Of a stretch of 64,000 bases of DNA, positions 1-64,000 are shown in pieces; the stretch's first letter is position 1, and each line of letters begins with the position of its first letter. The position numbers were made by a program, and so were the translations under genes. Location: contig NZ_AZUP01000001.1 in the NCBI RefSeq assembly GCF_000527135.1, positions 3,038,001-3,102,000 of the forward strand. Direction: 5' to 3'. Under the pieces are notes generated by a model. It ran no database searches, was not told the origin of the DNA, and saw nothing but the letters and a program-made list of their open reading frames with translations. The stretch comes from Methyloversatilis discipulorum. GTDB lineage: Bacteria > Pseudomonadota > Gammaproteobacteria > Burkholderiales > Rhodocyclaceae.

Positions 1-5
1 GCAAT

Positions 6-32
6 ATCGCGCCAACCGGGATATGGCGCGAT
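6..32 (-). terminator. hairpin after hoxC
   Basis: A perfect 9-bp inverted repeat (6-14 and 24-32) with a 9-base loop begins about 30 bases past the hoxC stop. It has no clear T run, so an intrinsic terminator is not certain. It would suit the end of the long hydrogenase transcript, and it argues against a hoxJ gene directly following hoxC as in Cupriavidus necator. Confidence 0.45.
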
Positions 33-60
33 TCGATACGCGCCGCTTGCCGCCAACGAC

Positions 61-1512
61 TCAGTGCACCGTACACACCATGCACGGATCGAAAGACCGC
101 ACGATGTGCTGCACCGCCACCGGCGTCGTTTCGCCCTCGCGCACCGGCGCGCCTTCGAGTGCCGACTCCAGCGCGCCGGGGCGGCCGGCGGCGTCGCGTG
201 GCGAGAAGTTCCAGGTGGTGGGCGCGACGATCTGGTAGTTGGCGATGCGGCCATCGCGCACCGAAATCCAGTGACCCAGACTGCCGCGCGCCGCTTCGCC
301 GAGGCCGGCGCCGCTGCCTTCGTCCGGCAACCGGCCCGGCGTGCAGAAGGGTTCGCCCGGCCGCACGGCGCGCAGCCAGTCTTCCATCATGAGCACGACG
401 CGCGCGAGTTCGAGCAGGCGGGCGACGACGCGGGTGTAGACCGTGCCGCCGTAACGGCCGACCAGATCGACGATGAGCCGATGGCCGCTCGCCAGCTGGC
501 GCGCGATGGCGCCGGTTTCGACCACCTCGCCGGCCAGCCGCGGCGCCTTGTTCCAGGTGTAGGCGCCCGCCTTGTCCGGTTCCGGCCGCGTGACGCCGCT
601 GCGCGGATGCTGCGGGCCGCCGGCATCGCTCAGCCAGGCGTGCGTGGCGTCTTCGCGGATGGCGGCCGGGTCGAGCGGCGACAGCGCGCCGGCGTGCCAG
701 ACGCCTGCGCCCAGCGCGGTGCCGCCCTCAGGCTGCGGGTAGGCGCCGTAGCTGAGGAAGCGGCCGGAGCCAACCCCGAGCGTGGCCAGCGTCGCGTCGC
801 GGGCGACGGTCAGGAAGAAGTGCAGGTCGCCGTTCAGCGGGTCGGCGGCGTGCCAGGCGTCGAGCGCGGCTTCCGAATCGAGCGCGGCCACCTGTTCCAG
901 CGGCGCGGCATAGGTGTGGGTTTCGAGGAAGCGGCGGAATTCGCGCACGCGGGCCAGCAGGCGCACGCGTTCGGCGGCGTCGATGGCGCGCGTCGAGCCA
1001 CCGGGGTCGATGCTCTGCGTGTGCGGCCACTTGCCGGCCAACGTGCCGAGCAGCGTGAACCAGCGCTGGCGCGCGGCGATCGCGGCGCGTACCCGTTCGC
1101 CGGTCTGCGGCGTGAAGCGGCGCACCGCCTCGGCATGCCAGGGCCGGCTGGCGTACACCGGGCGCACGAAATCCGGCATGAAGAACAGGTAGAAGTGGGT
1201 CAGGTGATCGGCCAGATTTTCGGTGGCGAGAATCACATTGGTGACGTGCTGGCCGTTGGCCGGCATCGTGATGCCGCCGAGATCGGCCAGCGCACGCGCG
1301 GCCGCCACCGACTGCGACACCGAACAGATGCCGCAGATGCGCGGCACATACACCAGCGCGTCATGCGGCTCGCGCCCGCGCAGGATCTGCTCGAAGCCGC
1401 GGTACATCGGCGCATTGACGTGCGCCGATGCGACGCGACCGTCGGCGACGTCCAGCGTCACTTCGAGATCGCCCTCGACGCGGTTGAAGGGGCCGACGAG
1501 GAGGCGGGTCAT
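61..1512 (-). CDS. hoxC: regulatory (H2-sensing) NiFe hydrogenase large subunit HoxC/HupV
   Basis: The 483-residue protein carries both NiFe-site cysteine pairs: RICGIC at residues 58-63 and DPCMVC near the C-terminus. It ends exactly at the histidine of DPCMVCTVH, with no cleavable C-terminal tail. Catalytic large subunits have such a tail and regulatory ones (HoxC, HupV) lack it, so the ending identifies this as the H2 sensor rather than an energy-converting enzyme. With HoxB it would sense hydrogen in the cytoplasm and control a HupT/HoxJ kinase that acts on HoxA. It is the last gene of the minus-strand hydrogenase train and is separated from hoxB by a small membrane-protein gene. Confidence 0.93.
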   Translation of the reverse strand: MTRLLVGPFNRVEGDLEVTLDVADGRVASAHVNAPMYRGFEQILRGREPHDALVYVPRICGICSVSQSVAAARALADLGGITMPANGQHVTNVILATENLADHLTHFYLFFMPDFVRPVYASRPWHAEAVRRFTPQTGERVRAAIAARQRWFTLLGTLAGKWPHTQSIDPGGSTRAIDAAERVRLLARVREFRRFLETHTYAAPLEQVAALDSEAALDAWHAADPLNGDLHFFLTVARDATLATLGVGSGRFLSYGAYPQPEGGTALGAGVWHAGALSPLDPAAIREDATHAWLSDAGGPQHPRSGVTRPEPDKAGAYTWNKAPRLAGEVVETGAIARQLASGHRLIVDLVGRYGGTVYTRVVARLLELARVVLMMEDWLRAVRPGEPFCTPGRLPDEGSGAGLGEAARGSLGHWISVRDGRIANYQIVAPTTWNFSPRDAAGRPGALESALEGAPVREGETTPVAVQHIVRSFDPCMVCTVH

Positions 1513-1525
1513 GCGTAAGCCCCTT

Positions 1526-1927
1526 TCACAGCTTGCCCTCAGTAGACCTATTTAATCGGTCGACTGCGATTCTGCGGTGACGGCGATATGGGAAGTACAG
1601 CAAGAGCACGAACAGACCGGCAAGACCGAATGCTCCAAGAGCGCCCACGACTACAGAGTCCGCAACCCGATGAGAAGACATTTCTGGGGGGCCGAGTCTA
1701 GCCACGAACTGCGCCGTGAATGCCGAAAAGAGGAGCAATGCACCGAACACAAAATCTGATTTCTGTTGCGCCAATTCGACCGCGATTAGTTCGCCCTTGC
1801 CCCACATACGTGTTGCAATCGACTCAAGGGTGGAGTCCTTCAAGTGAAGGACTCCAACACAGAAAAAAGCGCTGCTAAACAATCCGAGTGAAGCAGCGAA
1901 AAGCTCGATGGCTACCGCAACATTCAT
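1526..1927 (-). CDS. small three-helix membrane protein inside the hoxBC pair, unknown function
   Basis: The predicted protein has 133 residues with three hydrophobic stretches at about 3-27, 57-78 and 88-113 and a basic C-terminal tail. I recognise no family. It starts 10 bases after the hoxB stop with a purine-rich ribosome-binding site overlapping that stop region, and ends 13 bases before hoxC, so it is very likely cotranscribed and translationally coupled. The gene looks visibly less GC-rich than hoxB and hoxC, which hints at later insertion. Regulatory hydrogenases are normally soluble HoxBC complexes with adjacent hoxB and hoxC, so the position is unusual. It may tether or modulate the sensor, or be an unrelated insertion; the sequence does not decide. 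Confidence 0.7.
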   Translation of the reverse strand: MNVAVAIELFAASLGLFSSAFFCVGVLHLKDSTLESIATRMWGKGELIAVELAQQKSDFVFGALLLFSAFTAQFVARLGPPEMSSHRVADSVVVGALGAFGLAGLFVLLLYFPYRRHRRIAVDRLNRSTEGKL

Positions 1928-1937
1928 CTTCTCACCG

Positions 1938-2933
1938 TCACTTCAACCTCGTCCGTCTCGCCACCGGCGGCACCACCACGTGGTCGGACACCGCGTTCAC
2001 CTTCACCCGCTTGGGCGTCGCCGACTTCGACAGTGAGGCCAGCGCGACGAACCAGGCCTTGGGCATGTCGGTCGGCAGGCCGATCGGGATGCCGGCGAGC
2101 TTGGGTGTGGCGTGGAAGGGGTGGCCCGGTTCCTGGAAGCCGGGTTCGGTGCAGCTGATGCAGGCGTAGCCGCCGCGGGTGCAGGAGCCCTCGCCGTTCC
2201 ACGGCCGGGTGTTGCAGTCGGCGTGCGCCTGCGTGCCCTTGCAGCCCATGTGTTCCATCATGCAGCCGAGGTCGGAGGGCTTTTCGGCGCTGGCCTTGAA
2301 TTCGTAGTACTCGTTGCGCGTGCAGCCGTGGTGCACCAGCTGGTCGGCGTAGAAGCGCGGCCGGCCCAGCGTGTCGAGGTCGGCTTCGGTGAAGCCGTCG
2401 GCGGCCAGCGCCATCAGCGTGTCGAGCACCCAGCTCGGGTGGGTCGGACAGCCGGCGATATTGATCACCGGCAGGCCGCCACGAGCACGGAAGTCGCCGC
2501 CGAGCAGGCCGCCGCGCACGTCGTCCTCGTACTGCAGGCCGCAGGCGTCGGTCGGGTTGTCGCCGCCGGCGGTGACGCCGCCCCAGGCGGCGCAGCTGCC
2601 GATGGCGATCACGTGGCGCGCCTTCGCGGCGAGCTTGCGCACCCATTCGATCATCGGCAGACCGGTGCCGGCCATGATGTGGAACCGGCCCGTACCATTC
2701 GGCCCGCGCAGCAGCGAACCTTCGACGCACAGCGCGTCCAGCGGCAGATCGCCGTCGAGAATGCGGCCGAGCAGCGCGGTCACCTCAGTGCCGCTGTCCA
2801 GCGACAGCGACGGATGCCACAGCAGAGCTATGCCGGCGTCGCGCAGCTGACCGTGGAAATCGTCGGTGTCGGCGCACAGCAGCGACATGCTGCAGCCGCC
2901 GCAGCCGCCGGACTGCAACCAGAGCATGTTCAT
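1938..2933 (-). CDS. hoxB: regulatory hydrogenase small subunit HoxB/HupU
   Basis: This is the iron-sulfur small subunit of the H2 sensor, 331 residues. The N-terminus has the proximal-cluster motif with Cys11 and Cys14 directly after the start, and further conserved cysteines follow (GSCAAWG, GCPTHP, and a C-terminal set around GYACISC). There is no Tat signal peptide, as expected for the cytoplasmic regulatory type and unlike HoxK in this window. I chose the ATG at 2933 because the frame upstream is arginine-rich and unlike the family, and because this start overlaps the hoxW stop by four bases. HoxC is the partner subunit. Confidence 0.92.
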   Translation of the reverse strand: MNMLWLQSGGCGGCSMSLLCADTDDFHGQLRDAGIALLWHPSLSLDSGTEVTALLGRILDGDLPLDALCVEGSLLRGPNGTGRFHIMAGTGLPMIEWVRKLAAKARHVIAIGSCAAWGGVTAGGDNPTDACGLQYEDDVRGGLLGGDFRARGGLPVINIAGCPTHPSWVLDTLMALAADGFTEADLDTLGRPRFYADQLVHHGCTRNEYYEFKASAEKPSDLGCMMEHMGCKGTQAHADCNTRPWNGEGSCTRGGYACISCTEPGFQEPGHPFHATPKLAGIPIGLPTDMPKAWFVALASLSKSATPKRVKVNAVSDHVVVPPVARRTRLK

Positions 2934-3424
2934 GCATTTACTCCTTCGGTGTGCGCGCCGCGAGCGACGGCGTCGTGCAGCCATTCGCGCGCCCGGACGA
3001 GCGCCTGTTCGAGATCGGCCACGGCCTGCGCATCCGGCTGCTCGCCCAGTTCCCAGCGGCGGCCGCGGATGGCCAGTACATCACAGCGCGGCGGTTCGCG
3101 CTGCTGCAGATCGACGAATACCTGCAGCAGCGCTTCCGGCGACAGCGCGTGGCTGGTGATCCGGCGCTCGCGTTGCGGCTCGACCCTGCGCATCTGACAG
3201 GCGGCATCCAGCCCGCGCGCGGCGTCGACGAAGAGCACGCGTTCGCGGCCGACCAGATCGAGCGCGTGCTCGATCTGCAGTTGGTAGTCGCTGAGGCAGT
3301 CCACGCTGCCGGCGGGCAGGGCGCGCCCCGCATACGCCGCCAGCGCATCGACGAGCATCGGGCCCAGCGCGTCGTCGCCGCGGCTCGGGTTGCCCCAGCC
3401 CAGCACCAGCAGCGGCGCCGTCAT
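2930..3424 (-). CDS. hoxW: hydrogenase maturation protease HoxW
   Basis: The 164-residue protein belongs to the HyaD/HycI endopeptidase family. The N-terminal GWGNPSRGDDALG segment (residues 9-21) carries the conserved acidic residue that senses nickel in the precursor. These proteases remove the C-terminal tail of the large subunit after nickel insertion. Its place directly after hoxH, overlapping that gene by four bases, points to HoxH of the soluble enzyme as substrate. A second protease gene, hoxM, serves the membrane-bound enzyme elsewhere in the cluster. Confidence 0.88.
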   Translation of the reverse strand: MTAPLLVLGWGNPSRGDDALGPMLVDALAAYAGRALPAGSVDCLSDYQLQIEHALDLVGRERVLFVDAARGLDAACQMRRVEPQRERRITSHALSPEALLQVFVDLQQREPPRCDVLAIRGRRWELGEQPDAQAVADLEQALVRAREWLHDAVARGAHTEGVNA

Positions 3425-4941
3425 TGCGCCGCCTCGGCGTCGTGCGTCGGGCCGTCGCGCAGCAGTTCGCCGGTCGAGCTGCGCAGTACGTGGTCGAGCA
3501 CGCGGCCGTCGGCGGCGCGCAGGCTCACCGCCAGCGGCATCTGGCCGAGCGCGTGCGTGGCGCAGGACAGGCAGGGATCGTAGGCGCGCACCGCCACTTC
3601 GATGTGGTTGAGCAGACCTTCGGTAATCGTTTCGCCGTCGAGGTAGCGCAGCGCCACCGCGCGCACGGCCTCGTTCATCGCCTGATTGTTGTGCGTGGTC
3701 GACACGATCAGATTGCAGCGCGTGACCAGATCGTCGTCGCCGACTTCGTATTCGTGGATCAGCGTGCCGCGCGGCGCTTCGATGATGCCGACGCCCGAGT
3801 GCTGGCGCGTGCCCTCGGCCTGCAGCGGACCGCCGGTGATCAGTGGGTCGTCGAGCAGCGCGGCGACTGTCTCGACACCGTGCAGCAGTTCGATCATGCG
3901 CGCCCAGTGGGTGGCCAGCACCGCGTGCACCGGCCGGCCGCCGTGCGCGGCGACGAAGGCCTGGCGCGCCTCTTCGGCGCGCGGGGTCGGGATGAAATCG
4001 CAGTTCTGCACGCGCGCCAGCGGGCCGACGCGGTACCAGCCGTCATCGACGCCGAGGTCGCGGCGGTAGGGAAACTTCATATAGGTCCAGGGCTTGACCG
4101 CTTCAGCGATCAGTTCGCGGTAGCGCTGGTCGTCGAAGCCGTCGATGGCGATGCGGCCGTCGGCCTCGCGCAAGCGCAGCACGCCGTCGTACAGCTCCAT
4201 CGCGCCGTCGCGGCCGACCAGCGACATCATGGCCGCCGGCGTGTCGGCGAAGTCGGCGTAGCGCGCCGGCAGGCTTTCGTGCAGGCGGCGGGCCAGCGTC
4301 ACCGCGTCCTGCGCCCAGGCCAGCACCTGCGGCAGTTCGGCGCGCAGCGCGTCGCGTTCGGCCGGATCGACCGCGCGGTTCATGCCGCCGGGTATAGCGC
4401 CGGTGCCGTGAATGCGCTTGCCCGAGGTGATGCGGATCACCTCCTGCCCGAACTTGCGCAGCATGACGCCCTGACGCGCGGCGTCCGGGAAGGCGGCGGC
4501 CACGCCGACGATGTTGCGGCGGTCGACCTCGGCGTCGAAGCCGAACAGCAGGTCGGGCGAGGCGAGGTGGAAGAAGTGCAGCGCGTGACTCTGCACGATC
4601 TGGCCGTAGTGCATGAGCCGGCGGATGCGGTCGGCCGCTGGCGGCACCGGCCAGCCGCCGACCACGCGGTCGAACGCCTTCGACGCGGCCAGATGGTGCG
4701 ACACCGGGCAGATGCCGCACAGCCGCTGCACCATGACCGGCACTTCCCAGTAGGGCCGGCCTTCGATGAATTTCTCGAAGCCGCGGAATTCGACGATGTG
4801 CAGCCGCGCCTGGCGCACGCGATTGTCGTCGTCGAGCAGCAGCGTCACCTTGCCGTGGCCCTCGACGCGCGACAGCGGGTCGATCGCGATGCGACGCAAT
4901 CCTTTGGAGTCTGCAGCGGTTTCGAGCGGGCGCGTATCCAT
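3421..4941 (-). CDS. hoxH: NAD-reducing hydrogenase large subunit HoxH
   Basis: This is the NiFe catalytic subunit of the soluble NAD-linked hydrogenase, 506 residues. It has RLCGIC (residues 73-78) and DPCLSC near residue 455, followed by ATH and then a 43-residue tail that HoxW should cleave after the histidine. The tail separates it from HoxC, which has none. It forms the hydrogenase module with HoxY and passes electrons to the HoxFU diaphorase to make NADH, for example for carbon fixation. The gene follows hoxY with a four-base gap. Confidence 0.95.
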   Translation of the reverse strand: MDTRPLETAADSKGLRRIAIDPLSRVEGHGKVTLLLDDDNRVRQARLHIVEFRGFEKFIEGRPYWEVPVMVQRLCGICPVSHHLAASKAFDRVVGGWPVPPAADRIRRLMHYGQIVQSHALHFFHLASPDLLFGFDAEVDRRNIVGVAAAFPDAARQGVMLRKFGQEVIRITSGKRIHGTGAIPGGMNRAVDPAERDALRAELPQVLAWAQDAVTLARRLHESLPARYADFADTPAAMMSLVGRDGAMELYDGVLRLREADGRIAIDGFDDQRYRELIAEAVKPWTYMKFPYRRDLGVDDGWYRVGPLARVQNCDFIPTPRAEEARQAFVAAHGGRPVHAVLATHWARMIELLHGVETVAALLDDPLITGGPLQAEGTRQHSGVGIIEAPRGTLIHEYEVGDDDLVTRCNLIVSTTHNNQAMNEAVRAVALRYLDGETITEGLLNHIEVAVRAYDPCLSCATHALGQMPLAVSLRAADGRVLDHVLRSSTGELLRDGPTHDAEAAQ

Positions 4942-4945
4942 GGCT

Positions 4946-5488
4946 TCAGTCGTAGCGGATCAGACCGGGCGCTGGCACCGGCGTGCGGCCGGCCATCAGG
5001 TCCTGCAGCAGTTGCCAGAAGGCGTCGGCCGGCGGCGGGCAGCCGGGCAGCGCGTGGTCGATGCGCACCACCTCGTGTATCGGCAGCACGCGGTTCAGCG
5101 GCAGCGGAAGTTCCGGGTCGTCAGGCACCCGACCATACACCGACTGCATGATGTCGCCGACGTCCAGATGATTGCGCAGCGCCGGCAGGCCGCCGGTGAT
5201 GGCGCAGGCGCCGACCGCCACCAGCACGGTGCAGCGGGCGCGGAAGGCACGCAGCACCTCGACGTTCTCGGCGTTGCACAGGCCGCCTTCGACCAGGCCG
5301 ATGTCGCATCGGTCGTGCTCGCCGACGGTCTTGATGTCGGTCAGCGGCGAGCGGTCGAAGTCGACCCGCTCGACCAGATCGAACAGCCGCTCGTCGATGT
5401 CGAGCAGCGACATGTGGCAGCCGAAACAGCCCGCCAGCGACACGGTGGCGACGCGCAGCTTGCGCGGCGACGGGGAGCTCGCGTTCAT
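4946..5488 (-). CDS. hoxY: NAD-reducing hydrogenase small subunit HoxY
   Basis: The protein is 180 residues long, shorter than HoxB and HoxK because HoxY subunits carry only the proximal 4Fe-4S cluster. Ligand candidates are Cys21 and Cys24 in AGCFGCHMS, the cysteine in VGACAITGG, and the one in LPGCPPP. No signal peptide is present, which agrees with a cytoplasmic enzyme. The start overlaps the hoxU stop by four bases. It links the HoxH active site to HoxU. Confidence 0.94.
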   Translation of the reverse strand: MNASSPSPRKLRVATVSLAGCFGCHMSLLDIDERLFDLVERVDFDRSPLTDIKTVGEHDRCDIGLVEGGLCNAENVEVLRAFRARCTVLVAVGACAITGGLPALRNHLDVGDIMQSVYGRVPDDPELPLPLNRVLPIHEVVRIDHALPGCPPPADAFWQLLQDLMAGRTPVPAPGLIRYD

Positions 5489-6177
5489 CCGCGCGTGTCC
5501 TCTGTGTCGAAGCGGCGCTGGCCGATCGGCACCGCGAAGCCGACCCGCTTGGGCAGCAGTGCGCCGACCGGGCAGATGTGGGCGGCGCGGTCGTCCACCG
5601 ACAGCGCGCTGTCGCCGAGGCGGCCGCTCGGGCTGTCGATCAGCAGCCGGGTGGCGATGCCGTGGCCGCCGATGGCGAACACCCGCTTGCCGTCGATCTC
5701 GTCGCTGGCGCGCACGCAGAGCTGGCACAGGATGCAGCGGTTCGGTTCGAACAGCACGTCCGGGTGGCTGGCATCGACCGGACGCTCCGGGTTCAGCACC
5801 TCGAAGTTCAGGTCGGTCATGCCGGCGCGTTCAGCCTGAACCTGCAGCAGGCAGTTGCCGCTCTTTTCGCAGCCGGGGCAGAAGTGATTGCCCTCGACGA
5901 ACAGCATCTGCAAGAGCCGCAGCCGCTGCGTAGCCAGCGACGGCGTGCGGCACTCGACCTTCTGGCCGGCCACCGCCGGCGTCACGCAGGCGGCCACCGG
6001 GCGGCCTTCGGCCAGCACGGTGCACAGCCGGCACGACGCGCTGCCGGACACCTCTTCGCTCCAGCACAGGTGCGGAATGTCCAGCCCGGCGCGCGCGGCG
6101 GCGCTCAGTATCGTGTCGCCCGGCTGCAGCGCGACCGGCTGGCCGTCGAGGTCGAAGGTCGGATCGACAGCGCTCAT
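5485..6177 (-). CDS. hoxU: NAD-reducing hydrogenase diaphorase subunit HoxU
   Basis: The 230-residue ferredoxin-like subunit resembles the N-terminus of NuoG. It holds a 2Fe-2S set (Cys38, Cys49, Cys52, Cys64), a His-x-Cys3 set (CPGCEKSGNC at residues 100-109), and a 4Fe-4S set (Cys148, 151, 154 with Cys202 in ICPVG). It carries electrons between HoxY and HoxF. The start at 6177 overlaps the end of hoxF by four bases, and the protein length matches the family. Confidence 0.94.
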   Translation of the reverse strand: MSAVDPTFDLDGQPVALQPGDTILSAAARAGLDIPHLCWSEEVSGSASCRLCTVLAEGRPVAACVTPAVAGQKVECRTPSLATQRLRLLQMLFVEGNHFCPGCEKSGNCLLQVQAERAGMTDLNFEVLNPERPVDASHPDVLFEPNRCILCQLCVRASDEIDGKRVFAIGGHGIATRLLIDSPSGRLGDSALSVDDRAAHICPVGALLPKRVGFAVPIGQRRFDTEDTRG

Positions 6178-7991
6178 GCCGGCGTGTCCGTGTGCAGATG
6201 CGCGCCGGCGTCGCTGCGGCCGGTGGCGCGGCGCGCCGACGACAGTTCGGCGTCGAGGTCGACATCCGGCTGGAACTGCGGCGCGGTCGCGCGCTGCGCG
6301 TAGGCGGCGCCGAAATGACGCATCGTGTCGCGCAGCGGATTGCAGGCCGAGGCGCCGAGGCCGCAGTGGGTGCCGCTGTGCAGCACCGTATCGAGATCGT
6401 GCAGGCGGTCGATGTCGAAGGCGGACGCGCTGCCGGCGCCGCGCGCGTGCGCCAGCTTGTCCAGCCGACGCACCACCAGTTCGGTGCCGACGCGACAGGG
6501 CGTGCACAGGCCGCAGCTCTCGTGCGCGAAGAAGCGGGCGAAGTGGCGCGCCACCTCGAACAGGTCGCGCGTGCGGTCGAACACCATGAAGGCGCCGGCG
6601 CTCGGCACGTCCTCGAAGGCGATGGCGCGGCCCGCTTCCGACGCCGGCACGCAGGCGCCGGACGGCCCGCCGACCTGCACCGCCTGCACGTCGCGCGCGC
6701 CGCAATCGGCCAGGATCTGCGCGATGGGCGTGCCCAGCGGATATTCGTACAGGCCGGGTCGCGCGCAGTCGCCGGACACCGAGTGGATCTTGGTGCCGGT
6801 CGATTGCGTGGTGCCGATGCCGGCCCACCAGGCGCCGCCGCGGCGGGCGATGTGGGCGACCGCGCAGAAGGTTTCGACGTTGTTCACCACGGTCGGTCGG
6901 CCGAGGTAGCCAGCCTGCACCGGAAAGGGCGGGCGGATGCGCGGCGTGCCGCGCTTGCCCTCGAGCGATTCGATCAGCGCCGATTCCTCGCCGCAGACAT
7001 AGGCGCCGGCGCCCAGATGGATGGCGATGTCGAAACCGAAGCCGGCGACGCCGCCCACGTCACGGCCGAGCAGGCCCTGCGCGCGGCGGCGCGCGAGCAC
7101 CTGTTCGAGCTGCGGCAGCAGGAAACGGTATTCGCCACGCAGATACAGAAAGCCCTGCTGCGCGCCGACCGCGCGCGCCGCCACCGTCATGCCGTCGAAC
7201 ACGGCGTCGGCGTGACTCGCCAGCAGCACGCGGTCCTTGAAGGTGCCGGGCTCGCCCTCGTCGGCGTTACAGACGACGACGCGCAGGTCGCCTGCCGCGT
7301 CGCGACAGGCCTGCCACTTGCGCGCGGTCGGGAAGCCCGCGCCGCCGCGGCCGCGCAGGCCGGATGTCGCCACCTCGTCGAGCAGGGCCTGCGGCGACTG
7401 CGCGAGCACCGCCGGCAAGGCGGGCGTGTCGGCGGCCAGGCCGCTCAGCAGCACGTCGGCGCGCTGCACACCGTCGATCACGTCGAACCACGCCGCCGGC
7501 CACTGTTCCACCGGCGTGTCGGCGAGCAGCAGATCGGCGAGCGCATCGACGCGCGCTGCGTCCAGTCGCGTGACGACCGGGTGGTGATTGACCAGCAGCG
7601 CCGGCCCCTGATCGCACAGTCCGGTACAGGAACAGCGGTCGACACTGAAGCGGCCCTGCGCGTCGACCTCGCCCGGTGCGACGCCGAGGCGTGCGCACAG
7701 CTGCGCCAGCAGCGTTTCGCTGCCCAGCATGCGGTCGGTGATGTTGTCGGAGAACAGCACTCGCGTGCGGCCGACCGGACGGGTGTGAAAGAAGCGGTAG
7801 AAGCCGGCCACGCCTTCGACGTGGGCCAGCGTCAGACCGAGTGCGGCGGCGATGTGGGCGAGCAGCGGGCGCGGCAGCCAGTGGGTGAGCGCCTGCGTTT
7901 CGCGCAGGATCTGCACCAGCGCGTGCGGATCGCGCTGCCAGCGGCCGAGCACCGCATCGACCCCACCCGCGACTGTCGCAGCATCGACCAT
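6174..7991 (-). CDS. hoxF: NAD-reducing hydrogenase diaphorase subunit HoxF
   Basis: The 605-residue subunit has an N-terminal NuoE-like region (about 1-170), with CSCTGLC for a 2Fe-2S cluster, fused to a NuoF-like region. The latter has an FMN glycine motif (RGRGGAGFP), an NAD-binding stretch (GAGAYVCGEE), and a 4Fe-4S set (CGLCTPC plus a later cysteine in HCGLG). It reduces NAD+ with electrons from H2. It overlaps the hoxA stop by one base, so the soluble hydrogenase genes are transcribed from within the larger train. Confidence 0.95.
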   Translation of the reverse strand: MVDAATVAGGVDAVLGRWQRDPHALVQILRETQALTHWLPRPLLAHIAAALGLTLAHVEGVAGFYRFFHTRPVGRTRVLFSDNITDRMLGSETLLAQLCARLGVAPGEVDAQGRFSVDRCSCTGLCDQGPALLVNHHPVVTRLDAARVDALADLLLADTPVEQWPAAWFDVIDGVQRADVLLSGLAADTPALPAVLAQSPQALLDEVATSGLRGRGGAGFPTARKWQACRDAAGDLRVVVCNADEGEPGTFKDRVLLASHADAVFDGMTVAARAVGAQQGFLYLRGEYRFLLPQLEQVLARRRAQGLLGRDVGGVAGFGFDIAIHLGAGAYVCGEESALIESLEGKRGTPRIRPPFPVQAGYLGRPTVVNNVETFCAVAHIARRGGAWWAGIGTTQSTGTKIHSVSGDCARPGLYEYPLGTPIAQILADCGARDVQAVQVGGPSGACVPASEAGRAIAFEDVPSAGAFMVFDRTRDLFEVARHFARFFAHESCGLCTPCRVGTELVVRRLDKLAHARGAGSASAFDIDRLHDLDTVLHSGTHCGLGASACNPLRDTMRHFGAAYAQRATAPQFQPDVDLDAELSSARRATGRSDAGAHLHTDTPA

Positions 7992-9439
7992 CACCCCTCC
8001 AGCCCGAAGCGCACCATCTTTCCACGCAGACCGACCCGGGACAGACCCAGTTCCTTGGCGGCGCGCGTCTTGTTCCAGCGGTGGCGGAGCAGGGTTTCGC
8101 GCAGCACCATGGCTTCGATCGCGTCCAGCCGCTCGGCCAGCGTGCCGCTCGCCGGCAACGGGGTGGCGCTGGCGGTGGCGGTGAGGCCGGCCTGACCGTG
8201 CAGCACGCGCAGCGACAGCGACTGCGCCTCGATCCGTTCGCTGTCGCTCAGCGCCAGTGCGCGCGCCAGTTCGTTGCGCAGTTCGCGGATGTTGCCGGGC
8301 CACGGATAGCCCATCAGACACGCCATCGCCTCGTCGGTCAGCGAGGCGCCGGGGCGGCCCAGTTCGATGCCCACCTCGTCGACCACGCGGCGGGCGATCG
8401 GCTCGATGTCGCCGACGCGCTCGCGCAGCGGCGGTACGGTGAAGGTGGCGCCGGCGATGCGGTAATACAGATCCTCGCGGAACAGCCCTTCGCGCACCCG
8501 CTGTTCGAGGTCGCGGTGGGTGGCGGCGATGACGCGCACGTCCACCGGTACCGCGCGCGTGCCGCCGACCGGGCGCACCTCGCCTTCCTGCAGCACACGC
8601 AGCAGGCGCACCTGGAAGGCGGGCGAGGTTTCGCCGATCTCGTCGAGGAATACGGTGCCGCCGTCGGCGCGCTGGAAGAGGCCGATGTGGTCCTCGTAGG
8701 CGCCGGTGAAGGCACCGCGCTTGTGGCCGAACAGTTCGGATTCGAGCAGGGTTTCCGGTATCGCCGCGCAGTTCTCGACGACGAAGGCGCCATTGGCGCG
8801 CGGACTGGCGTAGTGGATGGCGCGCGCCAGCAACTCCTTGCCGGTGCCGGATTCGCCGAGCACCAGCACCGACAGGTCGTAGCGGGCGACACGCGCGGCC
8901 ATTTCGCACACCGAATCGAGCGGGCTGCCGGTCGAGCGCTCTATGCGATCGAAGCCGAAGGTGCGACGCGCGCGCTCCAGCTTGTGCGCGGCGCGCTGGC
9001 GCAGCACGGGTGTGGCGGTGCGCAGTTCGAGGTCGAGGCGGGCGGTTTCCTGCTGCAGCGTCTGCGCCTCGGCGGCATTGCGCACGGTGGCCAGCAGGTG
9101 GTCGGGCACCCAGGGCTTCAGGATGTACTGGTAGATGCCGGCGTCGTTGATGCCGGCGATGATGTCTTCCGAATCGGTGTAGCCGGAAATGACGATGCGC
9201 ACGACGTCGGGCCAGCGCTCGCGCACCTCCTTCAGGAACAGCACGCCGGTCAGGCCGGGCATGCGCTGGTCGCACAGGATGACATTCACCTCGTGCCGCT
9301 CCAGCTGCTGGCGCGCGTCGTCGGCGCCGCTGGCGGTGAGTACGGTGAAGTCCTCTTCCAGCGTGCGGCGCATCGCGTCCTGCGAGCGGACCTCGTCATC
9401 GACCACCAGCACGGTGGGCACGCGCAGGCTCGCGTTCAT
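7991..9439 (-). CDS. hoxA: sigma54-dependent hydrogenase activator HoxA (NtrC family)
   Basis: Three domains are visible in 482 residues: a receiver domain with the phosphoacceptor Asp57 (CDQRMPG), an AAA+ domain with GESGTGKE and the sigma54 contact motif GAFTGA, and a C-terminal Fis-type helix-turn-helix. HoxA and HupR activate hydrogenase promoters with RpoN, under control of HoxBC and a HupT/HoxJ kinase; in studied members the unphosphorylated form is active. A kinase of that type is encoded at 42642-44003. The sigma54-like elements before hoxK and cbbR are its candidate targets. The gene overlaps hoxX by four bases. Confidence 0.94.
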   Translation of the reverse strand: MNASLRVPTVLVVDDEVRSQDAMRRTLEEDFTVLTASGADDARQQLERHEVNVILCDQRMPGLTGVLFLKEVRERWPDVVRIVISGYTDSEDIIAGINDAGIYQYILKPWVPDHLLATVRNAAEAQTLQQETARLDLELRTATPVLRQRAAHKLERARRTFGFDRIERSTGSPLDSVCEMAARVARYDLSVLVLGESGTGKELLARAIHYASPRANGAFVVENCAAIPETLLESELFGHKRGAFTGAYEDHIGLFQRADGGTVFLDEIGETSPAFQVRLLRVLQEGEVRPVGGTRAVPVDVRVIAATHRDLEQRVREGLFREDLYYRIAGATFTVPPLRERVGDIEPIARRVVDEVGIELGRPGASLTDEAMACLMGYPWPGNIRELRNELARALALSDSERIEAQSLSLRVLHGQAGLTATASATPLPASGTLAERLDAIEAMVLRETLLRHRWNKTRAAKELGLSRVGLRGKMVRFGLEG

Positions 9440-11181
9440 CGCGCAGCCACCTCACGGTGCACGGCCAGGTGGCGCGGCGTCCAGGCATGCGGAAGCTTGT
9501 GCACGAAGTGGTGGCGCGCGACGTGGTAGCTGGGATCGAAGCCGTAGAAATTGCGGTGCATGCGGGACAGTTCTTCCTTGCGGTAATCGGCGAGCGGTCG
9601 TTCGGCTTCGTGGGCCGCGCGCTCGGTCTGCTTGCGCATGACGCGATCGCGCAGATTGTACGACGCGGCCAGCAGCCGGGCTTCCTGCACCGCCGCATCG
9701 AGGGCATCGCCGGCCGGCACGTCGAGGCAGCGGTCGACGAAGCCGATGCGCAATGCCTCGGGTGCGGACAGCGGCAGCCGGCTCTGCATCAGCGCACGCG
9801 CGCCGTCGGCGCCGAGCCGGCGCGGCGCGAGGTAGGTCCAGTACTCGGAGCCGTACAGATTGCCCATATTCTTGTAGTGCGGGTTCAGCATGACGCCGCG
9901 CTGCGCCCACACCTCGTCCGCCGCCAGCGCGAGGAAGGCGCCGCCGGCACCGGCGTTACCGCGCAGCAGCGACACGGTGAGGCGGTCGGTCGTCGTGATG
10001 ATTTCCAGCGCGACGTCGTTCATCGCGTTGATGTTGCGCCACGATTCGTCGGCCGCGCTGTCGCCGTCGCGGTGCGCCGCCGCCTCGATGCAGTTGAGGT
10101 CGATGCCATTGCTGAAGAAGCCGTCGCCGCCGGCTATCAGCAGGACCTGCGTGTCGCGCCGCTTCACCTCGACCAGCGCGTCGCGCAGGCGCTGGCACTG
10201 CGCGGTGGACATCGCGCCATTGCAGAAGTCGAAACTCAGCACGCCGACGCGGGCACCGTGCTCGCCGTGTTCGGCGTAGCGCAGCTCGCCCCACTCGTCG
10301 GCTGCCCGCGCGAGCGGCACCGCGCGCTCGGGCAGCGTCGCTGCCTCCGCCGCAAAGGCCTGCGTCGCCGGCAGCTTGATCGGCGACGCGGCGTCGCCGA
10401 GCGCGACCGACACGCGGCCTATCCAGACGCCACCATCGACGGTCCGCCGCAGCAGCGCGCCGTCGCGCTGCGCCAATACGTCGCCCGGCGCGCCACCGAA
10501 ACCGGCCAGCGCCTCCAGCGTCGCGGGGTGCGCGTCGAACAGCCGGCAGGGCTGGCCGAACAGCGCATCGACCACGCCCGGCTGGCCGTCGGACGCGCGT
10601 ATCTTCGCCAGCACCGTTGCGCTGTCGTCGCGCGACCAGTCGATGGCGCGACGCGCCTGCGGCAGCACGCCACGCCAGCCGTCGGCGGCGGGCACACTTC
10701 TCTGCGGCGCGTCGCCGGCAGTAAAGCGGGCCAGCGCCTGCAGCGTGGCCGCCACCGCCGCCTCGGTCACCTCGCGCCGGTAGATCGCGCCCTTGGACGC
10801 CGCACGCAGCGGGAAGGTGGCGGCCCCCCATATCGGGCCGGCGTCGAAATCGCCGTCCGCCTGCAGCACGGTGACGCCCCATTCGCGCTGCCCCTCGACG
10901 ATGGCCCAGTCGAGCGCGGCTGGACCGCGATCGCCCGGCGGGCCCGGGTGCACGACGAAGCAGGGCACGGTGCGCCACACCGACTCGGGGATGCGCCGCT
11001 TCAAGAAGGGCGCCAGCACGAGGTCAGGCTGGAACAGCGCGACCGCCTCTCCGGTCACCGCGTCGGCGATGTCCAGCTCGACCGACAGCGTGTGGCCGAG
11101 CGCCGTCAGTTCGGCGTACAGGCGCTGGCTCAGGCTGTTGAAGCTGTGGCACAGCAGCAGGATGCGCAGTGGCGCCGTCAT
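9436..11181 (-). CDS. hoxX: hydrogenase maturation factor HoxX/HypX
   Basis: The 581-residue protein joins an N-terminal formyltransferase-like domain (about 1-270, with HPGPPGDRGP near residue 80) to a C-terminal enoyl-CoA hydratase/isomerase-like domain (about 300-545). HypX supplies the active-site CO ligand from a formyl-group donor under aerobic conditions. Its presence fits aerobic hydrogen oxidation. It sits between the 153-residue unknown gene and hoxA, overlapping both by four bases. Confidence 0.92.
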   Translation of the reverse strand: MTAPLRILLLCHSFNSLSQRLYAELTALGHTLSVELDIADAVTGEAVALFQPDLVLAPFLKRRIPESVWRTVPCFVVHPGPPGDRGPAALDWAIVEGQREWGVTVLQADGDFDAGPIWGAATFPLRAASKGAIYRREVTEAAVAATLQALARFTAGDAPQRSVPAADGWRGVLPQARRAIDWSRDDSATVLAKIRASDGQPGVVDALFGQPCRLFDAHPATLEALAGFGGAPGDVLAQRDGALLRRTVDGGVWIGRVSVALGDAASPIKLPATQAFAAEAATLPERAVPLARAADEWGELRYAEHGEHGARVGVLSFDFCNGAMSTAQCQRLRDALVEVKRRDTQVLLIAGGDGFFSNGIDLNCIEAAAHRDGDSAADESWRNINAMNDVALEIITTTDRLTVSLLRGNAGAGGAFLALAADEVWAQRGVMLNPHYKNMGNLYGSEYWTYLAPRRLGADGARALMQSRLPLSAPEALRIGFVDRCLDVPAGDALDAAVQEARLLAASYNLRDRVMRKQTERAAHEAERPLADYRKEELSRMHRNFYGFDPSYHVARHHFVHKLPHAWTPRHLAVHREVAAR

Positions 11182-11639
11182 GTCGGCAGCCTCAGTCCGC
11201 CCAGCGTGCGCGCGGCGTCGCGGCGGCCCATGTAGAGCGCGAGCTTGCTCTCGATCGCGTCGAGCGCGCGGTTGAAGGCGGTCGCGTCTTCGGCCGCCAG
11301 CATCGGACGTGCGACCAGCGCGACGTCGGGGCCGAAGTGCGGTGCCAGCCTGTGCATCGCGTCGGCGCGGCGCATTTCGAGCAGCGCGTCGGCCGGCGTT
11401 GTTCTGTCGTTGGCGGCCGGAAGCGCTGCCGGTTCGACCGCCTCGACATGGCCCAGCGTGCGCAGTTCTTCGAGTAGATCGGCTGCGCCGTCGCCGATCA
11501 CCTCCTGCAGCGCCGACAGCGGTGCCTGGCCATTGACGACGATGAGCGCCGCGCGCAGCCGGCCGCGCAGCGTGCCGGTGCGCGACAGCAGTTCGGCGCG
11601 GCCCTGGTCGGTCTTGGCATAGACGCGGTCGGCGCTCAT
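11178..11639 (-). CDS. 153-residue protein of unknown function between hypE and hoxX
   Basis: I do not recognise a characterised family. The N-terminal half (about 1-70) reads like a small winged-helix fold, with a basic segment (RGRLRAALIVV) followed by alternating helices. The C-terminal half (about 85-150) is helical with many alanines. There is no signal peptide, cysteine pair or membrane helix. It overlaps the hoxX start by four bases and follows hypE by six, so it is fully embedded in the maturation operon. In the Cupriavidus order hypE is followed directly by hypX, so this gene is an addition whose role in maturation or regulation is open. Confidence 0.75.
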   Translation of the reverse strand: MSADRVYAKTDQGRAELLSRTGTLRGRLRAALIVVNGQAPLSALQEVIGDGAADLLEELRTLGHVEAVEPAALPAANDRTTPADALLEMRRADAMHRLAPHFGPDVALVARPMLAAEDATAFNRALDAIESKLALYMGRRDAARTLGGLRLPT

Positions 11640-11645
11640 CGGGGT

Positions 11646-12722
11646 TCAGCAGATGCGCGGCAGCTGCTCTCCGCTCAGCCAGTCGACCACGCGCCGGCCG
11701 CCGAAGCGGGTGTTCATCTGCACGAAGTGGTGCGCGTCCTCCTGCACGACACCGATGCGTGCCGCGTCGGCGCCGTGCGAATGCGCGCGCATTGCGGCGA
11801 GTACCGCGTCGGCGTGCTCCGGCGGCACGATGGCCAGCAGCTTGCCCTCGTTGGCGACGTAGAGCGGGTCCAGCCCGAGCAGTTCACAGGCCGCATCGAC
11901 TTCCCGCTTGACCGGGATCGCCGCTTCGTCGAGCAGCATGCCGACGCCGGACTGGCGGGCGATCTCGTTCAGCGTGGTGGCCACACCGCCGCGCGTCGGA
12001 TCGCGCAGCGTGCGGATGGCCGGACACACCGCCAGCATGTCGGCGACCAGACCGTTCAGCGCCGCGGTGTCCGACACGATGGTCGTTTCGAACTCCAGCG
12101 ATTCGCGCTGCGACAGCACCGCCACGCCGTGGTCGCCCACCGTGCCCGACAGCAGGATGACGTCGCCCGGCCGCGCGTTCGCGCCCGATACGTCGATGCC
12201 GTGCGGCACCACGCCGACCCCGGTCGTGCTGATGAACACGCCGTCGCCCTTGCCCTGCTCCACCACCTTGGTGTCGCCGGTCACCACCGCGACGCCGGCT
12301 TCGCGCGCGGCGGCGGCCATCGACTGCACGATGCGCTTCAGGTCGGCCAGCGGAAAGCCCTCTTCGAGGATGAAGCTGGCCGACAACCAGAGCGGCGTGG
12401 CGCCCATCATCGCCACGTCGTTCACCGTGCCGTGCACGCTGAGCGCACCGATGTCGCCGCCGGGAAAGAACAGCGGCGAAATGACGTGCGCGTCGGTCGC
12501 CATCACCAGGCGGCTACCCTGCGGAATGGCCAGCGATGCGCCGTCGTTGCCCTGGCGCAGGAAGGGGTTGTCGAAGGCGGCGAGGAAGATTTCCTCGATC
12601 AGCTGCGACGCGGCACGACCGCCGGCGCCGTGGCCCATGTCGATGCGGCCGTTGCGGATGTCCAGCGGCCGGACATAGCCGGCGCGCACGGTGCCGCCCT
12701 TGCTGTCGTCTCTCGCGTTCAT
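11646..12722 (-). CDS. hypE: hydrogenase maturation protein HypE
   Basis: HypE dehydrates a carbamoyl group carried on its C-terminal cysteine to cyanide, the ligand later put on the active-site iron. The 358-residue sequence has the PurM-like ATP-binding fold (GDTKVVEQG, DPTRGGVATTLNE) and ends in PRIC with Cys358 as the terminal residue, exactly as required. The start at 12722 overlaps the hypD stop by four bases. Confidence 0.96.
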   Translation of the reverse strand: MNARDDSKGGTVRAGYVRPLDIRNGRIDMGHGAGGRAASQLIEEIFLAAFDNPFLRQGNDGASLAIPQGSRLVMATDAHVISPLFFPGGDIGALSVHGTVNDVAMMGATPLWLSASFILEEGFPLADLKRIVQSMAAAAREAGVAVVTGDTKVVEQGKGDGVFISTTGVGVVPHGIDVSGANARPGDVILLSGTVGDHGVAVLSQRESLEFETTIVSDTAALNGLVADMLAVCPAIRTLRDPTRGGVATTLNEIARQSGVGMLLDEAAIPVKREVDAACELLGLDPLYVANEGKLLAIVPPEHADAVLAAMRAHSHGADAARIGVVQEDAHHFVQMNTRFGGRRVVDWLSGEQLPRIC

Positions 12723-13861
12723 GCGCTCACCTTCACCGGAATGTCCTTGAATCTTCCATACGCGTAATGCGCCGCACAGGCGCCTTCGCTCGACACCATG
12801 CAGGAACCGATCGGGTTTTCCGGCGTGCACACGGTGCCGAAAATCTTGCAGTCGGTCGGCTTCTTGACGCCGCGCAGGATGGCGCCGCACTCGCAGGCCT
12901 TGTTGTCGGCCACCGGCTTGTAGCCGACGTCGAAGCGGCGCTCGGCGTCGAACTCGGCGAAGGCCGGCCGTATCTTCAGCGCGCTGTACGGCACTTCGCC
13001 CAGACCGCGCCATTCGAAGCTGGGCCGCAGCTCGAACACCTCGGACACCTTCTGCTGCGCGGCGAGGTTGCCGTCACGGTCGACCGCGCGGGTGAATTCG
13101 TTTTCGACGTGGGCGCGGCCGTCGTTCACCTGACGCACCAGCATCAGGATGGCCTGCATCACGTCCAGCGGCTCGAAGCCGGCGATCACGACCGGCTTGC
13201 GGTATTCCTCGGCGAAATGCTCGTAGGGCGCGGCGCCGATGACGATGCTCACGTGCGCCGGGCCGATGAAGCCGTCGATCGGCACCGTGCCGTACTGGCG
13301 CACTTCCGGCGATTCCAGGATGTGGGTGATGGCGGACGGCGTCAGCACATGGCAGCACAGCACGCTGAAATTCTTCAGCCCCTCGCGCTGCGCGCGCAGG
13401 ATGGCGAGCGCGGTCGGCGGCGTCGTCGTTTCGAAGCCGATGGCGAAGAACACCACCTGACGCTCCGGGTTGTCGCGGGCGACGGTGAGCGCGTCGGCCG
13501 CCGAATACACCATGCGGATGTCGCCGCCACGCGCCTTCGCTTTCGTCAGCGACAGGCTGTCGGAGGCCGGCACGCGCATGGTGTCGCCGTAGGTGCAGAC
13601 GATCACGTCGTGTTCGAGTGCCAGCTTGATCGCCATGTCGACGCGGCCGATCGGCAGCACGCAGACCGGACAGCCGGGGCCGTGGATCATGCGCACATTC
13701 GTGGGCAGCAGTTCGCTCACGCCGTAGCGCGAGATGGCGTGCGTGTGGCCACCGCAGAACTCCATGAAGCTGTACTGACGGTCGCCACGCGCTTCAGTGG
13801 CCAGACGGTCGGCGATCTTGCGGGCGACATCACCATCCCTGAACTCGTCGATGTACTTCAT
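12719..13861 (-). CDS. hypD: hydrogenase maturation protein HypD
   Basis: HypD is the iron-sulfur scaffold on which Fe(CN)2CO is assembled together with HypC. The 380-residue protein shows the family motifs FCGGHTHA, GPGCPVC, GFETTTPPTA, and a C-terminal cysteine cluster (ACECGAILRG, DCKIFG, CTPENPIGSCMVS). The start overlaps the hypC stop by four bases, and the length is typical. Confidence 0.96.
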   Translation of the reverse strand: MKYIDEFRDGDVARKIADRLATEARGDRQYSFMEFCGGHTHAISRYGVSELLPTNVRMIHGPGCPVCVLPIGRVDMAIKLALEHDVIVCTYGDTMRVPASDSLSLTKAKARGGDIRMVYSAADALTVARDNPERQVVFFAIGFETTTPPTALAILRAQREGLKNFSVLCCHVLTPSAITHILESPEVRQYGTVPIDGFIGPAHVSIVIGAAPYEHFAEEYRKPVVIAGFEPLDVMQAILMLVRQVNDGRAHVENEFTRAVDRDGNLAAQQKVSEVFELRPSFEWRGLGEVPYSALKIRPAFAEFDAERRFDVGYKPVADNKACECGAILRGVKKPTDCKIFGTVCTPENPIGSCMVSSEGACAAHYAYGRFKDIPVKVSA

Positions 13862-14100
13862 GACGCCGACTCCGTCGCGGCCATCGCCGCCGACATTTCG
13901 CCGAACAGTGCCAGCGTGCGCTCGGCTTCTTCCGGGTCGATCATGCCGATGGCGTGACCGACATGGACGATGACGTAGTCGCCGACCTGCGCCTCGGGCA
14001 CCAGTTCGATCGACACTTCCTTGCGGATGCCGCCGAGGTTCACCACCGCGCGTTCGTCCTCGCGCAGTTCGACCAGCTTGGCGGGGATGGCTAGACACAT
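13858..14100 (-). CDS. hypC: hydrogenase maturation chaperone HypC
   Basis: This 80-residue protein begins MCLAIPAK, with the essential Cys2 of the HypC/HybG family that binds iron and the large-subunit precursor. The HVGHAIGMI segment near residue 48 is also typical. It overlaps hypF at its start and hypD at its stop. HoxL at 19929-20294 is a second family member, probably dedicated to the membrane-bound enzyme. Confidence 0.95.
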   Translation of the reverse strand: MCLAIPAKLVELREDERAVVNLGGIRKEVSIELVPEAQVGDYVIVHVGHAIGMIDPEEAERTLALFGEMSAAMAATESAS

Positions 14101-15230
14101 GACAGGGACTCCGTGAGCACGCCGGGTGCGAGATGGATCTGCTGCGCGACCGCCCAGGCCTGGCCGAGGGCCAGACCGGCATCGCCACAGGAAGTGGCCT
14201 GCGGCCGCAGTACGCGCAGGCCGCGGCTCTGCAGCCGCAGTGTGACGCGGCGCGTCAGCAGCGCATTCATGAAACAGCCGCCGCCGAGGCAGACGGTATC
14301 GACCTGGGTGGCCTGCGCGGCGGCGATCGCCCACTGCGCGAGGCCGTCGGCCAGCGCCACATGAAACCAGGCGGCGGCTTCGTCGGCATTGCCGTCCGGC
14401 CAGTCGAGCAGGCGGGCGAGCAGCGGACGCAGGTCGAGCATGCTGTCGCCGGCGACCTCGACGACGCTGTCCAGCGTCGGCTCGCCGTGCGCGGCAAACC
14501 AGCGCTTGGCGGCCGATTCGAGCGCGATGGCGGCTTCGGCCTCGTGCGACTGGCGCACGCTCAAACCGAGCGCGCCGGCCGCGGCGTCGAACCAGCGGCC
14601 GGTGCTGGTGGTGGGCGGGCTGTTCAGGCCGCTGTCCAGCATGCGGGCGACGGTGCGTGCGGCCTGGGCGCCGACCGCCGCGGTGTAACGCGCTTCGATG
14701 TCAGCGCCGCGACCCAGCGTCTGCATCGCCGCGGCGGCCATGCGCCAGGGCTCGCGCGCGGCGACGTCGCCGCCGGCCAGTCGCAGCGGCCACAGGTGGC
14801 CGAGCCGGCGCCAGTCGCCGGGCGCCACCCACAGCAGTTCGCCGCCCCAGGCCACGCCGTCGGTGCCGAGGCCGACGCCGTCCAGCGCCAGCCCGACCAC
14901 CGGTTCGGTCAGGCCGTGCTCGGCCATCACGGCGGCGATGTGCGCGTGGTGATGCTGCACGCCGACGGCCGGCACGCGCAGTCGGTCGGCCAGCGCGACC
15001 GCCAGCTGCGTGCTGTAGAAATCGGGGTGCAGGTCATGCGCGATCGCTTCGATCGGCGTACAGGACTGCGCGCGCAGCTGGTCGAGCGACTGTTCCAGCG
15101 CGACGCAGGCGGCCGGGTCGCCGAGGTCGCCGTGCATCGGCGACCAGACCGCGCGACCGTCCTCGAACAGGCAGGCGGCGTTCTTCAGCCAGGCGCCGGC
15201 CGCCAGCACGGTGGGGAGCCGGGGGCTCAT
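14091..15230 (-). CDS. hypF: short HypF-type carbamoyltransferase lacking the N-terminal domains
   Basis: The 379-residue protein corresponds only to the C-terminal Kae1-like carbamoyltransferase half of HypF. It has the metal-binding HHHAH motif ([12 protein letters not shown], about residue 92), [10 protein letters not shown] and a late GGGCFMN motif. The acylphosphatase, zinc-finger and YrdC-like domains of full HypF (about 750 residues) are absent, and the preceding frame is hypB, so this is not a recent truncation. Cupriavidus HypF1 is similarly short. How carbamoyl-adenylate is made is unclear from this window; a full HypF may exist elsewhere. It overlaps hypC by ten bases. Confidence 0.88.
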
Positions 15231-16189
15231 GACGCGGTGCTCCGCACGACGTCGTCGATGCCGGCACTCAGACCGGCCACGGCGTCGGCCTTCAGTCGCG
15301 CTTCGATCCAGGTCAGCCAGTCGCCCATGCCTTCGCCGGTGGTGGCCGACACGCGGATCACCTCGATGGCCGGATTGACGCGCCGCGCGAAGTCGATGCA
15401 GCGCTCGACGTCGAAGTTCAGGTAGGGCAGCAGGTCGATCTTGTTCAACAGCATCAGCGTGCTGGCGGCGAACATGTCCGGGTACTTGAGCGGCTTGTCC
15501 TCGCCCTCGGTCACCGACAGGATGGCCACCTTGGCCGCTTCGCCCAGATCCCACATAGCCGGGCAGACGAGGTTGCCGACGTTCTCGATGAACAGCAGGC
15601 TGCGTTCGTGATCGTGCCGGTGCAGGCGGGCGAAGGCTTCGGCCACCATCGGTGCGTCGAGGTGACAGCCCTTGCCGGTATTCACCTGCAGCGCCGGCGC
15701 GCCGGTGGCACGGATGCGGTCGGCGTCGAAAGAGGTCTGCTGGTCGCCCTCGATCACCGCCACCGGCAGTCCGGGCGCCCGCGTCTTCAGTGCCTCGATG
15801 GTGGCGCACAGCAGCGTGGTCTTGCCGGAGCCGGGGCTGGACACGAAATTCAGCGCGGTCACGCCGTGCGCGGCGAAGTGCGCGCGGTTCTGCGCGGCCA
15901 CGCGGTCGTTCTCGCCGAGGATGTCCGTTTCGAGCCGTATCGCGCGCGCCTGACTCATGCCGGGCACCGATACCTTCGCCGCGCCGGCGCCGAAATGCAG
16001 GTCGCCGCTGGTCGGGTCGACCGCGACGTGCGAGGCCTCGGCCTGTACCGCGTCCGTCCGGCGGATCGCCGGCGCACCGGGCTTCACCCGGCGCGCCGCG
16101 GGTGAATAGGGGCTGGGCGGATGGGCGTGCCCATGCCCCTCCATCGTCACCTGGCTGCCGTCACCGGCACATCCACACACTACGCACAT
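15227..16189 (-). CDS. hypB: hydrogenase nickel incorporation GTPase HypB
   Basis: The 320-residue SIMIBI GTPase has an N-terminal high-affinity nickel motif (CVVCGC, residues 2-7), a short histidine-containing linker (HGHAH), the P-loop SSPGSGKTT, and the GTPase motif ENVGNLVCP. It delivers nickel with HypA. AGGAGA precedes the ATG with proper spacing. Unlike its neighbours it is separated from the upstream gene, hypA, by about 190 bases that contain a large REP palindrome. Confidence 0.95.
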
Positions 16190-16270
16190 ATCGGTCTCCT
16201 CAGTCCTTGCCCGGTCTGAGCCGGGTCATGCAATCCTGCTCCGCGCGATCGCCCGCGCGCCAACCTTGTT

Positions 16271-16361
16271 GTAGGAGCGGTCTTCTGACCGCGACTGCGG
16301 CGACGGAGCGGCAGTTGGCTCATGATCAACCGCCCGGTCGCGGTCAGAAGACCGCTCCTAC
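16271..16361. repeat. REP-like inverted pair between hypA and hypB
   Basis: A perfect 25-bp inverted repeat (16271-16295 and 16337-16361) built on GTAGGAGCGGTCTTCTGACC encloses about 41 bases. Each arm is itself a small hairpin around TCTTCTGA. The pair lies inside the operon, in the only large gap of the maturation block, and the same unit recurs at 41.7-42.5 kb and 49.2 kb. In RNA it could stabilise upstream hox mRNA or lower expression of hypB and downstream genes. Confidence 0.9.
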
Positions 16362-16378
16362 AGAATCCAGACCGGCTC

Positions 16379-16723
16379 TCAATCCTCTACCTGCATGTCG
16401 ATCACCTTCAGTTCGGTGCCGCCGGTCGGCTGCAGCCTGTAACCACCGCAATGCGCGCAGGCGTCGCCGCGCTGCGCGATCTGCACGGTGAGACTGCAGT
16501 CCATGCACCAGGCTTCGCCCGGTGGTTCGTCGATATCGATGCGCGCGCCGTCGAGCAGCGTGCCGGGGGCGATGGCTTCGAGCGCGAAGCGCAGCGCGCG
16601 CGACTCGACGCCGGCCAGCTGACCCGCCTCCAGCCGCAGATGCGTGACGCGGGCGAAACGCTCGCGTTCGGCGGTGCGTTCGACCAGTTGCAGGATGCCG
16701 CCGGCCAGACTGGCTTCATGCAT
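16379..16723 (-). CDS. hypA: hydrogenase nickel incorporation protein HypA
   Basis: The 114-residue protein starts MHEAS, with the nickel-binding His2, and contains a zinc site of two pairs, CMDC and CAHC (about residues 73-91). HypA hands nickel to the large-subunit precursor together with HypB. GGGAGG lies before the ATG, and the start overlaps the hoxV stop by eight bases. Confidence 0.95.
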   Translation of the reverse strand: MHEASLAGGILQLVERTAERERFARVTHLRLEAGQLAGVESRALRFALEAIAPGTLLDGARIDIDEPPGEAWCMDCSLTVQIAQRGDACAHCGGYRLQPTGGTELKVIDMQVED

Positions 16724-17795
16724 GCGCCACCTCCCCGATGCCGACCACCTCGTAGCGCACGCAGGGGTCGTAAGCCGCCATCAACAGCGCGACACGGCGC
16801 GCGCAATCGGGCGCCGTCGGGTCCAGCCTTTCGAGCGCGGCCGCCACCGCACCTTCCGCATCGAAATTCCATTCGGTCGGCGCCAGCACGTGGCAGGCGG
16901 CGACGCGAGCGTGGTCACCCTGGCCGTCCAGCTGCACGTGATGCACGAGCAGGCCGCGCGCCATTTCCGCCCAGGCCAGACCTTCGCCCGGCCCGAGCGC
17001 GACGCGGCCGCTGCGCAGGTGGCCTTCGCCGCCCGGCAGCGCGAGACGCACCAGTTCGGCCAGCCGCGCGGCGAAGCGATCGGACGCCGAGCGCTCCGGC
17101 GCGGAATCGGCCAGCCGCGTCCAGCAGCCGGTTTCGGCACAGGCCCCGTCGATGCGCGGGCGACGGGTGAAGGCCGGGTCCTGCGTCATCGCGGTGGCCA
17201 GTTCGCGCAGTGCCGTTTCGCTGGCATGCACGTGCAGCGCCGGCGCCGCGGCGATCGGTGCATCGGTCAGTGCGGCGCTGTCGCGCAGCCCGCGGGCGAG
17301 CCAGGTCTGGCCCGCGTCGCGCCAGTCGGCAAAGGCCTGCTGCGGCGCGCGCTCGAAGGCGGCCAGCCAGTGTGCCGGTTCGACGCCGAGCAGGTGGCAC
17401 TCCATCCAGCCCGCCATGTTGTCGGTGCACGCGTCGTCGCGCAGCACCGGACAGGCGGCCAGCGCGCGCGCGGCATCGGCCGACGGCTCGGCGGTCAGCA
17501 GCGCCGGCCAGTCGAGCAGGATGCGACGCAGATGCTCGCGCAGCGTTTCGCCGCGCAAGGTGTCCGGCAGCGGCGCATCGCGGCCCTGCGCGGCGTCGAC
17601 CGCGGCGCGGGCGCACAGCCGGTGCGCGTGGCTGCACAGGCTGAACACGGCGCCGAGCAGATCGGGCAGCGACGCGGCCGGGCGACCAGTGGCGAGACGC
17701 GCCGCCCAGTCCGGACGCTGGCCGCTCAACGCGGCCGGGCGCGGCGCACCCGGATGCACGCGCAGCACACCGGCCAGTGCGTCGAGCGACATCAT
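16716..17795 (-). CDS. hoxV: hydrogenase assembly protein HoxV/HupK
   Basis: The 359-residue protein is related to NiFe large subunits but lacks a full active site. The C-terminus keeps only DPCVRYEVVG where catalytic subunits have DPCxxC, and the N-terminal RxCGxC motif is missing. HoxV/HupK acts as a scaffold for the Fe(CN)2CO unit before transfer to HoxG. It overlaps hypA and hoxT. Its position after hoxT matches the hoxKGZMLOQRTV order of Cupriavidus. Confidence 0.85.
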   Translation of the reverse strand: MMSLDALAGVLRVHPGAPRPAALSGQRPDWAARLATGRPAASLPDLLGAVFSLCSHAHRLCARAAVDAAQGRDAPLPDTLRGETLREHLRRILLDWPALLTAEPSADAARALAACPVLRDDACTDNMAGWMECHLLGVEPAHWLAAFERAPQQAFADWRDAGQTWLARGLRDSAALTDAPIAAAPALHVHASETALRELATAMTQDPAFTRRPRIDGACAETGCWTRLADSAPERSASDRFAARLAELVRLALPGGEGHLRSGRVALGPGEGLAWAEMARGLLVHHVQLDGQGDHARVAACHVLAPTEWNFDAEGAVAAALERLDPTAPDCARRVALLMAAYDPCVRYEVVGIGEVAHA

Positions 17796-18295
17796 GGCGT
17801 GCGGCTCCGCCCGAACAGGAAGCCACGGCGGGCCGGGCGTTCCGGCTGTTCGGCCACATCCTTCGCCACCTCGGGCAGCGGTTCGCGCAGTCGCGCCAGC
17901 ACCGCCTGCGCGGTGGCGACGGCGGTGTCCTGCGACGCGAAATCAAACATCGGCGAAAACAGCGAACAGGCATCGAAGGTGCCGATGGCCGCTTCGTGCG
18001 CGCCGATGAAATCGAAGCGTTCGCGCCCGAGTGCCAGCCGGCGCGTGACGCCGACGCGCCCCAAGTCGTCCTCGCGCGCCAGCGGCAGGCGCAACAGATT
18101 CATGAACCACGGCGTCACCAGCACGCCGCTCGCGGCCGCCGGCAGATCGGGTTCCGATGCGCACAGCTCGAAACCGACCAGCTCGACGCGCAGCGCCGCG
18201 TTCATGATCGGCAGCCCGGCCATGCGGGTGTCGGCGATCTGACGGAACAGCGCTTCGAGGGCGCTGAGGCGGTAGGCGAGCATCGGGTCGGTCAT
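17792..18295 (-). CDS. hoxT: hydrogenase assembly chaperone HoxT (HybE/HupJ family)
   Basis: The 167-residue protein fits the HybE/HupJ family, with a central LVTPWFMNLL motif near residue 60 and an FIGAHE segment near 97. Family members help assemble the small and large subunits of membrane-bound hydrogenase. The position between hoxR and hoxV supports the name. Its start lies 28 bases after the hoxR stop, and it overlaps hoxV by four bases. Confidence 0.85.
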   Translation of the reverse strand: MTDPMLAYRLSALEALFRQIADTRMAGLPIMNAALRVELVGFELCASEPDLPAAASGVLVTPWFMNLLRLPLAREDDLGRVGVTRRLALGRERFDFIGAHEAAIGTFDACSLFSPMFDFASQDTAVATAQAVLARLREPLPEVAKDVAEQPERPARRGFLFGRSRTP

Positions 18296-18323
18296 GTCTG
18301 CTGGTCTCGTGAGGCGATCGACC

Positions 18324-18545
18324 TCAGTCGATCACCATGAACTGGTCGGCATCGCCGTCGCACTGCGGGCAGCGCCAGTGCGGCGGCAGGTCGGCGAACG
18401 CGGTGCCCGGCGCGATCTGCCACACCGGGTCGCCCTGCTGCGGGTCGTACACCCACCAGCAGATCTTGCATTCGAGCTTCGCATTGTCCGGCAACTTGCC
18501 GGCATCGCCGAGATAGCTGCCTTCGAAGCGCGCGTTCGCCGGCAT
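18324..18545 (-). CDS. hoxR: rubredoxin-like protein HoxR
   Basis: This small protein of 73 residues has two rubredoxin iron-binding pairs, CKIC (about 26-29) and CPQC (about 59-62), with the usual aromatic residues between them. HoxR is needed for making oxygen-tolerant membrane-bound hydrogenase under high oxygen, probably for correct assembly of the proximal cluster of HoxK. It starts two bases after the hoxQ stop. Confidence 0.92.
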   Translation of the reverse strand: MPANARFEGSYLGDAGKLPDNAKLECKICWWVYDPQQGDPVWQIAPGTAFADLPPHWRCPQCDGDADQFMVID

Positions 18546-18547
18546 GA

Positions 18548-19423
18548 TCAGTTGCCTTCCACCCAGGCCAGCACCTCGGTCAGGCGCTCGAACGAATCCT
18601 CCAGGTCTTCCTTCGCCGCCATCGCGACCTCCGGCAGCGCCGTCACTTCGACCGTGTTCAGGATGACCACGTCCTGCGAGTTGTAATAGACGACGCGCCA
18701 GGTATTGGGCACGCGCGTGTTGGTGATGCGGCAGTTGCCGTAGCCGCGCGACAGGATGAGCACGCGGCCGGTGCCGAGGTGGTGGTCCATGAAGCCGATG
18801 TCCTCGTTCGACATCGGCAGCAGGGTCAGATTCACGACGTGCGCCGGCTTGCCCGGCTTCCAGCCGCGCCACTGGTCCTCGATCTCGGCCAGCAGCGCCG
18901 GCGCGTTCTGCACATTGGGCGGCAGCGCGCCCTGCCAGCGCGGCACGGTGAACCACAGGTCGTCGGCGGCCGAGGTGCGCAGCACTTGCGGTATCGCGCC
19001 GACCTCCATCGTGTCGGACACCACCCGCCCGTCGTCACTGACGATGACGCGCCAGACGCCGGCGAACACGGACTCCTGCACCGCCACGTGGTGCGCGGCG
19101 TCGCCTTCGGTGCGCACCTGCGCGCTCACTTCGCCCTCGCCCATGACCTGGTTGATCAGCTTCAGGTCCTCGGGCGGCAGCCGGGTCAGGTCGATGCTAC
19201 GGTTGCGGCCGTCGTTGCGGGTGGCATCGAGACAGGCCAGCACGTCGCGCAGCGCCAGATGCGCCTGTTCGTGGCCGACCAGCTCTTCCGGCTCCGGCAG
19301 GATGGGCGGACGAAAGGTTTCCATGCCCTGCGGCATGTTGATGTACTGCAGCGTTTCGTCCTCGACCTGGGTGCCCGGGCCGATGACGGCGACCGGAATC
19401 GGGAATGCGGGAAATTCTTTCAC
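18548..19423 (-). CDS. hoxQ: hydrogenase small-subunit maturation protein HoxQ (HyaF/HupH)
   Basis: The 291-residue protein matches the HupH/HyaF family, with TLQYINMPQGM near residue 24, LTLLPMSNEDI near 200, and a C-terminal GYGNCRITNTR motif. Together with HoxO it is thought to chaperone the HoxK precursor and protect it before Tat export. The gene follows hoxO with a 14-base gap. Confidence 0.9.
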   Translation of the reverse strand: MKEFPAFPIPVAVIGPGTQVEDETLQYINMPQGMETFRPPILPEPEELVGHEQAHLALRDVLACLDATRNDGRNRSIDLTRLPPEDLKLINQVMGEGEVSAQVRTEGDAAHHVAVQESVFAGVWRVIVSDDGRVVSDTMEVGAIPQVLRTSAADDLWFTVPRWQGALPPNVQNAPALLAEIEDQWRGWKPGKPAHVVNLTLLPMSNEDIGFMDHHLGTGRVLILSRGYGNCRITNTRVPNTWRVVYYNSQDVVILNTVEVTALPEVAMAAKEDLEDSFERLTEVLAWVEGN

Positions 19424-19437
19424 GTGCTGTACTCCGC

Positions 19438-19932
19438 TCAGTGACAGGAAGAATCGGATGCGCTGCCATTGCGCACCGGGATACCGATGGTGGGCGCACG
19501 CGACGCGGCCATCGCCAGCGCTTCGGCGACGCGCTCGACATAGACGTCCCAGTCGAGCATGCCGGACAGCACGGTGACGTACTGGCCGTCGCGCACGAAC
19601 ACCAGCGCCGGCCAGCGGATCGAGCCGTAGCGTTTGGCAATGGCGTCCTCGTGTTCGCGGACGGCGACGCCGACGGCGAAGCGCTGCGCGAAGTGCTGGC
19701 GCAGTTCGGGCAGCACCACCGCGACGTCGAGCGCTTCCGGGAAGCGCACCGGGTCGCCGGCCAGCAGGATGACGCGGTCGCCGCCGGCGGCCGCCCAGTC
19801 GGCGACGTTGTCGGCGGTGAGCCAGGTCGCGCCGTGCGCGCTGACCAGGCGGTCGATCAGCGGCGACACCGCTGCCGGCGCGGCGACCGGCAGTGTGACG
19901 AGCGCTTCGGATGATGCGGCTTCGATGCTCAT
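19438..19932 (-). CDS. hoxO: HoxO (HyaE/HupG), thioredoxin-fold chaperone of HoxK
   Basis: The 164-residue protein has a thioredoxin-like fold pattern but no CxxC, as in HyaE/HupG. Typical segments are WPALVFVRDGQYV and GMLDWDVYV. The family binds the Tat signal of the hydrogenase small subunit. I place the start at 19932, overlapping the hoxL stop by four bases; the upstream frame is arginine-rich and antisense-like. Confidence 0.87.
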   Translation of the reverse strand: MSIEAASSEALVTLPVAAPAAVSPLIDRLVSAHGATWLTADNVADWAAAGGDRVILLAGDPVRFPEALDVAVVLPELRQHFAQRFAVGVAVREHEDAIAKRYGSIRWPALVFVRDGQYVTVLSGMLDWDVYVERVAEALAMAASRAPTIGIPVRNGSASDSSCH

Positions 19933-20294
19933 GCGATTTCTCCCTGCGTGGTGTCGTGCGAGTTGTCGTGCGAGTTGTCCTGCACTTCCGGGCGGGCGCC
20001 GGACAGCGCCCGCAGTTGTTCGCTGCTCATCGCCGACGGCAGTGCGAAGGCGGCAGCGCCGTCGCCACCTTCGCCCTGCATGACGGCTTCGATCAGGTCC
20101 AGCGTGGCGTCGACTTCGCGCGCACGCTCGACCGCAATGCGTTCCTGCGCGCTGTCGAGAAACACCAGCAGCCATTCGCCGATCGCCACGTCACCGACCA
20201 GCGCGGTACGCACGCGGCGCAGGCCGAGACGGCCGACGCACTGCGCGTGCCCGGCCTCGACCGCCATCACCTGCATTGGAATGCCCAGGCACAC
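19929..20294 (-). CDS. hoxL: HypC-family chaperone HoxL for the membrane-bound hydrogenase
   Basis: The 121-residue protein begins MCLGIPMQV, with the conserved Cys2. It is longer than HypC, and its C-terminal tail includes a short repeated DNSH motif. HoxL works with HoxV to deliver the iron ligands to HoxG. It lies three bases after hoxM and overlaps hoxO by four. Confidence 0.9.
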   Translation of the reverse strand: MCLGIPMQVMAVEAGHAQCVGRLGLRRVRTALVGDVAIGEWLLVFLDSAQERIAVERAREVDATLDLIEAVMQGEGGDGAAAFALPSAMSSEQLRALSGARPEVQDNSHDNSHDTTQGEIA

Positions 20295-20297
20295 GGC

Positions 20298-20972
20298 TCA
20301 GCCCTCCAGCGACGGAAAGAAGCGGGCATCGCCGCTGCGGCAGGCGACGTCTTCCGGCGGGCGCTCGCCTTCGTAGCGCGTCAGTTCGAGCTCGGCGAAG
20401 GTGATGCACTCGCGCTCGGTCAGCGGCGTGGTGCGCGGCACCGGCCGGGCGCCCCAGCGACGCAGCGTGTCCAGCCCGAGCGCCAGCGCTTCGTCCATCG
20501 CCCGGCGCACCGAGGGGCGCAGGCTGCCGCCGTAGTCCTCCAGCTCTTCCGGCTGGCAGCCGATCAGCAGCACTTCGCGCGGGTACTGACCGGTCAGCTG
20601 AGCCAGCATCAGCACCTCCTGGAAACCGGTCTGGTGCAGGCTCATTTTCTTCGCGCCCATGAAGCGCGGCACGTCGTCGTTGGCGATGCACTTGAGCGTG
20701 CCCGGCTCGAGGCCGTAGTCGATGGCGTCGAAGATGAGCAGGCAGTCGGCCGCCTGCACGTGCTGCACCAGATAGAGGCCCTGGGTGCCGCCGTCGATCA
20801 GCTGCACTTCCGGGGCGTCAGCGGCGCCGTCGTCGAACTCGACGCGCTGCTGCAGCGCTTCGACGCAGCGCACGCCGAAGCCTTCGTCGGCCCACAGCAC
20901 ATTGCCGATGCCGAGCACGACGATGCTGTCACGGAGTGGGTGACAGCTGCATCCGGACGGATTCGGGTTCAT
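20298..20972 (-). CDS. hoxM: membrane-bound hydrogenase maturation protease HoxM (HyaD)
   Basis: The 224-residue endopeptidase of the HyaD family has GIGNVLWADEGFG (about 21-33), including the nickel-sensing glutamate, then FDAIDYG and a later SLHQTGFQEV motif. It should remove the 15-residue tail of HoxG. The N-terminus has an extra cysteine-containing stretch (PSGCSCHP), so a slightly later start is possible. Confidence 0.92.
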   Translation of the reverse strand: MNPNPSGCSCHPLRDSIVVLGIGNVLWADEGFGVRCVEALQQRVEFDDGAADAPEVQLIDGGTQGLYLVQHVQAADCLLIFDAIDYGLEPGTLKCIANDDVPRFMGAKKMSLHQTGFQEVLMLAQLTGQYPREVLLIGCQPEELEDYGGSLRPSVRRAMDEALALGLDTLRRWGARPVPRTTPLTERECITFAELELTRYEGERPPEDVACRSGDARFFPSLEG

Positions 20973-20996
20973 GGTCGGACCTTCCTTCGGAAAAAA

Positions 20997-21422
20997 TCAG
21001 TGAGCGCCGCGCGGAAGCGTGGCGTGAGGAGCGGCGCGCAGCGCCTTCCAGGCGTGGAAGCTGTCCCAGGCGGACTGCAGCGCCAGCCAGAAGGCGGCGT
21101 CGGTGCCGAACAGCAGTGCGCAGCGGATGGCGGTGTCGGGCGTCATCGCGCGCTGGCCGTGCACGATCTCGTGCAGACGGCGGCGCGACATGCCGAGCGC
21201 GCGAGCAGCTTCGCTCTGCGACATGCCGAGCGGTTCGAGGAAATTGCGCGAAAGAAATCGTCCCGGATGCCACGGCGCACGCACCGGGATGCCGGCGGGT
21301 ACGCGTTGCAGCGGTGACAGTCCGGGACGCAAGGGGTGCACAACGAGCCTGCTTTCGCTTGAGGAGGCGGTGGGCATGTCCGCCGCTGCGGCGCGTGCTG
21401 CGAGCGAGGTGGCGGCGGACAT
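20997..21422 (-). CDS. HigA-like XRE helix-turn-helix protein inside the hydrogenase operon
   Basis: Residues about 50-125 match the HigA/VapI family: HPGRFLSRNFLEPLGMSQ, then a helix-turn-helix with RALGMSRRRLHEIVHG and a trailing FWLALQSAWD. The N-terminal 48 residues are an extra low-complexity stretch. HigA normally represses and neutralises a HigB toxin, but no higB lies on either side. Instead the gene starts 4 bases after hoxZ and ends 24 bases before hoxM. It may be an orphan DNA-binding regulator of the operon or a remnant of a module. Confidence 0.85.
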   Translation of the reverse strand: MSAATSLAARAAAADMPTASSSESRLVVHPLRPGLSPLQRVPAGIPVRAPWHPGRFLSRNFLEPLGMSQSEAARALGMSRRRLHEIVHGQRAMTPDTAIRCALLFGTDAAFWLALQSAWDSFHAWKALRAAPHATLPRGAH

Positions 21423-21426
21423 GGCG

Positions 21427-22155
21427 TCAGTCCTTGAAGGTGCGGTGGCCGGAAATCATCGTGCTCACCACGCTGGAGCGGCCCATGATGTCTTCGCGGA
21501 TGGCCGCATAGACATGCAGGATGATGAACACGATGAGCGCCCACATGCCGAGGTGGTGCCAGGTATGCACGTCCTGCGACTGGCCCATCAGCGGAATCAC
21601 CCAGCCGAACAGCCGCTCCTGCCACGAGCCCATCTGCGCGCCTTCGCCGTACAGCGCGAAGCCGGTGCAGATCATGAACACGGTGAGCACCAGGTAGCCG
21701 AAGAACATCGCGAAGCGCGCCAGCGGGTTGTGACCCACGTAGCGGCCCGGACGCGGGCTCATGAAGGCGTACCACTTCAGCATGCCGAGCACTTCGACCC
21801 AGTAGGCCTTGGTCAGCAGCGGCACCCAGTACAGCTCGCGTGCGTGGTGGTTGCCGACGATGGCCCAGTAGGTACGGCCGAGCAGCCCCACCGCCAGCAC
21901 GTAGCCGGCGGCGAAGTGGGCGAAGCGGATGTAGCCCATCAGGAAGTTGGCGCTGGCTTCACCCGGCTGCGTCGGCAGCGGCGAGCCGATGAAGTAGCCG
22001 GTCAGCGCGAGCACCGTGATCGCCAGCGCGTTGATCCAGTGCCAGATGCGCACCGGGGCTTCATACACGTAGACCGACTTGATCGAGCGGCCGTGGGCAA
22101 CCGCCCCCTCGTCAATACCGGTGGCGTGGGACAGCTTTTCAGTAGTTGCGGACAT
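21427..22155 (-). CDS. hoxZ: hydrogenase cytochrome b subunit HoxZ
   Basis: The 242-residue integral membrane protein is the di-heme b-type cytochrome that anchors HoxKG and passes electrons to the quinone pool. About four hydrophobic helices are visible, starting near WHWINALAITVLALTGYF. Candidate heme histidines lie in RIWHW, RFAHFAAGY, NHHARE and HTWHHLGMW. I selected the ATG at 22155 because residues 1-40 then match the cytosolic N-terminus of the family. Confidence 0.94.
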   Translation of the reverse strand: MSATTEKLSHATGIDEGAVAHGRSIKSVYVYEAPVRIWHWINALAITVLALTGYFIGSPLPTQPGEASANFLMGYIRFAHFAAGYVLAVGLLGRTYWAIVGNHHARELYWVPLLTKAYWVEVLGMLKWYAFMSPRPGRYVGHNPLARFAMFFGYLVLTVFMICTGFALYGEGAQMGSWQERLFGWVIPLMGQSQDVHTWHHLGMWALIVFIILHVYAAIREDIMGRSSVVSTMISGHRTFKD

Positions 22156-22180
22156 CTGTCGTCTCCCGCGGTTGGGTGCT

Positions 22181-22768
22181 TCAGATGCGCGACGCGAACA
22201 TGAACAGGCCGGCGGCGCCGACACCTGCCGCCTGCACGCGCCAGACCCAGGCCGGCACGCGCGCCAGCCAGCTGCCGGCGACCAGACCGACCGCGTGCAG
22301 CAGGGCCGAACCGAACATGAAGCCCGCAGCGTAGGCAGCGAAGGAACTGCCTGCCGCCCACTCGGCGCCATGCGCCACGCCGTGCAGCGCACCGGCGGCC
22401 GCAAGCAGCGCGAAGCCGGCGACTGCGGGCAGCTGACGACGTGCCAGCAGCAGCACGCCGAACAGCGCGACGCTCAGTGCGACACCGGCTTCGACGAAAG
22501 CGCCGGCACCGGTCTGCACGCCGATCAGGGCACCGGCCAGCAATGCGAGCAGGAAGAAGGCCGGGCCGGCCAGGCGATGCGCGGCCGGCAGGGCCGCCGC
22601 CGACCACACGCCGACCGCAATCATCGCCAGCAGGTGATCGACACCGGCAAAGGGATGCGCCAGACCCGCCGCCAGACCGTGTGCGCCGTGACCTTCATGC
22701 GCCTGGGCCGCACCGGCTGCCAGCATCAAAGCCACGGCAGCGCCGCGACGGAGCATTTTCGTATTCAC
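22181..22768 (-). CDS. hupE: HupE/UreJ-type nickel transporter
   Basis: The 195-residue protein starts with a cleavable-type signal (about 1-23, ending QAHEG), followed by the HupE signature HPFAGVDHLLAMIAVG and about six hydrophobic helices. The N-terminal histidines (HEGHGAHG) probably bind metal. HupE proteins import nickel for hydrogenase. The gene sits between hoxG and hoxZ, which in Cupriavidus are adjacent. Confidence 0.9.
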   Translation of the reverse strand: MNTKMLRRGAAVALMLAAGAAQAHEGHGAHGLAAGLAHPFAGVDHLLAMIAVGVWSAAALPAAHRLAGPAFFLLALLAGALIGVQTGAGAFVEAGVALSVALFGVLLLARRQLPAVAGFALLAAAGALHGVAHGAEWAAGSSFAAYAAGFMFGSALLHAVGLVAGSWLARVPAWVWRVQAAGVGAAGLFMFASRI

Positions 22769-22807
22769 AGTGTTTCCTCCGGATGTGTTGTTGTCGTGGT
22801 GCGCGCT

Positions 22808-24664
22808 TCAGCGCACCTTCACCGTGGTCAGTTCCTGGCCGTCCTCGCTCATCACGTGCGTCGAGCAGGCGAGGCAGGGGTCGAAGGAATGCAGCGTGCG
22901 CAGGATTTCGACCGGCTGTTCCGGGTTCACCATCGGCGTGTTCATCAGGCTGGCCTCGAAGGCGCCGATCTGGCCCTTGGTGTCGCGCGGGCTGCCGTTC
23001 CAGGTGGTCGGCACGACGCACTGGTAGTTCTCGATGCGGCCGTCCTTGATGCGGATCCAGTGGCCCAGCATGCCGCGCGGCGCGGCCACCGTGCCGACGC
23101 CCTTGGCTTCCTTCGGCCAGGTCTTCGGGTCCCACTTCTCGACGTTGGCGGTGCTGGTGTCGCCGGCCTTGATGTTGCCGATCAGCTGCTTGTAGTCGTC
23201 CATCATCATTTCGGCGGCGTACTGGCTTTCCAGTGCGCGGGCCAGGGTGCGACCGATGGTGGTGGGCAGCAGCTGCTTGGCGCTGAAGCTGGTTTCCGGC
23301 AGGCCGAGCGCCTTCGGGATGGCGCTGTTGATGGCGACTGCCGACTCATCGACCTGCTGCTTCACGCGCTGGCACCACTTGTTGCCCTTGGCGGCGTGCG
23401 CATAGCCGAGGATGTAGCGCGACAGCGGGCCGACCTCGACCGCGTGGCCGCGCCAGCGCGGCGACTTGATCCACGAGTACTTGGCGCTCTCGTCGATCTC
23501 CTCGATGTTGGTGCGGCTGCCCTTGGTCTTGTCGCCGAGCACGTAGTTCGGCTCGGTCACGCCGTCCCACGGGTGCAGACCCTTGGATTCGTCGGCGTAC
23601 TTGTACCAGCTGTGATTGACGAACTCCTGCACCTGCTCCGGGTCACGCGGGTCGATTTCGTGGATCTCGTCCCAGTTGCCGTTGAGGATGACGCCGCCCG
23701 GAAGCTGGTGCGTGCTGTGGTCGTAGGGCACCTTCTCGTAGGTACCGTAGTCGGCCACGTTGGTGGCGGAGAGGCCGCCGCCATACAGCCAGCCGGCCTG
23801 CTTGTAGATCGTGCCGATGGCGAGCACGTCCGGCACGTAGACGTTGTTGTTGAACTCGATCATCTCCTTGATGCGCGCCTCGACGAAGTTCAGGCGTTCC
23901 ATCGTGATCGGGGCACCGACCGCGCCGTCGCCGTCGATGTTGATGGCGCAGGGCACCCCGCCCACCAGGTAGTTCGGGTGCGGGTTCTTGCCGCCGAAGA
24001 TGGTGTGCACCTTGACCCACTCCTTCTGCAGGTCGAGCGCTTCGAGGTAGTGGGTGACCGCCATCAGGTTGGCTTCCGGCGGCAGCACATAGGCCTTGCT
24101 GCCCCAGTAGCCGTTCATGAAGGGGCCAAGCTGGCCGCTTTCGACGAACTTCTTCAGCCGGTTCTGGATGTCGCGGAAGTAACCGGGCGAGGACAGCGGG
24201 TGCGACGGCGACACCATCTGCTGCAGTTCGCTGGTCTTCTTCGGATCGGCCTTCAGCGCCGACACCACGTCCACCCAGTCGAGCGCGTGCAGGTGATAGA
24301 AGTGCACCGCGTGGTCATGCACCTGCAGCGTCTTCGCCATCATTTCGCGGATCAGGTGCGCATTCAGCGGAATCTTGATGCCCAGCGCGTCTTCCACCGC
24401 GCGCACCGAAGTCAGCGCATGACAGCCGGTACAGACGCCGCAGATGCGTTCGACGAAGGCCCAGGCATCGCGCGGATCGCGACCCTTCAGGATCACTTCG
24501 AGGCCGCGCCACATGGTGCCGGTCGACACCGCGTTGCGGATGACGTTGTTGCTGTCGACATTCACCTCGCATCGCATGTGACCTTCGATGCGGGTGACCG
24601 GGTCGACGACGATGCGCCGGCCCGAATTGTCCATATTGAAACCCTGTGTTTCGTAAGCACCCAT
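22808..24664 (-). CDS. hoxG: membrane-bound NiFe hydrogenase large subunit HoxG
   Basis: The 618-residue catalytic subunit has RICGVC near residue 74 and DPCLAC near the C-terminus. It ends in a 15-residue tail after the histidine of ACSTH, the expected HoxM substrate. The ATG at 24664 is preceded by AAAGGA; the frame extends 12 codons further, but without a ribosome-binding site. It oxidises H2 in the periplasm and is exported as a passenger of HoxK. Confidence 0.97.
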
Positions 24665-24703
24665 CTTCGTATCCTTTGCTGGAGCAGGGACTGCCCTCAT
24701 CGA

Positions 24704-24724
24704 CGCCAGCCCTCAGCGCTGGCG
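24704..24724 (-). other. hairpin between hoxK and hoxG
   Basis: A 7-bp inverted repeat (CGCCAGC / GCTGGCG) with a 7-base loop lies in the 78-base gap between hoxK and hoxG. There is no T run. It may stabilise the hoxK message or tune the hoxK to hoxG ratio. Confidence 0.45.
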
Positions 24725-24742
24725 CGGGGGCAGGGTTCGCGA

Positions 24743-25831
24743 TCAGTGATCGACCGTCGTCGTCGAGCCGTTGTCGTGCTTGTGCGAGGCGCGCTTGATC
24801 GCCGATACCGCGGCGTGCGCCACCGCGGCCGCACCGACCACACCGGCGGCGGTCGCGCCGACCTGGTCGGCGTTGGCTTCGATGCCGAACTGGTGGATGT
24901 CGGTCAGGCGGTCGTAGAACGAACCCTTGTCCCAGAAGCCGTCTTCCGAGCAGCCGATGCAGCCGTGGCCAGCCTGGATCGGGAAGCTCGTGCCTTCGTT
25001 CCAGCGCACGGTGGAGCAGGCGTTGTAGGTGGTCGGGCCCTTGCAGCCGACCTTGTAGAGGCAGTAGCCCTTGCGCGCGGACTCGTCGTCCCAGGCTTCG
25101 ACGAACTGGCCGGCGTCGAAGTGCGGACGGCGGTAGCACTTGTCGTGAATGCGCTGGCTGTAGAACATCTTCGGCCGGCCCTGGCGGTCCAGCTCGGGGA
25201 TGCGGTCGAAGGTGAGCATGTAGGTGATGACGCCGGTCATCACCTCGGCGATCGGCGGGCAGCCCGGCACCTTGATGATGGGCTTGTCGAAGATGACCTT
25301 GTGCACCGGGGTGGCCTGCGTCGGGTTCGGCTTGGCCGCCTGCACGCAGCCCCAGCTGGCACAGGAACCCCAGGAGATGATGGCCTTGGCGTCCTTGGCA
25401 ACGTGCTTGAGCTGGTCGATGAAGGGCTTGCCGCCGATGATGCAGCTCATGCCATCCTGGTTCAGCGGCGGGTTGCCCTCGACCGCCAGGATGTAGTTGC
25501 CCTTGTACTTGGTCATGATCTCTTCGAGGATCGCCTCGGCCTGGTGCCCTGCGGCGGCCATCAGCGTGTCGTCGTAGTCGAGCGAGATCATCGACAGCAC
25601 CACGTCCTTCGCCAGCGGGTGGGCCGAGCGGATGAAGGATTCGGAACAGCAGGTGCATTCCAGACCGTGCAGCCACAACACCGGGGTGCGCGGCTTGGTT
25701 TCCATCGCGTGGGCGATCTGCGGCACGAAGGCCGGGCCGAGGCCGAGCGAGGTGGCCGTCAGCGAACAGTACTTCAGGAAACTGCGGCGCGAGATGCCCT
25801 GCCGGCGCATCACCTCATAGAAGGTTTCCAT
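24743..25831 (-). CDS. hoxK: oxygen-tolerant membrane-bound hydrogenase small subunit HoxK
   Basis: The 362-residue precursor has a Tat signal (RRSFLK, residues 15-20) with likely cleavage before METKP at residue 43. In the mature protein, cysteines at 17, 19 and 20 (ECTCC) and the two in WGSCASWGC reproduce the six-cysteine set around the unusual proximal 4Fe-3S cluster of oxygen-tolerant hydrogenases; the two extra ones are Cys19 and Cys120. A C-terminal hydrophobic helix (about 320-340) anchors it to the membrane. AGGAGAG precedes the ATG. It is the first gene of the whole train. Confidence 0.97.
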
Positions 25832-25969
25832 CCTGGTCTCTCTCCTGTGCTTCTTGTTGTCTTGGGCCCCTCGCCTGCGCCGCACGCCATGTTTCCGGCG
25901 AGCCGTGTGCTCACGGACCTCGAAACACCGCGGACGAACCGTCGATTCGCACGGGTGGGTGGTGGCTAC

Positions 25970-26057
25970 TAACAAGTTGCGGGCCAGCCGGGTTTTCTGC
26001 GCCGCAGCAAAAATATTGATGTAGATCAAGGCATTGATCTGCATCGGAAAAGATATG
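25970..26057 (-). promoter_or_regulatory. hoxK promoter: sigma54-like element with IHF-like site
   Basis: On the minus strand, 25989-25970 reads GGCTGGCCCGCAACTTGTTA, close to the RpoN consensus TGGCACG-N4-TTGCW (differences A to C, and C to T in the -12 GC). At 26037-26026 is ATCAATGCCTTG, matching the IHF core ATCAA-N4-TTR. ATATGC is read on the plus strand at 26052-26057. HoxA in this cluster is a sigma54 activator. The same three blocks recur at the same spacing before cbbR. The leader to the hoxK ATG is about 140 bases. Confidence 0.65.
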
Positions 26058-26175
26058 CGAAGCGAGGGTGGGGCGCGGGTGCGTCGACGAACCGTGGTGC
26101 AAGCACATCTGCCGATTTCCGCCCGCGTCTGGCAAGCACGCTTCCACCGGCCGCGGGACGGTCGGGCGCAGCCCT

Positions 26176-26263
26176 TATGGGAGCGGCCTTGGCCGCGACA
26201 GGGCCGCCTTAATCCGTCGGCTTCGATGCGGGCTGCTGTCGGGGTCAGAAGACCCCTCCCACA
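26176..26263. repeat. REP-like inverted pair, hoxK/aminotransferase intergenic region
   Basis: The left arm (GGGAGCGGCCTTGGCCGCGA type) and right arm (GGGGTCAGAAGACCCCTCCC type) form the composite REP pair seen throughout the window. It separates the hoxK promoter from the divergent aminotransferase gene in a 612-base gap. The remaining bases, about 26264-26430, hold the aminotransferase leader; I find no clear riboswitch or promoter there. Confidence 0.85.
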
Positions 26264-26443
26264 GAATCCATGCCCAAGCGGCGACAGCGGAAACCCGACA
26301 TACCGGCAAGTTGCCTGGGTGGATTAGAATCCCGACCCTCCGAACGGACCCGTCCGCCCGGAACACCCGCAGGTTCTGTCCAGCCGCCGCCACAAGCGGG
26401 GGTGCAAATCTGTCGTCTACCCCACTGAAACGGAGAGATCACC

Positions 26444-27574
26444 GTGTCCGGCCTTCTGCCCAATGTCGATCCCGAAGGACTGCTCGAATATTCGGTCGTC
26501 TATACCGACCGCGCGCTGAACCACATGTCCGCCGCCTTCCAGGGCGTCATGAAGGACATTTCGCGCGTACTGAAGCAGGTCTACAACGCCAAATTGGCCG
26601 TCGTCGTGCCGGGCAGCGGCACCTTCGGCATGGAAGCCGTGGCGCGCCAGTTCGCCACCGACCAGAAGGTGATGGTGATCCGCAACGGCTGGTTCAGCTT
26701 CCGCTGGACGCAGATCTTCGACATGGGCCGCATCCCGTCGGAGCAGATCGTGCTGAAGGCGCGCCAGCCGGAGCCGGGTTCGCAGAAGGCGTTCGCGCCG
26801 GCGCCGGTCAAGGAAGTCGTCGCCGCCATCCTCGAACAGAAGCCCGCCGTGGTGTTCGCGCCGCAGGTCGAAACCTCGGCCGGCATGCTGCTGCCGGACG
26901 ACTACCTGCGTGAAGTCGCCGCCGCGGTGCGCGAGGTCGATGGCCTGTTCGTGGTCGACGCCATCGCCGCCGGCACGCTGTGGGTGGACATGGGCGCGCT
27001 CGGCATCGACATCGTCGTGTCGGCTCCGCAGAAGGGCTGGAGCGGTTCGCCCTGCGCCGGTCTGGTCATGCTGGGGGAACGCGCCCGTGCGCGCATCGAC
27101 GGCACCACCAGCACCAGCTACGCCGCCGACCTGAAGAAGTGGCTGCAGATCATGGAAGCCTACGAGAACGGCGGCCACGCCTATCACGCGACGCTGCCGA
27201 CCGACGCGCTGACCAAGCTGCGCGACGTGATGCTGGAAACCGAGCGCTACGGCTTCGACAAAGTGAAGGCCAACCAGATCGAACTGGGCCGCCAGATCCG
27301 TGCGCTGCTGGAAGCCAAGGGCTTCGACAGCGTTGCCGCCGAAGGCTTCAAGGCGCCCTGCGTGGTGGTGAGCTACACCAGCGATCCGGATATCCAGTCG
27401 GGCAAGAAGTTTTCCGCCCAGGGCCTGCAGATCGCCGCCGGCGTGCCGCTGCAGGTGGACGAACCGGCCGACTTCCGCACCTTCCGCGTCGGCCTGTTCG
27501 GTCTGGACAAACTGCAGAACGTCGAGCGCACCGTGCAGAGTTTCAAGGCGGCGCTGGACAAGGTCGCCGGCTGA
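26444..27574 (+). CDS. class V aminotransferase, alanine/serine-glyoxylate type
   Basis: The 376-residue PLP enzyme has the VPGSGTFGMEA motif (about 55-65), FVVDAIAAG, and the Schiff-base lysine in SAPQKGWSG (about 195-203). This fits the family of alanine- or serine-glyoxylate aminotransferases, which convert glyoxylate to glycine. The start is GTG at 26444 with GGAGAGA upstream. Sitting beside the RuBisCO operon, which also encodes phosphoglycolate phosphatase, it could handle glyoxylate from photorespiration. The exact amino donor cannot be told from the sequence. Confidence 0.85.
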   Translation: MSGLLPNVDPEGLLEYSVVYTDRALNHMSAAFQGVMKDISRVLKQVYNAKLAVVVPGSGTFGMEAVARQFATDQKVMVIRNGWFSFRWTQIFDMGRIPSEQIVLKARQPEPGSQKAFAPAPVKEVVAAILEQKPAVVFAPQVETSAGMLLPDDYLREVAAAVREVDGLFVVDAIAAGTLWVDMGALGIDIVVSAPQKGWSGSPCAGLVMLGERARARIDGTTSTSYAADLKKWLQIMEAYENGGHAYHATLPTDALTKLRDVMLETERYGFDKVKANQIELGRQIRALLEAKGFDSVAAEGFKAPCVVVSYTSDPDIQSGKKFSAQGLQIAAGVPLQVDEPADFRTFRVGLFGLDKLQNVERTVQSFKAALDKVAG

Positions 27575-27602
27575 GAACCCGGCAGCCGGCGAGGCCGGCT
27601 TC

Positions 27603-27684
27603 TGTGGGAGGGGTCTTCTGACCCCGACAGCGGCTTGCATCGAAGCCGGCGGACAGCGACGGCCGTGTCGCGGCCAAGGCCGCT
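27603..27684. repeat. REP-like pair interrupted by the IS110 element (left part)
   Basis: The left arm (GTGGGAGGGGTCTTCTGACC) is intact, but the right arm, which should read GCGGCCAAGGCCGCTCCCACA, breaks after CGCT at 27684. The missing CCCACA continues at 28883, beyond the insertion element. The pair just downstream (28930-29017) shows the intact arrangement. Confidence 0.9.
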
Positions 27685-27699
27685 TGTATGTTCTGCCGT

Positions 27700-27890
27700 G
27701 GCAAGCGTAGGAATAGCTTGTCGGGCGGAGGGACCGAGTCCGGATCTGACGGCAAGTACGTACAGACAGTGGGAGAGATGTCCCGCCCTCACCCCAAGCA
27801 CCGATCAGGAATCCATCGGACCGTGTTGCCGCGGTACCGTCCATACCCTGCAAGCCAGTGCTGTGGTGAATCCCGACAAGCCTTTTGAAC
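27700..27890 (+). ncRNA. candidate bridge RNA in the IS110 left end
   Basis: IS110-group elements encode a bridge RNA in the noncoding left end, with a target loop then a donor loop. Here GTGGGAG at 27769-27775 is the exact reverse complement of the target right half CTCCCAC (28881-28887), as expected for a right-target guide. Further on, GGAATC (about 27809-27814) resembles the left donor end GAATCT, and CATAC (27842-27846) is the complement of GTATG at the element's left end. The left-target guide is not obvious. Boundaries are approximate and no structure was computed. Confidence 0.45.
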
Positions 27891-27911
27891 CTTAGTCGGG
27901 AGGGCCCCATC

Positions 27912-28877
27912 GTGACAAGTCAGAACGAGGCAGTGTGCTTTGGCATCGATATCTCCAAGCACTGGCTGGACATCGCCGAGCACCCCAGCGCGCAGGTGAC
28001 GCGCATCGACAACACGGCTGCGGCCATCCGCGGCTGGTTGCGTACGCTACCGAAAGGCAGCCAGCGCATCGCCTGCGAATCGACCGGCACCTATCACCGC
28101 ACGCTCGTCGAGCTGCTCATCGGCGCCGGACATCAGGTGTTTCTGATCGACGGCTTCAAGCTGTCCCGGTACCGCGACACCGTGGGCCAGCGCGCCAAGA
28201 CCGATCGGCACGACGCACGCCTAATCGCCCGCTACCTCGCGCACGAGGGCACGGATCTGCGCCCGTTCTCGCTCCCGGCGCCCGCGGTCACCGCGCTGCG
28301 CAGCCTGCTGCGTCGGCGCGCAACCGTAGTGCGCAGCCTGGGTCGCATCCGTCAGAGCATGGAAGATCTGCCCGGCTTTGGTCGCGAAGTGCGCGTGGCC
28401 CTGGCGCGGCTCACCGCATTGATCAAACGGTTCGAACAGCGCATCGCCTCGCTGATCAACGAAAGCGGATGGACGGAGCCGTACCGGCGCATCCTGAAGA
28501 TCGAAGGTGTTGGCGCGCTGACCGCCGCTGGCCTGTGCGCGGCCTTCCATCGCGCTCCCTTCAGCGGCGCGGACGCCTTCATCGCCTTCCTCGGCCTGGA
28601 CGTCAGCGTGCGCGATTCGGGCAAGAAGACCGGACGCCGAGCGCTGAGCAAGAAGGGCGATTCGGAGATGCGTCGCCTGCTCTACAACGCCGCCATGGCG
28701 GCCAGCCGGTCCTCGACCTGGCAGCCCTTCTACCAGCGCATGCTCGAGCGCGGATTCAGCCGCACCCAGGCGCTCGTTGCGCTGGCCCGAAAGCTCGCGC
28801 GCGTTGCCTTCTCACTGATGAAGAACGCTGCCGACTATGTCCCGAAACAGCATGAAAACGCTTGCGGCGGAACATAG
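27912..28877 (+). CDS. IS110-family transposase (DEDD recombinase)
   Basis: The 321-residue protein has the RuvC-like DEDD residues: FGIDISK near the N-terminus, CESTGTYH, and KTDRHDARLIA. The C-terminal Tnp2 region has the catalytic serine in RRALSKKGDSEMRR. GTG at 27912 is the likely start, with GGGAGGG just upstream; a TTG nine codons earlier lacks a ribosome-binding site. The TAG stop lies inside the right-end inverted repeat. The frame is intact, so the element may be active. Confidence 0.92.
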   Translation: MTSQNEAVCFGIDISKHWLDIAEHPSAQVTRIDNTAAAIRGWLRTLPKGSQRIACESTGTYHRTLVELLIGAGHQVFLIDGFKLSRYRDTVGQRAKTDRHDARLIARYLAHEGTDLRPFSLPAPAVTALRSLLRRRATVVRSLGRIRQSMEDLPGFGREVRVALARLTALIKRFEQRIASLINESGWTEPYRRILKIEGVGALTAAGLCAAFHRAPFSGADAFIAFLGLDVSVRDSGKKTGRRALSKKGDSEMRRLLYNAAMAASRSSTWQPFYQRMLERGFSRTQALVALARKLARVAFSLMKNAADYVPKQHENACGGT

Positions 28878-28929
28878 AATCTCCCACAGGGAATGCGCCC
28901 GATCCACGACTGAGTCTGGGCCGGGGTTC

Positions 28930-29017
28930 TGTGGGAGGGGTCTTCTGACCCCGACAGCGGCCCGCATCGAAGCCGGCGGACAGCGGCGGCCGCATCGCGG
29001 CCAAGGCCGCTCCCACA
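28930..29017. repeat. REP-like inverted pair downstream of the IS110 element
   Basis: The left arm is TGTGGGAGGGGTCTTCTGAC and the right arm is GCGGCCAAGGCCGCTCCCACA, joined by the usual central block CATCGAAGCCGGCGGACAGC. It is the intact equivalent of the unit split by the neighbouring insertion element and lies just past the end of cbbR. Confidence 0.88.
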
Positions 29018-29050
29018 CAAGCACTTCCGGGTCGCGGGGCTGGACCGTCC

Positions 29051-30037
29051 CTAGCCCGACAGAGGCGGAAGGTCCGCCCCGGCACCTGCCGCACACACCT
29101 GCATCGCCAGTCCCGGTGCGCGGGAAAGCTGGTCCTGCACGTGCTGCTGGCCGTGGTCGATCAGGAAGCGCTCGAATTCCTGGCCGATGCGGGTGAGCTG
29201 GCGCGACGCCAGCCGGATCACATACCACTCGCGTTCTATCGGGTTGCCGGCCACCGGCAGCAGCGCCAGTTCGCCCGATTCCAGTTCGTGCCGGCAGATG
29301 TGCTGCGACATGAAGGCGAGGCCGAAGCCGGCGGCACACATCTGCTTGATCGCCTCGTTGCTCGACAGCTCGGAACCGATGCGCAGACTCAGATCCGCCT
29401 CGCGGAACAGCTGCTCCAGCGTAGTGCGGGTGCCGGAGCCGCGTTCGCGCACCAGCAGATCCTCTTTCGCCAGATCGCGCAGCACCAGCCGCTTGCGCGC
29501 CATCAGCGGGTGGGTCGGTGCGGCGACGAAGGCCATGGTGTGGCGGGCGAAGGGCGTGGCCACCGTTTTCAGGTCCTTCGGCGGCCGACCCATGATGACC
29601 AGATCGACCTCCTGCATCGTGAGCAGGCGCACGATCTCGTCGCGGTTGCCCACCTTGAGCTTCACCTCGACATTCGGCTGTTCGCGCGCAAACACGACGA
29701 GCATGCGCGGCACCAGGTATTCGGCGGTGGTGACCACGCCGATGCGCAAGCGGCGCGACACCACGCCGCGATAGGCCGCCATTTCGTCGCCCACCTCTCG
29801 CCACAGGTCGAGGATGCGCGCAGCGTACTCGGCCATCAGCTCGCCGGCGCCGGTCAGGCGGATGCCACGCCCCTCGCGTTCCAGCAGCGGCGTGCCGGCG
29901 GATTCTTCCAGCAGCTTGAGCTGTATCGACACCGCGGGCTGGGTCAGGTGGATTTCGCTGGCCGCGCGCGACACGCTGCCCAGACGGGCGACCGCGTGCA
30001 GCGCTGAAAGCTGGCGTAGCGTGGCGTTCTTGAGCAT
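29051..30037 (-). CDS. cbbR: LysR-type regulator of carbon fixation CbbR
   Basis: The 328-residue LysR-family protein has an N-terminal helix-turn-helix (LRQLSALHAVARLGSVSRAA, about 7-26) and a C-terminal effector domain. It is divergent from cbbL, the classical arrangement, and should activate the cbb operon in response to metabolites. I use the ATG at 30037: AGGAG lies nine bases upstream, while the TTG two codons earlier leaves no room for a ribosome-binding site. Its own upstream region carries a sigma54-like promoter resembling that of hoxK. Confidence 0.93.
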   Translation of the reverse strand: MLKNATLRQLSALHAVARLGSVSRAASEIHLTQPAVSIQLKLLEESAGTPLLEREGRGIRLTGAGELMAEYAARILDLWREVGDEMAAYRGVVSRRLRIGVVTTAEYLVPRMLVVFAREQPNVEVKLKVGNRDEIVRLLTMQEVDLVIMGRPPKDLKTVATPFARHTMAFVAAPTHPLMARKRLVLRDLAKEDLLVRERGSGTRTTLEQLFREADLSLRIGSELSSNEAIKQMCAAGFGLAFMSQHICRHELESGELALLPVAGNPIEREWYVIRLASRQLTRIGQEFERFLIDHGQQHVQDQLSRAPGLAMQVCAAGAGADLPPLSG

Positions 30038-30076
30038 GGGCAATCTCCTGCGGGCCGGAAAGGGACATCCGGACCA

Positions 30077-30164
30077 TTACAAGTTGCGCGCCAGCCTGGT
30101 CACGGGCGCGCAAAAGTGCGCCTCATGAATGCCAAGTCATTGATAAACAAAAGCTGATATATGC
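30077..30164 (-). promoter_or_regulatory. cbbR promoter: sigma54-like element and IHF-like site matching hoxK
   Basis: On the minus strand, 30096-30077 reads GGCTGGCGCGCAACTTGTAA, differing from the hoxK element at only two of 20 positions. At 30145-30133 is TATCAATGACTTG, a full match to the IHF consensus WATCAANNNNTTR. Its distance from the sigma54-like element is the same as at hoxK. ATATGC on the plus strand (30159-30164) also falls at the same offset. The cbbR ATG lies 40 bases downstream of the -12 region. Confidence 0.6.
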
Positions 30165-30295
30165 ACTGCGGCAGCGCCGCAGCGGGCCGGCCCGACAACG
30201 TGCATTGCAGCCGCAGCCCCGCACCGCAAGCGGCGCTTGCAGTGAACGCGACCGATGCGGCAGCGCAGCATCCACTTTCCAGCCCCCGTCTGACA

Positions 30296-30308
30296 TAAGC
30301 CTAACTTA
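30296..30308 (+). promoter_or_regulatory. candidate CbbR operator
   Basis: TAAG-CCTAA-CTTA is a palindrome of the LysR T-N11-A form, placed 107 bases before the cbbL start in the cbbR-cbbL intergenic region. The bases between it and the start are AT-rich (TTTTCTTATCCATAACCC), a likely promoter zone. No footprint evidence; this is by pattern only. Confidence 0.45.
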
Positions 30309-30309
30309 A

Positions 30310-31881
<1,572 letters not shown>

Positions 31882-31893
31882 CCCGCCCTCCCC

Positions 31894-31982
31894 TGTGGGA
31901 GCGAGCTTGCTCGCGATTCCGGCCTCGAATCGCCGCCGGAAGATCGATGCCGACCGCATCGCGAGCAGAGCGCGCTCCCACG
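31894..31982. repeat. REP-like inverted pair between cbbL and cbbS
   Basis: The left arm is TGTGGGAGCGAGCTTGCTCG and the right arm reads GCGAGCAGAGCGCGCTCCCA, forming a large stem. This variant (GCGAGCTTGCTCGC) differs from the GGTCTTCTGACC and GGCCTTGGCCGC units elsewhere in the window. It lies between the two subunit genes, which are needed in equal amounts. In RNA it may protect the cbbL message or act as a processing site. Confidence 0.85.
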
Positions 31983-32016
31983 GAACCGCTACGTCACCGA
32001 ATTCAGGAGAAATACC

Positions 32017-32436
32017 ATGCGCATCACCCAAGGCACCTTTTCCTTCCTGCCCGACCTGACCGACGCGCAGATCCGCGCCCAGGTCGAGTACTGCCTGGCC
32101 AACGGCTGGGCGATCGGCATCGAGTACACCGACGATCCGCACCCGCGCAACACCTTCTGGGACATGTTCGGCAATCCCATGTTCGACGTGCATGACGCGG
32201 CGGCGATCATGATGGAAGTGAAGGCCTGCCGCGACACCTTCCCGCAGCGCTACATCCGCGTCACCGCCTTCGACTCGACGCACGGCACCGAGTCGGTCGT
32301 GCTGTCCTTCATCGTCAATCGCCCGGACGCCGAGCCGGGCTTCCGTCTCATCCGTACCGAAGAACCGGGCCGCACCGTGCGCTACTCGATCGAGAGCTAC
32401 GCCGTGCAGGCGCACCCGGAAGGCGCGCGCTACTGA
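32017..32436 (+). CDS. cbbS: RuBisCO small subunit, form IC
   Basis: The 139-residue protein begins MRITQGTFSFLPDLTD, typical of red-type small subunits. It carries the longer C-terminal extension (about 110-139, ending SYAVQAHPEGARY) that forms extra strands in the holoenzyme's central channel. AGGAG lies before the ATG. It caps and stabilises the CbbL octamer. Confidence 0.97.
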   Translation: MRITQGTFSFLPDLTDAQIRAQVEYCLANGWAIGIEYTDDPHPRNTFWDMFGNPMFDVHDAAAIMMEVKACRDTFPQRYIRVTAFDSTHGTESVVLSFIVNRPDAEPGFRLIRTEEPGRTVRYSIESYAVQAHPEGARY

Positions 32437-32525
32437 GCGCCGCTGCATGCATCCGCAGCGCCGCGGAAGGCCCGCGCCTTCCCGCGCTCGCGGACCCGCA
32501 CTTCTTGAGTTGAGAGGCAGACACC

Positions 32526-33455
32526 ATGGACACCGCCACCCTCGCCACCGCCGCGGAAGGACTCGAAGCGGCCAGCTCGCCGCGTTCGATGTTCGCCTCG
32601 TCCGGCGTGCAGGCGCTGCTTGAACAGCTCGACGCCGAGCTGGTCGGGCTGGCGCCGGTCAAGGGCCGTATCCGCGACATCGCAGCGCTGCTGCTGATAG
32701 ACCGGCTGCGCGCGCAGCAGGGCCTGCAGTCGCAGCCGCCGTCGCTGCACATGTGCTTCACCGGCAACCCCGGCACCGGCAAGACCACGGTCGCGCTGCG
32801 CATGGCCGAGGTACTGCGCCAGCTCGGCTACGTGCGCAAGGGCCATCTGGTCGCCGTGACGCGTGACGACCTGGTCGGCCAGTTCATCGGCCACACCGCG
32901 CCCAAGACCAAGGAAGTGATCAAGAAGGCGATGGGCGGCGTGCTGTTCATCGACGAGGCCTATTACCTCTACCGGCCGGAGAACGAACGCGACTACGGAC
33001 AGGAGGCGATCGAAATCCTGCTGCAGGTGATGGAGAACCACCGCGACGACCTGGTGGTGATCCTCGCCGGCTACCGCGACCGCATGGACACCTTCTTCTC
33101 CAGCAACCCCGGAATGGCCTCGCGCATCGCGCACCACATCGATTTCCCGGACTACAGCGAAGACGAGCTGATGCGCATCGCCGAACTGATGCTGTCCGGC
33201 CTGAACTATCGCTTCGACGGCGAGGCGCACGAGGCCTTCGCGCGCTACGTGCGGCTGCGCCGCCAGCAGCCCCACTTCGCCAACGCGCGCTCGGTGCGCA
33301 ACGCGCTTGACCGCATCCGCCTGCGCCACGCCACCCGGCTGTTCGATCTCGACGCGGCGCCGACGCGCGACGCGCTGTGCACGCTGGAAGCGGGCGACGT
33401 GCTGGCCAGCCGCGTTTTCGCCGCCAACGGAAAGGATGATTTCCATGCGTCTTGA
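32526..33455 (+). CDS. cbbX: red-type RuBisCO activase CbbX
   Basis: The 309-residue AAA+ protein has Walker [10 protein letters not shown] (about 80-88), Walker [12 protein letters not shown], and the pore-loop region around YVRKGHLV. CbbX pulls on the CbbL C-terminus to release inhibitory sugar phosphates and is itself stimulated by ribulose bisphosphate. It overlaps cbbY by 11 bases. Confidence 0.95.
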
Positions 33456-34212
33456 TGCCCTCATCTTCGACGTCGACGGCACGCTGGCCGACACCGAAGA
33501 AGCCCACCGCACCGCCTTCAACCTCGCCTTCGAACAGCTCGGCACCGGCTGGAAGTGGTCGCGCACCGATTACCGCCGTCTGCTGTCGACCACCGGCGGC
33601 AAAGAACGCATCGCGCGCCACATCGCCTCGCTCGACCTGACCGACGGCGAGCGCGCCGAACTGATCGCGCGCATTCCGCAGCTGCACGCGGCCAAGACCC
33701 GCTTCTACAGTTCGGTGGTGCGCGACGGCGCGGTGCCGCTGCGCCCCGGCATCGCACGGCTGCTCGACGAAGCGGCGGCAGCCGGCTGCCGCCTGGCCAT
33801 CGCCAGCACCACCACCGCGGTGAATATCGACGCGTTGCTGCACGCCACGCTGGGCGGGCGGGCGCTCGACCTGTTCGGCGTCATCGCCTGCGGCGACCAG
33901 GTGGCCGCGAAGAAGCCGGCGCCCGACATCTACCTGCTGGCACTGCAGCACCTGGGCGTGCGCGCCGACCACGCCATCGCCTTCGAAGATTCGGCCAATG
34001 GCCTGCGCGCCGCGACGGCGGCCGGTCTGTGGACCGTGGTCACGCCCACCTTCTGGACCGAGGACCACAACTTCGACGACGCCGGACTGCTGCTGCCGCA
34101 GCTGGGCGACCCGACGACGCCGCTGGCCGGCGAACCCGGCACGCGGCTGCGCGAACGCGCCTGGCTCACCTTCGGCGAACTGAACGGTCTGCGCGAAGGC
34201 GCGCTGTCATGA
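33445..34212 (+). CDS. cbbY: HAD-family sugar bisphosphatase CbbY
   Basis: The 255-residue HAD phosphatase has the nucleophile motif [11 protein letters not shown] (residues 9-19), IASTTT as motif II, and the lysine/aspartate motifs KKPAPD and FEDSANG. CbbY of red-type operons degrades xylulose-1,5-bisphosphate, a RuBisCO misfire inhibitor. The ATG at 33445 lies inside the end of cbbX, and its stop overlaps rpe by four bases, so coupling is tight. Confidence 0.92.
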
Positions 34213-34910
34213 GCGGACTGCGCATCGCACCCAGCCTGCTGTCGGCCGATTTCGCGCGGCTGGGTGAAGAGGTCACGGCGGTCATCGAAGCCGGCGCCGA
34301 CCTCATCCATTTCGACGTGATGGACAACCACTACGTGCCCAACCTGACGGTCGGGCCGCTGGTGTGTCACGCGATCAGACCTTACGCCACGGTGCCGATC
34401 GACGTGCACCTGATGGTGAAGCCGGTCGATGCACTGATCCCGATGTTCGCCGACGCCGGCGCTTCCATCATTTCCTTCCACCCAGAAGCGAGCGAGCACA
34501 TCGACCGCACGCTGCAGCTCATCCGCAGCCACGGCGTGAAGGCCGGGCTGGTGCTGAACCCGGCGACGCCGCTCAGCGTGCTCGACCATGTGCTGGATCA
34601 GCTCGACCTGGTGCTGCTGATGTCGGTGAACCCGGGCTTCGGCGGCCAGCGCTTCATCGAGTCCGCACTGCCGAAGATCGAGGCGGTGCGTCGGCGCATC
34701 GACGCCTGCGGCCGCGACATCTGGCTCGAAGTCGATGGCGGCGTCAATGCCGACAACGCAGACCGCGTCGCTGCCGCCGGCGCCGACACGCTGGTCGCCG
34801 GCTCCGCCGTATTCACCGGCGGCCGCTATGCCGATTCCATCCGCACGCTGCGCGAACGCGCCCTCGCCGGCCGCGCGCAGACCTTCGCCCACGAGTCCTC
34901 CCATGCCTGA
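34209..34910 (+). CDS. rpe: ribulose-phosphate 3-epimerase (CbbE)
   Basis: The 233-residue TIM-barrel enzyme has the metal and catalytic motifs [26 protein letters not shown] and a C-terminal EVDGGVN. It interconverts ribulose 5-phosphate and xylulose 5-phosphate in the regenerative phase of the Calvin cycle. It overlaps both cbbY and the next gene by a few bases. Confidence 0.95.
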
Positions 34911-35610
34911 CAAGAACATCCCCGACCTGAGCCGCATCCACGCCATCGCCTTCGATCTCGACGGCACGCTGGTCGACAGTGCCGCCGACATCTGGCACGC
35001 GCTGAACTTCGGCCTGTCGCAGGCCGGCCTGCCCAATGTCGACCTCGTCACCGTGCGCGGCTGGATAGGCGGCGGGCCGGACAAGCTGATCTCGCGCGCG
35101 ATCGACCACCTCGGCCTCGCGCACAGCGACGGCACGCTGCACGCGCGTCTGCGCGCCGACTTCGACCGCGCCACGCTGCAGGCGCCGCTCGATCACGGCA
35201 TGGTCTATGACGGCATAGAGGAAATGGTCGAGGGCCTGTACGCCATCTGCCCGCTGGTCGTGGTGACCAACAAGCCGACGCCGCTGGCGCGCGCGGTACT
35301 CGCCGCCGCCGGCCTGCTGCCCTTCATGTCCGCGGTGTATGGCGGCGACCGCAGTGAATTGCTCAAACCCTCGCCGGCCATGCTCGACGCCGCCGCCGCG
35401 CGCCTCGCCGTGAAGCCGGCGCAACTGCTGATGGTCGGCGACAGCGCAGCCGATCTGCTGGCGGCGCAGGCCGCCGGCTGCCCGGTGGCGCTGGTCGGCT
35501 GGGGCTACGGGGCGCACGCCAGCGCACCCGGCGTCACGCCGTGGCCGGTCGGCTCGCCGTCGCAGCTGCTCGCGCAGATGAGCGCGCGCTTCGAGGAAGA
35601 GACCGAATAG
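34903..35610 (+). CDS. gph: phosphoglycolate phosphatase (CbbZ)
   Basis: The 235-residue HAD hydrolase has [10 protein letters not shown] near residue 17, VVVTNKP as motif II, and a C-terminal [14 protein letters not shown]. In a cbb operon it removes 2-phosphoglycolate, the oxygenation product of RuBisCO. The ATG at 34903 overlaps the rpe stop by eight bases. It is followed by a 77-base gap before fbp. Confidence 0.93.
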
Positions 35611-35687
35611 GCAACACAGGCATACCGGCGCAGCGCCGCACAGACGGCGCACGCATCCACGCATTCACATCAAGGGAGGAGAGTCTC

Positions 35688-36761
35688 ATGCCCACAGGCG
35701 GACGCACCACGCTGGTCCAGTACCTGATCGAAGAACGCCGCCGTCATCCGGAGGCGACCGGCGACCTCAACGCGCTGATCACCGACGTGGCGCTCGCCTG
35801 CAAGGCGATCTCACGCAAGGTGGCTTTCGGCGGCCTGGCCGGCGTTCTTGGCTCGGCCGGCAGCGGCAATGTGCAGGGCGAGGAACAGAAGACGCTGGAC
35901 GTGCTCAGCAACCAGATCTTCCTGCGCGCCAACGAATGGGGTGGCCACGTCGCCGCGATGGCGTCGGAGGAGCTGGACGACATATCGCTGCCGCCGGGCC
36001 AGTACCCGCGCGGCAAGTACCTGCTCGCATTCGACCCGCTCGACGGCTCGTCCAACATCGACGTGAACGTGTCGGTCGGCAGCATCTTCTCGATCACCCG
36101 CGCGCCCGATCCGGCGCGCGAAGCGACCGCCGCCGACTTCCTGCAGCCGGGCCGCGAGCAGGTGTGCGCCGGCTACGCGATCTACGGCCCGTCCACCATG
36201 CTGGTGATCACGCTGGGCAGCGGCACGCACGGCTTCACGCTGGACCCGGTGCTCGGCGAATGGGTGCTCAGCCACCCGGACCTGAAGGTGCCTTCGGCCA
36301 CCCGCGAATTCGCGATCAACGCGTCGAACAGCCGCTTCTGGGAGCCTGCCGTACGCCGTTACGTCGACGAATGCCTGGCCGGCCGCACCGGCCCGCGCGA
36401 AGCCGATTTCAACATGCGCTGGATCGCCTCGCTGGTGGCGGAAACCCACCGCATCCTGATGCGCGGCGGCGTCTTCCTGTACCCGAAGGACAACAAGGAT
36501 CCGGCCAAGCCCGGCCGCCTGCGCCTGCTTTATGAAGCCAGCCCGATCTCCTTCCTGATCGAACAGGCCGGCGGCCGCGCCAGCACCGGCCGCAGCCGGC
36601 TGATGGACGTGCAGCCGGACGCGCTGCACCAGCGCATCGGCTTCGTGTTCGGCTCGGCCGACGAGGTCGAGCGCATCGAGGCCTACCACCGCGAACCGCC
36701 GCCCGACAGCTTCCAGTCGCCGCTGTTCGGCAAGCGCGGCCTGTTCGCCGACATCGTCTGA
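35688..36761 (+). CDS. cbbF: fructose-1,6-bisphosphatase class I (CbbF)
   Basis: The 357-residue enzyme has the class I FBPase metal motif ([11 protein letters not shown], about 109-119), [11 protein letters not shown], and a C-terminal [17 protein letters not shown]. It yields fructose 6-phosphate and probably sedoheptulose 7-phosphate for RuBP regeneration. AGGGAGGAGAG precedes the ATG at 35688. Confidence 0.95.
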
Positions 36762-36799
36762 ACGCACACCCGATTCCGCATCCTTCCGCGAGGTTTTCC

Positions 36800-37678
36800 A
36801 TGTCCGCGAAACACCCCATCGTCGCCATCACCGGTTCGTCCGGTGCCGGCACCTCGTCGGTCACCCGCACCTTCGAGAACATCTTCCGCCGCGAGAACGT
36901 GTCGGCCGCAATCATCGAAGGCGACAGCTACCACCGCTACGACCGCGCCGAAATGAAGAAGGCCATGGCCGAAGCGGAAGCCGGCGGCCGTCCGCACTTC
37001 AGCCACTTCGGCGAAGACGCCAACCTGTTCGCCGAGCTCGAACAGCTGTTCCGCGACTACTCGGAAAGCGGTACCGGCCACAGCCGCAAGTACCTGCACA
37101 ACGACGAAGAGGCCGCACCGTTCAAGCAGCCGGCCGGCACCTTCACGCCCTGGGAACCGCTGCCGGACAGCGAACTGCTGTTCTACGAGGGCCTGCACGG
37201 CGGCGTGAAGACAGAACATGTTGATGTATCCCGGTACGCCGATCTGCTGATCGGCGTGGTGCCTGTCATCAACCTCGAGTGGATCCAGAAGATCCACCGG
37301 GACCGCAGCACCCGCGGCTATTCCACCGAAGCCGTGACCGACGTCATCCTGCGCCGCATGCACGACTACGTGCATTACATCTGCCCGCAATTCACGCGCA
37401 CCCACATCAACTTCCAGCGCGTGCCGGTGGTCGATACCAGCGACCCCTTCATCGCGCGGACGATACCCACCGCCGACGAAAGCCTGGTGGTGATCCGCTT
37501 CGCCAACCCGCGCGGCTTCGACTTCCCCTACCTGCTCAGCATGCTGCACGACTCCTTCATGTCGCGCGCCAACACGCTGGTGGTGCCGGGCGGAAAGATG
37601 GAACTGGCGATGCAGCTCATCTTCACGCCGATGATCCTGCGCCTGATCGAACGCCGCCGTCAGCTGCGCGCCGCCTGA
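36800..37678 (+). CDS. cbbP: phosphoribulokinase (CbbP)
   Basis: The 292-residue kinase has the P-loop [10 protein letters not shown] (about 12-21), the [10 protein letters not shown] segment and YEGLHGG. These are typical of the bacterial octameric phosphoribulokinase, which makes ribulose bisphosphate for RuBisCO. Length is normal. It stands between fbp and tkt, as in other betaproteobacterial cbb operons. Confidence 0.96.
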
Positions 37679-37697
37679 CAGATTCCGAGGACTTCCC

Positions 37698-39770
37698 ATG
37701 AACGACGCGAACCTCTTTCTCCGCACCCAGTGCGCCAACGCCATCCGCGCACTGGCAATGGACGCCGTGCAGGCCGCCAACTCCGGTCACCCGGGCATGC
37801 CGATGGGCATGGCCGACATCGCCGAGGCGCTGTGGCGCCACCACCTGAAGCACGACCCGGCCGATCCGCAGTGGCCGGACCGCGACCGCTTCGTGCTGTC
37901 CAACGGCCACGGCTCGATGCTGCTGTACGCGCTGCTGCACCTCAGCGGCTACGACCTGCCGATGGACGAACTACGCCGCTTCCGCCAGCTGCATTCGCGC
38001 ACGCCGGGCCACCCGGAAGTCGACATCACGCCGGGTGTGGAAACCACCACCGGCCCGCTCGGCCAGGGCATCGCCAACGCGGTCGGCATGGCACTCGCCG
38101 AGAAGCTGCTCGCCGCCGAGTTCAACCGGCCCGGCCACAACGTGATCGATCACCGCACCTGGACCTTCGTCGGCGACGGCTGCCTGATGGAAGGCATCAG
38201 TCACGAAGTGTGCTCGCTGGCCGGCACCTGGAGGCTGAACAAGCTGGTCGTGTTCTATGACGACAACGGCATTTCGATCGACGGCGACGTAAGCGGCTGG
38301 TTCACCGACGACACGCCGGCGCGCTTCGAGTCTTATGGCTGGACGGTCATCCGCAACGTCGATGGCCACAGACCGGTCGCACTCGACGCGGCGATCGAAA
38401 CCGCGCTCGGCAGCGACAAGCCGGTGCTGATCTGCTGCGAAACGCGCATCGGCCAGGGTTCGCCCAATCGCGCCGGCACCGCCAAGGCGCACGGCGAGGC
38501 GCTGGGCGAGGCGGAGATCGCGCTCACCCGCGCAGCGCTGGGCTGGACCGCCGCGCCGTTCGAGATTCCCGCCGCGCTGCAGGCCGCCTGGTCGGCGCGA
38601 GAGCGCGGCGCCGCGGCACACCGCAGCTGGCAGCAGCGCCTCGACAACTACGCCAAGGCCTTCCCCGAACTGGCGGCCGAGCTGCGTCGCCGGCTGAAGA
38701 GCGACGCCACGCTGTCGTCCGCCGCGCTGCGCGCGCTCGAAGCCGCCTGCGAAGCGGCCGAGGCGCGCGCCGCCTCGGTGGCCACACGCAAGGCTTCGCA
38801 GGACACGCTGCACATCATCGCCCCGGCGATGCCCGAGCTGCTCGGCGGCTCGGCCGACCTGACCGGCTCCAACCTGACCGACTGGAAGGGCAACCGTCCG
38901 TTGAAGGGTGATGGTACCGGCAACCACGTGCATTACGGCGTGCGCGAGTTCGGCATGGCGGCGGTGATGAATGGCGTAGCGCTGCACGGCGGCTACCGGC
39001 CCTACGGCGGCACCTTCCTCACCTTCTCCGACTACGCGCGCAACGCGATACGCATGTCGGCGCTGATGCATCTGCCGGTCACCTATGTATTCACGCACGA
39101 CTCGATCGGCCTCGGCGAGGACGGCCCGACCCACCAGCCGGTCGAGCACGCGGCCAGCCTGCGCCTGATTCCGAACGTCGACGTGTGGCGGCCCTGCGAC
39201 GCCACCGAAACCGCGGTCGCCTGGCGCGAGGCGCTTCGCCGCGGTGCCAGCACGCAGCCCGGCCCGGCCTGCCTGCTGCTGTCGCGCCAGGCGCTGCCGC
39301 ACGCCGGTGACGGCAGCGTGCGCATCGACGACATCGCGCGCGGCGGCTATGTGCTGCGCCAGCCGCGCGACGAACAGCTGTGCCTGATCGCCACCGGCTC
39401 CGAGGTCGGCATCGCGCTGCTGGCCGCCGAACTGCTGGCGGCCGAAGGCATCGCGGCGCGCGTGGTATCCATGCCCTGCGTCGAGGCTTTTGAGCGGCAG
39501 GACGCGCGCTGGCGCGACGAGGTCATCCCGCGCCAGCTGCCGCGGCTGGCCATCGAAGCGGGCTGCACCGCGCAATGGTGGAAGTATGTCGGCGAGGCCG
39601 GTGTCAGCGGCGACGTCGTCGGCCTCGACCGCTTCGGCGAGTCGGCGCCGGCCGGCCTGCTGTTCAAGCACTTCGGCATCACGCCGGAAGCGGTGGCCGC
39701 GCGCGCCCGCGCACTGGTGGCGGCGCACGGCGCGGCGCACGCCGAGCGCGAAGCGCTGACGGCCGGCTGA
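37698..39770 (+). CDS. cbbT: transketolase (CbbT)
   Basis: The 690-residue protein has transketolase motifs in order: [14 protein letters not shown] near the N-terminus, the thiamine-diphosphate motif GDGCLMEG...[10 protein letters not shown] (about 156-195), [18 protein letters not shown] in the pyrimidine domain, and a C-terminal domain. It rearranges sugar phosphates in the Calvin cycle. The stop lies two bases before the next gene's GTG start. Confidence 0.95.
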
Positions 39771-39772
39771 TC

Positions 39773-40648
39773 GTGACGCCGACCCGCATCGCCATCGACG
39801 GCAGCGGCCGTCTCGCCGCCAGCGTGCTGCGCGCGCTGGCCGGCCGCGACGATTTCGAACTGGTCGCGCTGAACGCGCCGCCCGGCAGCAGCGACGCCGA
39901 TGCGGACGTCGGGGGTGCCGACGTTCCGCGACTGCGCGAGCGCGACACCCGCCGCCTGCCGTGGAAGCGGCACGCGGTGGACGTCGTGCTCGACTGTGCC
40001 GGCGGCGACGCACGGGCGCACCTGCAGGCCGGCGCGCGCAAGGTGTTGAGCTGCGCGCCGGCCGGGGCAGCGGCGGACGCCACCGTCGTCTATGGCATCA
40101 ACCACGGCGCGCTGCGCGACAGCCACCGGCGCGTGCACAGCGCCTGCCGGGCCACGCACTGCATCGCGCCGGTGGCACGCGTGCTGCACGATGCGCTCGG
40201 CATTTCCAACGCGATGCTGACCGCCGTACACAGCCGGCCGCACGACGTGGATGCGGGCGGCCTGCCGCAACGCACGGGTGCGGCCGAACACCTGCACCGC
40301 GTGCTGCCGGAGCTGGACCACTGCTTCGACGAAACCGAACCGATGCGCATCCCCGGCGTGCACGCGTCGCTGATCGGCATGGTGTTCGTCGCCGAGCGCA
40401 CCACCTCGGTGGAAGAGGTGAACACGCTGATGCAGGCTGCCGCCTTCGGCGACTGGGCCGACATCGTGCGCTACGGCGACACGCCCTTCACCACCGCGCT
40501 GTCCGAGCGCGACACCCGCTCCTGCATCTTCGAATCCGGCTGGACCCAGGTGTCTGGCCGCGTCGTCAAAGTGTGCGCCGGCTACCGCGGCGACCTCGGC
40601 TACGCCCACCGCGTGGTCGACACCGCCCGCGCCATGCACCGCCTCTGA
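39773..40648 (+). CDS. degenerate GAPDH-like protein in the cbb operon
   Basis: The 291-residue protein (GTG start) aligns end to end with glyceraldehyde-3-phosphate dehydrogenase but is shorter and altered. The Rossmann motif is IDGSGRLAA instead of NGFGRIGR. About 40 residues around the usual YDSxHG segment are missing, as is the arginine-rich S-loop. The active-site stretch reads HSACRATHCIAP where the family has SNASCTTNCLAP, so Arg126 takes the place of the catalytic cysteine and Cys125 is displaced by one. His153 is retained. The intact frame and operon position argue for a maintained, possibly non-catalytic paralogue rather than decay. Confidence 0.75.
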   Translation: MTPTRIAIDGSGRLAASVLRALAGRDDFELVALNAPPGSSDADADVGGADVPRLRERDTRRLPWKRHAVDVVLDCAGGDARAHLQAGARKVLSCAPAGAAADATVVYGINHGALRDSHRRVHSACRATHCIAPVARVLHDALGISNAMLTAVHSRPHDVDAGGLPQRTGAAEHLHRVLPELDHCFDETEPMRIPGVHASLIGMVFVAERTTSVEEVNTLMQAAAFGDWADIVRYGDTPFTTALSERDTRSCIFESGWTQVSGRVVKVCAGYRGDLGYAHRVVDTARAMHRL

Positions 40649-40693
40649 CCCCCAGCCCCTCATCCCCAATCCCTAGCCCCTAAGGAAAAGACC

Positions 40694-41710
40694 ATGCCCA
40701 TGATTTCCCTGCGTCAGCTGCTCGACCACGCCGCCGAACACGGCTACGGCGTGCCCGCTTTCAACATCAACAACCTGGAACAGATACAGGCCATCATGCA
40801 GGCGGCGCAGAAGGTGAATGCGCCGGTCATCCTGCAGGCCTCGGCCGGCGCGCGGAAGTACGCCGGCGAGCCCTTCCTGCGCAAGATGGTCGAAGCGGCG
40901 GCTGAAATGTATCCGGACATCCCGGTCGTCATGCACCAGGACCACGGTGCCAGCGCCGCGGTGTGCGTGCAGGCCATCCGCTCCGGCTTCACCAGCGTCA
41001 TGATGGACGGCTCGCTGATGGAGGACGCGAAGACGCCCGCCAGCTACGAGTACAACGTGGACGTGACCCGCCGCGTGGTCGACATCGCGCACGCGGTCGG
41101 CGTGTCGGTCGAAGGCGAACTGGGCTGCCTCGGCTCGCTGGAATCCGGCACCGCCGGCGAGGAAGACGGCGTGGGTGCGGCCGGCGTGCTCACCCATGAA
41201 CAGATGCTGACCGACCCGGAACAGGCGGCCGACTTCGTCGCCGCCACCGGCGTCGACGCGCTGGCCATCGCCATCGGCACCAGCCACGGCGCCTACAAGT
41301 TCAGCCGCAAGCCGACCGGGGACATCCTCGCCATCGACCGTATCAAGGCCATCCACGCACGCATCCCGAACACCCACCTGGTCATGCACGGCTCCAGCAG
41401 CGTGCCGCAGGACTGGCTGGGCATCATCCGCGAGCATGGCGGCGACATCCGCGAAACCTATGGCGTACCGGTCGAGGAAATCCAGGAAGGCATCCGCCAC
41501 GGCGTGCGCAAGGTGAATATCGACACCGACATCCGCCTCGCCATGACCGGCGCCATGCGCCGCGCGATGGCGAAGGACCCGTCCGAGTTCGACCCGCGCA
41601 AGTTCATGAAGGACGCCATGACCGCCGCCCGCGACCTCTGCATCGAACGCTTCGAAGCCTTCGGCTGCGCCGGCATGGCCGGGCGCATCGTACTGCGCAA
41701 GGCGGCCTGA
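40694..41710 (+). CDS. cbbA: class II fructose-bisphosphate aldolase (CbbA)
   Basis: The 338-residue protein is a class II aldolase of the CbbA type, with zinc-ligand motifs VMHQDHGAS (about 80-88), [19 protein letters not shown] and HGSSSVPQ. It condenses triose phosphates, and erythrose 4-phosphate with DHAP, in the Calvin cycle. It ends the cbb operon; no phosphoglycerate kinase gene is present. A long REP array follows its stop. Confidence 0.95.
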
Positions 41711-41730
41711 TCATCGCGAAAACACACCCT

Positions 41731-42537
41731 CGTAGGAGCGGTCTTCTGACCGCGACCGCGGCGCCTGACTGGGAGGCAGCACTCGATCACAAGCCCCGTC
41801 GGGGTCAGAAGACCTCTCCCACAAAACCCGGTCCAGGCTCGGGCCGCGGAACAAGAGCACGCCCTCTGTAGGAGCGGTCTTCTGACCGCGACTGCGGCGC
41901 CTGAGCGGGAGGCGGTGCTTGATCACAAGCCCCGTCGGGGTCGGAAGACCCCTCCCACAGAACCCCGGTCCAGGCTCGGGCCGCGGGTCGAGAGCAGACC
42001 CCCTGTAGGAGCGGTCTTCTGACCGCGACCGCTGCGCCTGAGCGGGAGGCCGTGCTTGATCACAGGCCGCGTCGGGGTCGGAAGACCCCTCCCACAGAAC
42101 CCCGGTCCAGACTCGGGCCGCGGAACAAGAGCACGCCCCCTGTAGGAGCGGTCTTCTGACCGCGACTGCGGCGCCTGAGTGGGAGGCAGCACTCGATCAC
42201 AAGCCCCGTCGGGGTCAGAAGACCCCTCCCACAAAACCCCGGTCCAGGCTCGGGCCGCGGGTCGAGAGCAGACCCCTTGTAGGAGCGGTCTTCTGACCGC
42301 GACCGCTGCACCTGAGCGGGAGGCCGTGCTTGATCACAGGCCGCGTCGGGGTCAGAAGACCCCCCCCACAGAACCCCGGTCCAGGCTCGGGCCGCGGGTC
42401 GAGAGCAGACCCCTTGTAGGAGCGGTCTTCTGACCGCGACCGCGGCGCATGAGCGGGAGGCGGTGCTTGATCACAGGCCGCGTCGGGGTCAGAAGACCCC
42501 TCCCACAGAACCCCGGCCGCGGGTCGGGCGCACTTTC
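41731..42537. repeat. six tandem 137-bp repeats built from two REP palindromes
   Basis: The unit starts TGTAGGAGCGGTCTTCTGAC and recurs with A of GTAGG at 41734, 41870, 42007, 42144, 42281 and 42418. The spacings are 136, 137, 137, 137 and 137. Each unit contains one GGTCTTCTGACC palindrome, then GATCACA, one GGGGTCAGAAGACCCC palindrome, CCCCGGTCCAGGCTCGGGCC and a variable CGGAACAAGAGCACG or CGGGTCGAGAGCAGA tail. The tail types do not alternate strictly. The 136-base spacing comes from a one-base deletion in the first unit. No open frame of merit is present. Confidence 0.95.
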
Positions 42538-42626
42538 TGTGGGAGCGGCCTTGGCCGCGACAGGGCCCTCGCAGTCCGCCGGCTTCGATCCACGATGCAG
42601 TCGGGGTCGGAAAACCCCTTCCGACA
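42538..42626. repeat. terminal REP-like pair of the array
   Basis: A composite unit with left arm TGTGGGAGCGGCCTTGGCCG and a decayed right arm (GGGGTCGGAAAACCCCTTCC) closes the tandem array and abuts the stop of the histidine kinase gene. It may act as a shared terminator between convergent cbbA and the kinase gene. Confidence 0.8.
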
Positions 42627-42641
42627 TCGATGCAAGCGCGA

Positions 42642-44003
42642 TCAGGTAAGCGAGGCAGCCGCCGGCAGTTCGAGCACGAATTCGGCGCCGCCGTCCGGGT
42701 GGTTGCGGGCGACCAGTGTGCCGCCGTGCTGTTCGACGATGCCGTAGCTGATGGACAGGCCGAGGCCGGTGCCCTTGCCGACCGGCTTGGTGGTGAAGAA
42801 GGGTTCGAAGATGCGCGACAGGTATTCGTCCGGAATGCCCGGGCCGTTGTCGCGCAGGGTCATGCGGACGCGGTCGCCTGCGACGCCGCAATCGATGGAC
42901 AGTTCGGCGACGCGGCCGTCGGCACCGGCGGCGTCGCAGGCGTTCTGCAGCAGGTTCATCACCACCTGCTGCAGCTGGCCGGCGCTGCCCATGACGACGC
43001 AGGGCGCGCCGGCATCCCAGTACATGTCGACGGCGGCGGTGGTGCCCTTGCGTATCCAGTGGATGGCGCGCTCGATCACGGCATTCAGGTCGACCGCGGT
43101 GCGACCTTCCGGGTCCACCGCCGAGAAACGCTTCAGGCCGTTCACGATGTCGGCGGTGCGCTGCGCGCCTTCCATCGTGCCTTCGATCAGCGAGGGCAGA
43201 TCCTTCAGCAGGTGCTCGATGCGCAGCTTGGTGCGCAGTTCACCCAGTTCCTCGTCGGAAGCGCCCGCATGCACCGCGTCGATATAGCGGCCCATGCGCT
43301 CGCTGTACTTCTTCAGCGCATGAACATTGCCGAGCACGAAGCTGATCGGGTTGTTCAGTTCGTGCGCAACGCCGGCCACCAGACGGCCGAGCGAGGCCAT
43401 CTTCTCCGAGTGCAGCAGTTGCTGCTGCGCCAGCTTCAGCGCCTCGTGCGCCTCACGCAGCTCGTGGTAGGCGCGCTTCAGTTCGGCCGTCGGGCGGCCG
43501 ACGAACACGGTGCCGGCGCGCTTGCCGTTGCGTGCGAAACGCGGCGTCAGATTGGTGTCGACCGGCACCGGGCGGCCCTCGCCGTCGCGCAGATTCAGTT
43601 CGACCGCCTGCCCGCGGCGCGACGGGTTGGCGTCGTCGAGCACGCTGCGCATGCGCGCGCGGCTGTCGTCGTCGGCGAGCAGCGCAAACACCGGCGTGCC
43701 GCGCAGTTCGTCGTCGCTGCGGCCGACCAGTTCGCACAGCGCGGCGTTGGTTTCCTCGATCTCGCCGCGCTCGTTGCACACCAGCAGCACGTCCGACATC
43801 GCGGACATGACGCTGAAGATGAACTGCTGCGACTGCTCCAGCTCGACGTTCTTCTGTTCGAGCGCGATTTCGTCGCTGACCAGCTGCGAATACACCTCGT
43901 CCATGCGCTGGATCACGTCCAGCCAGGTCGATTCGTCCACGCCTTCGATGTGGGCGCGTGCGATCAGGGCGTCGGTGTCGGCGGGCTTGGGCAGGTCGGT
44001 CAT
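42642..44003 (-). CDS. hoxJ: HupT/HoxJ-type sensor histidine kinase
   Basis: The 453-residue soluble kinase has an N-terminal helical region (MDEVYSQLV, then [12 protein letters not shown]), a PAS domain (about 62-165), an H-box with His214 ([16 protein letters not shown]), and HATPase motifs [16 protein letters not shown] and GTGLGLS. The H-box and coiled-coil segments are those I associate with HupT/HoxJ, the kinases controlled by HoxBC and acting on HoxA. No hoxJ follows hoxC here, so this gene is the best candidate despite lying 41 kb away. No membrane helix is seen. It ends against the REP array, convergent with cbbA. Confidence 0.72.
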
Positions 44004-44019
44004 CGTGGCGGCGCCAGGG

Positions 44020-44784
44020 TCAGCGGGCGCTGCGGCCGGCGGCGCGTCGCCAGTGACCGGGCGGCAGGCCGAAGCGCTGGGTGAAACGGCGGGTGAACGC
44101 CGACTGGTCGGCGAAGCCGGTGTCGAGCGCGATGTCGCCGAGTGCGCGCGTGCTGTCGTCGAGCAGCGCGAGCGCGGCATCCAGGCGCAGGCGGATCAGG
44201 TAGCGGTGCGGCGGCTCGCCGAAGGCGTCGACGAAGAGATCGTGGAAGCGGCGCGGACCATAGCCGAAGCGGGCTGCCAGTTCCTTCAGCGGCGGTGCGT
44301 CGCCGGCGTGGCGACGCAGCCAGCCGTCGATGCGGGCAACCGGGAAACGGCGCGCGTCGTCGTCGGTCGGTGCGGCGTGCAGACGCTGCGCCAGATCGTC
44401 GGCAAAACGGGTCGCCAGCAGCCAGTGACGCGGCCGCGACACGCGCTCTCCGGCCAGCCCGAGCAGCGGCTGCACGCGCCGGCGCAGCGCGGCGTCGATG
44501 GCGAAAGCGCGCGGACGGCGGAACAGCGACGCCGGCAAGGCGACCGACGCTGCCGGCAGGTCGACCACCAGCTGGCGGTTGGCCGCGTCCAGCCCGCGGT
44601 AGTCGTGCCGGGTGCCGGCCGGAATCAGCAGCCCGGCGCCGGCATCGACCCGGTGCAAGTGACCGTCGAGCTCCAGCTCGGTACCGCCGTCGCCGCCCAG
44701 CACGACCTGGTGGAAGTCGTGCGCGTGCCCGGCCGGTTCGGCCGCGTAGCAGCGGGTATCGACGTTGGGATCGGCAGCGTGCAT
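44020..44784 (-). CDS. AraC-family transcriptional regulator
   Basis: The 254-residue protein has an N-terminal cupin-like sensor domain (HAHDFHQVVLG near residue 20, LIPAGTRHDYRG) and a C-terminal double helix-turn-helix (LKELAARFGYGPRRFHDLF and ALDTGFADQSAFTRRF). It precedes the kinase gene by 16 bases and may share its transcript. The more likely target is the EamA transporter gene immediately upstream on the same strand, a common pairing. The ligand is unknown. Confidence 0.88.
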   Translation of the reverse strand: MHAADPNVDTRCYAAEPAGHAHDFHQVVLGGDGGTELELDGHLHRVDAGAGLLIPAGTRHDYRGLDAANRQLVVDLPAASVALPASLFRRPRAFAIDAALRRRVQPLLGLAGERVSRPRHWLLATRFADDLAQRLHAAPTDDDARRFPVARIDGWLRRHAGDAPPLKELAARFGYGPRRFHDLFVDAFGEPPHRYLIRLRLDAALALLDDSTRALGDIALDTGFADQSAFTRRFTQRFGLPPGHWRRAAGRSAR

Positions 44785-44794
44785 GACATGACTT

Positions 44795-45655
44795 TCAGCG
44801 ACGCCGGCACAGTAGCACGCCGCCCAGCGCCAGCGCGAAGCCGGCCATCTGCAACGGCGCCAGCCGCTCGCCGAAGAGCAGCGCCGCCTGCGCCGCGGCC
44901 AGCGGCGGTGCCAGCAGCACCAGCACGCTCACCTTCGCCGCCGAACCGCGACGCACCATCCACACAAGCAAGGTGCTGCCGATGGCCGACAGGCCGAACA
45001 CCGCCCAGGCGAGCGCCGCCCACAGCGCAAGGCCGGGTACCCACAGCGACTCGCCGAGCGCCAGCGCGATAAGCAGGCAGACCAGCGCACCGCCGGCGTT
45101 CTGGATGGCACTCGAACTGAACAGGTCGGCGGCGGCGATCGAGCTTTTCTGCACCAGCGTGCCAGCGGTGATGCCGGCCACCGCCACCAGCGCCACGCCA
45201 ACCACCAGCGGCGACAACGCCTCCGCGCCGACGCTGGCCAGCCGTGGCGCCAGCACCAGCACGACACCGAGCGCGCCGGCCAGCAGACCGCCCCAGAAAT
45301 GGCGGCCCAGCGGTTCGTCGAACAGGCGCTGCGCGATCAGCGCGGTGAACATCGGCTGCAGCGTGGCGAGCAGCGCCATCACCGCCGGCGACAGCCCGTG
45401 CGCCACTGCCCAGTAGCCGCCACCCATATACACGCCCTGCAGCAAGGCACCGGCCAGCAGGTGCTTGGGCCACTGTTCGCGCGCCGGCCAGGCTGCGCGC
45501 AGCGCCAGCGCGATGGCGCTGTACAGCAGCGTGGTCAGCGTGAAGCGGGCGAGCAGGAAGAGGGCCGGGTCGGCCACGCCGTCGATGGCCCGCGCGACGA
45601 TGAAACCGGTGGACCAGACGAGGACGAAGAGGGCAGGTGCGAACAGCGCGGACAC
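44795..45655 (-). CDS. EamA/DMT-family transporter
   Basis: The protein is about 286 residues with ten hydrophobic helices and two EamA repeats. Typical segments are FVLVWSTGFIVAR near the start and ALLATLQPMFTALIAQRLFDEPL at the end of the first repeat. The start is uncertain: the open frame extends to 45787, but that extension is not hydrophobic and resembles noncoding sequence. I prefer the GTG at 45655 just before the first helix, without a strong ribosome-binding site. Such exporters often move amino acids or metabolites; the substrate is not predictable. Confidence 0.85.
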   Translation of the reverse strand: MSALFAPALFVLVWSTGFIVARAIDGVADPALFLLARFTLTTLLYSAIALALRAAWPAREQWPKHLLAGALLQGVYMGGGYWAVAHGLSPAVMALLATLQPMFTALIAQRLFDEPLGRHFWGGLLAGALGVVLVLAPRLASVGAEALSPLVVGVALVAVAGITAGTLVQKSSIAAADLFSSSAIQNAGGALVCLLIALALGESLWVPGLALWAALAWAVFGLSAIGSTLLVWMVRRGSAAKVSVLVLLAPPLAAAQAALLFGERLAPLQMAGFALALGGVLLCRRR

Positions 45656-45997
45656 GGCGTCACTGACAGAACAAAGAACGCAGTCTGCAGCCGCCGGTGC
45701 CGGCCTGTCTTGTCGAAAACTGCAGCGACCTGAACCGACGGACCGGCACAGCAAGTACAGATTGTGCGGTACAGATGCGCGCGCCAACGAGCTGTGATGA
45801 TTTCCCGCTTTCGCTTTGCATATATGTAATCGGCAATTTCAGCACGGCGATGCCGGCGCATTCGATGAAACAATTTCCATTCACTGTGATCGCATCAAGC
45901 AGGGCGCCCTGAACGGGTCGTCCATGCCGGACCCGTCTCGCCGTGGCATTGCGTACGCGTCATGCCCCACGGCCCCGGTACCTTGCAGGAGGTGTCG
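45656..45997. other. divergent intergenic region, transporter / GGDEF-EAL gene
   Basis: These 342 bases include an AT-richer stretch around 45800-45840 (GCATATATGTAATCGGC) that may hold promoters. AGGAGG at its right end is the ribosome-binding site of the GGDEF-EAL gene. I see no repeat, RNA gene or clear operator. Confidence 0.4.
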
Positions 45998-48190
45998 ATG
46001 AAATGCCCTTCGATTTTTCCGACCGAGCCCGAGCGGCTCGAAGCGCTGTCGGCCTACGGGCTGGACAGCGACCACCAGCTACCCAGCCTCGACCCGGTGG
46101 TGCGCATCGCCGCACGCATGTTCGGCATGCCGGTCGCCGCGGTGAACCTGATCGGCAGCGATCACGTGTTCTTCGCCGCCAGCACCGGCATCGACGAAGC
46201 GGTCGATATGCGGCGCGACGTGTCCTTCTGCGCGCACGCGATCAATCAGCACGACGTGATGGTGGTGCCGGATGCGCTTCTGGACGAACGCTTCCACGAC
46301 AATCCGCTGGTCACCGGCAGCGCGAGTCTGCGCTTCTACGCCGGCGTGCCGCTGCTGGCGCCGGACGGCCACGCGCTCGGCGCGCTGTGCGTGATCGACA
46401 GCCGGCCGCACGACGATTTCACCGATGACGACTGCGAGCGGCTGCGCGAACTGGCGAAGATGGCCGCCGACCGCATGGAACTGCGCCGCATCGAGGTGTC
46501 ACCCGAACACAGCCGCCCTGCTTTCGACGACTTCGCCCGCAACGCACCGAACCCGCTGATCGCCTTCGACGCGACAGCGAAGCTGATCGGCTGCAACAGC
46601 GCCGCTGCCGCGCTGCTCGGCCGCACGCCGACGCAAGGCCTCGGCGAACCGGTCGACGCGCTGCTGCCCGAACGCGACCGGGCCGCCTTCCGCGACCTGC
46701 TCGCCCGCGCCGTTGCACAGGGCTCGCTCGAAGGGCTGGACGTGCCGAAGGACATCATCGGACTGCGCAGCGACGGCGTCGAACTGCTGCTCGGGCTGAC
46801 GCTGTTCATGCACCGCGAAGCAGCGGGCGTCACCTTCAGCGCCCACCTGCAGGACTGCACCGAACGACGCGAGCGGGAGAACGCGCTGCGCCGCATGGCC
46901 AGCACCGACGGCCTGACCGGCCTGGCCAACCGCGCCGGCTTCTTCCGCCGCGTCGAAGACACGCTGGCACGACCTCTGCCCGCCGCCGTCATCATGATCG
47001 ACCTCGACGGCTTCAAGGACGTGAACGACACGCTGGGCCACGCGATCGGCGACAACATCCTGCAGGAAGTCGGCCGCCGGCTGGAGGCGGTCGCCGGCAT
47101 GCAGGGCTTCGCGGCGCGCATCGGTGGCGACGAATTCGCGCTGCTGCTGGCCGGCACCGATGACCCGGAAAGCGCTGCGATGGTGTCTCAGATCGTGCTG
47201 CGTGCGATCGAGATGCCCATCGTCGCCGACGGCCACGAGGTGCGTGTCGCCGCCAGTTGCGGCATTGCGGTGGCGCCGCAGCAGGCCGACGAAGCGCTGG
47301 AACTGATAGGCAATGCCGACCTCGCGCTGTTCAAGGCCAAGAGCATAGGCCGCGCGCAGTGCTTCACCTTCCAGCCCGCATTGCGCATGGAGGCGGTGGC
47401 GCGCCGGCTGTACAGCATGGAGCTGCACCGGGCGGCGCACGCCGGCGAGTTCCTGCTGTTCTACCAGCCGCAGGTGAGGCTGTACGACGGTGCGCTGACC
47501 GGCGCCGAGGCGCTGATACGCTGGCTGCATCCGGAACGCGGTCTGCTGTCGCCGGCCGCCTTCCTGCCGGCGCTCGAAGGTGGGCCGCTCGCCGCCACCG
47601 TCGGCGCCTGGGCACTGGAGGAGGCCTGCGCGCAGGCAGCGTACTGGCGACGCAACGGCGCGCCGGATTTCCGCATGGGGGTGAATCTGTTCGGCGCCCA
47701 GTTCCGCGTCGGCGATCTGGCCGCGCAGGTGCAGGCGGCGCTCGACAAGCATGGCCTGCCGCCGGAAGCGCTCGAACTGGAAGTGACCGAGAACATCGTG
47801 CTCGACCACGACGATCTGGTGCTGGACACGCTGCAGCGCGTGCGGGCGCTCGGCGTCGGCGTGTCCTTCGACGATTTCGGCACCGGCTACGCGTCGCTGA
47901 GCCTGCTCAAGCGCTACCCACTGACGCGGATCAAGATCGACCGTTCCTTCGTCGAGGGCATGCTGGAGTCGGAGCGGGACGCCTCGGTCGTGCGCGCCAT
48001 ACTCGACATCACGCGCAGCTTCGAGCTGGACAGCATCGCCGAAGGCATCGAGCGTGACGTGCAACGCATACGCCTGTTCCGCGAGGGCTGCGTGCACGGG
48101 CAGGGCTATCTGTTCGGGCAGGCGCTGTCGGCCGAACAGTTCTCGCGCGCCTTCGGGCTGGTCGGCGGCAGCCGGACCTCGAACGGCTGA
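45998..48190 (+). CDS. GAF-PAS-GGDEF-EAL cyclic-di-GMP protein
   Basis: The protein has 730 residues: an N-terminal GAF domain (about 15-160, with FCAHAI), a PAS domain (about 175-300), a GGDEF domain (GGDEF intact near residue 380, with DGLTGLANR before it), and an EAL domain (EALIRWLHPE, TENIVLDHDD, FDDFGTGYASLS and IAEGIE). Both catalytic signatures look intact, so it could make or break c-di-GMP depending on its sensory input. The ATG at 45998 has a strong AGGAGG. No membrane helix is seen, so it is probably a cytoplasmic sensor. Confidence 0.93.
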   Translation: MKCPSIFPTEPERLEALSAYGLDSDHQLPSLDPVVRIAARMFGMPVAAVNLIGSDHVFFAASTGIDEAVDMRRDVSFCAHAINQHDVMVVPDALLDERFHDNPLVTGSASLRFYAGVPLLAPDGHALGALCVIDSRPHDDFTDDDCERLRELAKMAADRMELRRIEVSPEHSRPAFDDFARNAPNPLIAFDATAKLIGCNSAAAALLGRTPTQGLGEPVDALLPERDRAAFRDLLARAVAQGSLEGLDVPKDIIGLRSDGVELLLGLTLFMHREAAGVTFSAHLQDCTERRERENALRRMASTDGLTGLANRAGFFRRVEDTLARPLPAAVIMIDLDGFKDVNDTLGHAIGDNILQEVGRRLEAVAGMQGFAARIGGDEFALLLAGTDDPESAAMVSQIVLRAIEMPIVADGHEVRVAASCGIAVAPQQADEALELIGNADLALFKAKSIGRAQCFTFQPALRMEAVARRLYSMELHRAAHAGEFLLFYQPQVRLYDGALTGAEALIRWLHPERGLLSPAAFLPALEGGPLAATVGAWALEEACAQAAYWRRNGAPDFRMGVNLFGAQFRVGDLAAQVQAALDKHGLPPEALELEVTENIVLDHDDLVLDTLQRVRALGVGVSFDDFGTGYASLSLLKRYPLTRIKIDRSFVEGMLESERDASVVRAILDITRSFELDSIAEGIERDVQRIRLFREGCVHGQGYLFGQALSAEQFSRAFGLVGGSRTSNG

Positions 48191-48203
48191 TCGCGCGGTC
48201 GGC

Positions 48204-49028
48204 TCAGTCCGTGGCCACTGCGCGCAGCGGGGTGAGCAGGTCGGGCTGGTCGGCGACCGGCAGACCGAACAGATCCTGCACCGTCGCGATCAGCGCGTCG
48301 CCGTCGGCCAGCGTGCGGCGCGCCACGCTGCCGTCAGCACGATATTCGGACAGGTCGCGGTTGAACAGCGTCCACCGGCGATCGACACCGGCGCGCGCCA
48401 GCATCAGGTTGCCGGTGAAGAGGGACTGCGGGTGGGTGGACAGGAAGTAGCTGGACGCCTCGTAGTCGCAGCCGTGCATGTCGACGCGACGCACGCGATA
48501 CAGGCTCCTCCACTCGCCGGCGATCAGTGACTGCAGCCACCAGTAGTCGTCGCGCTTCAGCAGGCGGTAGGCGCCGTGCGGCGTGCGCTGCTCCAGCCCG
48601 TCTTCCCAGCGCAGACCGGCGGTGACGGTGAGGCCACCGAAGCCGACGTCGACCAGTCGTGCGCCGTCCGGCGTATCGACATCGAGCAGCATGTGCGATT
48701 GCGGCGTCAGCGCGTCGTCCGGCTGCATCCACATGACGCGCGCCGCCAGTTCGCGCACCGGGTAGCCCAGCGCGCGCAGCGCATCGGCGAACAGCCGGCC
48801 GTGCTCGAAACAGAAGCCGCCGCGGCGGGCGTCGATCAGCTTCGCGGCGACCGTTGCCGCATCCACGGCGACCGGCTTGCGCCGCAGCGGGTCGAGGTTC
48901 TCGAAGGGGATGGCGATGGTGTGCGCGAGGATGAGCGCATCGAGTGTCGCAGCGTCACAGGACGCCGGGGCAGCGGTGGTCCAGTCGATGCGTGCGAGGT
49001 AGGTGTCGAGCGGGAAAGGGGAGGACAT
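48204..49028 (-). CDS. nat: arylamine N-acetyltransferase
   Basis: The 274-residue enzyme has the full catalytic triad: Cys73 in RRGGFCFEHG, His112 in PQSHMLL and Asp127 in LVDVGFGG. It transfers acetyl from acetyl-CoA to arylamines or related substrates. The ATG at 49028 is chosen because the family begins shortly before the LDTYLARI segment; the frame extends 19 codons further without similarity. It is convergent with the GGDEF-EAL gene. Confidence 0.92.
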   Translation of the reverse strand: MSSPFPLDTYLARIDWTTAAPASCDAATLDALILAHTIAIPFENLDPLRRKPVAVDAATVAAKLIDARRGGFCFEHGRLFADALRALGYPVRELAARVMWMQPDDALTPQSHMLLDVDTPDGARLVDVGFGGLTVTAGLRWEDGLEQRTPHGAYRLLKRDDYWWLQSLIAGEWRSLYRVRRVDMHGCDYEASSYFLSTHPQSLFTGNLMLARAGVDRRWTLFNRDLSEYRADGSVARRTLADGDALIATVQDLFGLPVADQPDLLTPLRAVATD

Positions 49029-49132
49029 GGAGCGAGGCAGTTGTCGGCAGCCGCGCATGATGAAGCGGGCAGGGCGCGATGACATGCGCAGCGCATCACG
49101 AGTGCCCGACCGTGCCGGGTGACTTGGGGTTT

Positions 49133-49222
49133 TGTGGGAGGGGTCTTCTGGCCCGGACAGCGGCGGGTATCGAAGTCAGCGGCCTGCCTCCGCCGTGTCG
49201 CGGTCAGAAGACCGCTCCTACA
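49133..49222. repeat. REP-like inverted pair
   Basis: The left arm is GTGGGAGGGGTCTTCTGGCC and the right arm is GGTCAGAAGACCGCTCCTAC. It is the first of two composite units filling the 390-base gap between nat and the formamidase gene. The left arm has one substitution that weakens its own stem. Confidence 0.85.
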
Positions 49223-49258
49223 GGGGTTGCGCCCGAACGGTGGCCGGAGCCGGGGTTC

Positions 49259-49346
49259 TGTGGGAGGGGCCTTCTGACCCCGACAGCGACGTACATCGAA
49301 GCCGGCGGACTGCGGCAGCCGCGTCGCGGCCAAGGCCGCTCTCACA
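49259..49346. repeat. REP-like inverted pair
   Basis: The left arm is TGTGGGAGGGGCCTTCTGAC and the right arm is GCGGCCAAGGCCGCTCTCAC, with the CATCGAAGCCGGCGGAC core block in between. It is the second composite unit in the nat/formamidase gap. It lies downstream of the formamidase gene and may end its transcript. Confidence 0.85.
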
Positions 49347-49418
49347 GGGATCGCGCCCGGCCCAGGCTCTGTCGGCAGCTCGCGCGGCCTCCCACAACAG
49401 ACCCTGGCGCCGAAGCCG

Positions 49419-50903
49419 CTACAGGCTGCCGCCGGAGAACAGTGCCTTCCTGATCACCGCATGCACGCCCCAGTTGCCATCGACCACCTGGGTGACGGCG
49501 AAGTCGACGCCGACCGACAGCAGCGAAATCGCTTCGTCTTCGGTCAGGCCCTGGGTGTCCATCAGGAAGGCGCGGCTCTTGCGGAAGGCGTCGCGCAGCG
49601 CCAGATCCACTGAGGACTTGGCGTAGATGTCGCTCTGCGCCTTGTCGCCCAGTTCGGCCAGGTAGTTGGCGAAGCTGAAGCCGTGGATCACCCACTCGTC
49701 CTGCGTTTCGAGCAGCGGGTATTCGAGCTTGGCGAGCGAGGTGCCGGCGAGGTCGGCCTTCTTGTGCAGGATGAACTGGAAGGTGCCGGTCAGCGAACAC
49801 TCGATCGCGGTGCCGCACAGTTCGGAGTCACCCTGGCCGGCGTGCGGATCGCCGACCGAGAACAGCGCACCCTTGACCGCGACCGGGTAGTACATCGTGG
49901 CGCCCTTGCCGATGCGCCAGTTGTCGATGTTGCCGCCGGTGTAGCTGGGCGGGATGGAATCGACCATGTCCGCCTCCTTCGGCGCGACGCCGGCGACACC
50001 GAAGTGCGGCCGCACCGGCACGCGGATGTTCTTCAGCACGCCGTGGTTCTCCTTCACCGTCGAGTGGTCGACGACGACGCCCGGGTAGTCGATGGTCTTG
50101 TGCACGACGCCGAAGGGGTCGGTCTGCGGCGTCCACTGGAAGTTGTACACCGCCTGCGCCCAGTTGCGGTCCAGCCCGGCGTCGATTTCGTAGATGGTGA
50201 TCACTTCGCGGTTCTTCGGCTCGGTGATCAGGTCCTTGTAGTGAAAGCCCCACCAGGCGGCCGCGTTGACGCCGAAGCTCTTGCCCTTGTAGCTCGGGTT
50301 GGCGCTCGGCCGAGGTGCGACGTCGACGATGCGCACTTCGAGCACGTCGCCCTCTTCGGCGCCCTTCACGTACACCGGGCCGGTGCATATATGTACACCG
50401 AGGCCTTCGCCGGCGCCGCGCCCGAACAGGCTGGCGTCCATCGGACCGGCACCACGGCGGATGACGCCCTTCTTCTTCTTGTCCCAGTAGAAGACGCTTT
50501 CGGCGCCGGGGTCGCCCTTTATCATGCGTTCGTAATCGTCGCCGGCGTGGTGGGTCAGCGTTTCGATGGTGACGAAGTCACCCGGGTTGATTTCGACCTG
50601 CGGCTTCAGCGATTTCGAGAAATAGCCCCAGTGCACGGTGTCGGCGCTGGCGGCGATGTAATAGTGGTTGCGCGTCTTCATCGAGCCGTCGGCCTCGCGC
50701 GCCATCGACTGACCGACCCAGCCGGCACTCAGCGTACCGAACCCCGCCGCCAGTGACCCCTTGAGCAGACCGCGCCTCGCCGGATCGGGTGGCGCTGGCG
50801 TGCGCAGTTCGGGCTCGCCGTTTCCGTCCACCTTCACCGTCAGACGGCCGTTCGGATCGCAGAAGCTGCAGTGCTGGTGCGCGGGATGGGTGCAGGCAGA
50901 CAT
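49419..50903 (-). CDS. acetamidase/formamidase family protein with Tat-like signal
   Basis: The 494-residue protein matches the FmdA/AmdA family in its core: THHAGDDYERM, GPVYVKGAEEGD, GFHYKDL, and GDPHAGQGDSELCGTAIE. Family members hydrolyse formamide or short amides to ammonia. Unusually, residues 1-20 hold a Cys/His cluster (CTHPAHQHCSFC) and residues 43-62 form a twin-arginine signal-like segment (RRGLLKGSLAAGFGTLSAGW), suggesting export to the periplasm. The usual enzymes are cytoplasmic and shorter. The metal-like N-terminus ahead of a Tat signal is odd and could mean a later true start, although no better one is visible. Confidence 0.85.
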   Translation of the reverse strand: MSACTHPAHQHCSFCDPNGRLTVKVDGNGEPELRTPAPPDPARRGLLKGSLAAGFGTLSAGWVGQSMAREADGSMKTRNHYYIAASADTVHWGYFSKSLKPQVEINPGDFVTIETLTHHAGDDYERMIKGDPGAESVFYWDKKKKGVIRRGAGPMDASLFGRGAGEGLGVHICTGPVYVKGAEEGDVLEVRIVDVAPRPSANPSYKGKSFGVNAAAWWGFHYKDLITEPKNREVITIYEIDAGLDRNWAQAVYNFQWTPQTDPFGVVHKTIDYPGVVVDHSTVKENHGVLKNIRVPVRPHFGVAGVAPKEADMVDSIPPSYTGGNIDNWRIGKGATMYYPVAVKGALFSVGDPHAGQGDSELCGTAIECSLTGTFQFILHKKADLAGTSLAKLEYPLLETQDEWVIHGFSFANYLAELGDKAQSDIYAKSSVDLALRDAFRKSRAFLMDTQGLTEDEAISLLSVGVDFAVTQVVDGNWGVHAVIRKALFSGGSL

Positions 50904-51192
50904 GGGGCGTTCTCCTTCTGGTCAGTGGGGATGTGAAACACCGCGTGCGGCGGTGCATCAATCGTGCCGGAAGGAAAAGCCTTGAAAATCAATGGCTCCA
51001 TGCCAGGGAAGCGCACGGAAGGGGTGCGTTGCGCACTGCAACTGGGCCGCGATGCGGCCTGACCGAAGTTTGCGCAAACAGGCCGGGGTGCGAATGTGAC
51101 GTGTAATAAACTTCGCGCTCCCCGGAATCCGCCCTCGCCGGCAATCGCCGCGAGTGCCTCCGGATCTGGCGGTCAGACCGCCCCGAAAGCGC

Positions 51193-52764
51193 ATGGAACT
51201 CGAAAACTATTCCGATATTGAAAAGGCTGTGCAGCGCAGCCGCCGCGAAATCCTCCGTCTGGGCATCGGCCTGCTGTTCGTCGTCGGCACCATGATCTAC
51301 GCCGCGCTCGGCGTGGGCCTGCAGGGCCCGGGCGGCATCATGCTGGTGGTGGCGGCCATGATAGGCGGCTACATGGCAATGAACATCGGCGCCAACGACG
51401 TCGCCAACAACGTCGGCCCGGCGGTCGGCTCGCGCGCGCTGAGCATGACCGGCGCCATCGTCATCGCCGCCATCTTCGAAGTGGCCGGCGCACTGATCGC
51501 CGGCGGCGACGTCACCTCGACCATACGCGGCGGCATCATCGACCCGGCCGCGATCGCCGACAGCAACCGCTTCGTCTGGGTGATGACGGCCGCGCTGCTG
51601 GCCGGTGCGCTGTGGCTCAACATCGCCACCGCGGTCGGCGCGCCGGTGTCGACCACGCACTCCATCGTCGGCGCGGTGCTGGGTGCCGGCGTCGCCGCCG
51701 GCGGCATGGCGGCCGGCAAGTGGGACATGGTGGGCGGCATCGTCGCCAGCTGGGTGGTGTCGCCGGTGCTGGGCGGTCTGGTGGCGGCCGGCTTCCTGTA
51801 CTGGATCAAGCGCGCCATCACCTACCGCAGCGACATGGTCGCCGCCGCGCAGCGCACGGTGCCGGTACTGATGGGCATCATGGCCGCGTCCTTCTCCACC
51901 TATCTCATCCTGAAGGGGCTGAACAAGGTGTGGAAGGTCGACTTCACCACCGCCTGTGCCATCGGTGCCGGCCTCGGCATCGTCACCTGGCTGCTGGTGC
52001 GCGCCCATCTGCAGCGCACCGCGCACCGGCTGAACAACAGCAAGGCCAGCATCAATTCCCTGTTCGGCCTGCCGCTCGTGTTCGCCGCCGCGCTGCTGAG
52101 CTTTGCCCACGGCGCCAACGACGTCGCGAACGCCATCGGCCCGCTCGCCGCGATCACCGACACCGTGCTGCACGGCGCCGTGTCCGCCAAGGCCGCCGTG
52201 CCGCTGTGGGTGATGATGATCGGCGCCATCGGCATCGCCATCGGTCTGGCGCTGTACGGCCCCAAGCTGATCCGCACCGTCGGCCACGAAATCACCGAGC
52301 TCGACCCGATGCGCGCATTCAGCATCGCGATGGCGGCCGCGCTCACCGTCATCATCGCCTCGCAACTGGGCCTGCCGGTCAGTTCGACCCACATCGCGCT
52401 GGGCGGCGTGTTCGGCGTCGGCTTCCTGCGCGAGTACATCAAGACCAGCTACGCGCAGACCCTTGCCGAGATCAAGAGCCACCACCAGGGCGCCGACAAG
52501 GAAGTCGTCGAAGCCTTCCTGAACGACTTCGAGAAAGCCGACAAGAAGGGCAAGCGCGCGATGCTCGACGCGTTGAAGGCGCACACCGCGCAGGCGCAGC
52601 TGTCCAAGCACGAGCGCAAGGCGATCAAGCGCACGCACCGGCACGAACTGGTGAAGCGCTCAGCCCTGTTCAAGATCGCCGCCGCCTGGATCGTCACCGT
52701 ACCCGCCTCGGCACTGATGGCGGCGATGATCTACTACATGATCTTCGGGATCGTGCATGCGTGA
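51193..52764 (+). CDS. pit: inorganic phosphate transporter, PiT family
   Basis: The 523-residue membrane protein has the two PiT signature repeats, GANDVANNVGPAVGS (about 65-79) and GANDVANAIGPLAA in the second half, and about ten to eleven hydrophobic helices. A long charged cytoplasmic segment (about 415-490, rich in Lys and His) precedes the last helix. It is probably a low-affinity phosphate or metal-phosphate symporter. The gene is divergent from the formamidase gene, with 289 bases between them. Confidence 0.93.
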   Translation: MELENYSDIEKAVQRSRREILRLGIGLLFVVGTMIYAALGVGLQGPGGIMLVVAAMIGGYMAMNIGANDVANNVGPAVGSRALSMTGAIVIAAIFEVAGALIAGGDVTSTIRGGIIDPAAIADSNRFVWVMTAALLAGALWLNIATAVGAPVSTTHSIVGAVLGAGVAAGGMAAGKWDMVGGIVASWVVSPVLGGLVAAGFLYWIKRAITYRSDMVAAAQRTVPVLMGIMAASFSTYLILKGLNKVWKVDFTTACAIGAGLGIVTWLLVRAHLQRTAHRLNNSKASINSLFGLPLVFAAALLSFAHGANDVANAIGPLAAITDTVLHGAVSAKAAVPLWVMMIGAIGIAIGLALYGPKLIRTVGHEITELDPMRAFSIAMAAALTVIIASQLGLPVSSTHIALGGVFGVGFLREYIKTSYAQTLAEIKSHHQGADKEVVEAFLNDFEKADKKGKRAMLDALKAHTAQAQLSKHERKAIKRTHRHELVKRSALFKIAAAWIVTVPASALMAAMIYYMIFGIVHA

Positions 52765-52975
52765 GGGTGGGGGCCCGGTCGGCTGAACCGCGCCTACGGC
52801 GCGTACATCGGCACGATGTTGCGGCAGCGCTGTTCTGTTCCGCTCAACACAGGCACCGTGCCCGGCTCGATCAGTTTCGTGACGCCACGAAGATGATCGG
52901 AAGCCGCGTGCTCCGCCGCTTCGCAGGATTCCATTGCCCCACTGGATCCGACTGCGGCCGGTTGCCCGGTTTCAG

Positions 52976-53977
52976 TCACGGCTTCGCGCGTTTCTTCAGG
53001 GCGTTCTCCAGCGCCTTCAACTCGGCATCGTCCTGCGCGTCGGCCTGACGTGCTTCCTCCTGTCGGCGGCGCAGGTCGTAGTCGTCGTACAGCGCGCTCG
53101 TGCTGCGCTCCATCTGTGCGTGGCTCACCGTGCCCGCATGCGCGAGCACCGGGAAGCCGTTGCTCGCGATGATCTGATCCACGTTCTGGCGCCAGAAGCT
53201 CATGCGGATTTCCTCGCGGCGCTTGGTGCGCAGTTCGGCCGTTTCCAGAAAGATCACCACCAGACGGTTCAGGGTGTCGATTTCGTCTTCGGTCAGGTAG
53301 TTCTTGGCGACCAGGATGTCCTGCTTGCGCACCCGGGCGCCCTGCCAGTTCAGCAGGCCGAAGTGCGGATCGTCCGGGTTGGCGCGCGCCGTGATCAGCT
53401 CGGCTGCGGTCTGTTGCGTCACGGCGTACAGCAACAGGTTCTGCACGGTGGCGAAGAAGGTCTGCGTCGCCTGGTCGGTCCTGTCGTAATCGCTGCTCAG
53501 GGCGAACAGGTCGCGCACCTTCTGGTAGAAACGCTTCTCCGAGGCACGGATGTCCCGGATGCGCGCCAGCATTTCATCGAAGTGGTCCGGCCGGCCATCC
53601 GGATTCTTCAGGCGCTCGTCATCCAGCACGAAGCCCTTGAGCAGGTATTCCTTCAGCACCGTGGACGCCCAGCGGCGGAACTGCACCCCGCGCGGTGAGC
53701 GCACCCGGTAGCCGACGGCAAGGATGGCGTCGAGGTTGTAGAGCTGCGTCCGATACCGCTTGCCGTCAGCCGCAGTTGTCAAGGATTCCTTGACAACTGA
53801 TTCCTTGATCAACTCGCCTTCCTTGAAGACGTTCTTCAGGTGCAGCGATATGTTCTGCTTCGTGGCATCGAACAACTCGGCCATTTCCAGCTGCGTAAGC
53901 CAGACCGTCTGCTGTTCGGCCCAAAGCCTGATCTGGCTGCGTCCGTCTTCGGTGGCGTAGAGAATCAGTTCGCTCAT
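52976..53977 (-). CDS. RhuM-like protein
   Basis: The 333-residue protein matches the RhuM family: an N-terminal helix-turn-helix-like region (VWLTQLEMAELFDATKQNIS), YRTQLYNLDAILAVGYRV, and RGVQFRRWASTVLKEYL. The C-terminal part is helical and charged. RhuM was named in a Salmonella pathogenicity island, but the function is unknown; homologues are scattered in mobile and defence-type islands. It is alone on its transcript and is preceded by a striking inverted repeat at 54058-54110. Confidence 0.85.
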   Translation of the reverse strand: MSELILYATEDGRSQIRLWAEQQTVWLTQLEMAELFDATKQNISLHLKNVFKEGELIKESVVKESLTTAADGKRYRTQLYNLDAILAVGYRVRSPRGVQFRRWASTVLKEYLLKGFVLDDERLKNPDGRPDHFDEMLARIRDIRASEKRFYQKVRDLFALSSDYDRTDQATQTFFATVQNLLLYAVTQQTAAELITARANPDDPHFGLLNWQGARVRKQDILVAKNYLTEDEIDTLNRLVVIFLETAELRTKRREEIRMSFWRQNVDQIIASNGFPVLAHAGTVSHAQMERSTSALYDDYDLRRRQEEARQADAQDDAELKALENALKKRAKP

Positions 53978-54057
53978 GATGTTTTCTGCGGTATGCGTTC
54001 TGCTGCACTCACCGTGCCGCTTCAGCGGCGATCATTGCCGTCAGCTCAATGCGCGAC

Positions 54058-54110
54058 ATGTATAGAAAATCGCCGTTTTCTATACATGTTCTGGCGACGT
54101 GTATAGAAAA
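54058..54110. repeat. TATAGAAAA inverted and direct repeats upstream of the RhuM-like gene
   Basis: A perfect 12-bp inverted repeat, ATGTATAGAAAA (54058-54069) and TTTTCTATACAT (54076-54087), has a six-base loop. A third copy, TGTATAGAAAA, lies at 54100-54110 in direct orientation to the first. It sits between the end of the PIN gene and the start of the RhuM-like gene, both minus strand. It may be an operator for the RhuM-like gene, a terminator for the PIN operon, or a recombination site. Confidence 0.75.
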
Positions 54111-54122
54111 CCGGCTTTCAAT

Positions 54123-54611
54123 CTACTCTCGCCACTGCTTCAGTCGAGTCTGGCATTCGACATGGGGCAAACGCGCGTTCCTCCGCAACATGTGCTCGAG
54201 CCCGTCCGCGGCGCGAGCCGGCGGGATCACCGCGTGCTCGACCAGACGATCCAGAAGCCATAGGGCGCCGTGCACTTCCAGGCCGTCCTTCTGTGCCTGC
54301 TTTCTCAGTCGGCCATCACCGGTGAGCAGCGGTCGCGCGGTCTGCCGAGCCAGAAAGTAGCAGGAGACATCAGGCAGGGAACTGTTGTTGTGCGCGATCA
54401 TCATGCTGTGCAGTTCGACGATTGCCGTTCCGTCCATCCCCTCGACAATCAGGCCTCGCGTAAGCAGGGCGGCATGATCGAAGTCCTTGAGCTCTTCCAG
54501 TACGAAATCGGTACAGCAGAGCGCAAACGGCAGCTGGAACAACTCGTCGAGCAGGCCAGCGTTGTTGAAATCAATCCAGATATTGGTGCCGCTGATGTAG
54601 ATCCGGCTCAT
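54123..54611 (-). CDS. PIN-domain protein (toxin-like), first catalytic Asp replaced
   Basis: The 162-residue PIN-fold protein has YISGTNIWIDF at residues 5-15, where active PIN RNases have an aspartate before TN; here it is Gly8 (codon GGC, one base from GAC). Later acidic positions remain: EELKD (about 39), LPDVSCYFLA and LLTGDGRLRK. It follows the XRE-ImmA gene by 11 bases, so the two form a toxin-antitoxin-like pair. The loss of the first aspartate suggests a weakened or dead nuclease unless the family differs. Confidence 0.82.
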   Translation of the reverse strand: MSRIYISGTNIWIDFNNAGLLDELFQLPFALCCTDFVLEELKDFDHAALLTRGLIVEGMDGTAIVELHSMMIAHNNSSLPDVSCYFLARQTARPLLTGDGRLRKQAQKDGLEVHGALWLLDRLVEHAVIPPARAADGLEHMLRRNARLPHVECQTRLKQWRE

Positions 54612-54622
54612 GCGGAAACGGC

Positions 54623-55666
54623 CTACACCGCCATCGTGGGCTCAAGCTGATCGATCGGCCGCTGCAGGAATTCGGACGCGCGGGACGGGGTGAATAGCCC
54701 CTCGGCCAAACCCCAGAACACCAGAGATTCGAAGCGGCGGGGCTGCTCGGCGAGCAGAGGTTCCGGCTCGGAAGAACGCCAGCCATTCGTGCTGAACTGG
54801 ATCGACGCCGACCGATAGCCCGGGTCGCTCAGCAGATCCAGATCCTTCAGCCGACGCAGAGCGACCTGCATGGACACGCCGTAACGCCGCTTTGCGTTCA
54901 GCAATTCCATCATGTGAACCCTGGAGCGCTGATGGCTGCCGAAATCCAGGACGACCTGGTCCCGGGTGTACAGGAAGGCGCCGGCGAAGCGATGGCAGCA
55001 GGACTCCTTGTCCTTCTCCGGCATCGAGTCCGGCAGTGCCATGATCCAGTGCCCCAGCTCATGCGCTGCGGTGAAGCGCATGCGCTCGCCGGGGCGGGTG
55101 CGGTTCAGGGCAATCAGCACGTGCTGCTCGTCCTGGGTAGCGGCGCAAGCGCCGTCGAAGTCATCCGGCCCGTCAAGCAGCGCGACCTTGATTCCATGGT
55201 CTTCGAGCAGTTCGGTCAGATTGGCGATCGCATCGCCACCGATGGCCCAATCTTCCCTGAGCTTCCGGGCCGCATCCTCGGCGGCATCAACGGACGTGAC
55301 GGGTATGGAGCGAGCAGGAACGGGGACCAATGCGATATGTGCCGCGTCGAAGCATCTTTCCAGCGCGATGTAACGCTCCAGGTGCTCACGCATCTGCTCC
55401 TCGACCTGTTGCTGTCGATACTTCGGCATCTTCGCAAGCTTGCGGAATTCCAGCGGCGCCAGCGTCACGGCGTCCGGACGAAAGAAGTACTCGGGCTTCA
55501 CGTCCAACGCTCGTGCCAGTTGCAGCAGGCGCGCCGAATTCGGCACCGCGGCGCCCTTCTCGAACTTGCTCAATGCCTGCTTGCTGATATCGCCCAGCCT
55601 CTGTGCAAGATGTTCGAGGCTCAAACCCCGGAGCACACGGGCACGGCGGATGCGGTCATGGATCAT
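54623..55666 (-). CDS. XRE-ImmA/IrrE regulator, antitoxin-like
   Basis: The 347-residue protein has an N-terminal XRE helix-turn-helix (about 6-60, with LAQRLGDISKQALSKFEKG) and an ImmA/IrrE zinc-peptidase domain with AHELGHW (His202, Glu203, His206). This combination is common beside PIN or RES toxins and in phage-derived regulators. I chose the ATG at 55666, with GGGAGG seven bases upstream, over a TTG seven codons earlier. A palindromic operator lies directly upstream, so autoregulation is likely. Confidence 0.88.
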   Translation of the reverse strand: MIHDRIRRARVLRGLSLEHLAQRLGDISKQALSKFEKGAAVPNSARLLQLARALDVKPEYFFRPDAVTLAPLEFRKLAKMPKYRQQQVEEQMREHLERYIALERCFDAAHIALVPVPARSIPVTSVDAAEDAARKLREDWAIGGDAIANLTELLEDHGIKVALLDGPDDFDGACAATQDEQHVLIALNRTRPGERMRFTAAHELGHWIMALPDSMPEKDKESCCHRFAGAFLYTRDQVVLDFGSHQRSRVHMMELLNAKRRYGVSMQVALRRLKDLDLLSDPGYRSASIQFSTNGWRSSEPEPLLAEQPRRFESLVFWGLAEGLFTPSRASEFLQRPIDQLEPTMAV

Positions 55667-55677
55667 TGCGGCCTCCC

Positions 55678-55716
55678 AGGTTGACAACCTATATAAACTA
55701 TAGAAATCGTCAACCT
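55678..55716 (-). promoter_or_regulatory. palindromic operator/promoter of the XRE-ImmA PIN operon
   Basis: AGGTTGAC (55678-55685) and GTCAACCT (55709-55716) form an 8-bp inverted repeat with an AT-rich centre containing TATATAAACTATAG. The first half is part of a smaller perfect palindrome, GGTTGACAACC (55679-55689). On the minus strand, TTGACG and a TATA-like box overlap the repeat. This fits a promoter repressed by the XRE protein. Confidence 0.65.
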
Positions 55717-55779
55717 GATTGCGGCGCTGGCTTGTGAGGAAACGCGTTCAACATCGGTAGTGGGTCCGTTGCAGTTCTC

Positions 55780-55923
55780 CGAAAGCGCGCGCTCAGGCAC
55801 TCGGAGGGGTTCGACTACATCGAAATGATCTACACCCCGAAACATCGTCACGGATGCACCAGCCTGCTATCCCCGATAGAGTTCGAACGGCAATACTTTT
55901 TGAACAACAGAAGAACCGTCTAG
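55780..55923 (+). pseudogene. C-terminal remnant of an IS3-family transposase (OrfB)
   Basis: In the frame ending with TAG at 55921-55923, the translation reads GFDYIEMIYTPKHRHG, then LSPIEFERQYF, a hallmark ending of IS3-family OrfB integrases. Upstream of about 55780 the similarity ends abruptly. Only about 45 residues of the usual 280-300 are left, so this is a fragment, probably left by an element that once moved into this island. Confidence 0.8.
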
Positions 55924-55928
55924 AAAAC

Positions 55929-56154
55929 TCAGGGCGATTCACCCTTCTTCAGCTGGATCACGTGCAGCACCCGGCTCTCGAGATCGACCTGGTGCAACTT
56001 CAGTGCGCAGGTCTCGGATACCCGCAGTCCGTGGCGGAACATCAAGAGGATCAGGCAGCGGTCGCGTAGCTCGGTGCGGCTGCCGCGGGGGGGCCGTGAT
56101 CAGGCGCTCGACCTCGAGCGCGGTGAGGTGTTTGCGGTCTTTCATTGCCACCAC
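55929..56154 (-). pseudogene. frameshifted fragment of a tyrosine recombinase (integrase)
   Basis: The minus-strand frame starts MKDRKHLTALEVERLI. After a run of seven G (plus strand, about 56087-56093) the similarity continues in the next frame as ELRDRCLILLMFRHGLRVSE and LKLHQVDLESRVLHV, then stops at 55929-55931. The first catalytic arginine (GLRVSE) is present, but the HxxR and tyrosine boxes are missing. The gene is both frameshifted and truncated. With the adjacent IS3 remnant it marks an island boundary. Confidence 0.8.
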
Positions 56155-56162
56155 TGTGGCTC

Positions 56163-56915
56163 CTATGGACGACCAAGCGACCTGTGGGGCTTACCGCGAA
56201 ATACTAATCGGAACACATACGGCATGCGCCAGGCGGGCTTCAGCGTTGGCCCAAGGCGCTCGAAAAAAAGGACAACCGTTGCGGTGGCCATGGCGGAAAG
56301 GTGCAATGCTACAGGAAACCCGAATGACATAATCATCCAAGGCCAGCAGGCGACGGTGCAGGCCATTCCCGTTCGTACGCCATGGACCAGGCAATCCTGG
56401 TTTGCTGTGGGGCCGCTGGCAGCCACGGAGTAGAGCCTGTGGCAGGCATTATGCGCCCACCCCCCGACCGGCGAAGCGGACCACACGAACGCGATAGCGA
56501 CAGCAATGATTGCTATGGAAGGTGAACCGAAGGCGTGGATTACGGCAGCAATGGGGATCATCGCTAGCCCCGCCACCATCCAGATCAAACCGTATCCAGC
56601 CAAAAATAGGAGTGCTGCAATATTACTTCGCCTGGCGATGCTCGACTGCATGACATGGCGCACTTGCTGCACGATAAGCAGCGGCATCATGGCTGCGACC
56701 ATTACCAGCCACGCTACGGTTAAAATGCTTAGTGTCCGTCCGTCTGGCACCAGCAGATGCAGGTCGGCTCGCGTGACGGACGAAAGCGAGCCACAAAGCG
56801 AAAAGCCCGGCGCGTCGGGCGGGCTCGTTATCGCAAGGATAGTGAATCCTGCCGCTGACAGCGCCATCAGAGAGGGCGCCGGCTTAGTCCTGAGTTCCCT
56901 CACTAGCGAGTACAT
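56163..56915 (-). CDS. DUF2182-like membrane protein coupled to tyrosinase
   Basis: The 250-residue protein has about five to six hydrophobic helices. The C-terminal motif GMACTVACWPWMIMSFGFP fits the conserved GxxxC...CW region of DUF2182, a family of predicted metal-binding membrane proteins. I am fairly but not fully sure of the family. It starts three bases after the tyrosinase stop, so the two are coupled. A role in supplying copper to, or handling products of, the tyrosinase is a reasonable guess. Base composition is lower in GC than the hydrogenase and cbb regions. Confidence 0.7.
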   Translation of the reverse strand: MYSLVRELRTKPAPSLMALSAAGFTILAITSPPDAPGFSLCGSLSSVTRADLHLLVPDGRTLSILTVAWLVMVAAMMPLLIVQQVRHVMQSSIARRSNIAALLFLAGYGLIWMVAGLAMIPIAAVIHAFGSPSIAIIAVAIAFVWSASPVGGWAHNACHRLYSVAASGPTANQDCLVHGVRTGMACTVACWPWMIMSFGFPVALHLSAMATATVVLFFERLGPTLKPAWRMPYVFRLVFRGKPHRSLGRP

Positions 56916-56918
56916 GCA

Positions 56919-58388
56919 TTACTCGCCGTCCTGCGCCACCAAACTCACACGTTCAACCATGATCTCACTCCCGGGGCCAGCGCCAGGTTGCTCGATGCTT
57001 ACAGTCAACTTTTCCAAGTTGCCTTCAGCGGCAAGGATAGCTTGCGTAGCTTGGGTGATATCTATCGTTGCACCCAGCCCATTTCCACCGTGCGGCCCGT
57101 CGGTTGCAGAAGCCTTCGCTAGGCCGAAAAGCGCAACCGAGTCGGCCATCTGTGTTTGGCCGCCTTCCGAGCTAACGGTAACTTTAAGCACGCCGCTTGG
57201 GGCTTCACCACGGATTCCTTCCAGGTTGAGAAAATAGCGCTGGGGTCGCGACACACGCGATTTCAGATCCGCTAATAAGCCGGCGTCTAAATCGCCTATC
57301 GAAATGGTGGTCAGTCTTGCTGTCTGACCCACTATGATTTTCTCGGCATTGGAGCCAAGGACACGCGACTCAGGTGGCTGGCTATCCGAAGATATGGCGG
57401 GCATGGCTACCTCCAGGGTGATGCTCTTAGCCCCGACAGCGAGCGTGGAAATCCCAGTTCCGCTTATCAGATTGTCGTAAGCCGGCTCCAACGGTCCTCC
57501 AGAAAGTGTCTCGTCTGGTGTAAATGACGCAAGCTGTCCGTAGGTGTCCGGCATGACAAAGCCACGACCGACCGGTCCGCCGCGCCACGCCGCACTGTTT
57601 TCTTGGATACTCTTTGGACTCGTCAGCCACGCGGCCCAAAGCCGATCGATATTGGAATGATGGACCCAGAAAATCGGGTCGAGGGCAGCATAGTTCGGAT
57701 CAGACATGAATCCGTAAGGTGGCTTGATCCCACCCACCATGACGTGGACCAGATTGTGTGGGTTCCCTTCATTGGCACCGGCCCTGTTGCCACCGTGGGA
57801 AAATAAAGTTTCGCCGCCACCGTAGCTCAGCGTGCCCGGAGCGCCTGTGTATCGATGCTGGCTTTGGCAATCGAGGGTGATGTCTCGCGGAACGTCCAAC
57901 GTGGGACCGAGCCGAATTTCGCCATTTCGAAACGTTTTCGCGAGGAAATTTGGCGATCCATCGGGTAAATTCTCCTCCATGAAAGCCTTTGGAATATTCC
58001 GCGCAGTAGGGTCAGAGGCGTTTAGGTAGTTCCAGTAGGGCAAGGCCCACTCGTCCGGGCCACCGAGATCCTTCACTGCCTTGGCGACAATCGCCTCAAA
58101 CGCCGCAAGATAGCCCCGGTGCCACGGCAGGAAATACCAAGTGCCATGCTGACACTGGTTCCACGTCTCGGTGGTCTCAGAGGTGGGCGGAACGGGATCG
58201 CTTGTCTCTAAGATTCCTGCTTGGACCCACCCTAGCTGGTCGATGCCATGAATTGCCGCTAGGTAGCGCCAACTGGTCCGGTCTGTAATGGGTCGGGCGT
58301 AAAGGCGTTCAACGGCCTTGGCGTACCAGATCAGGGTGTCGTTCCAGACTGTCCCACCCTGATTGACGTCGTGACGGACTCTTCTCAT
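56919..58388 (-). CDS. tyrosinase-family type 3 copper protein
   Basis: The 489-residue protein has CuA histidines at 47 (AAIHG), 81 (CQHGTW) and 90 (LPWHRGY), and CuB histidines at 211 and 215 (NPHNLVH) and 243 (WVHHSNIDRLW). All six copper ligands are thus visible. After the catalytic domain (about 1-260) comes a C-terminal beta-rich domain of about 200 residues, like that of plant-type polyphenol oxidases. There is no signal peptide. The ATG at 58388 has GGAGGGGG upstream. Activity on phenols is expected; whether it makes melanin or a specific product is unknown. Confidence 0.9.
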   Translation of the reverse strand: MRRVRHDVNQGGTVWNDTLIWYAKAVERLYARPITDRTSWRYLAAIHGIDQLGWVQAGILETSDPVPPTSETTETWNQCQHGTWYFLPWHRGYLAAFEAIVAKAVKDLGGPDEWALPYWNYLNASDPTARNIPKAFMEENLPDGSPNFLAKTFRNGEIRLGPTLDVPRDITLDCQSQHRYTGAPGTLSYGGGETLFSHGGNRAGANEGNPHNLVHVMVGGIKPPYGFMSDPNYAALDPIFWVHHSNIDRLWAAWLTSPKSIQENSAAWRGGPVGRGFVMPDTYGQLASFTPDETLSGGPLEPAYDNLISGTGISTLAVGAKSITLEVAMPAISSDSQPPESRVLGSNAEKIIVGQTARLTTISIGDLDAGLLADLKSRVSRPQRYFLNLEGIRGEAPSGVLKVTVSSEGGQTQMADSVALFGLAKASATDGPHGGNGLGATIDITQATQAILAAEGNLEKLTVSIEQPGAGPGSEIMVERVSLVAQDGE

Positions 58389-58789
58389 CGCCCCCTCCAG
58401 AACTTCGCATAGAGAATGAGAAAAGCATAGGAAGCTTCCGGCCCATCCGCAAGCACGGACACTCCCGAAGACATTGGACGCACCGCACCGCTTCGTCCAA
58501 AGAGCACACCAGCATTGAACAGTCGACGCCGCACTATCCAATGCGGAGCGGTCGAAGATCTGATAGGTCTGCCAGCGGTGGCAAAGTAGCGCCTGAACGG
58601 CGGGTTCGCCTGGGAAGGAGCCCCAGAAAATTTCCGTCAGCGACGGTCAGGTCAGGCCGAGTAGAAGCCAGCTGAACTTGACCCATGGAATCAAAAAAGC
58701 CACCCTAAACGAGTAGCCTTTTTTTGCGAACGACCCTCCGAGATCTAGACTTTTAGGAAAAATCTAGACAATGGCGGGATCCCACACGA
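58389..58789. other. intergenic region between gyrB and tyrosinase genes
   Basis: The 401 bases hold the gyrB terminator (58693-58725), two copies of TCTAGA around an A/T-rich stretch (58743-58769), and presumably the tyrosinase promoter. I find no open frame with convincing coding character. It is the junction of the accessory region with core genes. Confidence 0.5.
58693..58725 (-). terminator. rho-independent terminator of gyrB
   Basis: On the minus strand the RNA would fold AGGCUAC against GUGGCUU (two G-U pairs) with a nine-base loop, followed by a run of six U. The A-rich 5' flank could make it work in the opposite direction as well. It lies about 65 bases after the gyrB stop. Confidence 0.7.
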
Positions 58790-61309
<2,520 letters not shown>

Positions 61310-61312
61310 TCA

Positions 61313-61344
61313 AAAAAGCAGAAAGCCCGGCGCGCAGGCCGGGC
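61313..61344 (-). terminator. rho-independent terminator between dnaN and gyrB
   Basis: On the minus strand a perfect GCCCGGC / GCCGGGC stem (61338-61344 and 61325-61331) is followed by TTTCTGCTTTTTT. It begins about 20 bases after the dnaN stop and precedes gyrB, so gyrB needs its own promoter or read-through. Confidence 0.85.
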
Positions 61345-61364
61345 GGTCGTGCGGGCGACGCGGC

Positions 61365-62474
61365 TTACACGCGCATCGGCATCACGACGTACTTGAAGGC
61401 GTCGGTGCCGGGCAGGGTGATCAGCGCGCTGCTGTTGCCGTCGTTGAGCCTGAGGCTCAGCGTGTCGCCGCCGACGTTGTTCAGCACGTCGAGCAGGTAG
61501 CTCACGTTGAAACCGATGTCGAGGCCGTCGCCGTCGTAATCGACTTCGAGCTCTTCCACCGCCTCTTCCTGCTCGGCGTTGCTGGAGATGAGCTTCAGCG
61601 TGCCGGCCGACAGCACGACGCGCACGCCCTTGAACTTCTCGTTGGTCAGGATGGCGGCGCGCTGCAGTGCGGGCAGGAAGGTCGAGCGCTGCAGCATCAG
61701 TTCCTTCGGGTGGTCCTTCGGGATGACGCGTTCGTAGTCGGGGAACTTGCCGTCGATCAGCTTGGTAATCAGCTCGACCGCGCCGAAGCGCAGGCGGGCC
61801 TGGTTGGAGCCGAGTTCGATATCGACCGGGTCGTCGATGTCGGCCAGCTGACGGGCCAGTTCGAGCACGGTCTTGCGCGGCAGGATGACGTCGAGCTTGT
61901 CGGTCACGCCGGGCATCGCTTCCGACACGTAGGCCAGGCGGTGACCGTCGGTGGCGACCAGACGCAGTTCCTCGTTGCCAACCGACAGCAGCAGGCCGTT
62001 GAGGTAGTAGCGGATGTCCTGCTGGGCCATCGAGTACTGCACCAGCGACAGCAGGCGCTTCAGCTTTTTCTGCGACAGGCTGAGCTTGACGGTTTCGCCG
62101 TCGGCCAGCTGCATGCGCGGGTAGTCCTGCGCCGGCAGGGTCTGCAGCGTGAAGCGGCTCTTGCCGGCACGTACGGTGAGCTTGCGGTCGTCGGCGTCGA
62201 GGCTGACTTCCTGGCCTTCGGGCAGCGCACGCAGGATGTCCTGCAGCTTGCGGGCGGCGACGGTCAGGGCCGCCGGCTGGGCGCCGCTGATGCTGCCGGT
62301 CGAACGGGTGCGGATCTGGATCTCGATGTCGGTGGCGAGCAGGGTGAGCGCATCGCCCTCGGTTTCGATCAGGACGTTGGACAGGATGGGCAGGGTGTGA
62401 CGCTTCTCGACGATGCCGCTGACCGACTGCAGCGGTCGCAGCAGCTGTTCGCGTTCTATCTTCATTAAGAGCAT
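61365..62474 (-). CDS. dnaN: DNA polymerase III beta subunit (sliding clamp)
   Basis: The 369-residue clamp has three repeated domains and ends in VMPMRV, close to the family's usual MPMRL. The N-terminus reads KIEREQLLRPLQSVSGIVEKR. Two starts are possible: the ATG at 62474, with AGAGG nine bases upstream, and the ATG at 62465, which gives the usual short N-terminus but has no ribosome-binding site. I keep the first. It tethers the polymerase to DNA. Confidence 0.97.
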   Translation of the reverse strand: MLLMKIEREQLLRPLQSVSGIVEKRHTLPILSNVLIETEGDALTLLATDIEIQIRTRSTGSISGAQPAALTVAARKLQDILRALPEGQEVSLDADDRKLTVRAGKSRFTLQTLPAQDYPRMQLADGETVKLSLSQKKLKRLLSLVQYSMAQQDIRYYLNGLLLSVGNEELRLVATDGHRLAYVSEAMPGVTDKLDVILPRKTVLELARQLADIDDPVDIELGSNQARLRFGAVELITKLIDGKFPDYERVIPKDHPKELMLQRSTFLPALQRAAILTNEKFKGVRVVLSAGTLKLISSNAEQEEAVEELEVDYDGDGLDIGFNVSYLLDVLNNVGGDTLSLRLNDGNSSALITLPGTDAFKYVVMPMRV

Positions 62475-62712
62475 TTTATAAACCTCTGTAAACCGTTAAC
62501 GTCGACCGATTTCTGTGGAGAACATCAAAAAAACAATGAACTTCAATGACCTGCAGTATGTATCGTTGTCTGTATAAGGGCCTGGTCAACGCATGAACAA
62601 ATGTGGGTGAAAGTCGACCAGGTGGAAAAAGCCCTGGTTATCCACAGTGTTCATACAGATTTGCCGGCCTGTTTATCCATACAGCTTCAACAGCTTCTGC
62701 ACCGACCTCTAT
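62475..62712. promoter_or_regulatory. dnaA-dnaN intergenic region with DnaA boxes
   Basis: A consensus DnaA box TTATCCACA lies at 62638-62646 on the plus strand. Near matches are TTATCCATA (62673-62681) and TGTGGAGAA (62514-62522, the reverse-strand form). AT-rich stretches (TTTATAAACC, ATCAAAAAAACAATG) are also present. The boxes may regulate dnaA and dnaN or form part of the origin; in many betaproteobacteria the main origin lies upstream of dnaA, outside this window. Confidence 0.6.
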
Positions 62713-64000
62713 TTACTTGCGCAGCGTCTGCGTCAGCACGTGCAGGTCATGGTTCAGCACTTCGTCCTTCAGGCGCAGGTCGGCGATCGTGCGACAGGCG
62801 TGCAGCACGGTCGTATGGTCGCGGCCGCCGAAGGATTCGCCGATGGCCGGATAGCTCTCCGGTGTCAGTTCCTTGGCCAGCCACATCGCCACCTGCCGCG
62901 GCCGCGCGATCGCGCGCGTCCGCTTCTTCGAATACATCTCCGACACCTTGATCTTGTAGTAGTCGGATACGGTCTTCTGGATGAATTCCAGCGTGATCTG
63001 CCGGTTGTGCGCACCGAGCAGGTCCTTCAGCGCCTCACGCGCCACTTCGAGCGAGATCGGCAGCGTGTGGAAGTGGGCGAAGGCGATCACTTTCTTCAGC
63101 GCCCCTTCGAGCTCGCGCACATTGCTGCGGATGTTCTTGGCGATCAGGAAGGCGACGTCTTCGCCCACCTTCACCCGTTCCATCTCGGCCTTCTTCTTCA
63201 GGATGGCCACCCGCATTTCCAGCTCGGGCGGCTCGATCTGCACCGTCAGGCCCCAGCCGAAGCGCGTCGTCAGGCGTTCCTCGACGCCCTGGATGTTCTT
63301 CGGATAGGTGTCACAGGTGATGACGATCTGCTTCTTCGCATCGGTCAGCGCATTGAAGGCGTAGAAGAACTCTTCCTGCGTGCGCGTCTTGTTGTTGAAG
63401 AACTGGATGTCGTCGATCAGCAGCACGTCGAGCGAGCGGTAGTAGCGCTTGAAGGCGTCGAAGCTCTTCTGCTGGTAGGCGCGCACTACGTCGGCGTAGT
63501 AGTCGTCGGCGTGCACATAACGGATGACCGCATCCGGATTGTGCTTCATCACCTCGTTGCCAAGCGCATGCACCAGATGGGTCTTGCCCAGGCCCACACC
63601 ACCGTAGATGAAGATGGGGTTGTAGGACATGCCCGGGTTCTGCGCGACCTGTATCGCGGCGGCGCGGGCCAGTTCGTTGGCGCGGCCGGTGACCAGATTG
63701 TCGAAGGTGAAACTCTGGTTCAGACGTGAACGGTCGCGTTCGCCACCGTTGTTGCCGGCAGACGGACGGACGATGAGTGCCGGCGCGGCAACGCGCGTGC
63801 TGTCGGGCTCGCCGGCGGCGCGCAGTGCGGCACGGGCCGGACGTTCGCCGTCGTTGTCGGCCGGCGTGCCGTTGCGGGCAGCGACCATCGGGGTGTCGTC
63901 GGCGGCTGCGGCCTTCGTTGCCGGGTCGGGCAGGCTGAGCCTGACCGACAGCGGCTGGGAGAAATACTCCAGCCCCAGTGCTTCGATACGCGCCAGATAG
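62713..64000 (-). CDS. dnaA: chromosomal replication initiator DnaA (5' end beyond window)
   Basis: About 429 residues are present; the N-terminal start lies past the right edge. Reading to 64000 adds domain I sequence ([16 protein letters not shown]) and a variable linker before domain III. The AAA+ domain has GGVGLGKTH and LLIDDIQFF, and domain IV has the box-binding signature [15 protein letters not shown] near the C-terminus. It opens the origin at DnaA boxes, one of which lies just downstream in the dnaN gap. Confidence 0.97.

Follow-up and report, generated by a model that had tools for sequence, protein, structure and literature searches.

In H2-oxidising autotrophs, the adjustment of electron supply and carbon fixation is mostly explained by metabolite sensing through CbbR and by global redox regulators. 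In Rhodobacter capsulatus, an H2 sensor, a kinase and the NtrC-family regulator HupR act on the uptake hydrogenase (hup) genes, and HupR works with sigma70 polymerase. We know of no control of cbbR by HupR.

For the hydrogenase and cbb genes of Cupriavidus necator H16, the published accounts consulted give the following picture. The hoxK promoter is sigma54-dependent (PMC4377017), and the promoter P_SH is under HoxA and sigma54, with possible involvement of IHF (PMC10073562, PMC4377017). HoxA is active in the unphosphorylated form and is inactivated by HoxJ (PMC10073562). On the carbon side, cbbR is divergent from cbbL (PMC7733298), and CbbR is required for the expression of the cbb genes, which drops 100-fold in a cbbR knockout (PMC8591527). 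The cbb promoters are sigma70-dependent and controlled by CbbR and RegA, and mbh is under sigma54 and HoxA (PMC10763379). No report of HoxA control of cbbR was found in the open-access literature searched, which lacks most of the older work.

The locus described here combines features of these systems. Its cbbR promoter region resembles C. necator H16 P_MBH (hoxK) in a GG-N10-TTG-type element and P_SH (hoxF) in a HoxA-type pair 32 bp apart with possible IHF involvement, and HoxA, HoxJ and HoxB homologues are encoded as in C. necator H16. Unlike P_MBH and P_SH, the promoter fronts a regulator of carbon fixation instead of a hydrogenase operon, its operator sites are weaker and its HoxA dependence is putative. 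The chain of H2 sensor, kinase and NtrC-family regulator is shared with the R. capsulatus HupR system, which differs in its use of sigma70 polymerase. As in C. necator cbb control by CbbR and RegA/RegB, CbbR is divergent from cbbL and presumably needed for cbb expression; in contrast to that system, for which the accessible text of PMC10763379 describes no HoxA input to cbbR, the sequence suggests, with a probability of about 0.77, that in one group of Methyloversatilis the HoxA/sigma54 (hydrogen) regulon includes cbbR.

Hydrogenase and Calvin-cycle genes in one region

The host genome is that of a methylotrophic Methyloversatilis (4.31 Mb, single contig), whose CbbR protein shares 99% identity with its counterpart in an M. 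discipulorum MAG. The window, which is the whole stretch of 64,000 nucleotides that was analysed, contains the following genes relevant to cbbR control.

61..1512, minus strand: hoxC, large subunit of the regulatory hydrogenase, adjoining hoxB; matches NiFe hydrogenase large-subunit families, below their cut-offs
1938..2984, minus strand: hoxB, small subunit of the regulatory hydrogenase; 75% identity to C. necator HoxB
7991..9439, minus strand: hoxA, sigma54-dependent response regulator; 73% identity to C. necator HoxA
24743..25831, minus strand: hoxK, small subunit of the membrane-bound hydrogenase; TIGR00391 above cut-off; start codon set from relatives
29051..30037, minus strand: cbbR, LysR-type activator of the cbb operon; best NCBIfam match CbbR at 263 bits, below the curated cut-off of 450
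30045-30049, minus strand: AGGAG, ribosome-binding sequence of cbbR (ATG at 30037)
30415..31881, plus strand: cbbL, first gene of the divergent cbb operon, RubisCO large subunit; open reading frame identified by eye
42642..44180, minus strand: hoxJ, sensor kinase located beyond the cbb operon; 65% identity to C. necator HoxJ across 434 residues

The minus strand carries hoxK with the other membrane-bound hydrogenase genes, hyp genes, a hoxX-like gene and hoxA, followed further along by the genes of a second hydrogenase and then by hoxB and hoxC. The second hydrogenase is, by our reading of its large subunit and protease, of the NAD-reducing type. To the right of hoxK are located an aminotransferase gene, an IS110 element, cbbR, the divergent cbb operon and hoxJ. 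Behind cbbL, the operon contains cbbX and the genes for phosphoglycolate phosphatase, fructose-bisphosphatase, phosphoribulokinase, transketolase and aldolase.

The presence of HoxA in the window, stated in an earlier reading made from the sequence only, holds, and the receiver region of the protein contains the stretch LCDQRMPG as in C. necator. HoxA, HoxJ, HoxB, HoxC and sigma54 are all encoded in the genome, the four Hox proteins within the window, and rpoN is present in a single copy. The hoxJ open reading frame starts further upstream than that of C. necator HoxJ, so the annotated start may be too early.

Several neighbouring genes deserve mention. The PLP-dependent aminotransferase gene (26444-27574, plus strand), located between hoxK and cbbR, has its best family matches in 2-aminoethylphosphonate and aspartate-glyoxylate aminotransferases, all below cut-offs; as a guess, the enzyme has a photorespiratory salvage role alongside phosphoglycolate phosphatase. 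The IS110 transposase gene (27885-28877, plus strand) lies between this gene and cbbR. To the left of hoxC (L221 7000-10000), translations judged by eye point to a Fic-like gene, a NikR-like regulator and a TonB-dependent receptor; nickel uptake for the hydrogenases is a possible role.

Putative promoter and operator blocks upstream of cbbR and hoxK

The blocks recognised upstream of hoxK and in the cbbR-cbbL interval are as follows, with positions such as -116 counted upstream from the -24/-12 element of the gene named.

25970..25986, minus strand: sigma54-type element of hoxK, TGGCCCGCAACTTGTTA; 18.2 bits
26027..26039, minus strand: IHF-like core of hoxK, GATCAATGCCTTG; core at -50
26098..26114, minus strand: hoxK operator site -128; 3.9 bits alone, rank 51
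26130..26146, minus strand: hoxK operator site -160, TGGAAGCGTGCTTGCCA; 14.7 bits, best site in 64 kb
30077..30093, minus strand: sigma54-type -24/-12 element of cbbR, TGGCGCGCAACTTGTAA; 16.0 bits with the hoxK matrix from other genera
30133..30145, minus strand: IHF-like site of cbbR, TATCAATGACTTG; core at -49, between operator and promoter
30193..30209, minus strand: HoxA-type operator site -116 of cbbR, TGCAATGCACGTTGTCG; 6.9 bits, rank 18 among some 64,000 positions of the window
30225..30241, minus strand: HoxA-type operator site -148 of cbbR, TGCAAGCGCCGCTTGCG; 1.65 bits alone, rank 94
30258..30274, minus strand: possible third operator-like site -181 of cbbR, TGGATGCTGCGCTGCCG; 4.9 bits, rank 36, weakest conservation
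30300..30370, strand not given: A+T-rich cbbL-proximal block

The sequence-only reading had claimed that hoxK and cbbR share a 20-base element, an IHF-like core and an ATATGC block at identical spacing. The two minus-strand 20-mers (25970-25989 at hoxK and 30077-30096 at cbbR) are indeed identical at 18 of 20 positions, an identity reached by none of 1000 shuffled upstream pairs (maximum 17). In the whole genome, mismatch-free matches to the 20-mer are found at the hoxK and cbbR sites only; with up to three mismatches, the consensus 20-mer has 4 sites in 4.31 Mb and the reversed-pattern control 6. Two simpler searches were set aside. The bare -24/-12 element TGGCNYGNNNCTTG has 45 genome matches versus 22 for its reversed control and was rejected as sole evidence, and the 20-mer with three mismatches is uninformative across 199 family genomes, 189 of which contain matches.

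The -24/-12 element was compared with the hoxK promoters of other bacteria. Upstream regions were collected from 70 hoxK loci (30 + 40), and the start was located in 68 of them, 12 from Methyloversatilis and 56 from other genera. The pattern TGG[CT]-N7-TTG, with the letter after TTG unconstrained, lies within 180 nt of the hoxK start in 58 of the 68 (12 Methyloversatilis, 46 other genera). Across 947,296 positions, three sites score 16.0 bits or more, the cbbR element among them. The sequence-only reading also carried the caveat that the -12 GC is GT in both promoters, which now loses force. TTGT stands at -12 in 12/12 Methyloversatilis hoxK promoters, and of the 35 distinct hoxK elements from other genera it makes up the largest class (T 13, C 11, A 7, G 4). 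Given this frequency and the C. necator hoxK element, which reads AGGCATAGATCTTGTTT, GT at -12 is normal for this promoter class.

The IHF-like core ATCAATGMCTTG is present in both regions as claimed; its distance beyond the element is 37 bases at hoxK and 36 bases at cbbR, rather than 37 at both, so that the spacing of the blocks is equal to within one base and not exact. The pattern WATCAANNNNTTR has a single match in 64 kb, at cbbR (30133-30145), with 0.17 expected. Written as CAA-N4-TT, the core lies at -49/-50 in 12/12 Methyloversatilis hoxK promoters and at -48/-49 in all seven cbbR promoters that carry the complete set of blocks (the module). The ATATGC block is likewise present at both, with GCATAT, the reverse complement of the plus-strand ATATGC, 63 bases out at hoxK and 62 at cbbR, and is poorly kept as a hexamer (5/12 Methyloversatilis hoxK promoters, 1/7 module-bearing cbbR promoters). 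A role as third functional hexamer block is thus unsupported, though the shorter GCAT recurs at this position in 9/12 hoxK and 5/7 cbbR promoters (our own count from the same output).

Beyond the IHF core are located the putative operators. In many hoxK promoters of other genera, an inverted repeat of approximately TGGAA-N7-TTCCA is found at preferred distances upstream of TGGC-N7-TTG. From 41 promoters of other genera (46 before removal of near-copies), a 17-base palindromic operator matrix was derived by expectation maximisation from a starting motif set by eye; the motif reflects co-occurrence with hoxK, not footprints. With this matrix, the -148 and -116 sites of cbbR are 32 bp apart, with a pair score of 8.5 bits, and the -181 site lies another 33 bp out. 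The hoxK sites -160 and -128 are separated by the same 32 bp, and a pair at -160/-128 or -159/-127 is present in 12/12 Methyloversatilis hoxK promoters. The cbbR sites are the weaker ones (6.9 and 1.65 bits versus 14.7 and 3.9 bits), and the -148 site, the best conserved cbbR operator, reads best as an 18-base and not a 17-base repeat. Operator pairs of at least 8.5 bits occupy 16 of 18,872 overlapping windows, a test that is partly post hoc because the 32-bp spacing was noticed before it was written; for the same reason the 32-bp pair of C. necator P_SH, found later, is the more independent support.

This C. necator pair lies upstream of hoxF on pHG1 (L268), with a 10.8-bit site at -156 and a 4.2-bit site at -124; the P_SH promoter element scores 8.3 bits only and has GC at -12. 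The pair is in its own right a candidate operator of a well-studied hydrogenase promoter. The low score of the P_SH element weakens the case, as do several hoxK promoters of other genera. The best operator matches of C. necator hoxK are weak and oddly placed (7.1 at -244, 6.3 at -187), Paraburkholderia hoxK has two middling matches (8.0 and 6.7) at a distance of 43 bp, and neither promoter element nor operator was found within 420 bp of C. taiwanensis hoxK. A single strong site (16.7 bits at -103) is present at Afipia carboxidovorans hoxK.

A scan that joined the operator matrix with a -24/-12 matrix of 35 elements, both built without Methyloversatilis, covered both strands of 474 kb of the genome and gave 181 candidates with a promoter element above 6 bits. 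In this combined scan, hoxK ranked first (36.8 bits) and cbbR second (24.6 bits); the third candidate (19.4 bits) is a -24/-12 element without an operator pair. Among 5000 dinucleotide-shuffled versions of the cbbR-cbbL interval, the highest score was 22.3, and none came up to that of cbbR. A search for a sigma70-type consensus at 29980-30480 gave 0 matches; real promoters can escape scans of this kind, and cbbR may also be served by the cbbL-proximal block.

Four places in the 474 kb have operator pairs of 8.5 bits or more, namely hoxK, cbbR, position 59791 of the window and one array in L234. The site at 59791-59807, the second-best operator-like site of the window (13.4 bits), lies within a reading frame and has a partner about 32 bp away (pair 9.7 bits); it is absent from the best-ranked modules. 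The array at L234 11317-11400 (about 2,631,320 of the same genome) has pairs of 8.8 and 9.2 bits, lies a few kb from rpoN and has no top-ranked sigma54 element beside it.

The cbbR promoter might be a genuine sigma54 and IHF promoter that answers to another activator, NtrC-like or other, and to a signal that is not hydrogen. Binding to inverted repeats at distances of this kind is common among sigma54 activators, the operator sites of cbbR score far below the best hoxK site, and a HoxA search of the genome gave 120 first-look candidates (unclassified), so other proteins of this class are likely to be present. We nevertheless regard this explanation as unlikely, for an operator matrix from hoxK promoters alone still put cbbR second of 181, the 32-bp pair matches both hoxK and C. 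necator P_SH, and in the 8 Methyloversatilis genomes that have both genes on one contig, no more than about 5 kb separates cbbR from hoxK.

Distribution of the module within and beyond Methyloversatilis

Thirteen Methyloversatilis genomes were compared, 11 of which have an orthologous cbbR. The architecture first noticed in one sequence recurs in part of this set: the promoter, IHF and operator blocks of cbbR are found together in 7 of the 11 orthologues and are missing together in 4, one of which has a weak -24/-12-like match (8.3 bits) and no operator pair. On the cbbR tree, module presence corresponds to a single change (support 96/93), for which gain and loss are indistinguishable because the tree has no outgroup. 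Among the 7 genomes, invariant positions number 15/17 in the promoter element, 15/19 in the IHF site, 15/17 in the -148 site, 9/17 in the -116 site and 8/17 in the -181 site, compared with 47/169 in the spacers. The module scores 22.3-25.5 bits in six of the genomes and 11.3 bits in the seventh, M. universalis EHg5 (G118; L027/L101), in which the -12 element is decayed (TGGCGCGAAACGTGTAA) and the IHF and -148 sites remain, as if, judging by these letters, the link between cbbR and hydrogen were being lost.

The presence of a hydrogen system does not divide the genomes with the module from those without it, as hoxA and hoxC are present in all 11 genomes with cbbR (12/13 overall). The 4 orthologues that lack the module despite hoxA and hoxC indicate that the cbbR link is dispensable. 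Gene order was also ruled out as the deciding factor. The cbb operon is located between hoxJ and hoxK in four module-bearing genomes (G000, G182, G118, G070), hoxJ lies beyond hoxC in two others (G204, G205), and the genes are on separate contigs in G199. Among the module-free genomes, hoxJ is again beyond hoxC in G005, G200 and G203, where the matched cbbR end is about 280-290 bp from hoxK, and in G201 hoxJ is 1.8 kb upstream of hoxK with cbbR on a different contig. In G152, hoxJ is about 0.2 kb upstream of hoxK. The MAG G205 has hoxK twice (96 and 93% identity to the query), once beside cbbR on contig C10 and once on contig C13, which also carries hoxA.

Beyond the genus, the combined module was not found at 52 cbbR loci, where the best total was 12.4 bits from the promoter element alone. 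These are 52 of 71 loci, after leaving out 8 of Methyloversatilis type (scored apart), 2 with short upstream regions and 9 weak matches. No promoter candidate was present at 17 cbbR homologues of the family (19 fetched, 2 near a contig end excluded), and no module candidate in the upstream region of Afipia carboxidovorans cbbR. Searched as DNA against 399 genomes of the order, the cbbR module matched its own locus and gave 4 partial matches of 34-39 query bases. In the cbbL-hoxK interval of C. necator pHG1, the best candidates per strand are the hoxK element and a pairless -24/-12-like site (13.4 bits).

The same comparison bears on the idea that the -116, -148 and -181 repeats are operators for autoregulation by CbbR or another LysR protein, with the -24/-12 element a dead relic of an old duplication of the hoxK promoter. 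Autoregulation from the divergent interval is the usual case for LysR genes, the element is decayed in M. universalis EHg5, and the non-consensus letters common to the hoxK and cbbR elements (18/20) are what a duplication would give. The -148 repeat (TGCAAGCG) and the ATCAATG core are, however, absent from the 4 module-free orthologues, whereas the cbbL-proximal block is found in 11/11 orthologous regions, module or not, and across 7 genomes the promoter, IHF and -148 blocks have changed far less than the spacers, which would not be expected of a dead relic. This makes the autoregulation and relic explanation quite unlikely.

A meaningless chance resemblance in a G+C-rich genome is very improbable, since neither the 5000 nor the 1000 shuffles reached the module score or the 18/20 identity and the module is conserved in 7 genomes with no counterpart at the 52 cbbR loci of other genera, even if the bare TGGCNYGNNNCTTG is frequent (45 versus 22), the ATATGC hexamer is poorly kept and operator pairs that equal the cbbR pair in strength exist at two further places in 474 kb.

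Hydrogen as a candidate input to CbbR

The proposal that HoxA and sigma54 act at both hoxK and cbbR is supported by the matrices from other genera, by the joint presence or absence of the blocks and by the Hox genes in the window. The sequence shows the blocks themselves, with their arrangement, conservation and specificity, and the regulatory genes; that HoxA binds and sigma54 is used, where transcription starts and what follows for carbon fixation are inferred from the DNA alone. As a member of this regulon, cbbR would be a new target of a known regulator through a known mechanism.

The 377-bp cbbR-cbbL interval would consist of two regulatory units, the cbbL-proximal block, which is probably the CbbR operator together with the cbbL promoter, and a sigma54 promoter near cbbR. 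The cbbR-proximal unit is predicted to be an enhancer-dependent promoter of hydrogenase type. Its -24/-12 element precedes the start codon by about 40 nt, the IHF site lies some 50 bp further out from that element, and beyond the IHF site come two HoxA-type sites, perhaps three, at intervals of 32-33 bp. HoxA, bound at the paired sites, would activate sigma54 RNA polymerase on DNA bent by IHF, so that cbbR is transcribed together with hoxK. The sigma54 polymerase starts about 12 nt past the -12 element. A transcript of cbbR would thus begin near 30067 and have a leader of about 30 nt containing AGGAG before the ATG at 30037.

HoxJ and the H2 sensor HoxBC control HoxA activity, so H2 would raise the level of CbbR. 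With somewhat less assurance than regulon membership itself, we favour the reading that the HoxBC-HoxJ-HoxA chain drives cbbR and that H2 acts as a feed-forward signal, raising CbbR and hence the Calvin-cycle operon alongside the hydrogenase that supplies the electrons. Energy limitation, the other published condition, could likewise raise CbbR. In either case, CbbR would switch on the cbb operon when its own metabolite signal permits.

A direct wire from H2 to CbbR would, if true, be a simple feed-forward link between electron supply and carbon fixation. The operator matrix may also be used to chart HoxA regulons elsewhere. In addition, the locus would show how facultative autotrophs gain or lose regulatory connections, with close relatives that carry or lack the module serving as natural controls.
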